A stretch of 64,000 bases of DNA from Devosia sp. (GTDB taxonomy: Bacteria > Pseudomonadota > Alphaproteobacteria > Rhizobiales > Devosiaceae). The position numbers were made by a program, and so were the translations under genes. Below the pieces are notes generated by a model that saw only the letters and a list, made by a program, of their open reading frames with translations, was not told the origin of the DNA and did no database searches. This document shows positions 1-64,000 of this stretch, piece by piece. The stretch is taken from positions 992,001 to 1,056,000 of the forward strand of contig NZ_JAGIAW010000001.1 of assembly GCF_017744655.1 (NCBI RefSeq), in the 5' to 3' direction. Positions within the stretch are counted from its first letter, which is position 1. Each line of letters begins with the position of its first letter.

Positions 1-73
1 TGTAAAATTTCTGAAGCTCGATCCAGCCGCACTGGAGAGCGATGGACGGGCCTTGCGGCCCGTCCAAAAGTCA

Positions 74-1003
74 TCAGGCCTTGACGCCTGCGGTCGCGGC
101 GACTTCGGCTGCGAAGTCGGTTTCGACCTTTTCAATGCCTTCGCCGAGCGCATAGCGCACGAACTTGGTCAGCTTGATCGGTGCACCAACGTCCTTCTCG
201 GCCTTCTTGATGGCGTCGGCGACCTTGGTCTCACCGTCGATCACGAAGGTCTGAGCGAGGAGAGTGACTTCCTCGTAATACTTGCGCAGTCGGCCTTCGA
301 CCATCTTCTCGGCGATGTCGGCCGGCTTGCCCGATTCCTTGACCTGCTCGAGGATGATGGCGCGTTCACGAGCCACGACGTCCTGATCCAGCTCGCTGGA
401 GTCGATTGCCAGCGGGTTGGTGGCGGCGATGTGCATGGCAAGCTGCTTGCCGAGAGCCGACAGGGCAGCCTTGTCACCGGTGGACTCGAGGGCGACCAGA
501 ATGCCGATCTTGCCCAGACCCGCCTTGACAGCGTTGTGCACGTAGCTTTCCACCACGCCATCGGAGACCGAGACGGTCAGCGTGCGGCGCAGGTTCATGT
601 TTTCGCCGATCTTGGCGATGGCTTCGGTCAGTTCGGCCTGAACAGAGTGACCAGCGCCGGGGAACGGCATTTCGCCGAGCTTGGCGACGTCGCCATCAGC
701 GTCGAGAGCGAGCTTCGCGATCGAGCCAACGATATTCTGGAACTGCTCGTTGCGGGCAACGAAGTCGGTCTCAGAGTTGACTTCGACGACGGCAGCCTTG
801 GTACCGGAGGTTGCAACGCCAACCAGACCTTCCGCAGCGACGCGATCGGCCTTCTTGGCAGCCTTGGCGAGGCCACGGGTGCGCAGCCAATCGACGGCAG
901 CTTCCATGTCGCCATTGGTTTCGGCCAGAGCCTTCTTGCAGTCCATCATCCCGACGCCGGTCGAGTCGCGGAGCTGCTTAACCAGTGCAGCAGTGATTTC
1001 CAT
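74..1003 (-). CDS. tsf: Translation elongation factor Ts
   Basis: 309 aa; [26 protein letters not shown] is the classic EF-Ts N-terminus; next to rpsB. Confidence 0.98.
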
Positions 1004-1073
1004 GGGTTCACCTTTCGGCGGCCCCAGTCTGGGGCCGCATAGTTTCGTTCAAACGATTCCGGACATACCGGAC

Positions 1074-1844
1074 TTAGTTGACAGCTGCGCCTTCGCCCGG
1101 AAGATCTTCAGCCGGGGCTTCCGAAGAAGCGCCGAGATCCTGGCCGAGAGCGCTCGAGGAGCGACCGATACCATCGAGGGCAGCGCGCGAGACCAGCGAG
1201 ACATAGAGTTCGAGAGCGCGGCTGGCGTCGTCATTGCCCGGGATGGCGTAATCGACCATGTCCGGATCGCAATTGGTGTCGACGATAGCAATGACCGGGA
1301 TACCCAGGCGACGGGCTTCCTTGATCGCGTTTGCTTCCTTGTTGGTGTCGATCACGAACAGGAGCGAGGGAACATTGCCCATGTCCTTGATGCCGCCGAG
1401 GTCGCGCTCAAGACGCTCCTGCTCGCGGGACATCATAAGGCGCTCTTTCTTGGTGCGCAGAGCGAGATCTTCTTCGCTCATCGATTCTAGTTCGCGCAGA
1501 CGCGAGATGGAGTTCGAGATCGTCTGCCAGTTGGTCAGCGTGCCGCCGAGCCAACGGGAGTTCACGAAGTACTGAGCGGACTGCTTGGCAGCTTCAGCAA
1601 CGAGCGGGGCGGCCTGGCGCTTGGTGCCGACGAAGAGCACGCGGCCGCCATCGGCGACGGTGTCGGACACGAGCTGCAGGGCGCGGCTCAGGGCCGGCAC
1701 GGTCTGCGACAGGTCGAGAATGTGAATGTCGTTGCGAACGCCGAAAATGAAGCGTTCCATCTTCGGGTTCCAGCGGTGCTTCTGGTGGCCGAAGTGCACG
1801 CCTGCTTCGAGGAGCTGGCGCATGGAGAATTCTGGCAGAGCCAT
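1074..1844 (-). CDS. rpsB: 30S ribosomal protein S2 (start trimmed to MALPEFSM)
   Basis: [22 protein letters not shown] motif; the ORF-track start at 1955 is over-extended. Confidence 0.97.
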
Positions 1845-2163
1845 TTGGTATTCCTTTACCGGTTGATGCCTCCACGAAGCCTTGCGACGGTTGCCCGCCA
1901 CCGGATGGCACTCCAAACGGAGGGCCCGCTTCGTGTGTGAGATCGCTCCAGCCAAACTGCTGGACGCGTGGGCGATATAAGCGAAGTCTTACCCGAGCGC
2001 AACCCGCCAAAGTCACTCACGGGATCGTCAACGAACCGATCCGTGGATTGCTCGTTAGGTCTTCATGGACCCGCGCCCGAACGTGGGGCTACAGGGTGAG
2101 AGCCCCTGAGCGGGGGAGGAAGAGCTTTGCGCTCACCTCCTCCGCGCTTGTCTGCCCCCTACC

Positions 2164-5100
2164 CTAATTGAACCGGACGTCGGTGATCCCATCAAGCGCC
2201 TTAATACCGCCGGCGACTTCGGCGCTGACGGAATACTTGCCGGGAAGTTCGATTTCATACTCGCGGGCGCCGGCGTCGCGGATCACCACGAAACTCACCG
2301 TGCCATTGCCGCCGCGCTTCAATTGCGCGCTTACGGGCCCGAGGGCTTTCTCGCTCGCGGTGAAAATGGTGAGGCGGCGGTCGATGCTTTCTGCCAACCC
2401 TTCGATGGGCTTGGCGCCGTTGAGCATAAGGCTGATGCCTTCCGCGCGCTCTTGGGCGCCGACTTCGAGGATGACCGAATTGCCCGGCTGCAAAATCGCG
2501 CCGAACTGGGTGATCTGTTCGGAAAAGGCGATGACTTCAAAGGTGCCGCTCTGATCCGAAAGGCTCAGGATCATCATCGGCGTACCTTTACGCGTACGCC
2601 TGTCGTTACGCGACGAGATGGTTCCGGCCATACGGCCCGCGGAAGCGCCGTCCTTCACCGCGCGCTCAAAATCGCTCCAGCGCTGGACGCGGAGGCGCTC
2701 GAAGAGGTCGGAATAAGCATCGAGCGGGTGCGCCGATAGATGGAAGCCGATGGCCGAGAGTTCACGGTCGGCTCGCTCGGTGGAATTCCAGGCTGGGACG
2801 CTTGTGGGCAGGCGGAATGGTTCAGGTTCACTCGAGGCGAACATGTTCCACTGGCCTTCGTTGCGCTCCGTGGTCAGGGCCTGGGCTGTGCCCACAACCT
2901 GGTCCATAGCGGCGAAGGCAATTTCGCGACGTTCAACCAGCGCGTCGAAGGCGCCGGCATTGACGAGGGTTTCGAGCGTACGCTTGTTGATGGCCTTGGG
3001 ATCGACGCGGCGGGCAAAGTCGCCAAGATCCTTGAACGGCTTGTCGCCACGGACTTCGACGATGTGCTCAGCAACGGCGCGGCCGACACCCTTCACGGCG
3101 GAGAGGCCGTAGTGGATGCGGTCATTCTTCACCGAGAACACGACTTCCGAGGCATTCACACAGGGCGGAACGACTTCGATCTTCTTCTTGCCAGCCTCGC
3201 GGCGGAAATCCGAGAGCTTGTCGGTCTGCGCCATATCGAGCGTCATCGAGGCCGCATAGAATTCATGCGGGAAATGCTGCTTGAGATAGGCTGTCTGGTA
3301 GGACACCCACGCGTAAGCAGCGGCGTGGCTCTTGTTGAAACCGTAGTTCGCGAATTTTGCCAGAAGATCGAAAATTTGGTCGGCCAAGGCCTCGCTGACG
3401 CCCTGCGGGCCGGAACCCTCGCGGAAGCGGACGCGCTGATTGTCCATTTCCGCCTTGATCTTCTTACCCATAGCGCGACGGAGCATGTCGGCTTCGCCGA
3501 GCGAATAGCCCGACAGAAGCTGGGCGATCTGCATCACCTGCTCCTGATAGACAATGATGCCATAGGTTTCGTCGAGCACTTCGCTCAGCTTGGGGTGGGG
3601 ATATTCCACCTCCTCGCGGCCATGCTTACGATCGATGAAGCTTGGAATATTGTCCATCGGACCAGGCCGATAGAGCGCGTTCATAGCGATGAGATCTTCG
3701 ATGCGGTCGGGCTTGAGATCCATCAAGGCCCGGCGCATGCCGCCACTTTCAAACTGGAAGATGCCGTAGGTATCGCCACGGGCGTAGAGATTGTAGGTCG
3801 CTGCGTCGTCGATGGGGATGGTGTCGATGTCGATTTCAACGCCGCGCTTGCGCACCATCTCGACGGCGTACTGGATCGTCGTCAGCGTCTTGAGACCGAG
3901 GAAGTCGAATTTGACGAGGCCGGCGGGCTCAACCCATTTCAGGTTGTATTGCGTCACCGGCATTTCGGAGCGCGGATCGCGGTAGAGCGGCAGCAGTTCC
4001 TGCAGCGGGCGATCGCCGATCACGATGCCGGCGGCGTGCGTCGACGCGTGGCGGAACAGGCCTTCGAGGGACTTGGCAATTTCGACGAGCTGGCCGACGG
4101 TTTCGTCTTCTTCGGCCATCTGCTTGAACTGCGGCACCTCGTTCATGGTGCGCTCGATGGTCCAGGGATCCGCTGGGTTGGCGGGCACGAGCTTACAGAT
4201 GCGGTCGACCTGCCCGTAAGGCATCTGCAGCACTCGACCGACGTCGCGCAGCACGGCGCGCGCCTGGAGCGAACCGAAGGTGATGATCTGCGCCACCTGC
4301 TCGGCGCCATACTTCTTCTGCACGTATTCGATGACTTCTTCACGCCGGTCCTGGCAGAAGTCGATATCGAAGTCGGGCATCGAAACGCGCTCAGGATTGA
4401 GGAAGCGTTCGAACAGCAGATTGTAGCGTAGCGGATCGAGGTCGGTGATGGTCGTGGCATAGGCCACAAGCGAGCCGGCACCGGAACCGCGGCCCGGCCC
4501 CACTGGGATGCCCTGCGCCTTGGCCCATTGGATAAAGTCGGCCACGATGAGGAAGTAGCCGGGGAATTTCATCTTCTCGATGACGTTCAGCTCGAAATCG
4601 AGCCGCTCGCGATATTCCTGTTCGGTCTTGCCGGGCCCCGGACCGTGGGCGGCGAGACGGGCATTCAGACCGGTAACCGAAATCTCACGCAAGGCCGCAG
4701 CTTCGGCGGCAACGACGGCCTCTTCGGTATCGTGCGAGCCGGCGGCGAATTTTGGCAGGATGGGACCACGCGTGCGCGGGCGGTAGGCGACCCGGCGGGC
4801 AATCTCGATGGTAGAATCGAGTGCTTCGGGAATATCGGCAAAAAGCTCGATCATCTCCGCGCGGGTCTTGAAATAATACTGGTCGTTGAGTTTTCGACGT
4901 TCGGTCTGGGCCAGCACTGAGCTGCCGGCAATGGCCAGCAGGGCGTCGTGCGCCTCATATTCCTTGGCGGATTTGAAGAAGGGCTCGTTGGTGGCGACCA
5001 GCGGGATACCCTTGCGATAGGCATAATCGATCAGGCGCGGCTCGACGGTGACTTCCTGCGCGCGGCCATGGCGCTGCAACTCGATATAGAAGCGGTCGCC

Positions 5101-5619
5101 GAAGAGGTCGGCCAAGCGATCGAGGCGGCGGACGGCATTGGCGTCCTGCCCGTGGGCGAAGGGCATGTCGATGGCGCCTTCCGGGCCACCGGAGAGGCAA
5201 ATCATGCCGGCGAGGGAATCGGGTGTCAGCCAATCGAGCTTGGCGCGCGCCAGCCCGTTTTCACCCTGCATATAGGCGCGGGAAACAAGGCGCGAGAGAT
5301 TGGCAAAGCCCTCTTCGGACTGGGCCATCATGACGACACTGGATTTTCCGTTCCAAGCAACGTGGCCGCGTTCGCTGACGCGCTCTTCGGCGGCGGCAAA
5401 ATCGATGGCGAGTTCGACACCGATCAGCGGCTGGATGCCCTTCTTCGTCGCCTTTTCGGAGAATTCCAGGGCGCCAAAGAGATTGGCCGTGTCGGCCAGA
5501 CCAAGCGCCGGCTGAGCGTCGGCGGCGGCGAGTTTGAGAATCGACTCGAGCTGAACAGCACCCTCAAGGAGCGAGAAAGCCGAGTGAACGTGTAGATGGA
5601 TAAAGCCGGGGCCGCGCAT
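2164..5619 (-). CDS. dnaE: DNA polymerase III alpha subunit
   Basis: 1151 aa; PHP N-terminus FIHLHVHSAFSLLEGA, PGRGSGAGSLVAYA, PDFDIDFCQDRREEVI. Confidence 0.97.
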   Translation of the reverse strand: MRGPGFIHLHVHSAFSLLEGAVQLESILKLAAADAQPALGLADTANLFGALEFSEKATKKGIQPLIGVELAIDFAAAEERVSERGHVAWNGKSSVVMMAQSEEGFANLSRLVSRAYMQGENGLARAKLDWLTPDSLAGMICLSGGPEGAIDMPFAHGQDANAVRRLDRLADLFGDRFYIELQRHGRAQEVTVEPRLIDYAYRKGIPLVATNEPFFKSAKEYEAHDALLAIAGSSVLAQTERRKLNDQYYFKTRAEMIELFADIPEALDSTIEIARRVAYRPRTRGPILPKFAAGSHDTEEAVVAAEAAALREISVTGLNARLAAHGPGPGKTEQEYRERLDFELNVIEKMKFPGYFLIVADFIQWAKAQGIPVGPGRGSGAGSLVAYATTITDLDPLRYNLLFERFLNPERVSMPDFDIDFCQDRREEVIEYVQKKYGAEQVAQIITFGSLQARAVLRDVGRVLQMPYGQVDRICKLVPANPADPWTIERTMNEVPQFKQMAEEDETVGQLVEIAKSLEGLFRHASTHAAGIVIGDRPLQELLPLYRDPRSEMPVTQYNLKWVEPAGLVKFDFLGLKTLTTIQYAVEMVRKRGVEIDIDTIPIDDAATYNLYARGDTYGIFQFESGGMRRALMDLKPDRIEDLIAMNALYRPGPMDNIPSFIDRKHGREEVEYPHPKLSEVLDETYGIIVYQEQVMQIAQLLSGYSLGEADMLRRAMGKKIKAEMDNQRVRFREGSGPQGVSEALADQIFDLLAKFANYGFNKSHAAAYAWVSYQTAYLKQHFPHEFYAASMTLDMAQTDKLSDFRREAGKKKIEVVPPCVNASEVVFSVKNDRIHYGLSAVKGVGRAVAEHIVEVRGDKPFKDLGDFARRVDPKAINKRTLETLVNAGAFDALVERREIAFAAMDQVVGTAQALTTERNEGQWNMFASSEPEPFRLPTSVPAWNSTERADRELSAIGFHLSAHPLDAYSDLFERLRVQRWSDFERAVKDGASAGRMAGTISSRNDRRTRKGTPMMILSLSDQSGTFEVIAFSEQITQFGAILQPGNSVILEVGAQERAEGISLMLNGAKPIEGLAESIDRRLTIFTASEKALGPVSAQLKRGGNGTVSFVVIRDAGAREYEIELPGKYSVSAEVAGGIKALDGITDVRFN

Positions 5620-5692
5620 ATTGGTCTCCTGAAAGGAGTCTTAGCCTGTCGGGGCGCGAGGTCAAATCACCCTGCCCCCAATCCACAGGCGA

Positions 5693-5791
5693 TCAGGCCA
5701 AATGCGTCAGCAGGTCCATCCAGGTCAACGAACCAATGGTGAAGGCACCGAGGGTCACGAAGGCGGCGAAGTCCTTGAGGAAATCAATCAT
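5693..5791 (-). CDS. Unannotated 32-aa hydrophobic peptide MIDFLKDFAAFVTLGAFTIGSLTWMDLLTHLA
   Basis: Translated by hand; ATG preceded by GGGAG Shine-Dalgarno; not in ORF track (too short); predicted single membrane helix. Confidence 0.6.
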   Translation of the reverse strand: MIDFLKDFAAFVTLGAFTIGSLTWMDLLTHLA

Positions 5792-5818
5792 CTCTAGCTC
5801 CCGTGTTGCTATAATGTT

Positions 5819-5847
5819 CTTATATGTTTTCTCTTTGTTCTGGTCTA
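5819..5847 (-). promoter_or_regulatory. Putative promoter with LexA-like box in the spacer (GAAC-AAAGAGA-AAAC)
   Basis: -35 TAGACC (5847-5842), 17-nt spacer containing GTTT-N7-GTTC (5826-5840 on +), -10 TATAAG (5824-5819). Confidence 0.45.
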
Positions 5848-6077
5848 GGGGGATGATCGGGGAAAGCGGGGACAGGGTTAACGCGTTAGGGATTCGTTAG
5901 AGGGCGGGCTTTGCGACGGCAGATTCGGGACGTGCGGAAGCGCCGGACCGCCTAGGGCTTCCGGGGATGCAGTGGACGGACCCCGGAGCGGCATTCGCCT
6001 CGAAGTGGAGGTGGCCGCGCTTAGAAAAGGCCCCTCACCCGCCGCTTCGCGGCGACCTCTCCCCCAGGGGGGAGGTG

Positions 6078-6764
6078 TCAGAGGCTGTGCGGTACGACCT
6101 TGCCGTCCCTGATGGTGACGATGCGGTCGGCACGTTTGGCGAGGTCGTGATTGTGGGTCGCGATGAGGGCAGCGGCGCCTTCGGTGCGGATCAAGCCCTG
6201 CAGGGCTGCGAAAACCAGATCGCTGGTGCCGGGATCGAGATTGCCGGTGGGCTCGTCGGCCAGGATCACGCGGGGGTGGTTGGCGGCGGCCCGGGCGATG
6301 GCGACGCGCTGCTGTTCGCCGCCCGAGAGTTCTGCCGGACGGTGGGTGGCGCGAGGGGCGACGCCGAGTATGTCGAGGAGTTCCATGGCGCGGACGTTTG
6401 CTTCCGCGGGTGATTTGCCGGCGATCAGTTGCGGCATGGTTACGTTTTCGAGCGCGGTGAATTCGGGCAGCAGGTGGTGGAACTGGTAGACATAGCCCAC
6501 CGTGTTGCGGCGCAATTGGGTGCGACCGCGGTCGCTCAATTTGCTGGTCTTGTTGCCGACGATTTCGACCTCGCCTTCCTGCGGACTTTCGAGAAGACCG
6601 CAGAGATGCAGCAGGGTCGACTTGCCGGCGCCTGAGGGGGCAACGAGGGCGACGAGTTCGCCACTTTCGACGACGAGATCGGCCTGGTCGAGCACGCGAA
6701 CCTTGGTTGCGCCTTCGCCATAGTGACGATGGACGCCGGAGAGACGCAGATAGGAATTACTCAT
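6078..6764 (-). CDS. lolD: Lipoprotein-releasing ABC transporter ATP-binding protein
   Basis: Walker [26 protein letters not shown] signature; overlaps lolC-family permease. Confidence 0.93.
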
Positions 6765-8133
6765 AGCGCAGCGCCTCGACGGGATCGTATTGGGCCGCGC
6801 GCCAGGCGGGATAAAGCGTGGCGAGGAAGCTCAGGCCGAGGGACATGAAGACCACGACGGTCACTTCGGTCGGGTCGGTCTTGCTCGGCAGGGCCGAGAG
6901 GAAGAAGACTTCCGGTGGGAAGAGCGCGACGCCAAGGGTGTTGGAAATGGTCGAGCGGATGGCTTCGGCATTGGCGGCGACGATGAGGCCGAGGACCAGG
7001 CCGCTCAACGTGCCGACGACGCCGATGGTCGTGCCGGTGATCGAGAAGATGCGCATGATGGCGCCGCGGGTGGCGCCCATGGTGCGGAGCACGGCGATGT
7101 CCTTGCTCTTGTCCTTCACCAGCATGACGAGGCTCGAAATGATGTTGAAGGCGGCGACGAGGACGATCATCGAGAGAATGGTGAACATCACCACGCGTTC
7201 AACCTGCAGGGCGGAGAAGAAGGTCTCGTTGCGCTGCTGCCAATCGGTGAGGATGAAGGGGCGCAGGCCCGGTTGGTCGGCGATGCGCTGGCGCATCAGG
7301 GGAATCGCGTCGGGGTTATCGATGAAGATTTCCGCCGCAGTCGCCTGATAGATGCGCTCATAGGCGGCGTCGATTTCCTCGTCCGATGCCATGGGGTCGA
7401 GCGGAGGCTGACCCGGCTTGAGCTGGTCTTCGTAGAGCTTGAAATAGTCCTGGGCCGTCTTCAGCGGCATATACATGAACAGGCTATCAAACTCGACCAT
7501 GCCCAGATTGAAGATGGTGCGGACCGGATAGGATTTTATCTGCGGGGTCGAGCCGAAGGGCGTCATGGCACCGCTGTCGGGATTGATAATCTGCACCTGA
7601 TCGCCAAGGCCGACGCCGAGCGTCTGGGCCAATCGGTAACCGATGGCGACCCCGTCGTTCTCATCCCAGCTATCGAAGCCGCCCTGCTCTGCCGAATTGA
7701 ACAGCAGGTCGAGCTTTTCGAGATTTTCCGCATCCATGCCGCGCACGGACACGCCGGTGGAACCGCCGCGACCCGAGGCGAGCACCTGGCCTTCGACATA
7801 GTAGACGGCGAACTTGACGCCCTGGACTTCCTCGAGGGTTGTCACGGCGTCTTTATAGTCGGTGAACTTGCTCTCGATGGGAAAGGCCGTGAAGTGGCCA
7901 TTGAGTCCAAGGATTTTCGTTAGCAGTTCGGCCCTAAAGCCGTTCATGACGGACATGACGACGATCAGCGTCGCGACGCCGATCGCCACGCCGACCATGG
8001 TGAGGCTGGCGATCACCGAAATGAACGCCTCCTTCCGCCTTGCGCGCAAATAGCGCCCAGCAATCATCCACTCAAACCGGGAGAACGGCCGAGTGGATCG
8101 GCCGGCCGGGGCTTGCTGCGCGCTAAGGGTCAA
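6757..8133 (-). CDS. lolC: Lipoprotein-releasing ABC transporter permease (LolC/LolE family)
   Basis: 458 aa; [23 protein letters not shown] and C-terminal [16 protein letters not shown]. Confidence 0.92.
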
Positions 8134-9479
8134 ATGTCGTTCATCCGCTGAGGTTCGATAAGGCCCTTGAGACGCTCGACCGCATTGGCGAGCGGCAGCG
8201 TCTCGCGCTCGCCAGTCTTGCGATGTTTGATCTCAACTTCGCCCGATTTAAGGCCGCGTGGCCCAAGGATAATCTGGTACGGGATGCCGACGAGATCGGC
8301 CGTGGCAAACTTGGAACCGGCGGGCTGGTCGCGATCGTCATAGAGCATGTCGAGACCGGCTGCGGTCAGCTCGGCATAGAGCTTGTCGCAGGCGGCATCG
8401 GTGTCGGCGTCGCCGGCCTTGAGGTTGATCAGCACGGCTTCGAAGGGCGCGACGGACACTGGCCAGATGATGCCGTTTTCGTCGTGCATGGCTTCGATGA
8501 TCGCCGGGACGACACGGGTGGGGCCGATGCCATAGGAGCCCATATGCACGGTGATGTCCTTGCCATCGGGGCCGGTGACATTGGCCTTCATGGGCGCAGA
8601 ATACTTCGTGCCGAAATAGAAGATGTGGCCCACTTCGATCCCGCGCGCCATCAACTGCTTGTCCTCGGGAACAGCAGCGCGGAAGGCGGCTTCGTCGGTC
8701 ATTTCGTCGGTGGCGGCAAAGAGCGAGGTCCAATCCTTGAAGATCGGATCGAGATCGCCGCGGAAATCGGTGTCAGCCGGAGGAACGGGCTTGTCGAGCA
8801 GGTCCTTGTCGAGGAACACGCCGCTCTCGCCGGTGTCGGCCAGGACGTGGAATTCATAGGACAGGTCGCCGCCGATGGGGCCGGTATCAGCACGCATGGG
8901 AATGCCGACAAGGCCCATGCGGCGGAAGGTGCGGAGATAAGCCACGAACATACGCTGGAAGGCTTTGACCGCCGCCGCTTCGTCGAGATCGAAGGAATAG
9001 GCGTCCTTCATCAGGAATTCGCGGCTGCGCATGGTGCCGAAGCGGGGGCGCACCTCGTCGCGGAACTTCCACTGGATGTGGTAAAGGTTCAGCGGCAGGT
9101 CTTTGTAGGACTTCACATAGGTGCGGAAAATGTCGGTGATCATTTCCTCGTTGGTCGGGCCATAGAGGAATTCGCGCTCGTGGCGATCTTCGATGCGCAG
9201 CATTTCCTTGCCATAGGCATCGTAGCGACCCGATTCGCGCCAGAGATCGGCGGATTGGATGGTGGGCATGAGAAGCTGCACCGCGCCGGAGCGGTTCTGC
9301 TCCTCTTCGATGATCTTCTGAACCTTCATCAACACCTTGTAGCCCATGGGCAGCCAGGAATAGAGGCCGGAGGCTTGCTGGCGGATCATGCCGGCGCGCA
9401 GCATCAGCCGATGCGAGGCGATCTCGGCTTCCTTGGGAACGTCGCGCAGAACCGGCAGAAAGTAGCGGGAAAGGCGCAT
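8130..9479 (-). CDS. proS: Prolyl-tRNA synthetase (start at MRLSRYFLP)
   Basis: [31 protein letters not shown]; start trimmed from 9560. Confidence 0.96.
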
Positions 9480-9580
9480 GGGAACTCCGAAATTCGTGCT
9501 TCGACTCAAGACTTTTGTTGATGCCCACTCAGAGCCCAACCGTCCATACGATTCAAGCATGCAAGCTATGCAGAATCTGC

Positions 9581-9617
9581 GTGACAGGAAGAAAATGTGT
9601 TGTTAGGTTCCTGTCAC
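9581..9617. repeat. Perfect 10-bp inverted repeat GTGACAGGAA-N17-TTCCTGTCAC
   Basis: Arms 9581-9590 and 9608-9617 are exact reverse complements. Confidence 0.7.
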
Positions 9618-9624
9618 AATAAAA

Positions 9625-9755
9625 CGAAGGCGGTGCAACCGCCAACGGTCGACAACGTCAAGGGAGGAGCGTTGGCCGCACGCTGTAGAGCGAGCCTAAG
9701 ACCAACGTATTGTCGATTCAACTTATCAAGCAGGGCCTTTGTGCCCTGCTTTTTT
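9625..9755 (+). ncRNA. Candidate structured sRNA ending in an intrinsic terminator
   Basis: Hairpin GGCGGT-gca-ACCGCC; nested TCGACAA...CGTTGG...CCAACG...TTGTCGA; terminator GCAGGGC-cttTgt-GCCCTGC-TTTTTT at 9730-9755. Confidence 0.5.
9730..9755 (+). terminator. Rho-independent terminator
   Basis: 7-bp GC-rich stem followed by T6. Confidence 0.85.
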
Positions 9756-9774
9756 ATTTCGGAATCAAGACGTA

Positions 9775-10098
9775 ATGGCTGACTCTGAAAGTTTCACACG
9801 AATTGCCCTAGCCCTGCCCGGCGCAACGAGCGGGCCGCATTTTGACCGCACGGCGTTCAAGGTGAAGCGCACATTTGCGACGTTGGCGGCCGACGGATTG
9901 AGCGCAAACCTGAAATTCACGCCGGACGAACAGGAGTTCAAATGCCAGCTCGCGCCCGAGGTATTTCAGGCGATCGATAATGGCTGGGGGCGTCAGGGCT
10001 GGACCACGATTTGGCTTCGGGCGGCGACGAATGAGGATGTCGCTGCTGCGCTTGAGATAGCGCATGTGCATGCGGTGGGTGCGGCGAAGAAGCGCTAA
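9775..10098 (+). CDS. MmcQ/YjbR family DNA-binding-like protein
   Basis: FTRIALALPGATSGPHFDRTAFKV...WGRQGWTTIWL. Confidence 0.8.
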   Translation: MADSESFTRIALALPGATSGPHFDRTAFKVKRTFATLAADGLSANLKFTPDEQEFKCQLAPEVFQAIDNGWGRQGWTTIWLRAATNEDVAAALEIAHVHAVGAAKKR

Positions 10099-10127
10099 GT
10101 CATCCCCGCGCCAACTCTTACCCTCAA

Positions 10128-10220
10128 TCGTCACCACCGGGCTTGTCCCGGTGGTCCATGCCATCCGCAGGGTGGCGTGCCTCCCCAAATGGATTGCCCG
10201 GACAAGCCGGGCAATGACGA
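10128..10220. repeat. REP/BIME-like inverted palindromic repeat
   Basis: CGTCACCACCGGGCTTGTCCCGGTGGTCCAT opposed to ATGGATTGCCCGGACAAGCCGGGCAATGACG. Confidence 0.75.
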
Positions 10221-10272
10221 TGGGACGGAGGATCGAATTCGACCGGTTACTCGCTGCCGCGAAGCGTGCGGC

Positions 10273-10524
10273 CTACCGATTCCAGTAGGCCATCAGCGTT
10301 TCGTTAGTCAGCACCCAGAGCAGCAAGGCCGTGAAGAAAATGGCGAGGCCCGTGGCTATAAGCAGTTTGCGGCCCATGCGCGGGGCGACCGGCGAGCCCG
10401 GATCGGCGCCCGGTACGAGGGCTTCGCCGGTTTCGTGATGGCTGCGCGCGCCGATCGGCAGCACTGCGACGAAACAGAGCCACCAGACGACGAAGAAGAC
10501 TGCGGCGATCGATCCCCACTGCAT
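10273..10524 (-). CDS. DUF1467 family small membrane protein
   Basis: 83 aa, two TM helices, GSIAAVFFVVWWLCFVAVLPIGARSHHETG. Confidence 0.8.
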   Translation of the reverse strand: MQWGSIAAVFFVVWWLCFVAVLPIGARSHHETGEALVPGADPGSPVAPRMGRKLLIATGLAIFFTALLLWVLTNETLMAYWNR

Positions 10525-10528
10525 GATG

Positions 10529-12202
10529 TCAGACCCTGTGTACGAAGACGTTCACGTTGGGCTTGCGGCCCCAAAAACCATTCACTTCGTTGCGGATGGC
10601 CTTGAAGAGCGCGGAGCTGAACACGTCAGGATCCGTGCGGCGCTTGGGCGGCAGGCTCTTGATGGTGTTGGTGACAGTGTCTTCGACCAGTTCAACCAGC
10701 GACTCGTCTTCGGTTTCGGGGAGGCCTTCGATGACATAGTCAGGGCCGGAGACGACCTGGCCGTTGGAATTGACGGCGAGGCTGACGATGATCATGCCGC
10801 CGAAGGACAGGCGACGACGGCCCTTTACGCCCGATTCCTCGGGCGTGCAGAGCACGAGGCCGTCGAGATAGAGTTCGCCGGTACGGACTTCCGTCGGATA
10901 GGCCATGGGCTCGGGGAAGAGCCGGACCATGTCGCCATTGCGCGCTTCGCAGACATTGGGAATGCCTTCTTCGCGGCCAAGCTTGGCATGGGCGGCGAGA
11001 TGGGTCGCTTCGCCATGGACCGGCACGAGGACCTGCGGCTTGACCCAGGAATAGAGGCGGCGCAATTCGTCGCGGCGCGGGTGGCCAGTGACGTGAACGA
11101 GGGCGTCGTTCTGGGTGATGACTTCAATGCCCTTGTCGATCAGCAGGTTCTGGATGTCGATGACTTCGCGCTCATTGCCCGGAATGGCCCAGGACGAGAA
11201 GATCATGCGGTCGCCGGCATTGAGATCGATGACCGGGTGCTCGCCGCGGGCAATGCGGGCGATGGCGGCGCGGGCTTCGCCCTGGCTGCCGGTGCAGATC
11301 AGCACGCACTTGTCGCGCGCGATGGTCTTGTAGGCGTCCTGATCATGCAGGGTCGGCAGACCTTCGAGCATGCCGAGTTCCTTGGCGATGCCCATGATGC
11401 GGTGCAGCGAGCGGCCGGAGAGGACGACCTGGCGGCCGGCCTGATGGGCAGCGCGGACGATGGAGACGACACGGCCGACGTTTGACGCGAAGGTCGTAAC
11501 GGCAACGCGGTGCGGTGCTTCGGCGATGAGAGCGGCGAGCGTGGCGCCGATTTCGGCTTCGCTCGGGCTTTCACCGTCCTTGAGGGCATTGGTGGAATCG
11601 CAGACCAGCGCCAGTGGCAGGTCGGATTCGGTGCCGATGGCCTTGAAGCGTCCGACATCTGTCGGGGCGCTGACGACGGGGGTCGGATCGAGCTTCCAGT
11701 CGCCGGTGTGCAATACGCGGCCGACCGGGGTCGTGATGAGGATGCTGTTCGATTCAGGGATCGAGTGGGCGACGTTGATCGCTTCGAGCTTGAAGGGCCC
11801 AACTTCGAAGGGCTTGCCGGGGCGCATGATGCGGACATCAACGTTTTCGACGATGCCGTCCCCTGCCCGCTTGGCGGCCAGCATGGCGGCGGTGAAGGGC
11901 GTCGCATAAACCGGCTTGTCGAAGACGGGCCAAAGATCGAGCACGGCGCCGTAGTGGTCTTCGTGGCTATGAGTGAGGATCAGGGCGAGGACGTCATCGG
12001 CATTTTCCTCGAGAAATTCGGGGTTTGCCATGATGAGTTCGATGCCCGGCAGGTCCGGACCACCGAAGCTGACGCCACAATCGACGACGATCCACTTGCG
12101 GGATTTCTCGGGGCCAAAGCCATAGGCGCCCATATTCATGCCGATCTCGCCGACGCCCCCGAGAGGTACGAAGACGAGCTCATCCCGTTGGGTTTTAGCC
12201 AT
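10529..12202 (-). CDS. rnj: Ribonuclease J
   Basis: 557 aa; LTHSHEDHYGAV metallo-beta-lactamase motif, beta-CASP domain. Confidence 0.93.
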   Translation of the reverse strand: MAKTQRDELVFVPLGGVGEIGMNMGAYGFGPEKSRKWIVVDCGVSFGGPDLPGIELIMANPEFLEENADDVLALILTHSHEDHYGAVLDLWPVFDKPVYATPFTAAMLAAKRAGDGIVENVDVRIMRPGKPFEVGPFKLEAINVAHSIPESNSILITTPVGRVLHTGDWKLDPTPVVSAPTDVGRFKAIGTESDLPLALVCDSTNALKDGESPSEAEIGATLAALIAEAPHRVAVTTFASNVGRVVSIVRAAHQAGRQVVLSGRSLHRIMGIAKELGMLEGLPTLHDQDAYKTIARDKCVLICTGSQGEARAAIARIARGEHPVIDLNAGDRMIFSSWAIPGNEREVIDIQNLLIDKGIEVITQNDALVHVTGHPRRDELRRLYSWVKPQVLVPVHGEATHLAAHAKLGREEGIPNVCEARNGDMVRLFPEPMAYPTEVRTGELYLDGLVLCTPEESGVKGRRRLSFGGMIIVSLAVNSNGQVVSGPDYVIEGLPETEDESLVELVEDTVTNTIKSLPPKRRTDPDVFSSALFKAIRNEVNGFWGRKPNVNVFVHRV

Positions 12203-12274
12203 GGGTTCTCTTTTTCCTTTTTGCGCGCGGCGCCTGGCGATCTTTGGTCGCTGGTCGTCGCGCAGATGTTGTGG

Positions 12275-13105
12275 TCAGCTTCGGGCGCTGGCCGTTGCCC
12301 CAAAATGCACATCGCCCGCCGTGATCACGATCCGCGCGCCATCGTCGTCGCGCATGACCAGTCGACCGGAGGAGTCGATGGTTTCAAAAATTCCTCGCCT
12401 GATAACACCGTCCTGCGAGACGGCGACCGGGGCACCGATGCCCGCGGCCGAACCGCGCCACTGGTTCAAAACCTCAGTGATTCCAGTGCCTTCGTTCCAA
12501 AGGGAGAAGGCTTCGACCCAGGCTTCCGAGAGCGCCTCGAAGACATCTTCGGCGCTGCGCTCGTAGCCAAGATCATTGAGGCTGGTTGCGGGATAGGGCA
12601 AACCGGTGGGGGCTGCAATGACATTGACACCGATGCCGATGACGATTGCGTGGCGGCCATCTGCCGTCTTGCCCATTTCGAGGAGAATGCCGGCGACCTT
12701 GGCGCCATCGGCGAGGACGTCGTTGGGCCATTTTAGCGCGACGCGGCCGGAGCCGTTCATGGCGTCGGCGCCATCGATGCCGATGCGAACGGCGCCTTGC
12801 GGCAGGATGTTCGCGAATGCCTTCTGCATGGCTACCCCGGCGACAAAGCCGAGTGTTGCCAAGACGTTGGCGTCTGCATCGGGGACAATGAGGAGGCTGG
12901 CAGCGAGGTTGCCCGAGGGGCTTTCCCAAGCGCGACCACGGCGACCGCGGCCGGCGGTCTGCTTGAGTGCGGCGAACCAGATCCCGCCTGGATCGCCCGC
13001 GGCTGCGGCCGCGAGCGCTTCTGAATTGGTGGACCCTATTTCATCGAACCCGGCCAGCCGATAACCGGCAGACCGGGCCTTTGGGCCGAGTGAAAACTCG
13101 GCCAC
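12275..13105 (-). CDS. birA: Biotin--[acetyl-CoA-carboxylase] ligase
   Basis: TAGRGRRGRAWESPSGNL and KWPNDVL motifs; follows nuoN. Confidence 0.93.
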   Translation of the reverse strand: MAEFSLGPKARSAGYRLAGFDEIGSTNSEALAAAAAGDPGGIWFAALKQTAGRGRRGRAWESPSGNLAASLLIVPDADANVLATLGFVAGVAMQKAFANILPQGAVRIGIDGADAMNGSGRVALKWPNDVLADGAKVAGILLEMGKTADGRHAIVIGIGVNVIAAPTGLPYPATSLNDLGYERSAEDVFEALSEAWVEAFSLWNEGTGITEVLNQWRGSAAGIGAPVAVSQDGVIRRGIFETIDSSGRLVMRDDDGARIVITAGDVHFGATASARS

Positions 13106-14551
13106 CTAGAACAGGCTTCCCGCGGCAATGTGTGCCCAATTGGTCAGCACACTGCCAACGCTGAAGTAGTACGTAACGACCAAAAAGGCAGAGATCGCGA
13201 GAATGATGTTGAGCTCATTCGGAACCGCGATGAAGGTCGACTTGGGTTCATCGAAGTACATCGTCTTGACGACGCGCAGGTAGTAGTACGCGCTCACGGC
13301 CGAGGCCAGAACACCGATGACCGAGAGGACATAGAGGTTGGCTTCGATGGCGGCGAGGAAGACGTGCCACTTGGCGAAGAACCCGGCGAGCGGCGGCATG
13401 CCGATCAGCGAGAACATCAGGATGGCCATAATGGCGGCAACGAAGGGACGCGTCTGGGCGGCGCCAGCGAGGTCTTCGATGTTCTCGACGTAACCTTCTT
13501 CGGTGCGCAGCGACAGGATGCAGGCGAAGAGGCCGGCGGTCATGGTGACGTAGATCGCCATGTAGATCGCGACGCCTTCGACACCGACCTGGGTGCCCGA
13601 GGAGAGGCCGACGAGGGCGAAGCCGACGTGGCCGATCGAGGAGTAGGCGATCAGTCGCTTGATCGACTTCTGGCCGATAGCCGCGAAGGCGGCGAGGACC
13701 ATGGAGGCGATCGAGAGGAAGATCACGACCTGCTGCCAATCGTGGGAGATCGGCTGGAAGGTATCCATGACCAGACGGATCATCAGCGACATGGCGGCCA
13801 CCTTGGGAGCCATGGCGAAGAAGGCCGTAACCGGGGTCGGGGCGCCTTCGTAAACGTCCGGCGTCCACATGTGGAACGGCACGGCCGAAATCTTGAAGGC
13901 GACGCCAGCGAGCAGGAACACCATGCCGAAGACGAGGCCGATGGAGCGGCCTTCCATGGCGATGGCGCCGACGATCTCGGTGAGGTTGGTATGGCCGGTG
14001 AAGCCATAGACCAGCGAGGCGCCGTAAAGCAGCATGCCCGAGGAGAGCGCGCCGAGGACGAAGTACTTCAGGCCCGCTTCAGAGGCGCGCTTGTCGTCGC
14101 GCTTGATGGCGGCCATGACGTAGAGCGCCAGGGACTGCAGTTCGAGGCCGATATAGAGGCTCATGAGGTCGTTGGCCGACACCATGATCATCATGCCCAG
14201 CGTCGCGAGGACGGCCAGGATCGAATATTCGAACTTGTGAACCCCGTTTGCCTCGGAATTGGGCATGGCGAGGATCAGCGAGAGCGCGGCACCGCCGAGA
14301 ACCAGCAGCTTCATGTAGCGGCCGAAGGCATCGGCAATGAAGACGCCGTTGAACAGCACGCCATCGGCCGTGTTCGACAGGGCCAGGATGCCGGTGGCGG
14401 CGATCAGCAGCACGGCGAGCCAGGAGATGAGGGCCGACTTCTCCTTGTTGATGGCGACGCCCAGGATCACAAGGACCAGGGCGCCGACTGCCATCAGCAG
14501 TTCGGGATAAGCAGGCGCAACGCTCGCGAAATCAATAACGTCAGAGTTCAC
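13106..14551 (-). CDS. nuoN: NADH-quinone oxidoreductase subunit N
   Basis: Multi-TM antiporter-like subunit; operon position. Confidence 0.96.
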
Positions 14552-14560
14552 GGTGCTCTC

Positions 14561-16144
14561 CTAGTGCGCAGCAGGCTCGGCCGCATGTTCTGCGGCCGGC
14601 GCGGCCTCGCCCGTGGGCGCGGCGTATTCGAGGGGTGCCCTTGCATCCGCAAGGGAAACGGCGGGGTCGAGGCCAATCGAGGTGGTGTAGTGCGACACCA
14701 GATTGTTGACCGAGGCGGCCGTCGTATCGAGAATCGGCGAAGGATAGAAGCCGAACACGATGATCATGACGATCAGCGGGTAGAGAATGATCTTTTCGCG
14801 CAAGCTCAGATCAAGAATGCTCTTGAGGCTTTCCTTGGTCAGCGCACCGAAGACGACGCGGCGATAGAGCCACAGGGCATAGCCCGCCGAGAAGATCACG
14901 CCGAACGCAGCGCCGAACGCAACCCAGGTATTGACCTGGAAGACGCCGAGCATGGTGAGAAATTCACCGACGAAGCCCGAAGTACCCGGAAGGCCGACAT
15001 TCGCCATGGTGAAGACCATGAAGGCGAAGGCATAGCGCGGCATGCGCTCGACAAGACCGCCATAGGCGGTGATATCGCGGGTGTGCATGCGGTCATAGAT
15101 GACGCCGACCGAAAGGAAGAGCGCGCCGGAGACCAGACCATGCGAGATCATCTGGAACATGGCGCCCTGGATACCGAGGGCATTGCCCGCGAAGATACCC
15201 ATGGTGACAAAGCCCATGTGCGCGACCGACGAGTAAGCGATGAGCTTCTTGATGTCGGTCTGAACGAGGGCGACGAGCGAAGTGATGATGATGGCGGCGA
15301 CCGAGAGCACGAACACGAAGTTCGAAAGCTGCGCCGAGGCATCGGGGAACATGGGCAGGCTGAAGCGCAGGAAGCCGTAGCCGCCAAGCTTTAGCAGGAT
15401 CGCCGCCAGAATGACGGAACCGGCAGTGGGGGCTTCCACGTGGGCTTCAGGCAGCCAGCGGTGGAACGGCCACATCGGCATCTTGACCGCCAGCGAGGCG
15501 AAGAAGGCCAGCCAGAGCCAGATCTGCATGCTTTCCGGGAACTGGTGGGTCAGCAGGCGCGAAATGTCGGTGGTGCCGGCGTTCCAATACATGGCCATGA
15601 TGGCCAGGAGCATCAGGACGGAGCCGATGAAGGTGTAGAAGAAGAACTTGTAGCTCGCCTGAATGCGGCGCTTGCCACCCCAGATACCGATGATGAGGAA
15701 CATCGGCAGCAGGGTGCCTTCGAAGAAGACATAGAACATGGCGAGGTCGAGCGTGGTGAACACGCCGATCATGAGGACTTCCAGGATGAGGAAGACCAGC
15801 ATGTATTCCTTGACGCGCTTGTCGATGGCTTCCCAGCTCGCGAGGATACAGAACGGCATCAGGAGAGCCGAGAGCACCACGAAAAGCACGGAAATGCCGT
15901 CGACGCCGACGCGATAGCCGATGCTGTCGCCCAGCCAGGGATAGTTCACGACGAACTGGAAGCCCGGATTGGACGGATCGAAAGCCGCCCAGATCCAGAG
16001 CGAGATGGCCAGGGTGACAAGGGTCGTCACCAGGGCCGTCCAGCGGATCGCGTTAAGCGCCGTCTTGGGCGTGACCAGAACCAGTGCCGCACCGAGGAGC
16101 GGCAGGAAGGTCACGATTGAGAGGATAGAGTTCTCGAAGGTCAT
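14561..16144 (-). CDS. nuoM: NADH-quinone oxidoreductase subunit M
   Basis: [31 protein letters not shown]. Confidence 0.97.
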
Positions 16145-18222
16145 CAGATCAGTCCCCCGGCCGCGATGGCCCAGGTCAGCAGCGCCGCGATGCCGATCAG
16201 CATGGCGAAGGCATAGTGATAGAGATAGCCGGACTGGAGCTTTACGACCCAGGAGGTGACGTTCTGAACGCGACGGCCGAGGCCCTCGGCGATCTTGCCG
16301 TCGACCAGCCAGTCATCGAAACCATGCCAGATGGCGCGGCCGATCCAGAGCGCGGGGCGCACGAAGATCGTGTTGTACAGTTCGTCGAAGTACCACTTGT
16401 TGAGCAGGAACTGGTAGAGCCCCGGATTGGTGGCGGCCAGCTTGCCCGGGATATCCGGACGACGGATGTACATATACCAGGCGGCGACAAAGCCGATGAT
16501 CATGGACACCGTCGCGCTCCACTTCACCCAAGTCGGCACATGGTGCGCGGCCTCGATGATTTCGTGGTCGATGAAGATCGAACCGGCGAAGAAGTGCTCG
16601 ATGTGCTCAACGTCATGGAAGAACATGCCGTAGAAGACGACACCGGCAAGCACCGCACCGACAGCCAGCACATAAAGCGGCACCAGCATGACGTTGGGCG
16701 ATTCATGGGCGTTGTCGTAGGCCGAGCCGTGGTGGCCATGGCCGTGGTCGTCGTGTGCATTATCATTGTGAGCGTGCGCATGATTGTCATCATGTGCGTG
16801 GCCATGAGCGGCTTCGCGCGGCGTGCCGTGGAAGGTCAGGTGCACCAGGCGCCAGGAATAGAAGCTCGTGAAGAGAGCTGCGATCACCAGGAGCCAGAAG
16901 GCGAAGCTGCCGATATTGCCGCCGACCGCATAGGCCGATTCAATGATCGAGTCCTTGGAGAAGAAACCGGCGAAACCAAAGTTGGTGCCCGGGATGCCGA
17001 CGCCAGTGAGAGCGAGGGTACCGATCATCATCATCGCATAGGTGATGGGGATCTTCTTGCGCAGGCCACCCATGTTCCGCATGTCCTGCTCATGGTGCAT
17101 GGCATGGATGACCGAGCCGGCGCCGAGGAACAGCAGAGCCTTGAAGAAGGCGTGGGTGAAGAGGTGGAAGACACCGGCCGAATAGGCCCCTGCCCCGAGC
17201 GCGACAAACATGTAGCCGAGCTGCGAACAGGTCGAGTAGGCGATGACGCGCTTGATGTCGTTCTGAACTAGGCCGACGGTCGCCGCGAAGAAAGCGGTGA
17301 TGGCGCCGATGACGATCACGACATTGAGGGCGAAAGGCGACAGCTCGAACAGCGGCGACAGACGGGCGACCATGAAGACGCCGGCGGTGACCATGGTTGC
17401 GGCATGGATGAGCGCCGACACAGGGGTCGGGCCTTCCATGGCGTCCGGAAGCCAGGTGTGCAGCAGGAACTGCGCCGACTTACCCATGGCGCCCATGAAG
17501 AGCAGCAGGCAGATGACGGTCATTGCATCAAGGTTCCAGGAGAGGAACTGGATGACCGGCAGACCCGTGGTCGCGAATTCGTCGGCAGCGTGGAAGGCGC
17601 CGTCGAAGTCGATGTGACCGAGCACGAGGAAGGCACCGAAGATGCCGAGGGCGAAGCCGAAGTCGCCAACGCGGTTGACGATGAAGGCCTTCATGGCGGC
17701 GGCCGTTGCGGACGGCTTGGTATACCAGAAGCCGATCAGCAGGTAGGACGCCAGACCCACGCCTTCCCAGCCGAAGAACATCTGCAGGAAGTTGTCGGCC
17801 GTCACCAGCATCAGCATGGCGAAGGTGAAGAGCGAGAGATAGGCGAAGAAGCGCGACCGATGCGGATCGTCGCTCATGTAGCCGATCGAATAGAGGTGAA
17901 CGAGGGCCGAAACTGTGTTCACGACCACAAGCATGATGGCGGTGAGCGTATCGACACGCAGAGTCCAGCGCAGGTCCATGTCGCCGACCTGGATCCAGCG
18001 CATGACTTCGACCTTGAGGACGGCCGTATGACCATCGCCCACGGCACCGACAAGGCCATCGCCAAAGGCGACGGGGATGAACACGAACCAACTCAGCACT
18101 GCTGCGATCAGCAGCAGGCCGGTGGTGATGAACTCGCTCGGCCGATGGCCGATGGAGCGGCCCAGCAAGCCGGCAATAAGCGCCCCGACGAGGGGCAGGA
18201 AAACAATCGCCTGAATGATCAT
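16144..18222 (-). CDS. nuoL: NADH-quinone oxidoreductase subunit L with His/Asp/Asn-rich insertion
   Basis: [29 protein letters not shown]; insertion [27 protein letters not shown]. Confidence 0.97.
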
Positions 18223-18232
18223 AGCGGTGCTC

Positions 18233-18547
18233 TTAGCCCTTCATCAGATTGGCGTCTTCAACCGCGATGGAACCACGGTTGCGATAGAAAATGACCAGAA
18301 TGGCCAGACCGATGGCGGCTTCGGCAGCGGCCACGGTGAGGATCATCAGCGCGAAGACCTGACCCTGCAAATCCTGCAGATGGGCGCTGAAGGCCACGAA
18401 GTTCAGATTGACCGCAAGCAGGATCAATTCCACCGACATCAGGATGACGATGACGTTCTTGCGGTTGAGAAAGATGCCGAACACGCCAAGCGTGAACAGG
18501 ATGGCTGCAACGGTCAGGTAGTGACCGAGCCCGATTTCCAAGCCCAT
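18233..18547 (-). CDS. nuoK: NADH-quinone oxidoreductase subunit K
   Basis: [32 protein letters not shown]. Confidence 0.97.
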
Positions 18548-18556
18548 GATAAACCC

Positions 18557-19165
18557 CTATAGCCCCTGACCGCTCTTGACCTTGACCACCTTCAGCGTCT
18601 CGCTCGCCTGGCGAGCAACCTGCTTGATCGGATTCTGGCGCTTTGCCGACGCGCGGTGACGCAGCGTGAGCACGATGGCGCCAATCATGGCGACCAGCAG
18701 AATGGCGCCTGCACCCTGGAACAGGAAGAAGTAGCGCGTGTAGAGCACGAGACCGAGCTGACGCGTATTGTCCATGGCCGCATCGATCGGCAGACCCGAC
18801 CCGCTCGCCACTTCCGGCGAGATGAAGAAGCTGCCGGCAACGAGCAGCAGCTCGAGCAGCAGGACCACCCCCACCAGAATGCCGATGGGCGCGTATTGCA
18901 GCATGCCCTGGCGCATTTCAGCGAAGTCGATGTCGAGCATCATGACGACGAAGAGGAAGAGCACGGCGACCGCGCCCACATAGACGACGATCAGGATCAG
19001 CGCGAGGAACTCGGCGCCGGCCAGCATGAAGAGACCAGCGCCATTGACGAAAGTCAGGATAAGAAACAGCACCGCATGCACGGGGTTGCGCGCCGAAATG
19101 ACCATAAAGGCCGAGACGACAGCAACCGCCGAGAAGAGGTAGAAAAAGAATAGTGGAAGGGTCAT
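18557..19165 (-). CDS. nuoJ: NADH-quinone oxidoreductase subunit J
   Basis: NPVHAVLFLILTFVNGAGLFMLAGAEFLALILIVVYVGAVAVLFLFVVMMLD. Confidence 0.97.
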   Translation of the reverse strand: MTLPLFFFYLFSAVAVVSAFMVISARNPVHAVLFLILTFVNGAGLFMLAGAEFLALILIVVYVGAVAVLFLFVVMMLDIDFAEMRQGMLQYAPIGILVGVVLLLELLLVAGSFFISPEVASGSGLPIDAAMDNTRQLGLVLYTRYFFLFQGAGAILLVAMIGAIVLTLRHRASAKRQNPIKQVARQASETLKVVKVKSGQGL

Positions 19166-19176
19166 CCTCTTCCCTC

Positions 19177-19665
19177 TCAGCGGTAAGGCGCGTCGGCTGC
19201 AAGGTTGGAGGCGATTTCACGCTCCCAACGATCGCCGTTTGCAAGGAGCTTCTCCTTCGAGAAGTAGAGCTCTTCGCGCGTTTCAGTTGCGAATTCGAAG
19301 TTCGGGCCTTCGACGATGGCGTCCACCGGGCAGGCTTCCTGGCAGAAGCCGCAATAGATGCACTTCACCATGTCGATGTCGTAGCGCACCGTACGGCGGG
19401 TGCCGTCGTTCTGGCGCGGGCCGGCTTCGATGGTGATGGCCTGAGCCGGGCAGATGGCCTCGCACAGCTTGCAGGCGATGCAACGCTCTTCGCCATTGGG
19501 ATAACGGCGCAGGGCATGCTCACCGCGGAAGCGGGGCGACACCGGACCCTTTTCGAAGGGGTAGTTGATGGTCGGCTTCGGCGCGAAGAAGTAGCGCATG
19601 GCCAGGAAGAAGGCCGATACGAACTCCTTGAGCAGGAGCGTGTTGACGACTTGTGCAGCGCGCAT
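19177..19665 (-). CDS. nuoI: NADH-quinone oxidoreductase subunit I (start at MRAAQVVNT)
   Basis: Two 4Fe-4S motifs [14 protein letters not shown] and [20 protein letters not shown] overlap with nuoH. Confidence 0.96.
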
Positions 19666-20762
19666 CAGACGATTCCTCCGTGCCAACCCCAGCCCGTGAG
19701 CTTGAGGACGAAGGCAACAATCACGACCATCACGAGCGAGAGCGGCAGGAACAGCTTCCAACCGATCCGCATGAGCTGGTCATAGCGGTAACGGGGCACG
19801 ATGGACTTGGCCATCGCGAACATGAAGAACACCAGGCTCAGCTTGATGAAGAACCAGATGACACCCGGAATCCAGGTGAACGGCGGCAGATCGATCGGCG
19901 CAGCCCAGCCACCCATGAAGAGGATGGTGGTCATGGCGCACATCAGGAGGATCGAGATGTATTCGCCAAGCATGAAGAGCATGTAGGGCGAAGCCGAATA
20001 TTCGGTCATGAAGCCGGCGACGAGTTCGGATTCACCTTCAGCCAAATCGAATGGCGGACGGTTGGTTTCGGCCAGGGCCGAAATGTAGAAAATCACGAAC
20101 ATCGGGAAGAGCGGGATCCAGAACCAGTTCAGGAACGAGAGCCACGGCACGCCGAGCATGTGGGCAAGGCCCATTTCCTTCTGCGCGACGACGATGTCAT
20201 TGAGGTTCAGCGAACCGACGCAGAGCAGCACGGTGATGATGACGAGGCCGATCGAGACTTCGTAGGACACCATCTGAGCGGCAGCGCGGAGCGAGCCGAA
20301 GAAGGGGTACTTCGAGTTCGAGGCCCAGCCGCCGATGATCACGCCATAGACGCCAAGCGAGGAAATGCCGAGGAGGTACAGGATGCCAATGTTGATATTG
20401 GCCATGGCCCAGCCATTGTCGACCGGCACGACGGCCCAGCCGGCGAGAGCCAGCGTGGCAGTGAGCAACGGCGCGAGCAGGAACAAGGCCTTATCGGCGC
20501 CGGCCGGAATGATCGGCTCCTTGAAGACGAACTTGAGCAAGTCAGCGAAGGACTGCAGAAGGCCGAAGGGACCGACGACGTTGGGACCGCGGCGCATCTG
20601 GACGGCAGCCCAGATCTTGCGGTCGGCGAGAAGAATAAAGGCCGTGAAGACAAGCAGGGCAACCAGCAAGGCCAGGGCCTTGTAGATGAAACCGATCTGC
20701 ACGCCCCAACCGAGGAAGGGGATGCCGAGCAGATAGTCGAGGGCCGAGAGAACGAAATCCAT
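19665..20762 (-). CDS. nuoH: NADH-quinone oxidoreductase subunit H
   Basis: [22 protein letters not shown]. Confidence 0.97.
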
Positions 20763-20771
20763 TGTGGTCCC

Positions 20772-22874
20772 CTACTCCGCAGCCTGCCGGAGACCGGCAG
20801 CGAGCGCAGCGCATTCACCCATGACGGTGGAAGCACGTGCAATCGGGTTGCTGAGATAGAAATCAGCGACGGCCGAACCGAACGGCGCCGACTTGGTCTT
20901 GATCGCGGCCTTGGCGAGTTTTGCAACATCGGCAACCTTGCCGGCTGCAATCTCGTCGACCTGGGCCAGATGCGGGAATTCGGCATAGAGGGCCGAACGC
21001 AGCTGAGCCAGCGAGTTGTACGGGAGCGGCTTGCCGATGGCGCCGGAGAGGGCACGGAAAATGGCCCAATCTTCCTTGGCGTCGCCCGGCGGGAACACGG
21101 AGCGGGCGGTCTGCTGGACGCGGCCCTCAGTGTTCACATAGGTGCCCGACTTCTCGGTGTAGGTCGCACCAGGCAGGATGACGTCGGCGCGGTGTGCGCC
21201 ATTGTCGCCGTGCGAACCGACATAGACGACGAAGGCCTTGCCCATGGCGGACATGTCGTATTCGTCGGCGCCGAGGAGGAACAGAACGTCGAGTTCGCCC
21301 TTGCCGGCCAGAGCGATCTGGTCAGCGGAGCAGACGCCACCGTCATGCGGCACGAAGCCGATGTCGATGCCACCAACGCGGCTGGCCGCATTGTGGAGGA
21401 GCGCGAAGCCGTTCCAGCCTTCGGCGACATTGGCACCGGTGGCGAGCTTGGAGGCAATCGCGATAACATCGCGGCCGACCTGCTTGCCGAGATTGGCATG
21501 CGAGACGGCGGCTTCGCCGACGATGATGATCGGGCGCTGGGCCTTGGCGAGGACTTCGCCGAAGGAGCCCTTGCCGGCAGCAACGTCAACGAGGGTTTCA
21601 AAGCCTTCGCCGAGATAGTCATAGGCGTAGGTGAGGTCGGCACGCTCGCCGATCACGCCCACGGGAATGTTCTTGGCGCGCCAGGTCTTGCGGATGCGCG
21701 CATTGATGAGCGACGCTTCCTTGCGCGGGTTGGCGCCGATGATGAGGATCGCGTCAGCTTCTTCAATACCGGCAATGGTCGGATTGAAGATATAGGCCGA
21801 GCGCGGCATCGAGGGATCGATACCCGACATGGCAGGACGGACGTCTGTCATGCCCGAGCCGATCGAAGCGAGGAGGCCCTTGAGGGCGTACATTTCTTCG
21901 ACGGCGGCGAGATCGCCAGCGATGGCGCCGACCTTGTTGCCGGCCTTCTTCACGCGAGCAGCAACAGCCGAAAGGGCTTCTTCCCAGGTGGTGGCCTGGA
22001 GCTTGCCGTTCTTGCGAACATAGGGGCGATCGAGGCGCTGGTTCTTGAGGCCATCCCAGATGAAGCGGGTCTTGTCGGAGATCCACTCTTCATTGATGGC
22101 TTCATTGACGCGCGGCATGATGCGCATGACTTCGCGGCCACGGCTGTCGACGCGGATGGCCGAACCGACGGCATCCATCACGTCGATGGATTCGGTCTTG
22201 GTCAGCTCCCAGGGACGGGCGTTGAAGGCGTAGGGCTTGGAAGTCAGAGCGCCAACCGGGCAAAGGTCGATGACATTGCCCTGGAGTTCGCTCGACAGCG
22301 CCTTTTCGAGATAGGTGGTGATCTCGGCGTCTTCGCCGCGACCAAGCAGACCCATTTCGGCAATGCCGGCAACTTCGGTGGTGAAGCGGACGCAACGCGT
22401 GCAGTGAATGCAGCGGTTCATCGAGGTCTTGACCAGCGGCCCGATGTACTTGTCTTCGACAGCGCGCTTGTTTTCGTTGAAGCGCGACTTATCTACACCG
22501 TAGGCCATGGCCTGGTCCTGAAGGTCGCACTCGCCGCCCTGATCGCAGATCGGGCAGTCCAGCGGGTGATTGACCAGCAGGAATTCCATCACGCCTTCGC
22601 GGGCCTTTTTGACCATGGGCGTGTTGGTGAACATTTCAGGCGGTTCGCCATTGGGGCCAGGACGCAGGTCCTTGACGGCCATGGCGCAGGAAGCCTGCGG
22701 CTTCGGCGGGCCACCCTTTACCTCGACGAGGCACATGCGGCAGTTGCCCGCGACCGAAAGACGGTCGTGGTAGCAGAAGCGCGGAATTTCCGCGCCGGCT
22801 GCTTCGGCTGCCTGCATGAGAGTGTAGTAGTCAGGGACTTCGACGAGCGTGCCGTCGACTTTGATAGAAGCCAT
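20772..22874 (-). CDS. nuoG: NADH-quinone oxidoreductase subunit G (start at MASIKVDG)
   Basis: 2Fe-2S/4Fe-4S N-terminus CYHDRLSVAGNCRMCLVE; ORF-track start at 22961 over-extended. Confidence 0.96.
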   Translation of the reverse strand: MASIKVDGTLVEVPDYYTLMQAAEAAGAEIPRFCYHDRLSVAGNCRMCLVEVKGGPPKPQASCAMAVKDLRPGPNGEPPEMFTNTPMVKKAREGVMEFLLVNHPLDCPICDQGGECDLQDQAMAYGVDKSRFNENKRAVEDKYIGPLVKTSMNRCIHCTRCVRFTTEVAGIAEMGLLGRGEDAEITTYLEKALSSELQGNVIDLCPVGALTSKPYAFNARPWELTKTESIDVMDAVGSAIRVDSRGREVMRIMPRVNEAINEEWISDKTRFIWDGLKNQRLDRPYVRKNGKLQATTWEEALSAVAARVKKAGNKVGAIAGDLAAVEEMYALKGLLASIGSGMTDVRPAMSGIDPSMPRSAYIFNPTIAGIEEADAILIIGANPRKEASLINARIRKTWRAKNIPVGVIGERADLTYAYDYLGEGFETLVDVAAGKGSFGEVLAKAQRPIIIVGEAAVSHANLGKQVGRDVIAIASKLATGANVAEGWNGFALLHNAASRVGGIDIGFVPHDGGVCSADQIALAGKGELDVLFLLGADEYDMSAMGKAFVVYVGSHGDNGAHRADVILPGATYTEKSGTYVNTEGRVQQTARSVFPPGDAKEDWAIFRALSGAIGKPLPYNSLAQLRSALYAEFPHLAQVDEIAAGKVADVAKLAKAAIKTKSAPFGSAVADFYLSNPIARASTVMGECAALAAGLRQAAE

Positions 22875-22878
22875 AGCC

Positions 22879-24186
22879 CTACTCCGCAGCGATCGACGGA
22901 ACCGCGCCGTCGCTGGTGGAAGAATAAGTGTACTGGTCGATCCGCGCCTCGATGACGTCACGGAAGTTGCGGATCAGGCCCTGGATCGGCCAGGCGGCCG
23001 CGTCGCCCAGGGCGCAGATGGTGTGACCTTCGATCTGCTTGGTCACCGAGAACAGCATGTCGATTTCGCGCTTCTGGGCGCGGCCTTCGACCATGCGCTC
23101 CATGACGCGCATCATCCAGCCGGTGCCTTCGCGGCACGGCGTGCACTGGCCGCAGCTCTCGTGCTTGAAGAAAGCAGCGATGCGCCAGATGGCCCGGATG
23201 ATGTCGGTCGACTTGTCCATGATGATCATGCCGCCGGTGCCGAAGGAGGACTTCTTCTCGCGCATGCCGTCGAAGTCCATGATGGCGTCCATCATGTCTT
23301 CGCCGCGCACGACGGGGCACGAGGCGCCACCCGGAATGACGGCAAGGAGATTGTCCCAGCCGCCACGGATGCCGCCGCAGTGCTTTTCGATGATGTCCTT
23401 GAAGCTTTCGCCCAAGGCTTCCTCGAAGGTCGCCGGCTTGTTCACATGGCCCGAGACCATGAACAGCTTGGTGCCGACATTGTTCGGACGGCCGATGGAG
23501 GAGAACCAGGCGCCGGAGCGACGCAGGATTTCCGGGACGACGGCGATCGACTCGACGTTGTTGACGGTGGTCGGGTTGCCATAGACGCCCATGCCGGCCG
23601 GGAACGGCGGCTTGAGACGCGGCTGGCCCTTCTTGCCTTCAAGCGATTCCATCAGCGCGGTTTCTTCGCCGCAGATGTAAGCGCCAGCGCCGTGATGTAC
23701 GATGATGTCCAGATCCCAGCCGTGGATATTGTCCTTGCCGATCAGCTTGGCGTCGTAGGCTTCCTGAACGGCTTCCTCGAGGCGCTGACGTTCGCGGATG
23801 AACTCACCGCGGACATAGATGAAGGCCAGGTGCGCATCCATGGCGCGCGAGGCGATCAGGCAGCCTTCGATCAGATGGTGCGGATCGTGACGCAGGATTT
23901 CGCGGTCCTTGCACGTGCCGGGCTCGGATTCGTCAGCGTTCACAAGCAGGTAATGCGGACGGCCATCGCTGACCTTGGGCATGAAGCTCCACTTGAGACC
24001 AGTGGGGAAGCCTGCGCCGCCGCGGCCACGCAGACCCGAACCCTTGACCTCGTTGGTAATCCAATCGCGGCCCTGATCGAGAAATTCCTTCGTACCAACC
24101 CAGGAGCCACGCGCACGCGCGCCTTCGAGGCGCCAGTCGTGCTGGCCGTAGAGGTTGGTAAAAATGCGGTCTTTATCAGCGAGCAT
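22879..24186 (-). CDS. nuoF: NADH-quinone oxidoreductase subunit F
   Basis: [29 protein letters not shown]. Confidence 0.97.
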
Positions 24187-25541
24187 TAGCGCGGGTCCTT
24201 CCCGAACACCTTGCGATATTCCTCAACCCCGCCGCGGGCGAGGACTTCGGCCTGTTGCAGCCAGTTGTCACGCGCAACGCGACCCTTGAAGTTGAGGCTC
24301 GATTCCAGCGCCGTGATCTGTTCCGGCGTCATCGCAGCGACCTGGCTCCACTTGGTGATGCCAACTGCGTTGAGCTTGCCTTCGAGAACCGGACCGACGC
24401 CCGAGATCAGTTTCAGATCGTCGGCAGGGCCTTCCTGCTTCTGGAACAGCGGGGTGGGTCCGCCAGTCTCGGCAGTCGGGCTTAGGCCTTCGGCCGGCGC
24501 GGCAACGATCTTCTTGGTCGACTTCTTCACCGAAGTCGCGGCGGCTTCGCCAGCTGGGGCTTCAGCAGTCTTCTTGCCGGGAGCCTTGCCGCCATCAATC
24601 TTGGCAGCATCGGATTCAGCGCCCGTTGCGTTCGGGCGCATTTCCTTGTTCGGCTCTCCATTGGCCTTGGCAGAGGCGTTAGCAGCCTTGCGCTCGCCTT
24701 CGGCCTTGGCCTCGGAAACCTTGGCTTCCTTGGGTGTACCCTTGAGGGCGGGAGCGGATTCTTCCGAGACGTCCTTGGGCTTGGCGGCCGTGGTCGGTTC
24801 GGGAGCCTTCGCAGCCGGAGCCGGTGCAGCGGCGGCAGGAGCCGGAGCGGCGGGCGCAGGCGCACCGGCAGCCGCCGGTGCTGAACCCTCCGGCGGCGGG
24901 GGCGGCACGAACTTTTCGCGCTTGGCCGTCGGCGTTTCGAGCAGGGTCGTCTGACCACCTTCGGCGGCGGCGTTCAGGCGCTCTATCTGAGTGCCCGGCT
25001 TGATGGTGTCGCCTTTGCCGGCCTGGAACGCGTCGATGATTTCTTCGAGGCGACCGGCGGTGAGGTCTTCATAGGTGTCGTGGTAGATGGTGACCATCGG
25101 TGCGTTGACGCAGGCGCCAGCGCATTCCACTTCTTCCCACGAGAGCGTGCCATCTTCGTTGAGATGGTGCGGATCGTGATGGATCTTGCTCTTGCAGACC
25201 TCGATCAACTCCCCTGCCCCGCGCAGCATGCACGGGGTGGTGCCGCAGACCTGAACGTGGGCACGCGTGCCGACGGGCTGAAGCTGAAACTGGGTGTAGA
25301 AGGTCGCGACTTCGAGCACGCGGATATAGGCCATGCCGAGCATCTCGGCGACCTTTTCAATGGTCGCGCGGGAAACCCAGCCGTCCTGATCCTGCGCACG
25401 CATGAGCAGCGGAATGACAGCAGACTGCTGACGGCCAGCCGGATAAAGCGCTATGCGCTTTTCGGCCCATGCAGCATTAGCATCATTGAAGGCGAAACTT
25501 GCCGGCTGAACCGACTCGTCTGCAAGGCGTCGCACGGACAT
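24186..25541 (-). CDS. nuoE: NADH-quinone oxidoreductase subunit E with Ala/Pro-rich linker and C-terminal HhH-like domain
   Basis: Thioredoxin-like 2Fe-2S domain (CGTTPC...CAGAC), then PAP/KA-rich linker, then [30 protein letters not shown]. Confidence 0.93.
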
Positions 25542-26731
25542 CAGCGATCAACCTCTCCGAACACAATATCAATCGAACCCAGGATCGCGGTTACGTCTGC
25601 CAGCATGTGGCCGCGGCAGAGCCAGTCCATGGCGCTCAGATGGGCAAAGCCCGGAGCACGGATATGGCAGCGATAGGGCTTGTTGGTGCCATCGGACACC
25701 AGATAGACGCCGAATTCACCCTTGGGCGCTTCGACGGCGGCGTAAATTTCGCCGGCGGGCACCTTGTAGCCTTCGGTGTAGAGTTTGAAGTGATGGATCA
25801 GGGCTTCCATCGACTGCTTCATCTCACCGCGCTTGGGCGGAACAACCTTGCCGTCGACCGAGGACACAGGGCCCTTGCCTTCCGGCGCGTTCAGCTTTTC
25901 GACGCACTGCTTCATGATCGAATTGGCCTGCCGCATTTCTTCCATACGGACGAGGTAACGATCGTAGCAATCGCCATTGGCGCCGGTCGGGATATCGAAA
26001 TCCATCTCGGCATAGGCGTCATAGGGCTGGGCCTTGCGCAGATCCCAGGCGGCGCCCGAAGCGCGAACCATGACGCCGGAGAAGCCCCTGCCCCATGCTT
26101 CTTCGAGCGGGACAATGCCGATATCGACGCCGCGCTGCTTGAAGATGCGGTTTTCCGTAAGAAGTGTGTCGATGTCGGCGAGCGCTGCGGGGAATTCCTC
26201 GCAGAAGGTGCCGATATCGTCGACGAGCGCCTGCGGCAGGTCCTGATGGACGCCACCGGGACGGAAATAGGCTGCGTGCATGCGGGCGCCGGAAGCGCGC
26301 TCATAGAATACCATGAGCTTTTCGCGCTGCTCGAAACCCCAAAGCGGCGGGGTCAGCGCGCCGATGTCCATGGCCTGAGTTGTCACGTTCATCAGGTGAG
26401 CGAGCAAGCGACCGATTTCGGCGTAGAGCACGCGGATCAGCTGGCCACGACGGGGCACTTCGATGCCGAGCATCCGCTCGACGGCCAGGGCAAAGGCATG
26501 CTCCTGGTTCATCGGGGCCACGTAGTCGAGGCGGTCGAAATAGGGAACCGCCTGCAGGTAGGTCTTGTATTCGATCAGCTTTTCGGTGCCGCGGTGCAGC
26601 AAGCCAACGTGCGGATCGACACGTTCAACGAGCTCGCCATCGAGCTCGAGGATCATGCGCAGCACGCCGTGGGCCGAGGGGTGAACCGGGCCGAAGTTGA
26701 TCGTGAAATTGCGGACGTCGACTTCAGACAT
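25541..26731 (-). CDS. nuoD: NADH-quinone oxidoreductase subunit D
   Basis: [22 protein letters not shown]. Confidence 0.97.
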
Positions 26732-27369
26732 CAGTTCTTCGCCTTCTCGTCACCGGGCAGCACGTAATCCGTACCTTCCCAGGGTGACAAATAATCGAAC
26801 GAGCGGAATTCCTGGGCCAGGGCGACCGGCTCATAGACCACGCGGCGGCGCTCTTCGTCGTAGCGCACTTCCACAAAGCCGGTGAGCGGGAAGTCCTTGC
26901 GCAGCGGATGGCCGTCAAAACCATAATCCGTGAGGATGCGGCGCAGGTCGGGGTGGCCCGAGAACAGCACGCCGTAGAGATCATAGGTTTCGCGCTCAAA
27001 CCAGTCGGCACCGGCGAAGACGCCGGTGATCGATGGAACGGGCGTTGCCTCATCGGCCTGCACCTTGACGCGGATGCGCTGGTTCAGATGCGGGCTGAGA
27101 AAGTGGTAGACCACGTCGAAGCGGAATTCGCGGGCTGGGTAATCGGCACCGCAGACATCAACGAAGGAGATGAAACGGCATTTCGTGTCGTCACGGAGGA
27201 AAGTGACGACGTCGACGATGGAATCGCGATTGGCGGTGATGGTGAGATCGCCGAAGGCGGTCTCGAAGCCGGTAACGGCCTCGCCGAGAGAAGCCACGAT
27301 GTGTTCGCCAAGAGCGACCAGAGGGTGAACTTCGATGACGGGCTCGACGGTTTCAACAGTATCGGTCAT
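26731..27369 (-). CDS. nuoC: NADH-quinone oxidoreductase subunit C
   Basis: [38 protein letters not shown]. Confidence 0.97.
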
Positions 27370-27378
27370 GGCCCGGCC

Positions 27379-27960
27379 CTATCGCTCGATCGTGCCGTCG
27401 CGGCGAATCTTCTTCTGCAGCAGGAGAATGCCGTAAAGAAGCGCCTCGGCGGTCGGAGGGCAGCCAGGGACATAGACATCCACGGGCAGGATGCGATCGC
27501 AGCCGCGCACCACCGAATAGGAATAGTGATAGTAGCCGCCGCCATTAGCGCAGGAGCCCATGGAGATAACGTAGCGCGGCTCGGGCATCTGGTCGTAGAC
27601 CTTGCGCAGAGCGGGCGCCATCTTGTTGGTTAGCGTGCCGGCGACGATGAGAACGTCGGACTGGCGCGGCGAAGCGCGCGGTGCGGTGCCGAAACGTTCG
27701 ATGTCGTAGCGCGGCATCGACATTTGCATCATTTCAACGGCGCAGCAGGCGAGACCAGTCTGCATCCACATCAGCGAGCCGGTACGGGCCCAGGTGATGA
27801 GCTGCGACACGGTGGTGACGAGGAAGCCCTTGTCGGCCAGCTCGTTGTTCACGCCGACGAAAAACGGATCTTCGGCGCCGAAGGGCTTGCCGGTTGCCGG
27901 ATCGAGAGCACCGGTGGGCGGATTGCTCACCAGCGTCGCGTTGGAGGGGCTCAATCCCAT
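27379..27960 (-). CDS. nuoB: NADH-quinone oxidoreductase subunit B
   Basis: [23 protein letters not shown]; start chosen by AAAGGAG RBS upstream of ATG at 27960. Confidence 0.96.
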
Positions 27961-28316
27961 TCCAGAGCTCCTTTGCGCCATTCATAAATAAAGCCGACGG
28001 TCAGCACACCGAGGAAGACCATGACGGACCAGAAGCCGAACCAACCGATGTCGTGGAAAGCCACGGCCCAGGGAAACAGGAACGCCACTTCAAGGTCGAA
28101 GATGATGAAGAGAATCGACACCAGATAGAATCGGACGTCGACCTTCATGCGCGCGTCGTCGAAGGCATCGAAGCCAGCTTCGAATGCGGACAGCTTTTCA
28201 GGATCGGGCTTGCGGAAAGCGACAAGGAATGGCGCGACCAAAAGCGCGCCACCGATGACGGCAGCAAGTCCGATAAAGAGAAGGATTGGCAGGTAATTGC
28301 TGAGCAAGTCAGTCAT
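27951..28316 (-). CDS. nuoA: NADH-quinone oxidoreductase subunit A
   Basis: [28 protein letters not shown]. Confidence 0.97.
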
Positions 28317-28605
28317 GCGGCAGCCTAAGGTTCGAGCCGGTCGGAGGGGTCCCGGCGATCCGCGAGGCGAGCAAGCAATTGGGGCGAGCCGACCACCGCG
28401 TCAGTTGATGGCTAGGGCTTAGACCTTCCCCTAAATGGTTTCAAGGGAAAGAAAATATGACCTGAAAAATCATATATCTAAGCCGCATGGCTGAGAAAGC
28501 TTATGACTTTGAAGACGTGAGTTTGACGTAAATATTGGCGTGTGCAACGCGAATTTTGAAATGTGGCAAAGCGCAATTGGCGCTCAACAAGTCCCGAATA
28601 AACGA

Positions 28606-28634
28606 AAACGGCGAGTCGATACCGACTCGCCGTT
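28606..28634 (-). terminator. Intrinsic terminator hairpin after porin-like gene 1
   Basis: AACGGCGAGTCGGTATCGACTCGCCGTT. Confidence 0.75.
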
Positions 28635-28676
28635 CGCAAGACTAGAGGATGGCGAGACTAGCCCGCCAGCCGATTC

Positions 28677-29252
28677 TTAGAAGTGGTAGAAGACGCCGAC
28701 AGTTGCCTTGGCAGCTTCGAAGAACTGGTCGCCGGCAGCGTTGGAGAAGTCACCCTGGCCGACGACTTCACCGCGGACGGTGATCGCATCGGTAACAGCG
28801 AATTCAACACCAGCACCAAGCTGGTACACGCCTTCCGAACCGCCACCGACGGTCGAAACGCCAACGCCACCGATGGCATAAACGAGAGCAGCGTCAGTCA
28901 CGACAGCACCAGCGCGCAGGTTGGCGAAGAATTCGCCGCCCGAGTTGACGCTATTCCAGGTGTAGTCGCCGGTGACTTCAACGCCGAGCAGGAACGGATC
29001 GACGGGGATGAAGTTCACGCCGACGGCAGCACCGATGACGCCATAGGTGGAGCTCAGGGTGTGGTTAGTGTAGGCATTGGTGCCAGTCCACTGACCACCG
29101 GCGCGAGCACCGATGTAGAGGCCTTCCCAATCAAAACCAGCAGCTTGGTAGATCGGCTGCGGAGTGGTCGGGATGATCAGGTCCGCTGCCGAAGCGGCGG
29201 CGGTACCAAGAGCGGCGATCGACACGCCAATAAGCAGAGAACGAACAGACAT
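28677..29252 (-). CDS. Outer membrane beta-barrel protein (Omp25/Omp31-like), paralog 1
   Basis: Signal peptide ...AAASAADLIIP; FDWEGLYIGARAGGQW; C-terminal aromatic ...GVFYHF. Confidence 0.8.
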   Translation of the reverse strand: MSVRSLLIGVSIAALGTAAASAADLIIPTTPQPIYQAAGFDWEGLYIGARAGGQWTGTNAYTNHTLSSTYGVIGAAVGVNFIPVDPFLLGVEVTGDYTWNSVNSGGEFFANLRAGAVVTDAALVYAIGGVGVSTVGGGSEGVYQLGAGVEFAVTDAITVRGEVVGQGDFSNAAGDQFFEAAKATVGVFYHF

Positions 29253-29424
29253 TTTAAGCCCTCGAAGATTACGGTGATAACTTCCCATAACCTGACAGAG
29301 CCGTGAGCCCCCCGCAATGGGCTTGGCCATCACATCGCCCAAAACGTGTCCGCTTTTCGACAAGTGTAGCCAATCGACAACACAAGAATTCAGTTCTGTT
29401 AAAGCATTGGTAATAAACGCAAAC

Positions 29425-29447
29425 GGCGAACCGGAAACCGGTTCGCC
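29425..29447 (-). terminator. Intrinsic terminator-like hairpin after paralog 2
   Basis: GGCGAACCGG-AAA-CCGGTTCGCC. Confidence 0.65.
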
Positions 29448-29504
29448 GCCTGGGTTTGCAAGACTTGTTCCGCAGCGACCCTAGCCGCAGCGAAAAATAA
29501 TGTC

Positions 29505-30080
29505 TTAGAAGTGGTAGAAGACACCAACGGTTGCCTTGGCCGACTCAAAGAACTGGTCGCCAGCAGCATTGGAGAAATCACCCTGGCCAACGAGTTCACC
29601 GCGGACGGTGATCGCATCGGTCACAGCAACTTCAACGCCGCCACCAAGCTGGTAGACGGATTCAGTGGTGTTGTTGTTGGTGTTCACGCCAACGCCACCC
29701 AGAGCATAGACGAGCACGGAGTCGGTGACGACAGCGCCAGCACGGAGGTTGGCGAAGAATTCACCCGACGAGGTGTTGTTTGCCCAGAGCCAGTCACCGG
29801 TGACTTCAGCACCGATCAGGAACGGGTCGACCGGGATGAAGTTCACGCCGACAGCAGCACCAACGACACCGTAGGTGGTGTTGACGGTGGAGTTTGCGTA
29901 GGCGTTCGAACCAGTCCACTGGCCGCCAGCGCGGACACCAGCGTAGAGGCCGGACCAATCGAAGCCAGCAGCTTCGTAGATCGGCTGCGGGGTGGTCGGG
30001 ATGATCAGGTCAGCAGCCTGAGCGCCACCAACCATGAGTGCAGCGGCAGCAACGCCGAGCGAGAGAGAACGTACAAACAT
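29505..30080 (-). CDS. Outer membrane beta-barrel protein, paralog 2
   Basis: Highly similar to paralog 1 (ADLIIPTTPQPIY.AAGFDW, GEFFANLRAGAVVTD, AVTDAITVRGE). Confidence 0.8.
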   Translation of the reverse strand: MFVRSLSLGVAAAALMVGGAQAADLIIPTTPQPIYEAAGFDWSGLYAGVRAGGQWTGSNAYANSTVNTTYGVVGAAVGVNFIPVDPFLIGAEVTGDWLWANNTSSGEFFANLRAGAVVTDSVLVYALGGVGVNTNNNTTESVYQLGGGVEVAVTDAITVRGELVGQGDFSNAAGDQFFESAKATVGVFYHF

Positions 30081-30348
30081 ATCTTGCACTCCCATAGAGT
30101 TAACCGTAGTCGACCGGACTAATGACTCAAGGGAGAAAAAGAGGCAACCCCGCGCCAACACATATTGGGCGGTGGGGATAAGTTTTCATGACCAAATCGA
30201 GCGAGTGTTGCCTTTAGGCCGCGGAATTGGTCCAGTTTGATACAAATTGACGCATTCAGCCTTGGTTTGGCGTCCCAAATTGTGATCGGACGCCAGCCCA
30301 AATATGGCTGTTGAAGGGCACGCTGCCACATTGTTGCCCGAAATGCAA

Positions 30349-30379
30349 ATGGCCCCGCAACAATTGCGGGGCCATTTTT
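30349..30379. terminator. Strong terminator-like hairpin (best T-tail on +)
   Basis: ATGGCCCCGCAA-caa-TTGCGGGGCCAT-TTTTA. Confidence 0.65.
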
Positions 30380-30434
30380 AGAGATTCGATAGGATTCGGC
30401 GATTCCAACGTCGAATCGAGACGCGGTAAATGGC

Positions 30435-30983
30435 CTAGAAGTGGAAAGCGGCGCCGACCGTGAACTGGTCCTTGGAATTGCCGCCGTTGAGCGGGAAGCC
30501 GTGGAGATATTGGGCACGGACCGAGACATTGTCGGTGACGGCCAGTTCGACGCCGCCACCAAGCAAGGCGTCATCTTCTTCCGGCACACCGAGATCGATG
30601 CCGTAGCCGCCGGCCGCATAGACGACGACATTGTCGGAAACGACGAGACCAGCACGACCAAGAATCTGGCCATAGCTGGTATTGGTGTTGCCCCCGGTAA
30701 TCCCCTGCACGGCGACTTCGGCACCGAGGAGATAGAAGTCGAACTGAGCGTTCACACCGGCCATGACGCCGCCGCCATATTGCATGCCGCTAACCGACCC
30801 GTTCTGGATGCCGCCGTAGACACCGGCATAGAAGCCGTTCCAGTCAAAACCGGCAGCCTCCTCGTAAACGGGCAAGGCCGCCGGTGTGCTCGTGGGCACG
30901 GTAATCAGATCGGCAGCGAAGGCCGAACCCGACATCAGGACGGTGGCAAGTGTTGCCAGGGCGATCTTGTGAGATGAGCGCAT
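30435..30983 (-). CDS. Outer membrane beta-barrel protein, divergent paralog 3
   Basis: MRSSHKIALATLATVLMSGSAFAADLITVP; FDWNGFYAGVYGG; C-terminal FHF. Confidence 0.75.
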   Translation of the reverse strand: MRSSHKIALATLATVLMSGSAFAADLITVPTSTPAALPVYEEAAGFDWNGFYAGVYGGIQNGSVSGMQYGGGVMAGVNAQFDFYLLGAEVAVQGITGGNTNTSYGQILGRAGLVVSDNVVVYAAGGYGIDLGVPEEDDALLGGGVELAVTDNVSVRAQYLHGFPLNGGNSKDQFTVGAAFHF

Positions 30984-31203
30984 CGCGTTTCTCCTTAGCA
31001 CTACAACCAGCAGATAGGCGGAAAACGGAAGAATGATCCGCCCGTTCCCCTGCCAGTTTTCCTTGGCCGCCCGGCGATGCAGATGCGCAACACCTCTGTC
31101 TTGCGGCCGGGAGCGAAGTTCGTTGCGCAATCCGGCCACAAGCCGTCCATTGGGCGGCCAAAACAAGGCACCGCGCCGCCGTTGCATTGAGGGCACACCG
31201 CGA

Positions 31204-31935
31204 TCAGGCGGCGGGTAGCTCTCCGACCAATACCGGCTCGGCGCGATAGACATCCGGGAACAGCGCCGCCAGGGCCGCAATCTTGGGAAGATCGTTCCGC
31301 ACGATATAGGGCCAAGTCGGGTTCAGGGTCAGGAAATCCTGATGGTACTGTTCTGCAGGATAGAAAGCCTCAAAAGGCTCGAGTGTAGTGACGATCGGGC
31401 CGGGGAAGAGTTTTGCGGCTTCGAGCTGGGCGATATAAGCCTTGGCGATCTCGGCCTGCTGGTCATTCACCGGGAAAATCGTCGAGCGATATTGCGTGCC
31501 GCGGTCCGGGCCCTGGAAATTAAGCTGGGTCGGATTGTGGGCGACGGAGAAGAAAATCTGTAGCAGTTTGCCGAAGGTGACGACCGAGGGGTTGTAGGTG
31601 ACTTCCACGGTTTCGGCGTGGCCCGTGTCGCCGCGCGTTGTTTGGTCATAGGTTGCCGTTTCGGCCGAGCCGCCGGCATAGCCCGACACCGCATTGGTGA
31701 CACCCTTCACGCGCTGGAATACGCCTTGCACGCCCCAGAAGCACCCGCCAGCAAAGACGGCGACGGCCGATGTGCCTGCTTCATCAAGATCCCTATCGGG
31801 CGCGGGAATGACCACCGGCTCTTCCTGCGCGAAGACCGAGCCCGGCCTCGCAACAAAGCCGAGGACGGAGACTGCAGCCAATCCGCCGAGCAGACTGCGA
31901 CGCGAAAACGCAAAATCGGGAAAACGTGGCGACAT
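31204..31935 (-). CDS. msrA: Peptide-methionine (S)-S-oxide reductase MsrA with Tat-like signal
   Basis: AGGCFWGVQGVFQRVKGV, GYAGG; N-terminal SRRSLLGGLAAVSVLGFVA. Confidence 0.9.
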   Translation of the reverse strand: MSPRFPDFAFSRRSLLGGLAAVSVLGFVARPGSVFAQEEPVVIPAPDRDLDEAGTSAVAVFAGGCFWGVQGVFQRVKGVTNAVSGYAGGSAETATYDQTTRGDTGHAETVEVTYNPSVVTFGKLLQIFFSVAHNPTQLNFQGPDRGTQYRSTIFPVNDQQAEIAKAYIAQLEAAKLFPGPIVTTLEPFEAFYPAEQYHQDFLTLNPTWPYIVRNDLPKIAALAALFPDVYRAEPVLVGELPAA

Positions 31936-32065
31936 GGGGCACCTTCCTACTGGCCATATTACCAGCAGATACGGTGGCCGCATCCACTCCGTTACACACA
32001 AAGAAGAGAGCAAACAAAAAAGGCGCCCGATGGGCGCCGTATCATGCCACTCCTTTTAGAAAGGG

Positions 32066-32142
<77 letters not shown>

Positions 32143-32460
32143 ATCGGCGAACCGTGTGGCCCGCTGAACGTGACGCTGATGTACCCAGCGCCCCTCTCTA
32201 AGTCAAGCGCCCCTTTCCGCATCCGGCATAAAAACTTCACAGAGGCGACCGAGCCTGTGGAAAACTATTATGCTTCAAGCCACAAGGCGCGTTTTCTCAA
32301 GAGGAACGCGAGCTTGTACGCTCTCCGAGGGCATCGGCGAGAGCGTCTGTGGCTGAGATGGATAAGGTGTTGGGCTTTTGCCGGCAGCACTGAAGCCTGC
32401 GGCTGGTGATTTTCCGTTTCGTACGCTTCGGTCGAGCCGTAGTCGTCGGGAAACGAAAAA

Positions 32461-32536
32461 TGGTGGGCGATGACGGACTCGAACCGCCGACATTCTCGGT
32501 GTAAACGAGACGCTCTACCAACTGAGCTAATCGCCC
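32461..32536 (-). tRNA. tRNA-Val (TAC)
   Basis: GGGCGATTAGCTCAGTTGGTAGAGCGTCTCGTTTACACCGAGAA...TCGCCCACCA. Confidence 0.95.
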
Positions 32537-32715
32537 GTCCGACACAATGGTCTGGAACGGCGCTCTGATTAGGGCCCCTGCCCTTGCCCGTCAACAGGCA
32601 ATTTGCCGGTGGGCGCGCGGGGCTGTGGGAAGATAGGCTGGGCTTTCGCGCGCCGCCGGAGCAGCGGCACACTGAAGAACCGTAGCAGAGCGAGCAGAAA
32701 AATCACACGACCTTC

Positions 32716-32785
32716 GTCATTGCCGGGCCTGTCCCGGCAATCCATCTCGAGGAGACATGGACTACCGGGACAGGCCCGGTGCTGA
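32716..32785. repeat. REP/BIME-like palindrome
   Basis: GTCATTGCCGGGCCTGTCCCGGCAATCCAT opposed to ATGGACTACCGGGACAGGCCCGGTGCTGAC. Confidence 0.75.
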
Positions 32786-32847
32786 CGGCAGATCGGAGTT
32801 TTGGACGCCCGGACTTCCGGCTACCTCCCCCGCCCCCGCAAAAACAA

Positions 32848-32877
32848 AACGGCCCCAGCGAATGTTCGCGGGACCGT
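32848..32877 (-). terminator. Intrinsic terminator of HU gene
   Basis: ACGGTCCCGCGAACATTCGCTGGGGCCGTTTTG. Confidence 0.7.
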
Positions 32878-32904
32878 TTGTTTGAAGCGCTAAAAGCGGT
32901 GCTT

Positions 32905-33177
32905 TTAGTTGATCGCGTCCTTCAGGCCCTTGCCGGGCTTGAACTTGGCCTGATTGGAGGCCGGAATCTGGATCTCTGCGCCGGTGGCCGGGTTGCGGCC
33001 AGTCGATGCCTTGCGCTGCGACACGGCGAAGGTGCCGAAGCCAACGAGACGAACTTCGTCACCCGACTTCAGGGCGGCGGTGATTGCTTCGAACACTGCG
33101 TCAACCGCTTCAGCGGCCTGAGCCTTGGTGATCGTAGCCTTGTCGGCAACGACGCCAACCAGATCGTTCTTGTTCAT
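32905..33177 (-). CDS. hupB: HU family DNA-binding protein
   Basis: 90 aa; MNKNDLVGVVADKATITKAQAAEAVDAVF, GRNPATG. Confidence 0.95.
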   Translation of the reverse strand: MNKNDLVGVVADKATITKAQAAEAVDAVFEAITAALKSGDEVRLVGFGTFAVSQRKASTGRNPATGAEIQIPASNQAKFKPGKGLKDAIN

Positions 33178-33363
33178 TGCGTATCCTCACAGTGAATGCC
33201 CGCCCTCGCTGGCGAAGCTTGGTGGCGGCAACCCTTGGTCGATTCTAGCTGAAGCGCAAGTGTTTCCGCCGTTTTGGCGAGGTCGAACGGTACGGGAATG
33301 TTAATGGCCCGGAAATTCGGGGGCTACAAGGCCGAACTATCAGGTTTTCCGGCCTTTCCACCA

Positions 33364-34563
33364 TCATTCCGCCAGGTTTTTTGCCGCAGCGGGGCTGCTT
33401 CGGATGCCAATCATCAATGGCAGGGCAAGACAGTAGATGCCAATGGCCACGATCCAGATCATTCCAGGCCAATCATGGCGCACCGACGCGTAAATGGCAC
33501 TGAAGAGCAGCGGGCCGAAAACCGAGGCGATGCTGACAATGCTGGCCAGTACGCCCTGGAGCTGTCCCTGACGGTCAGAATCAACCTGCTGGGTGGTCAG
33601 GGATTGCAGTGCCGGCATGCCGATGCCGCCCAGGGCGAAGAGTGGCGCCATGGCAAAGAGCAGCCAGCCCTGGCTGGCGAATGCGAGGGTAAGCATGGCG
33701 CCGGTTTCAAAGACCATGCCGACGATAAGCGCCCAGCGTTCGCCGAGGCGCGCAACGGCCGGGCCGGTCAGGAAAGCCTGAGCGAGGGCGTGAAAAACGC
33801 CGAAGGCGCCGAGCGACAGGCCGATGGTCAGGCCGGAAAAGGCAAACTGGTCTTCGCTGAACTGGGCCCAGGCGGTGCCGTAGACGGTGCCGACGAAATT
33901 GAGAATCAGAAAGATGGCCATCAGCGGCACCAGGGCCCTGAAATTTAGGGCCCAGGCGAGCGGCTTGAAGGGGTTGAGCGTTTCCCAGGTGAAGCGCGCG
34001 TCGGCCTTGCCGGGCCTCGATTCGGGGAGGACGAAGAGCGCCAAGGCGAAATTGACGCCATTGAGGACTGCTGCGGCCAGGAACGGGGCATGGAGCCACC
34101 AATCGCCCAGGATGCCGCCGATGACGGGGCCGATGATGAAGCCGACGCCGAACATGGCGTGGAAAAGGCCGAAGCGCTGGGCGCGTTCTTCCTCGGTGGT
34201 GATGTCGGTGATGTAGGCCGTGGCGACGGCCATGTTGGCGCTGGTGACGCCGGCGATGGCGCGACCGATGACCAGCATCCAGAGATGCGGGGCGAAGGCC
34301 ATGATCAGGTAGTCGATGGCGGCGCCCGCCAGCGAGACCAGGAGGACCGGACGCCGCCCGAAGCGATCGCTGAGCACGCCGAGAATCGGGGAAAACAGGA
34401 ACTGGCAGGCCGAATAGAGTGCGAGCATCACGCCGAGCAGAATCGAAATGTCCGACGTGTGCCCGACATCGCGCAGCAGCGCGGGGAGAATCGGGAAGAT
34501 CAGGCCGATGCCTATGGCATCGAGCATCACGGCGGCGAGGATGACGACGAGGGCCTTGTTCAA
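33364..34563 (-). CDS. MFS transporter, TetA/tetracycline-efflux-like (paralog A)
   Basis: 12-TM; GVLSDRFGRRPVLLVSL motif A; similar to the adjacent MFS gene. Confidence 0.82.
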   Translation of the reverse strand: MNKALVVILAAVMLDAIGIGLIFPILPALLRDVGHTSDISILLGVMLALYSACQFLFSPILGVLSDRFGRRPVLLVSLAGAAIDYLIMAFAPHLWMLVIGRAIAGVTSANMAVATAYITDITTEEERAQRFGLFHAMFGVGFIIGPVIGGILGDWWLHAPFLAAAVLNGVNFALALFVLPESRPGKADARFTWETLNPFKPLAWALNFRALVPLMAIFLILNFVGTVYGTAWAQFSEDQFAFSGLTIGLSLGAFGVFHALAQAFLTGPAVARLGERWALIVGMVFETGAMLTLAFASQGWLLFAMAPLFALGGIGMPALQSLTTQQVDSDRQGQLQGVLASIVSIASVFGPLLFSAIYASVRHDWPGMIWIVAIGIYCLALPLMIGIRSSPAAAKNLAE

Positions 34564-34687
34564 GGTATTCTCCTGTTTGGCTCACCGGCCGGTAAAGGGA
34601 GGTAGGGCGTTCACGGGGCTGTTACAACCCCACCTCCCCTATGACGGATGGTGCTGACAGGTTTCGACAGGAGGCACCCTGCCCGGC

Positions 34688-35872
34688 TCACGCCATCGCG
34701 GGCTTTGGCTGGCGCACTGTGGCGAAGAGCGGCGTGGCGAGGAGGTAGAGTGCGGCGCCGACGATCCAGATGGTGCCGATCCAGATGTTCTTGGTGGAGA
34801 AGAAGATGGCGGTGGTCAGTACCGGGCCGACGATACCGGCGAGGCTCATGAGACTGGCGAGGACGCCTTGCAACTGGCCCTGCTGTTCGTCGCTGACGCG
34901 GCTGGTGAGGAGAGATTGGAGAGCGGGCATGGCGACGCCGCCGAGGGCGAAGAGCGGGGCGACGGCGTAGCCCATCCAGCTTTGATAAGCGAAGGCCATG
35001 AGCGTGTAGGCAAGCGTATCGAAGGCGACACCGATCATCAGAGTGCCGAGATCGCCGAAGCGTTTTGTCAGCGGGCCGACGAGGAAGGCTTGGGCGAGAG
35101 CGCCGCTGATGCCGAAGACGGAGAGCGAAATGCCCATATGGACCGAATCCCAACCGAATCGTTCCGCGCCATAGAGGACCCAGATGGTGCCGGGAACGGC
35201 GGCGATGAGCCCAAAGACGACCGAGACAATAACCATGGGCAGCAGGGGTTTGAAGTTCCAGAGCCAGACCAGGGGCGCGAGCGGGTTGAGCTGCTTGAAA
35301 TCGAACTTTTCGTCCGATGCCTTGCGGCTTTCGGGCAGGACGAAGAGGGCGACGGCGAGGTTGAGGCCATTGAAGAGAGCGGCAACGAGGAAGGGCGAGC
35401 GGAGCCACCAGGCCCCCATGACGCCGCCGATGACGGGGCCGATGATGAAACCCGTGCTCATGACGGCGCCGATGAGACCGAAGCGTTGGGCGCGTTGCTC
35501 GGGTGGCGTGATGTCGGTGATGTAGGCGGAGGCGACGGCCATGTTGGCGCTGGTGATGCCGGCCATGGCGCGGCCGACGACGAGAACCCAGCCGAGCGGG
35601 GTCAAAGCCATGACGAGATAGTCGATCAGCGTACCGGCGAGCGACAGCAGCAGCACAGGGCGGCGGCCGAAGCGATCGCTGAGGGCGCCGAGGACGGGCG
35701 AAAAGATGAACTGCATGATGGCGTAGACCGCGAGCATGGCGCCATAGAGGAAGCCGATGTCGCCGCCTTCGGTGAGCTGCGTCAGCAGTTCGGGCAGGAT
35801 GGGGAAAATGAGGCCCGCGCCAATCGCATCTATGGCGACGGTCGCGAGAATAACGATCAGGGCCTTGTTCAT
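34688..35872 (-). CDS. MFS transporter, TetA/tetracycline-efflux-like (paralog B)
   Basis: MNKALIVILATVAIDAIGAGLIFPILPELL; GALSDRFGRRPVLLLSL. Confidence 0.85.
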   Translation of the reverse strand: MNKALIVILATVAIDAIGAGLIFPILPELLTQLTEGGDIGFLYGAMLAVYAIMQFIFSPVLGALSDRFGRRPVLLLSLAGTLIDYLVMALTPLGWVLVVGRAMAGITSANMAVASAYITDITPPEQRAQRFGLIGAVMSTGFIIGPVIGGVMGAWWLRSPFLVAALFNGLNLAVALFVLPESRKASDEKFDFKQLNPLAPLVWLWNFKPLLPMVIVSVVFGLIAAVPGTIWVLYGAERFGWDSVHMGISLSVFGISGALAQAFLVGPLTKRFGDLGTLMIGVAFDTLAYTLMAFAYQSWMGYAVAPLFALGGVAMPALQSLLTSRVSDEQQGQLQGVLASLMSLAGIVGPVLTTAIFFSTKNIWIGTIWIVGAALYLLATPLFATVRQPKPAMA

Positions 35873-35891
35873 AAGGACCTCCAGAGGTAAT

Positions 35892-35904
35892 TTATCAGCG
35901 ATAA
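35892..35904. promoter_or_regulatory. TetR-type operator palindrome 1 TTATCAGCGATAA
   Basis: Dyad TTATC-N3-GATAA in the tetR/MFS intergenic region. Confidence 0.75.
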
Positions 35905-35910
35905 GTTAAT

Positions 35911-35923
35911 TTATCGCCGATAA
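35911..35923. promoter_or_regulatory. TetR-type operator palindrome 2 TTATCGCCGATAA
   Basis: Dyad TTATC-N3-GATAA, 19 bp from palindrome 1. Confidence 0.75.
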
Positions 35924-35929
35924 GCTCCT

Positions 35930-35942
35930 TTATCAGTGATAA
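35930..35942. promoter_or_regulatory. TetR-type operator palindrome 3 TTATCAGTGATAA
   Basis: Dyad TTATC-N3-GATAA, 19 bp from palindrome 2. Confidence 0.75.
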
Positions 35943-35960
35943 GTCAAGAGGATTATGTGC

Positions 35961-36593
35961 ATGGCGATTGATCGCGTCCGTATTGTCGATGAGGCCATAG
36001 CCCTTCTTAATGAGGTGGGCATCGACAAGCTGACGACGCGAAAGCTGGCGGAGCGATTGGGGGTGCAGCAGCCGGCGCTCTATTGGCATTTCAAGAACAA
36101 GTCGGCGCTGCTCGACGCCATCAATAGCGAGATGCTGGCGCGCTATCACACACATCGCCGGCCTTCGCCGGGCGAGAATTGGGTGGATTTTACCTATGGG
36201 ACGGCGCGCAGCATGCGGAAGACACTGCTGGCCGTGCGCGATGGAGCGCGGATTGCTGCGGGGACGCGGCCATCGTCGGCGGATTTTGCAGATGCCGAGG
36301 TCCAGTTGAAGCTTTATGTGGACGCCGGATTTACCGCTGAGGAAGCGCTGCACATTTCGATTTCGGTGGCGCGCTATGTCGTGGGCTATGTGCTCGAGGA
36401 ACAGGGCGAGCGTGAGCGGATGGAGGAAGAGGTCGGCCAGGAGGGCGATCTCGACGCGGAGCTGGGGCCCTTTCCGATTCTGGCCGAGGCATTTCGGTCG
36501 CTGGAGAAGGAGGGCTCGATCAATACCGAGCAGGCGTTTGAGCGCGGGCTGCGGTATATGGTTGAGGGGATGCGGATGAGCCGGGAGGCCTAA
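35961..36593 (+). CDS. TetR family repressor (TetR_C-like)
   Basis: IVDEAIALLNEVGIDKLTTRKLAERLGVQQPALYWHFKNKSALLDAI. Confidence 0.92.
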   Translation: MAIDRVRIVDEAIALLNEVGIDKLTTRKLAERLGVQQPALYWHFKNKSALLDAINSEMLARYHTHRRPSPGENWVDFTYGTARSMRKTLLAVRDGARIAAGTRPSSADFADAEVQLKLYVDAGFTAEEALHISISVARYVVGYVLEEQGERERMEEEVGQEGDLDAELGPFPILAEAFRSLEKEGSINTEQAFERGLRYMVEGMRMSREA

Positions 36594-36627
36594 GCGCTTC
36601 TCCCACTTGAACCGCCCCAAGCTCGAT

Positions 36628-36697
36628 TGTCACCCCGGCGAAGGCCGGGGCCCATCTCGAGATCTCAGGATGGGCCCCGGCCTTCGCCGGGGTGACA
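36628..36697. repeat. Perfect 27-bp inverted repeat, 16-bp spacer (REP-like)
   Basis: TGTCACCCCGGCGAAGGCCGGGGCCCA ... TGGGCCCCGGCCTTCGCCGGGGTGACA. Confidence 0.9.
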
Positions 36698-36736
36698 GCC
36701 GGTGGGTGTTGGGCGGTGCAGACTCCCCAAAACAAA

Positions 36737-36763
36737 AACGGCGGCCCGAGGGCCGCCGTTTTC
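36737..36763 (-). terminator. Intrinsic terminator of lon
   Basis: AACGGCGGCCCTCGGGCCGCCGTTTTTG on the - strand. Confidence 0.85.
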
Positions 36764-36779
36764 ATATCTGTCAGATCGA

Positions 36780-39209
36780 TCAGTGCGTCAGGCTGGCGGC
36801 CGAGTCGTCGGCGGCCGGGTCGGTCTTGGCGACGGCCGGGGCTTCATCGAAATTCCATTCGATGGCTTCGGGCTTGCGCACCAGGGCGCGTTCAATGACC
36901 TGGTCCATGCGGCTGACCGGAACGATCTCCATGCCTTCCTTGACGATGTCCGGAATCTCCTGAAGGTCGCGAACATTCTCTTCCGGGATCAGCACAGTCT
37001 TGATGCCGCCGCGGAGGGCTGCGAGCAGCTTCTCCTTGAGGCCGCCGATGGGAAGCACCCTGCCCCGCAGCGTGATTTCGCCGGTCATGGCGACATCATT
37101 GCGAACCGGAATGCCTGTCATCACCGAGACGATGGCAGTCGCAAGACCAATGCCGGCCGACGGACCATCCTTGGGCGTAGCGCCTTCGGGAAGGTGGACG
37201 TGAATGTCGCGCGTGTCGAACATCGGCGGCTTGATGCCGAAGTCGATCGAGCGGGAGCGGACATAGGCCGTGGCCGCCGTCAGCGATTCCTTCATCACTT
37301 CCTTGATGTTGCCGGTAACCGTCATGCGGCCCTTGCCCGGCGTCATCACGCCTTCAATGGTCAACAGTTCGCCGCCAACCGAAGTCCAGGCGAGGCCGGT
37401 CACGAGACCAACCTGCGACTCGGCTTCGATCTCACCATGCTTGAAGATGGCCGGGCCGAGATACTTGGCCAGACGCTCTTCGTCGATGGTGATCGACTTG
37501 GTCTTGGTGCGGACGATATCCGTAACCGCCTTGCGCATCAGCTTCGAAATCTCGCGCTTGAGGTTGCGGACGCCGGCTTCACGGGTATAGCCGCGAATGA
37601 CCTTCATCAGCATCTCGTCGCTGAGCACGAATTCGCCGTGGGCGACGCCGTTTTCCTTGGCGGCTTCCGGGATCAGGTGCTGCTTGGCGATCGCGTGCTT
37701 CTCCTCTTCGGTGTAACCCGAGAGGCGAATGATCTCCATGCGGTCCATCAGCGGGCCGGGAATGTTCAGCGTGTTCGAGGTCGTGACGAACATCACGTCC
37801 GAGAGATCATAGTCCACCTCAAGGTAGTGATCGGCGAACGTGTTGTTCTGTTCGGGATCAAGCACTTCGAGCAGAGCCGAAGACGGGTCGCCCCTAAAAT
37901 CCTGGCCCATCTTGTCGATTTCGTCGAGCAGGAAGAGCGGGTTGGATTTTCCCACTTTCTTGAGCGACTGGATGATCTTGCCGGGCATGGAGCCGATATA
38001 AGTGCGGCGGTGCCCGCGGATTTCGGCTTCGTCACGGACGCCACCGAGCGCCATGCGCACGAATTCGCGGCCGGTCGCCTTGGCGATCGACTTGCCGAGC
38101 GAGGTCTTGCCGACACCCGGAGGGCCGACGAGGCACAGGATCGGGCCCTTCAGCGTGCCGGTACGAGCCTGAACGGCCAGGTATTCAAGGATACGTTCCT
38201 TGACCTTTTCGAGACCGTAGTGGTCTTCGTCCAGAACCTTTTCAGCCAGCAGCAGATCGCGCTTGACCTTGGACTTCTTGCCCCATGGCAGGCCGAGAAG
38301 CGTATCAAGGTAGTTACGCACGACGGTGGCTTCCGCCGACATCGGGCTCATTCCCTTGAGCTTCTTGACTTCACCATCGGCCTTGGCCCGAGCTTCCTTG
38401 GAAAGCTTGGTCTTGGCGATGCGCTCTTCCAGTTCGGTGATCTCGTTGGTGCCGTCTTCGCCGTCACCGAGTTCCTTCTGGATCGCCTTCATCTGCTCGT
38501 TGAGATAGTACTCGCGCTGCGTCTTCTCCATCTGGCGCTTGACGCGCGAGCGGATGCGCTTTTCGACCTGCAGCACGCCGATCTCGCCTTCCATCAGGCC
38601 TATCACCTTTTGGAAGCGTTCGATGACGGAAACGGTCGACAGCAGGTCTTCCTTTTCCGGGATCTTGATGACCAGGTGGCTGGCAATGGTATCGGCGAGC
38701 TTGGACGGGCTCTCGATCTGACCGACCGCAGCCACGACCTCTGCCGAGATCTTCTTGTTCAGCTTGACGTAGTTTTCGAATTCGCTCTGAGCGGAGCGCG
38801 CCAGAGCTTCAAGCTCGGTCGCATCTTCCTCGGGCTCGGGAAGCGGGCTCGCTTCAGCTTCGAAATATTCTTCCGTCTGCAGATAATTGTCGATGGTCGC
38901 GCGGCTGAGACCTTCCACGAGCACCTTCACAGTACCATCCGGAAGTTTCAGAAGCTGGAGCACAGTGGCGATCGTCCCGGTGCTGTAGATCTGATCCGGG
39001 GCTGGATCGTCGTCCTGCGCGTTCTTCTGGGTCACGACAAGAATGTGCTTGTCGTCGCGCATGACCTCTTCAAGAGCCTTGACCGACTTTTCGCGACCGA
39101 CAAACAGCGGCACGATCATTCCGGGGAAGACCACGATGTCGCGCAGGGGAAGAACCGGGTAAACCCGGTCCCGGCTCGTTTCGCCGGTGGGATTGACGTC
39201 CGACATCAT
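36780..39209 (-). CDS. lon: ATP-dependent protease Lon
   Basis: 809 aa; [29 protein letters not shown]. Confidence 0.97.
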
Positions 39210-39300
39210 ATTTCCTTTCCGGGGCGCGCCGGGAGGAATTGGAGTAGCGCGCCCGTATTGCGACTGCCCAATTCTGAAAGGCTGGGCGATTCAGGTTAAT

Positions 39301-39328
39301 AAATAGGTTCGCACGCCCCCACCGCAAG
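39301..39328 (-). promoter_or_regulatory. Putative heat-shock sigma (RpoH)-type promoter for lon
   Basis: - strand CTTG-N17-CCTATTT about 90 nt upstream of lon ATG. Confidence 0.35.
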
Positions 39329-39532
39329 TCAATCATTGCGGTTTTGTGACCTATTACACCGCTTCGCACAGGAGGCATGCCTATTAAGGCAGGAACAGGC
39401 GTGTGCCTTGGATACAAAGGAGAATCTGGCCTTTGGTCCGGCAGCAGACTGTGTCGCAGCCTATAGATTGGGTGTGACAGGAAGCTGTGCCATGCTTGGC
39501 CAATCGCCATGCCCCAAAATGAGGACCAAACA

Positions 39533-40504
39533 ATGGTAACAAAACCCAAACGGATCGACATTCTGGGGGTAGCAACGGCGTCGGGCGCCTCGGTTCGCGG
39601 TTGTGGCATGGGGCCGGAGGCGCTGCGGGTAGCAGGGCTGCTGGAGGCGCTCGTTGAGCTGGAGCATTCGATTGGCGACCATGGCGATCTCCGAAGGGTG
39701 CATCCGGAGATAAGCACCAATCCGTCGAGCTGGCGATTGCCGGATGAGCGGAAGGCCGACGTACTGGAGCTTGCCGAGCGGACGAGCAATGCGGGTTACG
39801 ACATTCTGAGCAATGGGCACTTTCCGATTTTTATCGGCGGGGACCATTCGATTGCCATGGGTTCGCTGTCAGCTGTGTCGCGGTACAATGCACCCAAGGG
39901 CAAGCCGGTGCATGTGCTCTGGGTCGATGCGCATGCCGACTATAACACGCCTGATACCTCGCCATCGGGCAATCTCCACGGGATGCCACTGGCGCTGCTG
40001 TGTGGCGAGCCGGGCTTTGACGACAGTTATAGGGGTGATTGGCTCGGGAAGATCGAGCCGCGCAATGTCACGATCTTTGGGGCGCGCTCGATCGACCGGG
40101 AGGAGCGTCGGCTGCTGCATGCGCGCGGCGTGGAAGTGATCGATATGCGCAAGATCGATCAGACGGGCGTGGTCGGGTTGATGCAGCCGATACTTGACCG
40201 CGTGAAGGCGGCGAATGGGCACCTGCATGTGAGTTTTGATGTGGATGTGGTGGACCCTGCTCTGGCCCCGGGAGGCGGCACGCTGGTGCCAGGAGGGCTG
40301 ACCTATCGCGAGGCGCATCTGATCATGGAGATGCTGCATGACAGCGGCGTGGTGGGGTCGCTCGATATCGTGGAGCTCAATCCGTTTGTGGACCACGGTG
40401 GCAAGAGCGCGACGCTGTTGGTGGACCTGGTGGCGAGCCTGTTTGGGCGGTCGATCATGGGTGAGGAGCCGGGGCCGGTGGAGTTTGTGACGGGGGAGGA
40501 CTAG
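39533..40504 (+). CDS. rocF: Arginase
   Basis: GGDHSIAMGSL, WVDAHADYNTPDTSPSGNLHGMP, SFDVDVVDPALAPGGGTLVPGGL. Confidence 0.92.
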   Translation: MVTKPKRIDILGVATASGASVRGCGMGPEALRVAGLLEALVELEHSIGDHGDLRRVHPEISTNPSSWRLPDERKADVLELAERTSNAGYDILSNGHFPIFIGGDHSIAMGSLSAVSRYNAPKGKPVHVLWVDAHADYNTPDTSPSGNLHGMPLALLCGEPGFDDSYRGDWLGKIEPRNVTIFGARSIDREERRLLHARGVEVIDMRKIDQTGVVGLMQPILDRVKAANGHLHVSFDVDVVDPALAPGGGTLVPGGLTYREAHLIMEMLHDSGVVGSLDIVELNPFVDHGGKSATLLVDLVASLFGRSIMGEEPGPVEFVTGED

Positions 40505-40514
40505 GCACCAGCCT

Positions 40515-40672
40515 TCCCTCGCCCCTTGCGGGAGAGGGAAAGGAATTTCTTCGTTCAGAAGAAATTCCAGGGTGAGGGGTTCTCTCCACACGCTCAGGGC
40601 TTGCCGAGGGATCGCATACCCCTCATCCGCCCCTTCGGGGCACCTTCTCCCGCAAGGGGAGAAGGGAGTGCG
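40515..40672. repeat. Intergenic palindromic repeat cluster (CCCTCAccCT / GCAAGGGGAGAAGG family)
   Basis: Two opposed modules CCCTCGCCCCTTGCGGGAGAGGG and CCCCTCATCCGCCCCTTCGGGGCACCTTCTCCCGCAAGGGGAGAAGG. Confidence 0.7.
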
Positions 40673-40693
40673 GTGGCTCACAAACTTCAAACA

Positions 40694-40722
40694 AAAAAAC
40701 ACCGGGTCTTGCGACCCGGCGT
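40694..40722 (-). terminator. Intrinsic terminator of clpX
   Basis: - strand GCCGGGTCGCAAGACCCGGTGTTTTTTT. Confidence 0.85.
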
Positions 40723-40745
40723 TTTGATTTCAGCTCAGCGCCGCT

Positions 40746-42023
40746 TTAGGCCGATGCAGGCTCTTCGTCTTTCTTGCGCTCGGAGTAGATGTAGAGCGGA
40801 CGGACATCCTTGCCCTTCACCACTTCTTCCGAGATCACCACTTCTTCGACGCCTTCGAGCGAGGGCAGGTCGTACATGGTATCGAGAAGGATTGCTTCCA
40901 TGATCGAGCGGAGGCCGCGGGCGCCGGTCTTGCGCTCGATGGCCTTCTCGGCGATCGCCTTGAGGGCGTCTTCGTGGAAGGTCAGTTCGACTTCTTCCAT
41001 CTGGAAGAGGCGCTGGTACTGACGGACGAGAGCGTTCTTCGGAGCGGTCAGGATTTCGATCAGGGCCGGAATGTCGAGGTCTTCCAGGGTCGCGAGAACC
41101 GGGAGACGACCGATGAATTCCGGGATCAGGCCGAAACGGACCAAATCTTCCGGAGCGACGTCCTTGAGAAGCTCGCCGACGCGACGATCCTGCGGGTCCT
41201 TGACGGTGGCCGAGAAGCCGATGCCCGAACCTTCGCCGCGAGCGGAGATGATCTTTTCAAGACCAGCGAAAGCGCCGCCGCAGATGAAGAGGATGTTCGT
41301 GGTGTCGACCTGCAGGAATTCCTGCTGCGGATGCTTGCGGCCGCCCTGCGGAGGCACGGAGGCAACGGTGCCTTCCATGATCTTGAGGAGAGCCTGCTGC
41401 ACGCCTTCGCCGGACACGTCGCGGGTTATGGACGGATTGTCCGACTTGCGGGAAATCTTGTCGACTTCGTCGATGTAGACGATGCCGCGCTGGGCCTTTT
41501 CGACATTGTAGTCGGCGGCCTGGAGCAGTTTCAGGATGATGTTTTCGACGTCTTCACCGACATAACCGGCTTCGGTCAGGGTCGTGGCGTCAGCCATGGT
41601 GAAGGGCACGTCGAGAATGCGGGCCAGCGTCTGTGCGAGCAGGGTCTTGCCCGAGCCCGTGGGACCGATGAGCAGAATGTTGGACTTCGACAGCTCGACG
41701 TCCTGATTCTTGGTCGCGTGGTGCAGGCGCTTGTAGTGGTTGTGGACAGCCACGGAGAGGACGCGCTTGGCGCGACCCTGGCCGATGACGTAATCGTCGA
41801 GCACCTTGCAGATATCGGCAGGGGTCGGCACGCCATCGGAGGACTTGACCATGGAGGTCTTGTTCTCTTCGCGGATGATGTCCATGCACAGCTCTACGCA
41901 TTCATCGCAGATGAATACGGTCGGGCCGGCGATCAGCTTGCGAACCTCATGCTGCGATTTCCCGCAGAACGAGCAGTACAGCGTGTTCTTGGAGGTTTCG
42001 CCGTTCGTTGTCTCTTTGGACAT
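40746..42023 (-). CDS. clpX: ATP-dependent Clp protease ATP-binding subunit ClpX
   Basis: Zinc-finger [18 protein letters not shown]...[23 protein letters not shown]. Confidence 0.98.
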
Positions 42024-42195
42024 CAGTCACTCCCGGGAACTTTTGGTCCCCAAAATCAGCGTTATCGGAAACCGTAACGCGGAAGACATAAAGAAAGTCT
42101 AAGCCGAAACGACCTTAAAGGCCGTTCCGGCTGTGTGCAATTGCTGTGGGATCACAGTCCACGGCGCATCAGCAATGTGCTTAACGCGCGTCAAA

Positions 42196-42825
42196 TCAGG
42201 CAGACGCCTCGGGAACAGCACGCTTCTCGTGGATGGAATCGATCAGACCGAAGGTCTTGGCTTCTTCCGGAGACAGGAAGCGATCGCGCTCGAGAGCGTT
42301 CTCGATTTCCTCGTAGGTGCGGCCGGTGTGCTTCTCATAAATCTGATTAAGACGACGCTTCAAACCCTCGACTTCCTTGGCATGAATCAGAATGTCAGTG
42401 ACCTGACCCTGGAAGCCGCCGGAAGGCTGGTGAACCATGACGCGCGAGTTCGGCAGCGAGGTGCGCATGCCCTTTTCGCCAGCGGCGAGGAGCAGCGAAC
42501 CCATGGAAGCAGCCTGGCCCATGACCATGGTGGCAACGGCCGGGCGGATAAACTGCATGGTGTCGTAGATGGAAAGGCCAGCCGTCACCACGCCACCGGG
42601 CGAGTTGATGTAGAGGGCGATTTCCTTCTTCGGGTTCTCTGATTCGAGGAACAGAAGCTGGGCGACGATGAGCGAGGCCATATTGTCCTCGACCACACCG
42701 GTCACGAAAATGATGCGCTCGCGCAGAAGGCGCGAATAGATGTCGAAAGCGCGTTCGCCACGGTTCGACTGCTCGACCACCATGGGAACGAGCGTGTTCA
42801 TGTAAAGATCGTGCGGATCCCGCAT
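42196..42825 (-). CDS. clpP: ATP-dependent Clp protease proteolytic subunit
   Basis: [38 protein letters not shown] active-site Ser. Confidence 0.97.
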
Positions 42826-43124
42826 ATTTTGCCCCTTGGCCCCCGTCGGCGTCGCAAGCGAACGGCAGGCTTAGTTGGTTGGCCCACGCCCCTGCCCCGA
42901 ACGCGCACATGGCAAGGCAGAGAAACGCAGGTGAAATTCGAATCGGCGCGACTGGCCGATTGCAGCTATGCCGCCTTAACGGGCGGTAAAGGCACAAATA
43001 GGCGGCAATGGGGCCGGCTTCAATAGAGCGTCGCCAATGCAATGACACTAAGGTGAATGCCGCGTTTGGGATGTTCACAACTCCAGCCGGCCGGCTCCGT
43101 CAGATTTAATTCACGGTTGATAAT

Positions 43125-43139
43125 GTTCTTGTTCTGTTC
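43125..43139 (+). promoter_or_regulatory. Perfect alphaproteobacterial LexA-type box GTTC-N7-GTTC
   Basis: GTTCTTGTTCTGTTC, 32 bp upstream of ATG at 43172. Confidence 0.45.
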
Positions 43140-43171
43140 TAGTAAACTCGGGATCTGTGAGGGAGGACAAT

Positions 43172-43567
43172 ATGGATCATCCGGTGCTGGAACTGGAACG
43201 CGCTGCCATGGCCCGCTGGTGCCGGGGCGAAACGCGGGGATTTGTCGAACTGCTCGACGAGGACGTCGTCTATTTCGACCCCACGACACAAAGCCGGCTC
43301 AACAAGGCAGACCTGATGGCCATGTATGCCGAGATCGAAGGAACGATCTTTGCCGACCGCTACGAATTCATCGAGCCGCTGGTGCAGGAAATCGGCGACG
43401 CGGCGGTGCTGACGTTCAGGTTTGTCTCATGGGACAATGCGGGCAAAGCACTGCGCTGGAATTGCACCGAGGTGTTCCGGCGCCGTGATGGCGTGTGGCG
43501 GATCATCCAGACCCATTGGTCGATCACCGAGGCCGGCATACCAGACCCGGCGCCCTATACGATCTAG
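43172..43567 (+). CDS. NTF2/SnoaL-like nuclear transport factor 2 family protein
   Basis: ERAAMARWCRGETRGFVELLDEDVVYFDPTTQ...RRDGVWRIIQTHWSITE; RBS GAGGGAGG. Confidence 0.75.
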   Translation: MDHPVLELERAAMARWCRGETRGFVELLDEDVVYFDPTTQSRLNKADLMAMYAEIEGTIFADRYEFIEPLVQEIGDAAVLTFRFVSWDNAGKALRWNCTEVFRRRDGVWRIIQTHWSITEAGIPDPAPYTI

Positions 43568-43605
43568 GGACGAGGCGGCGGGACTTTTCTCCCGCCGCAA
43601 AAGCC

Positions 43606-43845
43606 TTATTCGGCGCCGCCGGTGAAGGAAACGACGATGCCCTTCTTCTTGAAATAGGCCTGCATGAGCTTGCGGCCCTGGCGGTTGGGCTGGGCGAGCT
43701 TGGAGGTCTCGAACACGGCTTCCTTGGCGCCTTCCTTGGCCATGGCGGCCTTGAGCGCTGCGATGTGCAGGTCGATGTCTTCGTTGTTGTTCTTGATCGA
43801 GGCGTAGATGGCGTCGATCGCTGCGGAAACGGTGATGTCGCTCAC
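43606..43845 (-). CDS. Small hypothetical protein, likely GTG start (SDITVSAAIDAIYASIKNNNEDIDLHIAALKAAM)
   Basis: AAGGA RBS upstream of GTG at 43845; coding-like composition. Confidence 0.6.
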   Translation of the reverse strand: MSDITVSAAIDAIYASIKNNNEDIDLHIAALKAAMAKEGAKEAVFETSKLAQPNRQGRKLMQAYFKKKGIVVSFTGGAE

Positions 43846-44017
43846 GTGCGGATTTCCTTCGTCGCGTTTTGGCGCTCTCAAGACATCATTGCGGGTCGTT
43901 TGCCAAGGGTTTTCACCCCGTTTGAGAAAACGGAGGCCGGCGCAATCGCGGGGATGACGGCGAGTAGAGCAAGGCCGCGGAGCGAGAATCGCCGCGGCTT
44001 AACCCTCAGCACCACCG

Positions 44018-44416
44018 CTATGTCGGCTTGAATTCAGGTCGGCCCTCGCCGGTCTCGCTATGGCGGTCACTTTCATGCAGCGGCCTGATCTGGATTCGGC
44101 AATGGGCGGCGATGGGATCGTCGGCGAAAAGCGCCTTGGCTTCAGCCATGTCGGTGGCTTGGATGAGGACAACGCCACCAACGACTTCCTTGGCCTCGGC
44201 ATAGGGGCCATCGGTTTCGTTGATGCGCACGGGGCGACGACGGTCGATCACTTCCTCGGTCGAAACGTCAGCCAGGGGCGAGGCTATGAGCAGGTGACCG
44301 CCGGCGCGCAGTTTCTGGTCGTGTTCGATAGTCGCATCGTCGAGGCGGCGCATTTCTTCGGGTGTGGTGCCGGCGAAAGCATCTGGAGCGAAATGGAAGA
44401 GGCAAAGGAATTTCAT
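44018..44416 (-). CDS. YciI-related / DGPF domain protein
   Basis: MKFLCLFHFAPDAFAGTTPEEM...DGPYAEAKEVVGG. Confidence 0.8.
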   Translation of the reverse strand: MKFLCLFHFAPDAFAGTTPEEMRRLDDATIEHDQKLRAGGHLLIASPLADVSTEEVIDRRRPVRINETDGPYAEAKEVVGGVVLIQATDMAEAKALFADDPIAAHCRIQIRPLHESDRHSETGEGRPEFKPT

Positions 44417-44566
44417 GTTCGGTCTCCGTGGTTGGACAGCGACGCGACGAGTGCCCGTTCTTGGGCTCGACTAATTTTCTGAGCTTTTTTTCGTTGAGCC
44501 ACCAGAGGCATTTGCAGGGCGATGGGGTCGGCTTAAGGTGACGGGGTACAAGCCCTACGGACGACC

Positions 44567-45823
44567 ATGGCCGCCATTATTCAAGTCAAGCCGATCACCG
44601 ACGTTGCCGACGACCGCCGCGCCAGTGCCGCCCCTCGCGATCCCAAGTTTTTCCAGAGCCCCTATGCCTTCTATGCCGAGCGGCATGCGAGCAATCCGGC
44701 TTTTTTCTGGGAAGAGTATGGGCATTGGTGCTTTGCCGATTTCAAATCGGTCAGCGCCTTGTTACGCGATAAGCGATTTGGCCGGGAAATCCTGCATGTG
44801 TCGACGCGGGAGGAAATCGGGCTGCCGGAGCCGAAGCCGCATGTGGCGGATTTTGATCTCACCGAAAAACACTCGCTGCTGAACCTCGAACCGCCGGGGC
44901 ACACGCGGCTGCGCATGCTGGTCAATCGGGCTTTCGTGTCGCGGCAGGTGGAGCAGCTACGGCCACGCATTCGGCAGTTGGCCAATGAGATCATCGATGG
45001 GTTCGAGGGCGAGGATAGCGTCGATCTGATCAAGGCTTTTGCCGCGCCCCTGCCCGCGATCATCATTGCAGAAATGATTGGCCTGCCGGCCGAAGCGGCG
45101 CCGCAATTGCTCAATTGGTCCAATCGGATGGTCACCATGTACATGTACGGGGTGACGTATGAGACCGAACTCGATGCCAACAAGGCGTCGGCCGATTTCA
45201 TGACTTATCTGCGCGATGTGATTGCCGAGCGGCGTCGGGTGCCGCGGGAAGACCTGCTTACGCACATGCTCACCGCCGAACAGGGCGGGGAGAAGCTGAG
45301 CGACGATGAGGTGATGTCGACCGCCATCCTGCTGCTCAATGCCGGGCATGAGGCGACGGTGCACACGACAGGGAATGGGGTGAAATCCATTCTCGAAAGC
45401 GGGCTTGATCCCAAGACGCTATTTGCGACGCCGGAGCAGACCGAGGCGACGGTGGAGGAGTGTTTACGCTTTGACGCGCCGCTGCATCTTTTTACGCGCT
45501 ATGCGCTGACGGACCTGGAAGTGGAAGGCATTCCGCTACGGAAGGGTGACGTGATTGGGCTGATGCTTGGTGCGGCCAATCGCGATCCCTCGCGGTTTGC
45601 CGATGCGGGGCGGTTCGATCCGTTCCGGACGGATGGCGCCAATGTCAGCTTTGGCGCCGGCATCCACTTCTGCATCGGTGCGCCGCTGGCGCGGATCGAG
45701 TTGCAGGAGGCCATGTCTGTGATGTTCCAGCGCCTGCCGAAGCTGCGGCTGGCCGAGCAGCCGAGCTACAACGACGTGTTCCATTTCCATGGGCTGGAAA
45801 AGCTCATGGTGCGCTGGGACTGA
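44567..45823 (+). CDS. Cytochrome P450
   Basis: I-helix LLLNAGHEATVHTTGNG, heme loop FGAGIHFCIGAPLARIE. Confidence 0.95.
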   Translation: MAAIIQVKPITDVADDRRASAAPRDPKFFQSPYAFYAERHASNPAFFWEEYGHWCFADFKSVSALLRDKRFGREILHVSTREEIGLPEPKPHVADFDLTEKHSLLNLEPPGHTRLRMLVNRAFVSRQVEQLRPRIRQLANEIIDGFEGEDSVDLIKAFAAPLPAIIIAEMIGLPAEAAPQLLNWSNRMVTMYMYGVTYETELDANKASADFMTYLRDVIAERRRVPREDLLTHMLTAEQGGEKLSDDEVMSTAILLLNAGHEATVHTTGNGVKSILESGLDPKTLFATPEQTEATVEECLRFDAPLHLFTRYALTDLEVEGIPLRKGDVIGLMLGAANRDPSRFADAGRFDPFRTDGANVSFGAGIHFCIGAPLARIELQEAMSVMFQRLPKLRLAEQPSYNDVFHFHGLEKLMVRWD

Positions 45824-45872
45824 GCTTTCCGCGCCGTGTGGTGAGATGCTTCGTGTAAGCGAAACCTAGGTG

Positions 45873-45946
45873 CCACGCCCTCGTGGTTCGAGGCTGCGCT
45901 TCGCTGCGCACCTCACCATCAGGACTACTTGGATGCCAGGGCGTGG
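45873..45946. repeat. Nested intergenic palindrome between convergent genes
   Basis: Outer arms CCACGCCC/GGGCGTGG; inner CCTCGTGGTTCGAGGCTGCGCTTCGCTGCGCACCTCACCATCAGG. Confidence 0.7.
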
Positions 45947-45962
45947 CCTTGTCATGCAGCCC

Positions 45963-47432
45963 CTAGAGCGTCGCGAGGACGGCCGGTAGCAGCGGCGGCA
46001 GGTCTTCGCTCATCATGCCGGGGCCGCCAAAGCGATTGGCAGCTTCCGCGTGGAGCCAGGCGCCGGCACAGGCGGCGTCGAAGCCGTTCATGCCCTGCGC
46101 GAGCAGGCCGCCGATGATGCCTGCGAGGACATCGCCGGAGCCGGCTGTGCCGAGCCAGTTGGGGGCATTGGCATTGATGGCGGCGCGGCCATCGGGCGCG
46201 GCGATGGCGGTGTCGCTGCCCTTGAGCAGGATGATGGCGCCGGAATGCTGGGCAGCGGCGCGGGCGCGTTCGAGCTTGCCGCCGGGGACGTTGCCGAAGA
46301 GGCGTTGGAATTCGCCTTCGTGGGGGGTGAGCACGACGGGGCGGGCGGCATTGGCCTTTATTGCGGCGAAGAGCCTTTCGCTCTCGCTGGCAAAACTGGT
46401 GATGGCGTCGGCGTCGAGCACCGTCGCCGCACCCGAGGAGAGGGTCGCCAGTGCCTTGTCGCGCGTGGCTTCGCCAATGCCGGCGGCCGGGCCTAGGACG
46501 ACGGCGTTCATGCGCCTATCGCCGAGCAGTTCGGCCAGTTCGCCGGCGTTTTCGGCGGACTTGAGCATGATGGCCGTCACATGGGCGGCGTGAACGCGTA
46601 ACGCGGCGGTTTCGCCTGCGAGGGAGACGACCCCTGCCCCAACGCGAAAAGCGCCATGGGCGGCGAGACGGGCGCCGCCGGTTTCGAGCTCGCTGCCGGA
46701 AACGACGATCACGTGGCCACGGTCATATTTGTGGCCGTCGGCCATGGACTGCGGCATGGCCCAGAGTTCGCGCGTGTTCTGCCAGGCTTTTGGGTTGATG
46801 CGGTCGAGGACCGCGTCGGGAATGCCGATATCGGCGAGGACGACTTCGCCGCAATGCTGACGGCCCGGCAGGAGCACGTGGCCGGGTTTCAGGCGGAAGA
46901 AGGTGACCGTCATGTCGGCGATCATGGCCACGCCACGGACGGCACCGGTAGCGCCATCGATGCCGCTGGGCACGTCGACGCTAACCACGGGGAGCGTCGA
47001 GCCGTTGACCGTGGTGATGATGCTGGCGATCTCGCCTTCGATGTCGCGATCGAGCCCGGCGCCCAGAATGGCGTCGACGATCAGGTCTGCGTCCTCGATG
47101 TCCTTTTCGCTCGGAGCGTCGATACGGCCGGTCCACTGCTCAGCCGCAACGAGAGCATCGCCGCGGAGCGCATTGCGTTCGCCGAGGAGGCGCACCTGCA
47201 CCGGCCAGCCGCGCTGCTGCAGGAGACGAGCGACGATGAAACCGTCGCCGCCATTGTTGCCGGTGCCGCACAGCACGAGAACGGAGCGCTGGTAATAGCG
47301 CTCGATGATGGCCTCGGCCACCGCCTTACCGGCCGCCTCCATCAGGCGGAAGGACCTGACGCCGCCTTCGATGGCGAAGCGATCGGCCTGGGCCATTTCC
47401 TGAGGCGTGAGAAGGGCATCGGTATGGGCCAT
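45963..47432 (-). CDS. nnr: Bifunctional NAD(P)H-hydrate epimerase / ADP-dependent dehydratase
   Basis: [52 protein letters not shown]. Confidence 0.93.
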
Positions 47433-47540
47433 GAGTGCCTCGCTGCGAGTCAGTGCTGTCTATCTCATAGCGAGGTTGGAGCAGAAATAGGACAAAGAAA
47501 CGCCGGAACCGGCAATTGGACGGAAAAGCAACGGGGTGTT

Positions 47541-49127
47541 TTAGCCGGCCTGCCGGCGTTGGTCCGTGTCGCGCCAGACCGTGCGATTGCGGCCACCATG
47601 CTTGGCCGCATAGAGCCGCTGGTCGGCGCGAACCATGATTTCGTCGTGGTGGCGGGCCTCGGCGGTCGAGCACAGGCCAATGCTTGCCGTGGCGCGGAGG
47701 CCCGGGGCGATGTCGCTCCAATCGATGTCCTGGAGCGCCAGGCGCAGGTCTTCCACGATGGCGATCGCGTCCTGGGTATCATGGCGCGGCAGGATCACGA
47801 CGAATTCCTCACCGCCGAGGCGGGCCGCAAAGCCCAGGTCGGCCACATGGGCGCCCAGGGTGCGGGAGACTCGGCGCAGGACGTCGTCGCCTACGAGGTG
47901 GGAATATTGATCGTTCACGGCCTTGAAGTGATCGAGATCGAAGATGGCCAGCGCGTAGTCGCTGCCTGCCAGGTCTTCCACCATGCGCTCGAAACTGCGC
48001 CGATTGGGCATGCCGGTCAGCGCGTCAAGCAAGGCTTCCGCGGCCAGCGCACTGGCGCGAGCGCGCAACTGGCTGGTTTCCGCGCGCAGTTCCGCTGCTT
48101 TGGCGAGGCGCTGCGTAGTTTCGCCGGATTGGCGCACATAGAGCGCGTGGAAACGCTTTTGCAGCGCCAATGCCAGCTCGAATTGACCGAGAGCCTCATG
48201 GACCCGCCCCAATTGGGCGGCTGCATTGAGCTGATGGTCGATCTGGCCCGTTTCATCGGCAAGGTCCAGGGATTGCTGCGCAGCTTCCAGCGCGCCAGAG
48301 AGATCGCCGCTGCGCAGCCGGGCCGTTGCGAGGGTATAGAGATAGTGGATGCGAAGACTGGCCCCACCTTCGCCGGGTAGAGCGGCCGAGCGCTCGAGGC
48401 GCTGCATCGCAGCGTCGACATCGCCTTTGAGAGCGCTGTATTCGGCGCAATTGCCGAGCGCCACGCGCAGGGTCCAGAGATCGCCACAGGCTTCGGCGGC
48501 GGAAATGGCCTCGTCGGTTATGCGAATGGCGCGGTCCAGCCAATGAGTCGTGGCGGACGTGTCCTCTGCGGCTTCGGCTTCTTCGGCGCGCTTGGAATAG
48601 CAAAAGCCGAGGTTGAGCAGGCCGAAGGCGTGGAGACCGGCATTTCCGGCGCTTGCTGCTACCGCAGTGCTGCGCTCGAGGAGCGGAACGGCCATGGAAA
48701 CCTGCCGGCAGACCGCCAGGGTGACGCCCTTGGCATTGAGCGCGAATGCCAGTGCCGGGGCGTCATTGCTGCTTTCGGCGGTGGCGACAGCCAGCGAGGC
48801 CAGGTCAAAGGCATCGTCGCTCAGGCCGATATCGAGCAGCAGGAAGGCTTCGATGGCCTTGATGCGGGCCAATTCGGCCGTGTCATCGAGCTTGCTCCAG
48901 AGGCGCCTGGCGGCGACGGCGCATTCCAGCCCGACCTCGACATCCCCCAGCCGCATGCAGCACCAGGCCATCTGGCTCATGCAGCGGGCCAGAGTGCTGG
49001 GCTCGCCCTGTTGCTGGGCCGAAAGATAGGCTGATTTGGCAAAGCTCAGCGCCCCGGCGCAATCGCCCCTGTCCATGAGCGAAAAGCTCTGGGCGAGATC
49101 GTCACCGAAAAAGCGCTGGTCAGACAC
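47541..49127 (-). CDS. TPR-like N-terminus + GGDEF diguanylate cyclase
   Basis: FDLDHFKAVNDQYSHLVGDDVLRRVSR..RLGGEEFVVILP; helical repeats, no TM. Confidence 0.88.
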   Translation of the reverse strand: MSDQRFFGDDLAQSFSLMDRGDCAGALSFAKSAYLSAQQQGEPSTLARCMSQMAWCCMRLGDVEVGLECAVAARRLWSKLDDTAELARIKAIEAFLLLDIGLSDDAFDLASLAVATAESSNDAPALAFALNAKGVTLAVCRQVSMAVPLLERSTAVAASAGNAGLHAFGLLNLGFCYSKRAEEAEAAEDTSATTHWLDRAIRITDEAISAAEACGDLWTLRVALGNCAEYSALKGDVDAAMQRLERSAALPGEGGASLRIHYLYTLATARLRSGDLSGALEAAQQSLDLADETGQIDHQLNAAAQLGRVHEALGQFELALALQKRFHALYVRQSGETTQRLAKAAELRAETSQLRARASALAAEALLDALTGMPNRRSFERMVEDLAGSDYALAIFDLDHFKAVNDQYSHLVGDDVLRRVSRTLGAHVADLGFAARLGGEEFVVILPRHDTQDAIAIVEDLRLALQDIDWSDIAPGLRATASIGLCSTAEARHHDEIMVRADQRLYAAKHGGRNRTVWRDTDQRRQAG

Positions 49128-49233
49128 AGATACTTACAACCCCCGAGCAGAGCGACCATAGCCGATTTTCAGCTCTGATTGTACTCAACTTTTTGGTGTG
49201 CACGTTTTTCGGGCCCTCGATGCCGCCAAATCT

Positions 49234-49479
49234 CTAGCGGGCGACCGTTTCTTTGACGGCGTGGGCACGGGCCTTGATGGTGACCGGCCCCTGCCCCGTC
49301 ATTTCCTGGGCGACGTCCTGCGCGGTCAACTGGCCGAGCACCTGGCTTATTCCCGGCGCGGAGGTCCCCACGGTCCAATAGTCTTCAAAGCTTGGATAGT
49401 TGCGCGATACTTCGATCGTCCTGGTGGCGACATTAACGAGGCCCGCGCCATTCCAGAGTTTTTCGAGCCTGACGGTAAC
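49234..49479 (-). pseudogene. C-terminal remnant of class I SAM-dependent methyltransferase
   Basis: ATG-less frame VTVRLEKLWNGAGLVNVATRTIEVSRNYPSFEDYWTVGTSAPGISQVLGQLTAQDVAQEMTGQGPVTIKARAHAVKETVAR*. Confidence 0.65.
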
Positions 49480-49506
49480 AAAAAAGGGCCCCGGAGGGCC
49501 CTTTCT
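49480..49506 (-). terminator. Intrinsic terminator of glnA
   Basis: - strand GAGAAAGGGCCCTCCGGGGCCCTTTTTTG. Confidence 0.85.
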
Positions 49507-49523
49507 CTTTGCTACTGCAGCTC

Positions 49524-50933
49524 TTAGGCCGAGTAGTACATTTCGTATTCGACCGGGTGCGGGGTCATTTCGACGCGCAGGACTTCCTGCATCTTCAGTT
49601 CGATATAGGCATCGATGAAATCGTCGTCCATGACGCCGCCGACCTTGAGGAAGTCGCGGTTCTTGTCGAGGTTTTCCAGAGCTTCACGGAGCGAGCCGGA
49701 AACGGTCGGGATTTCCTTGAGTTCGTCCTTCGGCAGTTCGTAGAGATCCTTGTCCATCGGGTCGCCCGGGTGGATCTTGTTCTTGATGCCGTCGAGGCCG
49801 GCCATCAGCAGGGCGGTGTAGGCCAGGTACGGGTTTGCCAGCGGATCGGGGAAACGAACTTCGACGCGCTTTGCCTTCGGCGACTGGCCGAAGGGGATAC
49901 GGCAGGAAGCCGAACGGTTACGGGCCGAGTAGGCCAGCAGAACCGGAGCTTCGAAGCCGGGCACCAGACGCTTGTAGGAGTTGGTGGTCGGGTTGGTGAA
50001 GGCGTTGATGGCCTTGGCGTGCTTGATGACGCCGCCGATGTACCAGAGGCATTCCATCGAGAGACCAGCATACTGGTCGCCAGCGAAGAGCGGCTTGCCG
50101 TCCTTCCAGATCGACATGTGGCAGTGCATGCCCGAGCCGTTGTCGCCGTAGACCGGCTTGGGCAGGAAGGTTGCGGTCTTGCCATAGGCATTGGCAACCT
50201 GCTGCACGGCATACTTGTAGATGAGAACGTCGTCAGCCGACGCGATCATCTGCTTGTACTTGAGGCCGAGTTCGTGCTGGGCGGAAGCCACTTCGTGGTG
50301 GTGCTTCTCGATGATGATGCCCATCTGGCCCATGGCTTCGAGCATTTCACCGCGCATGTCCTGCGCGCTATCAAGTGGAGGAACCGGGAAGTAACCCTTC
50401 TTGAGGCCGATGTGGTGACCATTGTTGCCGGCTTCGTAGTCGGCGTCGTTGTTGGTCGGCAGTTCGGCAGCGTCGACCGAGAAACCAACCTTGTAGGTGG
50501 TGGTCGAGTACTTCACGTCGTCGAAGATGAAGAATTCGGGCTCGGGACCGAACACGACGGTGTCGCCGATACCGGACGACTTGACGAGGCCTTCAGCCTT
50601 CTTGGCGATCGAGCGGGGATCGCGGTTATAGGGCTGGTAGGTTGCCGGCTCGAGAATGTCGCAGTTTATCGCGAGGGTCGAGGCGGCGAAGAACGGGTCG
50701 ATATAGGCCGAGTTCGGATCGGGCATGAGCACCATGTCGGACTCGTTGATGGCCTTCCAGCCAGCAATCGAGGAACCGTCGAACATCACGCCATCTTCAA
50801 ACATGTCGGCGTCAACGACGGACGCATCCATGGTGACGTGCTGCAGCTTGCCGCGCAGGTCGGTGAAACGCACGTCGAGATACTTGATGTTCTCGTCCTT
50901 CATGCGCTGGATAATGTCTGCTCCGGTAGTCAT
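49524..50933 (-). CDS. glnA: Glutamine synthetase type I
   Basis: [41 protein letters not shown]. Confidence 0.98.
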
Positions 50934-50987
50934 CAGGTCTTCCCCTGTAAACGGACTGTTTGTTGCTGGATTTATGGGGCGCGACGC

Positions 50988-51557
<570 letters not shown>

Positions 51558-51574
51558 TCACCACATGCACGCGA

Positions 51575-52594
51575 TCAGGCGAGATCGGAGACGCAGAAGC
51601 GGCCGCGTTCGTCGTGCCAGATGGTTAGGCCGGCTTCCTTGAAGGCCAAGAGGACCATGCGGAGGCTATCGCCCTGGCCGGGGATTTCGGCGCTCTCGAT
51701 GCGACGCACCGTTGAGACCGAAATGCCGGCATTCTGCGCCAGGGTTTCAGCCGTCCAATCGAGCAGTGCGCGGCAGGCCCTGACCTGGGCCGGTGTCAGG
51801 GAGGCAATATCCTCCCTTGCTGCGCGCGGAGCGGTAATGCGCGGATTACGGCTCGAAATGCCACCATAGTGCAGGTTGGATGAAATTTCGGAGGAGAAGG
51901 GCAAGCCTACGATATGAAACTGCTGATATTCGCCATTGGCGAGGCGCAGGCGGGGCGAGAAACTGTAGGGCCTGCGATTTCCCACGGTTTCGCGCCAGAG
52001 ATCGGGCAGACGTTCGAGGTCGTCGGGATGCAGGCTCGTGCGCCAATTGGTGACGTCGTCGCCCGGCTGGGCATTGGCGTCGACGAGGTCGCTGCCGAAG
52101 TGATCGATCAGGCGCCCTTCCTCGTCGGCGATCCAGAACACGGCGCCAATGAGCCGGGAAATATTGTGCAGCAGCGCGCGGTTGTTGGCGACGCGTTCGC
52201 GGAGGTCCTGCCGTTCCGTTATGTCGGAAACCACGGCCACGACGCGGGTGGCATTGCCGTCGCGATCAAAGAGCCGGCGCGCCTCACTGCGCAGATACCG
52301 CAACTGGCCATCGGGGCGGATGATCCTGAACTGCCGGTCGGTCTGGCGGGCATCGGTGACGAAGCCGTGCGGATCGTCGACGGGGAGACGATCCTTTGGA
52401 TGGACGAGGGTTTCGAGAAAGGCGAGGTCGAGGTGAAGGCCGGCGGGGTTGATGCCAGCCAAGGCATACAGCCCAGCCGAGCAATGCAGCCGCGCGTTGG
52501 CGATATCCCAAGACCAGAAGCCCACACCAAGCCTGGCCTCGACGGCGCGCACCCACTCGTCGGACTGCCGGATACCCGGACTACGTTCTGCCAT
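51575..52594 (-). CDS. PAS-domain protein with C-terminal XRE-type HTH
   Basis: WSWDIANARLHCSAGLYALAGINP...YLRSEARRLFDRDGNATRVVAVVSDITERQ; LTPAQVRACRALLDWTAETLAQNAGISVSTVRRIE. Confidence 0.82.
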   Translation of the reverse strand: MAERSPGIRQSDEWVRAVEARLGVGFWSWDIANARLHCSAGLYALAGINPAGLHLDLAFLETLVHPKDRLPVDDPHGFVTDARQTDRQFRIIRPDGQLRYLRSEARRLFDRDGNATRVVAVVSDITERQDLRERVANNRALLHNISRLIGAVFWIADEEGRLIDHFGSDLVDANAQPGDDVTNWRTSLHPDDLERLPDLWRETVGNRRPYSFSPRLRLANGEYQQFHIVGLPFSSEISSNLHYGGISSRNPRITAPRAAREDIASLTPAQVRACRALLDWTAETLAQNAGISVSTVRRIESAEIPGQGDSLRMVLLAFKEAGLTIWHDERGRFCVSDLA

Positions 52595-52779
52595 GTCCCT
52601 CTCTCCACCGGATGCTTTTGCATCCGCTAACCGCGCAACAGGAGCTGGCCAGACGAAGTCGGGGACTCTGCGGCATCATCAAGTGCCGCACGTTGTCTTT
52701 CTTCGAAAACCTGGGTCATGGCAAGAGCCCGTGGCGATCGTTTTTTCTTAAGATTAGCGACAAGATTCGGAGGGACGAC

Positions 52780-52793
52780 TTGATCTGGATCAA
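52780..52793. promoter_or_regulatory. Perfect FNR/FixK-type box TTGAT-CTGG-ATCAA
   Basis: Exact TTGAT-N4-ATCAA in the divergent intergenic region. Confidence 0.75.
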
Positions 52794-52949
52794 TGAAACT
52801 TTTCCGCTCAGCCCTTGAGCAGAAAAGTGGCGAAATCCCCGCATCAGGAGAAACGCGTACTCCGCAGGCGGCCAAAAGGGGCGATGGCCGAAAGATGGTG
52901 CTCATTAGAAGTTGCTAGCGTCGATCTACTTTAACCCTGGGGGATCACT

Positions 52950-54737
52950 GTGGACGTCCGCCTCTTCAGCAACAAACGCCGGGTTCTGGCGCAAGAGAAC
53001 CAAGCTACTCTCGACGCAATTTCGCGGGCGCTGGCTGTCATCGAATTCGAACTCGACGGCACGATCCGGACGGCCAACAAGAACTTCCTCGACGTGATGG
53101 GATACACGCTCGACGAAGTGCGCGGGAAGCATCACCGCATGTTTGTCACCCCCGCCGAAAGCGCCCTGCCCGACTACAAGCTGTTCTGGCAGCAATTGGC
53201 AAAGGGCGAATTCCAGGCAGCCGAGTATCGTCGCATTGGCAAGGACGGCAAGGAAGTCTGGATACAGGCGACCTATAATCCGGTTTTCGGGCGCGATGGG
53301 ACGCCCTCGAAGATCGTGAAGTTCGCCACCGATGTGACAGAGGCAAAGCTCCTCGCCGCCGACAGCGCCGGCCAGCTTGCCGCGATCTCGCGCTCGCAAG
53401 CCGTCATCGAATTCACGCCCAAGGGCGAAGTGATCACGGCGAATGACAATTTCTGCCGGGCTCTGGGCTATTCGCTCGAAGAAATCCGCGGGCGGCACCA
53501 CAAAATTTTCGTGCCGCCCAACGAGGCTGCCAGTGCGGCCTATCAGGAATTCTGGAGCCGGTTGGGACGCGGCGAGTTTCAGTCGGCCGAATATCTCCGC
53601 CTTGGCAAAGGTGGGCAGGAAGTCTGGATCCAGGCGACGTACAACCCAATCTTTGACCACCATGGGAAAGTGTTCAAGATCGTCAAATACGCTACCGACG
53701 TCACGGACAGGAAGCGCGCCGTGAACTTGCTCGGCGGCGAACTGGCAAAGCTCGCCAAGGGCGATCTGCGGGCGCGCATCCACACCCCGTTCAAGGGGGA
53801 ACTCGACGCCGTGCGGCTGGCCTACAACAATACGGTGGACCGCTTCGCCGAGATCGTAGCGCGGCTGCGGCGCTCGTCGGGCACGCTGCGTGCGGCAACG
53901 GCAGAAATCCTGACCGGCGCCAATGATCTTGCGGAACGCACCTCGCGCCAGGCATCGGCAATCCAGGAAACGAGTGCGGCGATGAAGAATCTTGCCGACA
54001 CGGTGGAAGAAAATGCCGCGCGAGCGGAGGCGGCCCGCGGCAAGGCGCGCGCCGTTTCGACCACTGCGGAGCAAAGCGGCGCAGTCATGAACCAGGCCCA
54101 GGACGCCATGGGGCGCATCCTGGCGTCGTCGTCGCAAATTTCCAATATTGTCGGGCTGATCGACGACATCGCCTTTCAGACTAACCTGCTTGCCCTCAAC
54201 GCCTCGGTGGAAGCGGCGCGGGCCGGCGATGCCGGCAAGGGCTTTGCCGTGGTAGCCGTGGAAGTGCGTCGGCTCGCGCAATCGGCGGCGCAGGCGTCCT
54301 CGGACGTCAAGGTGCTGATTGAGCGCTCGTCCTCAGAGATTTCGACGGGATCGAGGCTGCTCTCCGACGCGGCGGAGCGCATTGCCAGCATGCTGGGCGA
54401 TGTGCGGGACAATAGCGGGCTTATGGACAGCATTGCCAGCGGCAGCCGCGAGCAGTCGGGCGCGATCGCCGAAGTTGCGACCGCTGTCCGGCAGATGGAC
54501 GAGATGACGCAACACAATGCGGCGCTCGTTGAAGAGACCAATGCCGCCATCGAGCAGACCGAGGGGCAAGCGAGCGAACTCGACAGAATCGTCGAAGTCT
54601 TTGTCGTTGAAGATGCGCCCCTGGCGCGCGAACCGGCGCAGGAGAAGCCGCGGGCGATACCGCGAGCGGTCAGGCCGGCATGGGATTGGATGGGGCAAGG
54701 CAATGCCGCCCTCGATATCGGCTGGAGCGAGCGCTAG
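52950..54737 (+). CDS. Soluble methyl-accepting chemotaxis protein, PAS-PAS-HAMP-like-MA (GTG start)
   Basis: Tandem PAS repeats ([14 protein letters not shown] / [14 protein letters not shown]), [40 protein letters not shown]. Confidence 0.92.
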
Positions 54738-54744
54738 GCGAATG

Positions 54745-54774
54745 CAGGCAGGACGTCCGCCAGCGCCCTGCCTG
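54745..54774 (+). terminator. Terminator-like hairpin after MCP
   Basis: CAGGCAGG...CCTGCCTG. Confidence 0.5.
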
Positions 54775-54830
54775 TCATTTCCGTTCCGGACTTGCTATCG
54801 ACCTTCCGGCGTAGGAGCGACTGACCAAAA

Positions 54831-55178
54831 ATGACACCACTTGAATGCGTCGAACTGCAGCTTGCAGCCTATAACGAGAGAAATCTCGAGCGTTTTCTGA
54901 CGGCCTTTTCCGAGACCGTCCGCTGCTATCGCCTGCCTGACATGGCCCTGACTATCGATGGAAGGGCGGCCATGGGCGAGTTCTATGCCGCGAACCGCTT
55001 CGTGCATGAAGGTCTGCACGCCAAGCTGCTGAATCGCATGGTGGTCGGCAACAAGGTCATCGACCACGAGCTGATCGATGGCCTCGGACCGGAGCCTATG
55101 GAGACATCGGTGATTTTCGTTATCGAAGACGGCCTTATCGTCCAAGTGTTCTTCATGCCGGCAAAAACGGCCAGTTGA
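54831..55178 (+). CDS. NTF2-like / steroid delta-isomerase-like protein
   Basis: TPLECVELQLAAYNERNLERFLTAFSETVRCYRLPD. Confidence 0.75.
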   Translation: MTPLECVELQLAAYNERNLERFLTAFSETVRCYRLPDMALTIDGRAAMGEFYAANRFVHEGLHAKLLNRMVVGNKVIDHELIDGLGPEPMETSVIFVIEDGLIVQVFFMPAKTAS

Positions 55179-55317
55179 CGCGGGCGCGGTTCGGCCGCTG
55201 CTGATTTGAAGGGTCTTTCGTCGAAGCCGGGCGCACCCTGGGGAGACATGCGTTAGGCTTTGACTGACTTCAACACTTCATATAGATGCAACGCCAACCC
55301 GGCCGACGGGGACCCTT

Positions 55318-55403
55318 GCGGGTGTGGCGGAATTGGTAGACGCACTGGATTTAGGTTCCAGCGCCGCAAGGCGTGGAGGTTCGAGTCCTCTCACCCGCAC
55401 CAT
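55318..55403 (+). tRNA. tRNA-Leu (TAG)
   Basis: GCGGGTGTGGCGGAATTGGTAGACGCACTGGATTTAGGTTCCAGC...CACCCGCACCA. Confidence 0.95.
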
Positions 55404-55448
55404 AGCGGCCTCGGCCGAACGAGATGAACCAATACGGGATAAACCCCA

Positions 55449-56828
55449 ATGCAGGTAACTGAGACCCTTAACGAAGGCCTGAAGCGCAAGCTCAGCGTCA
55501 CCATTCCGGCAGCGGACCTCAATACGCGCCTTGACGCCAAGCTTGAAGAACTCAAGGGTCAGGCCAGTATCAAGGGCTTCCGTCCGGGCAAGGTTCCGAC
55601 CGCTCACCTCAAGAAGGTCTATGGCCGCTCGGCCATGTCCGAAGTGATGACCGACGCGATCAACTCGACCGTGTCCGATACGCTGGATGGCCGCAAGGAA
55701 CGCGCCGCCGCCCAGCCCAAGGTCGATCTGCCGCAGGACCAGGCCATCATCAACGACGTGCTCGACGGCAAGGCCGACCTCGCATTCGAAGTCGAATACG
55801 AAGTTCTGCCGCCGGTCTCGCTGATGGACCTCAAGGGCCTGAAGCTGAACAAGCCGGTCGTGGCAATCACCGAAGAAGAAATCGACGCTGAAGTGAATCG
55901 CGTGTTCGCCCAGAACCGTGGCTTCACCGACAAGGGCGATGGCGCCGTTGTCGAGCAGGGCGACCGTCTGGGTCTCTCGTTCGTCGGCAAGATCGATGGC
56001 GTTGCCTTTCCGGGTGGCACTTCCGATCACGCTCACCTGACCGTTGGTTCCGGCGAATTCATCCCTGGCTTCGAAGAACAGCTCGTCGGCCAGAAGAAGG
56101 ACGAGACCCGCACGATCAAGGTCACCTTCCCCGCCGACTACGGCAATGCCGAACTCGCCGGCAAGGAAGCCACCTTCGACGTCACCATCCTGCATGTCGA
56201 CGGCCCGAATGCCGGCGAACTCGATGACGATTTCGCCAAGCGCCTCGGCCTCGAAGACGTCGCCGCCCTGCGCAAGACCGTCAGCGAGCAGATGGAAGCT
56301 GCGCTCGAATCCATGAGCAAGCAGCACGTCAAGCGCCAGATCCTCGACGCGCTCGACGAAGGCCACAAGTTCGACGTTCCGGCCCAGTTGGTCGAAGCCG
56401 AATTCGCCACCATCTGGCAGCGCGTCCAGCATGAAGTTGAAGGCCATGGCCGTTCCTTCGAAGACGAAGGTACGACCGAAGCCGAGGCCAAGGAACAGTA
56501 TCAGCGGATCGCCGAGCGCCGCGTGCGCCTGGGTCTCGTCGTTGCCGAAATCGGCAATCAGAACGAAGTCCAGGTGACCGACGACGAGCACCAGCAGGCC
56601 CTGCTTGCTGAAATCCGCCGCTTCCCGGGCCAGGAACAGCAGGTTTACGACTACTATCGCAAGAACGCCCAGGCTCTCGCCAGCCTCCGCGCTCCGGTGT
56701 TCGAGAACAAGGTCGTCGACTACGTCGCCAGCCTTGCCGAACAGACCGAAAAGAAGATGTCGCGCGACGAGCTGGCCAAGCTCATCCAGGCCGACGAAAA
56801 CGAAGTGCCGGAAGAGCACCACCACTAA
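55449..56828 (+). CDS. tig: Trigger factor
   Basis: MQVTETLNEGLKRKLSVTIPAADLNTRLDAKLEEL; FRPGKVP. Confidence 0.97.
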   Translation: MQVTETLNEGLKRKLSVTIPAADLNTRLDAKLEELKGQASIKGFRPGKVPTAHLKKVYGRSAMSEVMTDAINSTVSDTLDGRKERAAAQPKVDLPQDQAIINDVLDGKADLAFEVEYEVLPPVSLMDLKGLKLNKPVVAITEEEIDAEVNRVFAQNRGFTDKGDGAVVEQGDRLGLSFVGKIDGVAFPGGTSDHAHLTVGSGEFIPGFEEQLVGQKKDETRTIKVTFPADYGNAELAGKEATFDVTILHVDGPNAGELDDDFAKRLGLEDVAALRKTVSEQMEAALESMSKQHVKRQILDALDEGHKFDVPAQLVEAEFATIWQRVQHEVEGHGRSFEDEGTTEAEAKEQYQRIAERRVRLGLVVAEIGNQNEVQVTDDEHQQALLAEIRRFPGQEQQVYDYYRKNAQALASLRAPVFENKVVDYVASLAEQTEKKMSRDELAKLIQADENEVPEEHHH

Positions 56829-56856
56829 GTGGTGTGACCCGACTCATGGTTTAGTG

Positions 56857-56885
56857 GGGCCGCCTTCGGGCGGCCCTTTCTTTTT
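56857..56885 (+). terminator. Intrinsic terminator of tig
   Basis: GGGCCGCC-TTCG-GGCGGCCC-TTTCTTTTT. Confidence 0.9.
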
Positions 56886-56950
56886 GGCCAGTTCGAAGGT
56901 GCCGGACGGTTAACCTGTTATTGCATCACGACGAATAGACTCTCCACGGG

Positions 56951-58180
56951 ATGCAGGACATATTTGGAACCTCGACGATGGTGCATGGCCAGCTTTTCTT
57001 TGCACTCATCAATCCGATCATCGCATTGCTGTTCTCGCTCGGTTTTGGCCTGATCTGGCTGCGCTGGCGTTCTTACAAGCACCTGGTGGTGCTTTCCCTG
57101 GCATTCCTCTGTCTCGGCCTTGGTTTCATCTTCTATGATTTCAAGATTCTGGTCTGGCCCGCCGAGATCAATGTCGGCGCAAACATTCTCTATGTCGCAA
57201 CGATAACACTGGCCTGTGCCAGCACCTTTTTGCGCAAGAACCTGCCGCCGCCTGTCCTGATCTATCTCGCCATCACAGCTTCAGGTGCCCTGCCCTTCAT
57301 ATGGTACCTGCTCGTCGAGCCCTCGACGCTGGCGCGCATTCTCATCACATCGGCCATTTTTGCTGGCGTGACCATCGTCACTTTCGTCGGCCTTGTTCGA
57401 CAGCCCGAGAGGACGCTCGCCGACAACCTTTTTGCTGCGGCGGTCGGCCTGGCGTTTTTCGTCGCCGTCTTCAGGCCAGCCCTCGTCCTGACAGGCGTCC
57501 TCCACATTGAAAGCTCGGAGGGCTTCACGGCGTCGGATTATTGGACGTCCATCAGGGCTTTCACGCCGCTGATGTCTTTCATCGTCGCGGCATTGTACTC
57601 CGTAGCGATCGGCCTCGATGTCGTCAGCCACCTCAAGGGCCAGGCAGACCGGGACTATCTGACAGGCCTCCTCAACCGGCGCGGTTTCGAGACGGCCGGA
57701 GACGAGGCCGTGGCTCGCGATTTCGCCAATTCACGCCAGCCCGCCATGTTGGTGGCCGATATCGACGACTTCAAGAAGGTCAACGACACGTTTGGGCACA
57801 AGGTTGGTGACGCGGTTATCGTGGCCGTGGCGCGCACATTGGCACGGCATGGCGACGCCGTTCTCGCCGCACGCACCGGCGGCGAGGAATTCGCCCTTTA
57901 CTACAATGACATCGATCGGGCGGAGCTGCAGGGCATTGCCCGCAAGATCCGGTCAGCGCTGGCTCAGATGACCATTGCTGGCCTGCCCAACAATTATCCG
58001 GTTACCCTCAGCGTCGGGCTGCACCTCAGCTATAGCCAGGAGAGCCTGGCCGACATGATGACACTGGCCGACCAGGCGCTTTACCGAGCCAAGAGCGGGG
58101 GCAAGGACCAGGCGGTGATGACGCCCGTTCGCCTGCACCTCGCATCCGGCAGCCGATTGCAGAGCGGGGATCGGCCCTAG
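56951..58180 (+). CDS. Membrane GGDEF diguanylate cyclase
   Basis: About 6 TM N-terminus; ADIDDFKKVNDTFGHKVGDAVI; ARTGGEEFALYY. Confidence 0.9.
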   Translation: MQDIFGTSTMVHGQLFFALINPIIALLFSLGFGLIWLRWRSYKHLVVLSLAFLCLGLGFIFYDFKILVWPAEINVGANILYVATITLACASTFLRKNLPPPVLIYLAITASGALPFIWYLLVEPSTLARILITSAIFAGVTIVTFVGLVRQPERTLADNLFAAAVGLAFFVAVFRPALVLTGVLHIESSEGFTASDYWTSIRAFTPLMSFIVAALYSVAIGLDVVSHLKGQADRDYLTGLLNRRGFETAGDEAVARDFANSRQPAMLVADIDDFKKVNDTFGHKVGDAVIVAVARTLARHGDAVLAARTGGEEFALYYNDIDRAELQGIARKIRSALAQMTIAGLPNNYPVTLSVGLHLSYSQESLADMMTLADQALYRAKSGGKDQAVMTPVRLHLASGSRLQSGDRP

Positions 58181-59694
58181 GGCGCTTCGGCCATCTCTGC
58201 GAAGAAAGCTTCCGGCCCTTCGACCTCGCGCAGGCGCTTACCGATGATCTGCAGGAAACGCGTACCGACGCCCCGCAGGAAGGCACGGTCGTGGGAGACG
58301 AGAAGACAGGTCGCGCCATGCTCGGCGATATCGAGTTCGAGCTGCTCCTGGCCCGGAATGTCGAGATGGTTGGTCGGCTCGTCGAGAAGGTAGAAATTCG
58401 GCCGCTGCAGGCGCAGCGCCAGGAGGGCGAGCCGTGCCCGCTGGCCAAGAGACAGCGTGCGGATGGGCCTGTCCTGCCGGTCGGGATCAAAGCCGGCACC
58501 AGCAAGCAAGGCGATGCTGCGACGGTCCCCCTCATCATAGGATGAAACGATGAAATCGAGCGGCGTCTTGTTGAGCGGTAGCCAATCGAGGGCCTGATCC
58601 AGATAGCCGGGGACGATCTGTGGGCTGAGACGCAATCCGTCGATAGCCTCGCCATTCAGTGCCGCAGCAACCTTGCGCATGAGCTGGGATTTGCCGGTGC
58701 CATTGCGACCGAGCAGGACAACCCGGTCACCTTGAAAGACATGCAGCTTGTCGATGGAAAAAAGCGGGCGTCCGTCGGGCGTCGCGACGGCCATGTTCTC
58801 GAATGCGAGCATGACGCGAGCCTCGGCGCCCGAATTGCCGAGCATGACCTTACCGGTCTTTTCGCGATGCACGGCGACGACCTGATTTTCGATCTTTTCG
58901 GCGCGCTCGCGAAGCTGCTTGGACTTTACCGTGAGCAGGTCGCTGCCGGAATTGATGCCGATATTGGTGAGTTTCGCCGCCTGTTTTCGTAATTGCGCGA
59001 CTTCCTTCAAATCGCGCTGGCGCTGCTGTTCGGCGGCCTGGTCCGCTTCTTCGAGGGCAGCGCGCGCGGCGCCGTATGCGAGCGGGAAGAAATGCGAGGT
59101 TTCGGGTCGCAGGAAGAGCGTACGATTGGTGGCGCTGTTCAGAAACTGCCGGTCGTGGCTGGCCATGACGACGATGGTCTGGCGGGGGAGCGCGGCCATC
59201 CAGTTTTCGAGCGCCAGGATGCGGCCGAGGTCGAGATGGTTGGTGGGTTCGTCAAGGAGCAGAAGATCGGGCTGCGTGACCCAGCCGCGAGCAATCAGTG
59301 CTAGACGTTGCCAGCCGCCGCTGAGTTGGCCAATGGGCTTCTGGACGAGATCGAGCGGGAAGCCGAGTTCGTCGAGCGCCACGTCGGCACGCCAGCCTTC
59401 GCTCTCGCGGTCGGAAGGCGAGAGAGCCTGTTCAACGAAATCGCGGAGCGGAATGGCCAGAGCACCCGCCGGTACATCCTGTGGGACATAACCGATAGTG
59501 AGGCCGCGTGAGCGGGAGATTTCGCCCTCGCTGAGTTCGGCTTCACCGATGAAAGCACGTAGGAGCGTAGATTTGCCGCGGCCATTGGCGGCGACGAGGC
59601 CGACGCGGTCGCCATCGGACAAAGACAGGGAAAGGTTGGAGAAGAGCACATGGCCCGAACGGAGGCCGGCATTGCGGAGGCTGAGATTTGCCAT
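58177..59694 (-). CDS. ABC-F family ATPase
   Basis: Two ABC domains, LVAANGRGKSTLLRAFIG and LLGRNGTGKSQLMRKVA; no TM. Confidence 0.92.
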   Translation of the reverse strand: MANLSLRNAGLRSGHVLFSNLSLSLSDGDRVGLVAANGRGKSTLLRAFIGEAELSEGEISRSRGLTIGYVPQDVPAGALAIPLRDFVEQALSPSDRESEGWRADVALDELGFPLDLVQKPIGQLSGGWQRLALIARGWVTQPDLLLLDEPTNHLDLGRILALENWMAALPRQTIVVMASHDRQFLNSATNRTLFLRPETSHFFPLAYGAARAALEEADQAAEQQRQRDLKEVAQLRKQAAKLTNIGINSGSDLLTVKSKQLRERAEKIENQVVAVHREKTGKVMLGNSGAEARVMLAFENMAVATPDGRPLFSIDKLHVFQGDRVVLLGRNGTGKSQLMRKVAAALNGEAIDGLRLSPQIVPGYLDQALDWLPLNKTPLDFIVSSYDEGDRRSIALLAGAGFDPDRQDRPIRTLSLGQRARLALLALRLQRPNFYLLDEPTNHLDIPGQEQLELDIAEHGATCLLVSHDRAFLRGVGTRFLQIIGKRLREVEGPEAFFAEMAEAP

Positions 59695-60026
59695 CGTATG
59701 GTCTTTCTGGGATGGCGCTGCGTTGTGGGGCGCGCCTAGTCCATCAATGTGCACTCTGACAGGAGTCAGAGTGCCGTGACGGGCAAACCAGTGGATCAAA
59801 GACCGAAAGTGTCGTCCGAACCGTTCTGGTCAGCCCTGCAGCTTGAGCCACAGGGCATGAACGGGGCCATGCTGGCGATGATGAGTGAAATATACCATGC
59901 ATCCCTCCCCGCTTCGTGTTGGATGACGAAACAGACCTAATTCAGCGGGCGCATGAAATCAAGCGTCAGGCGAGATAGAAAACAAGGCTCGCAAGCAGGG
60001 TCGCCCCAAAACGCGGGACGTGGAGC

Positions 60027-60254
60027 TGGGCCAGCCGGTACGCAATACTCAAAAATCCGGCTCTTGGCTCAACGCCAGCAGATGAACCGAAATGGGGCAC
60101 TAAATACGCAATACTGGGCCCATTTCGGGTTCGCATACGGCAACTCCATACAAAAACCGTATGCCCGAACGCTAACAGCGTGCGCTTAAGAAAGTGCTTT
60201 CAAGAAGCAAACGAGGGGTAAACGCACCGCCTCAAGTTGAAACGAGGCTTTACC
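60027..60254. ncRNA. Structured non-coding segment: consecutive hairpins, two with TACGCAATACT loops
   Basis: AGCCGG/CCGGCT; CCGAAATGGG/CCCATTTCGG; GTTCG-CATACGG/CCGTATG-cc-CGAAC; GGTAAA-GCCTC/GAGGC-TTTACC. Confidence 0.35.
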
Positions 60255-60264
60255 GATTGCGCGC

Positions 60265-60591
60265 TCAGCCGGCCGGGCGGAGAGCTTTCTGGCCACGGAT
60301 TCGATCGGCGCAGAAATCGAAGTCTATGAGATAGACCCATCCATCCTGCGTCGCGCGCACCTGGATGCGTTTTTCATTGGCAACGTTGAGCGAGATATTG
60401 GTGTAGCCGCGACGGGCGATTGCTTCGCGGATCTGATGGTCCGTCAGGCAAATCGGAAGCTGGGGGTAGAAATCGCGCGGCTCATCACCGAAATGAAAGC
60501 CAAAGCTGACCTGCGCCGAAGCCGGCACGGGAACCAGCGCCAATGCCGCCAGCATGACGCCCGCAAAAATCCTGTTGACCATGACTGCCAT
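60265..60591 (-). CDS. Secreted small hypothetical protein
   Basis: Signal peptide IFAGVMLAALALVPVPASAQ; LTDHQIREAIARRGYTNISL...QVRATQDGWVYLIDFDFC. Confidence 0.7.
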   Translation of the reverse strand: MAVMVNRIFAGVMLAALALVPVPASAQVSFGFHFGDEPRDFYPQLPICLTDHQIREAIARRGYTNISLNVANEKRIQVRATQDGWVYLIDFDFCADRIRGQKALRPAG

Positions 60592-60775
60592 CCTCTTCGA
60601 TCGAGCTTGCCCACCAAACGCTCATAGTGGGCTTTTGCTCCTGAACCCAGGATGAACCCCCGTCCGTTTCGCCCGGTTTCGGGGGAAAAACCAAGGCAAA
60701 CCGCGCCTCAGCGCCGGTGTGCGATATGCTAGAACATCTAGTGAACTGATTCGCAGAATTATCGGACTCGATCGC

Positions 60776-62800
60776 ATGCAAGCAGACGATCTCTTTGGCG
60801 GCGGGGCAGAAGGCCAGCCCCAGGAACCCAAGCCAGCCAAGGAAAAGCCAGTCGCCAAGGCCCCTGCGCCTTCGACCTCCGAAAGCTATGGTGCGTCCGA
60901 TATCGAAGTGCTCGAAGGGCTTGAGCCGGTTCGGCGTCGCCCGGGCATGTATATCGGCGGTACGGATTCCAATGCCTATCATCACCTCTTTGCCGAGGTG
61001 ATCGACAATTCGATGGACGAGGCCATTGCCGGCCACGCCACGCGCATTGAAGTGCATCTGGGGGCCGATGGCTACCTGACCATTACCGACAATGGCCGCG
61101 GCATTCCGGTCGAGAAGCATCCGAAATTTCCCGGGCGGTCGACGCTCGAAATCGTCCACACGATCCTTCACGCCGGTGGCAAATTCGACTCCAAGGCCTA
61201 TGAGACGTCGGGCGGTTTGCACGGCGTCGGCGTCTCTGTGGTCAATGCGCTTTCGGACGACATGATCGTCGAGGTGGCGCGCGACCAGCAGTTGCATCGC
61301 ATCATTTTCTCGCGCGGCAAGGTTGTGCAGGACGTCGAAAATGTCGGCCGGGTGCAAAACCGGCGCGGGACTTCCACACGCTTCCATCCCGATCCGGAGA
61401 TCTTTGGGGCTACAGCGCATTTCTCGCCTGGTCGCATTTACCGCATGACGCGGGCCAAGGCCTATCTCTTTGGCGGTGTGGAACTGCGTTGGAGCTGCGA
61501 CGAGAGCCTTGCCAGTGACGAGGTTCCGGCCAAGGCGGTGTTCCACTACCCAGACGGTTTGAAGGATTTCATGACCGCGCGCATTGAGGGCGAGACGCGC
61601 ATTGTCGACGATATCTTTGCTGGCAAGACCGGGCGCCCCGGTAGCCATGGATCGGTGGAATGGGCTGTGGCCTGGACCCTCGAGGATGGCAGCGTTTCTT
61701 CCTATTGCAACACGGTACCGACGCCCGATGGCGGCACGCACGAGGCCGGCTTGCGGCTGGTGTTGCTGCGCGGGCTCAAGAACTATGCCGAGCTGACCAA
61801 GAACAAGGCGGCGGCGAACCTGACGGCAGAAGACGTGCTTGGGCATTGCAATGCTATGCTGTCCGTCTTCGTGCGCGAGCCGGAATTCGTCGGCCAGACC
61901 AAGGACAAACTGGCTTCGGGTGAAGCGACGCGCATCGTCGAAAACGCGTTGCGCGATGCTTTTGACCACTGGCTCGGTTCTTCGCCGCAGCAGGCGGGCA
62001 AACTGCTTGATTGGGCCGTTGAACGCGCCGAAGAGCGCCTGCGTCGGCGCAAGGAAAAAGAAATCGACCGCGCCAGCGCGACGCGAAAGCTGCGTTTGCC
62101 GGGCAAACTGGCTGACTGCACGCAGAATGCGGCGCAGGGCGCGGAACTGTTCATCGTCGAGGGTGACTCGGCAGGTGGTTCGGCGAAGCAAGCACGCAAC
62201 CGCGCCAATCAGGCCGTGTTGCCGCTGCGTGGGAAAATCCTCAACGTGGCTGGCGCCAGCCGCGAGAAGATGGCCGCTAGCCAGCTGATCTCGGACCTGA
62301 TCCAGGCGCTCGGCTGCGGCACGCGGGACCGCTATACCGAGGATGATCTGCGTTACGACAAGATCATCGTCATGACCGACGCCGACGTGGACGGGGCGCA
62401 TATCGCCTCGCTGCTGATCACATTCTTCTTCCAGGAAATGCCGCGGCTGATCGAGAACGGGCACCTCTATCTCGCCCTGCCCCCGCTCTATCGCATCAGC
62501 CAGGGCGGCAAGACGCTCTATGCGCGCGATGACGCGCACAAGAATGAGCTGATGGCGACGGAATTTACCGGCAAGAGCAAGGCCGATATCACGCGCTTTA
62601 AGGGCCTCGGCGAGATGCCCTATGCGCATTTGCGCGAGACAACGATGTCGCCCAAGACGCGCACGCTGTTGCAGGTAAAGGTGCTGGATGATCATCAGGC
62701 GACCAAGACGACGGTCGATCGTTTGATGGGGACCAAGCCGGAAGCACGGTTTGAGTTTATCCAGGAGAATGCTGAGTTTGTAATGGATCTGGACGTTTAG
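60776..62800 (+). CDS. parE: DNA topoisomerase IV subunit B
   Basis: EVLEGLEPVRRRPGMYIGGTD; FIVEGDSAGGSAKQARNRANQAVLPLRGKILN. Confidence 0.95.
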   Translation: MQADDLFGGGAEGQPQEPKPAKEKPVAKAPAPSTSESYGASDIEVLEGLEPVRRRPGMYIGGTDSNAYHHLFAEVIDNSMDEAIAGHATRIEVHLGADGYLTITDNGRGIPVEKHPKFPGRSTLEIVHTILHAGGKFDSKAYETSGGLHGVGVSVVNALSDDMIVEVARDQQLHRIIFSRGKVVQDVENVGRVQNRRGTSTRFHPDPEIFGATAHFSPGRIYRMTRAKAYLFGGVELRWSCDESLASDEVPAKAVFHYPDGLKDFMTARIEGETRIVDDIFAGKTGRPGSHGSVEWAVAWTLEDGSVSSYCNTVPTPDGGTHEAGLRLVLLRGLKNYAELTKNKAAANLTAEDVLGHCNAMLSVFVREPEFVGQTKDKLASGEATRIVENALRDAFDHWLGSSPQQAGKLLDWAVERAEERLRRRKEKEIDRASATRKLRLPGKLADCTQNAAQGAELFIVEGDSAGGSAKQARNRANQAVLPLRGKILNVAGASREKMAASQLISDLIQALGCGTRDRYTEDDLRYDKIIVMTDADVDGAHIASLLITFFFQEMPRLIENGHLYLALPPLYRISQGGKTLYARDDAHKNELMATEFTGKSKADITRFKGLGEMPYAHLRETTMSPKTRTLLQVKVLDDHQATKTTVDRLMGTKPEARFEFIQENAEFVMDLDV

Positions 62801-62824
62801 GCGTCCTTTTCCTCCCGGTCTCGA

Positions 62825-62897
62825 TGTCATCCCCGCGAAAGCGGGGATTTCTGTTTTTGGAGCCGAAACAGGGATTCCCGCTTTCGCGGGAATGACG
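62825..62897. repeat. REP-like inverted repeat
   Basis: TGTCATCCCCGCGAAAGCGGGGATTTCTGTTT opposed to AAACAGGGATTCCCGCTTTCGCGGGAATGAC. Confidence 0.8.
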
Positions 62898-62921
62898 TCG
62901 TGGAGGTGGGGAGATGGGAAC

Positions 62922-63758
62922 CTAGCGGTTCAGAATTCGCCCAGCCAGCACATCGATCTGCATGCCATCGAAGGCCGGGGTGACGTTGGCCGGTGTGTTG
63001 GCATCCGTCTGCGCATAGTCGAGGTCGATGTGCATGTCTGTCAGCACGGCTTGGCGAGGGGCGTAACGCTCTATCAGGTCTAGCGTTTCCGGCAGGCTTA
63101 GGTGGCTCGGATGCGGGGTTTGGCGGAGCGCGTCGATGACCCAGAGGTCGAGATCGGCGAGGAAGGGTTCGGCGGTTTCAGGGAAGCCGGAGAGGTCGCA
63201 GCAATAGGCAGTGCGGGCGATCTTGAACCCGAGGGAGTCGATGTCGCCGTGGTTCTGCAGGAAGGACTGGACTTCCAGCGTGCCGCCGGGGCCGTTTATC
63301 GTAAGTAGCTGGCCGGGCTGGATAATGTGGGCGTTCAGGATCGGCGGATAGGCGCTGCCGGGTGGGGTCGAGAAGCAGTAGCCGAAAGCCTCGTTGAGGC
63401 GGTGGCCGCATTCCTTGGTGAAGTAGACGTCGACGCGGCGGCGGTTGTGCAGGGCTAAAACCCTAAGGTCATCAATGCCGTGGGTGTGGTCGGCGTGCTC
63501 ATGGGTGTAGAGCACGGCGTCGACGCGGTCGACCTTGGCGTCGAGAAGCTGTTCGCGGAGGTCGACGCCGGTGTCGATCAGGACGCGCGTGGGTTCGGCC
63601 TCGCCATTGCGAAAACCTTCGATGAGAAGGGCGCAGCGGCGGCGGCGGTTTCGGGGATTGTGCGGATCGCAGATTCCCCAATCATTGCCGATGCGCGGTA
63701 CGCCGCCGGACGAACCGCAGCCTAAAATGGTCGCGATGATCCGGTCGGGCTTAACCAC
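62922..63758 (-). CDS. MBL-fold metallohydrolase (PhnP-like), GTG start
   Basis: TILGCGSSGGVPRIGNDWG; YTHEHADHTHGIDDLR. Confidence 0.88.
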   Translation of the reverse strand: MVKPDRIIATILGCGSSGGVPRIGNDWGICDPHNPRNRRRRCALLIEGFRNGEAEPTRVLIDTGVDLREQLLDAKVDRVDAVLYTHEHADHTHGIDDLRVLALHNRRRVDVYFTKECGHRLNEAFGYCFSTPPGSAYPPILNAHIIQPGQLLTINGPGGTLEVQSFLQNHGDIDSLGFKIARTAYCCDLSGFPETAEPFLADLDLWVIDALRQTPHPSHLSLPETLDLIERYAPRQAVLTDMHIDLDYAQTDANTPANVTPAFDGMQIDVLAGRILNR

Positions 63759-63759
63759 T

Positions 63760-64000
63760 TCAAATCACACCGGATTTCGAGAACAGGCGGCCGAAGTTGG
63801 TGGTGGTCTCAGCGCCAAGCTGTTCGAGGGAAATACCGCGCAGTTCCGCGACTTTTTCGGCGGTGTGGCGGACGAAACTGGGTTCGTTCGATTGGCCGCG
63901 GTGCGGGATCGGGGCCAAGTAGGGCGCGTCGGTCTCTACGATGTAGCGATCGGCCGGGACGAACTTTGCAACCTCTTGGATTTCCTGGGCATTTTTGAAG
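63760..64000 (-). CDS. tatD: TatD family hydrolase, C-terminal part (runs off window)
   Basis: Hand translation ...FKNAQEIQEVAKFVPADRYIVETDAPYLAPIPHRGQSNEPSFVRHTAEKVAELRG... Confidence 0.9.
   Translation of the reverse strand, partial: FKNAQEIQEVAKFVPADRYIVETDAPYLAPIPHRGQSNEPSFVRHTAEKVAELRGISLEQLGAETTTNFGRLFSKSGVI

Follow-up and report, generated by a model that had tools for sequence, protein, structure and literature searches.

A conserved membrane peptide gene with a LexA box upstream of dnaE in Devosia, a candidate SidA-type division inhibitor

Upstream of dnaE in a Devosia sp., a short unannotated open reading frame raises the question whether a peptide is made from it and, if so, whether that peptide serves the SOS response or the regulation of dnaE. 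An earlier note on this DNA, a stretch of 64,000 nucleotides (the window), had proposed either a small membrane protein or division inhibitor induced in the SOS response, or a dnaE leader peptide. The elements it relied on, namely the 32-amino-acid ORF, the GGGAG ribosome binding site, the promoter hexamers and the box, were all located correctly to the base. The ORF (5693..5791, minus strand) is read from 5791 to 5693 and its product is MIDFLKDFAAFVTLGAFTIGSLTWMDLLTHLA. It is preceded by the ribosome binding site GGGAG (5798..5802, minus strand), which is kept as GGGAG or AGGAG across the genus. Downstream lies dnaE (2164..5619, minus strand), encoding the replicative DNA polymerase III alpha subunit and recognised by Pfam PF07733, PF17657, PF02811 and PF14579. 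The upstream neighbour is a lolD-like ABC transporter ATPase gene (6078..6764, minus strand; Pfam PF00005).

The ORF is short, and Pfam and NCBIfam searches with the 32-residue peptide gave no match, as would be expected of an open frame that arose by chance inside the dnaE promoter region. However, a protein search returned one peptide match (66-100% identity) in each of the 37 genus genomes that were searched first, and a profile search recovered the peptide in 127 of 136 family genomes, representing 13 of 16 genera, so that the conservation on which the proposal of a gene depended was found. A Ka/Ks near 1 would have spoken against a gene; in 48 distinct genus sequences the pooled pN/pS of the peptide frame was 0.215 and the median dN/dS 0.13. 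In the same set, pN/pS was 1.15 in the +1 and 3.75 in the +2 control frame, and on this difference the chance frame was rejected. Diversity at the three codon positions of the ORF was 0.149, 0.050 and 0.353. Together with the conserved box, start codon and ribosome binding site and the detection of held-out peptides by a profile (see below), these values leave a chance ORF next to no probability. By these comparisons, the ORF is a real, unannotated gene under strong purifying selection. The amino-acid sequence is selected along the whole helix. The peptide has a hydrophobic core, and AlphaFold predicted one helix comprising residues 2-31 (pLDDT 93.7), which fits the expectation for a membrane peptide, insertion itself being a prediction.

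In the promoter, the −35 element TAGACC (5842..5847, minus strand) and the −10 element TATAAG (5819..5824, minus strand), the latter assigned by sequence and genus comparison, are separated by a 17-nt spacer filled by GAAC-AAAGAGA-AAAC, exactly as the earlier note had parsed it. The −35 reads TGGAC or TAGAC in the genus and TTGAC in other families, and was not called by a simple sigma-70 scan. The LexA box GAACAAAGAGAAAAC (5826..5840, minus strand) lies between the two hexamers and deviates from GAAC-N7-GAAC by one mismatch in its second half-site, giving GAAC-N7-AAAC. A third GAAC half-site (5816..5819, minus strand) overlaps the −10 and is conserved in the genus. A one-mismatch site within about 60 nt is in itself not significant, and the comparison with relatives is decisive. 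Among 59 genus loci, in which some genomes are represented twice, the box is an exact GAAC-N7-GAAC in 44 and has one mismatch in the other 15, always at the same place 47-50 nt before the start codon, which bears out its description as LexA-like. In relatives, GAACAAAnnnnGAAC and then TATAAGAAC make up the spacer.

We also scored the window with a LexA weight matrix made from 40 relatives' sites, the clade of the window being excluded. The box upstream of the peptide reached 23.7 bits, the top value among all positions in the 64 kb, followed by 22.8 bits (around 43124) and 12.3 bits. In the organism's own genome, GAACANAN4GAACA matched 17 times and the reversed control 0 times, and one of the boxes lies 61 nt upstream of a lexA match (counted from the lexA domain start), which validates the motif in this genome. 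Other boxes precede ssb-, dinB- and dnaE2-like ORFs, as judged by reading translations by eye rather than by profile search. The LexA boxes of Caulobacter share this form, GTTC-N7-GTTC (PMC12700426). On sequence grounds, LexA control of the peptide promoter is well supported and very likely. Separately, the second-best box of the window (43124-43139, minus strand) was found with a clpP-like ORF some 300 nt downstream of it, and the genome carries three DNA polymerase III alpha genes (C6, C8 and C11), with a LexA box before the C11 copy.

The location of the peptide gene, on the strand of dnaE and 73 nt upstream of it in the window (about 35 nt in Caulobacter), would also suit a leader peptide that regulates dnaE, either by being translated or through its LexA-controlled promoter. 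A simple promoter and terminator scan of the peptide-dnaE region found nothing; read-through is likely because no terminator was detected between the two genes. However, among relatives the gap to dnaE ranges from tens to about 500 nt instead of being short and fixed, and the constant linkage of an attenuation leader was not found either. In family f23 the peptide gene has moved away from dnaE, and exact LexA boxes after TTGAC were present in four of the five relocated loci read (L408-L411), the box of the fifth (L413) being near-exact. At another locus (L168), the gene is inverted upstream of dnaE and its LexA boxes are inverted along with it. Since relocated copies keep the box, we regard the peptide gene as an independent member of the SOS response and not as a dnaE leader.

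Moreover, dnaE has a conserved upstream element of its own. The DnaA-box-like sequence CTGTGGATTG (5679..5688, minus strand) belongs to the dnaE upstream region and not to the peptide gene: its TGTGGA is present in 43 of 43 distinct genus gaps, 57-75 nt upstream of dnaE, a position that it also keeps where insertions have moved the peptide gene further off. From this sequence, dnaE may be under DnaA control. A putative separate dnaE promoter (5638..5665, minus strand) consists of TTGACC (5660-5665), 16 nt and TAAGAC (5638-5643); TTTGAC is kept in part of the genus and the scan did not confirm the promoter. The variable gap, the TGTGGA element tied to dnaE, the relocated and inverted copies with their boxes and the selection on residues over the entire helix all speak against the leader peptide that had been offered as the alternative. 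We rejected it as the main function and consider it very improbable. As a side observation, about 22 of 106 other members of the class had TGTGGAT in either orientation close to dnaE, compared to 5 in a control window.

How far does this gene extend? A profile made from the genus alone gave sub-threshold matches beyond the family, several of which were real by context, lying before dnaE with an exact box. We searched for dnaE directly and examined the DNA ahead of it in about 190 genomes; the order, probably Hyphomicrobiales, is in all counts the grouping used by the genome search tool. A forward box was found within 600 nt in 50 of 87 dnaE upstream regions of the order, compared to 8 reverse boxes and about 1 expected. 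In most cases TTGAC stands just before the box, and an ORF of 27-50 amino acids with one hydrophobic helix follows it. Using a profile of these ORFs, the peptide was detected in 57 of 91 dnaE upstream regions, and the sole match on the reverse strand was the inverted copy described above. Because many of these ORFs had also served to train the profile, peptides held out of the training are the more telling test: once redundancy had been filtered at 60%, 36 of 41 such peptides scored above every one of their own shuffles. The conserved peptide pattern of the order is [KRQE][DE]xxA...F...W. In a genome-wide search, a family peptide was found in 169 of 298 genomes and 67 of 117 genera of the order, and about one third of the order's genomes have no recognisable copy beside dnaE. 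Outside the order, 14 of 106 dnaE regions harbour a forward box, nearly always followed by a similar ORF, and these include the family of Caulobacter. The order profile gave just a few weak matches over the rest of the class, and the reach beyond the order is therefore judged from locus and box.

SidA, the SOS-induced division inhibitor with which the peptide had been compared, is known to us from Caulobacter only, and no extension beyond Caulobacter was found in the literature searched. It is a 29-amino-acid inner-membrane protein acting on FtsW (PMC4211646). In Caulobacter vibrioides DSM 9893 (L334), we found a 29-residue membrane peptide directly before dnaE, with GAAC-N7-GAAC ahead of it. 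The published locus tags are CCNA_02004 for sidA (PMC10769358) and CC1926 for dnaE (PMC1839093). As recN is both CC1983 and CCNA_02062, the two numberings are offset by 79, which aligns CCNA_02004 with the CC1926 numbering and makes sidA and dnaE neighbours. By its length, its position and these tags, the L334 peptide is identified as SidA.

An order profile made without any Caulobacter sequence scored this SidA at 23.9 bits, compared to 11.7 bits for the best of 500 shuffles; when Devosiaceae were left out as well, the values were 19.2 and 13.2 bits. Profile-profile alignment with hhalign gave a probability of 92.7% and an E of 4e-7 over 28 ungapped columns, in which the core [KR][DE]xxxL/A...S/T...F is shared. 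The reverse-strand control did not exceed 8 bits except for the inverted copy. When inspected, all hydrophobic-ORF decoys that scored higher proved to be family members that had gone unrecognised, lying ahead of dnaE except for one that was a few kb off and beside a box. The window peptide itself reached 2.2 bits with a Caulobacteraceae-only profile, a score matched by 26 of 1000 shuffles and not significant, so that its kinship to SidA is at the level of the family and not pairwise. Homology of the peptide family to SidA is thus detectable in sequence profiles at family level only. The earlier note had claimed no homology to SidA, which in view of the shared locus, control site and profile similarity was too cautious. 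Like SidA (CCNA_02004 in Caulobacter crescentus; PMC4211646, PMC10769358), the window peptide is a small single-helix peptide of about 30 residues, encoded directly upstream of dnaE behind a promoter with, at sequence level, a GAAC-N7-GAAC-type LexA box. It differs by its low direct identity, by the absence of residues typical of SidA, among them FVWMM, and by the 73-nt gap to dnaE that holds the DnaA-box-like element.

At sequence level, the SidA locus, the control site and the profile similarity support the earlier proposal of a small membrane protein or division inhibitor induced by SOS, and do so more strongly than the note had claimed. By analogy, the ORF probably encodes the SidA-type SOS-induced inner-membrane division inhibitor of this organism, and we think it probable that division would be inhibited through the septal synthase (FtsW/FtsI/FtsN). 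In undamaged cells, LexA would occupy the box in the spacer and block RNA polymerase. Upon DNA damage, RecA-driven cleavage of LexA would free the promoter, and the peptide would be translated from a transcript whose leader is short and whose ribosome binding site is strong. As a single helix it would be inserted into the inner membrane, where, as for SidA, it would keep the septal-wall machinery of FtsW, FtsI and FtsN from working, and so arrest division, until the damage has been repaired. Among the known suppressors of SidA are ftsW(F145L) and ftsW(A246T). SidA binds FtsW and is suppressed by ftsW mutations, and the authors of the SidA/DidA study proposed that under SidA the FtsW/FtsI/FtsN complex is kept inactive (PMC4211646).

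Alternatively, an SOS membrane peptide of the same family could have another target or role, for example DinQ/TisB-like depolarisation or action on another envelope enzyme, the FtsW link then being specific to the Caulobacter lineage. The sequence is just distantly related to SidA, and the [KRQE][DE]xxA...F...W pattern of the order differs from the FVWMM pattern of Caulobacteraceae, as this alternative would allow. DinQ and TisB of E. coli are toxins controlled by antisense RNA, whereas neither an antisense RNA nor a toxin-antitoxin layout was seen at the peptide locus. They are SOS-induced single-TM inner-membrane peptides, as is predicted for the window peptide, and have other functions (cf. 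PMC3567139). Against such a role stand the locus and promoter design shared with SidA and the profile homology to it, and we consider it unlikely.

The SidA-type reading can also be set beside division inhibitors of other kinds. In Gram-positive bacteria, YneA and SosA are larger proteins and are linked to another LexA motif. Both YneA (Bacillus subtilis, PMC13396833) and SosA (Staphylococcus aureus, PMC6851548) are SOS-induced single-TM division inhibitors, and YneA also acts through FtsW; the analogy is one of function and no homology is claimed. DidA of Caulobacter crescentus is likewise a small inner-membrane division inhibitor that acts on the FtsW/FtsI/FtsN complex, but it is SOS-independent and binds FtsN (PMC4211646). 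It is likened here by function.

SOS division inhibitors are small, evolve fast and are usually overlooked by annotation. We consider it fairly likely that the order has a widespread, largely unannotated SOS division checkpoint, in which one ancestral dnaE-linked membrane-peptide family, with SidA as a diverged branch, would supply most of the order with the SulA equivalent that it lacks. Should this view of the family hold, the family would provide division-checkpoint candidates for a large order, to which, by the taxonomy of the earlier note, root symbionts as well as pathogens of plants and animals belong. The linkage between the peptide gene and dnaE would then appear ancient, and a deep alignment could be used to map how a helix of 30 residues stops FtsW. 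Variant forms of the family were observed as well. Extra copies without an exact LexA box lie away from dnaE at three loci (L414, L415 and L416), and in family f10 (L417-L421) the helix forms the C-terminus of a frame of about 90-110 amino acids, which may be a fusion or have a wrongly assigned start.
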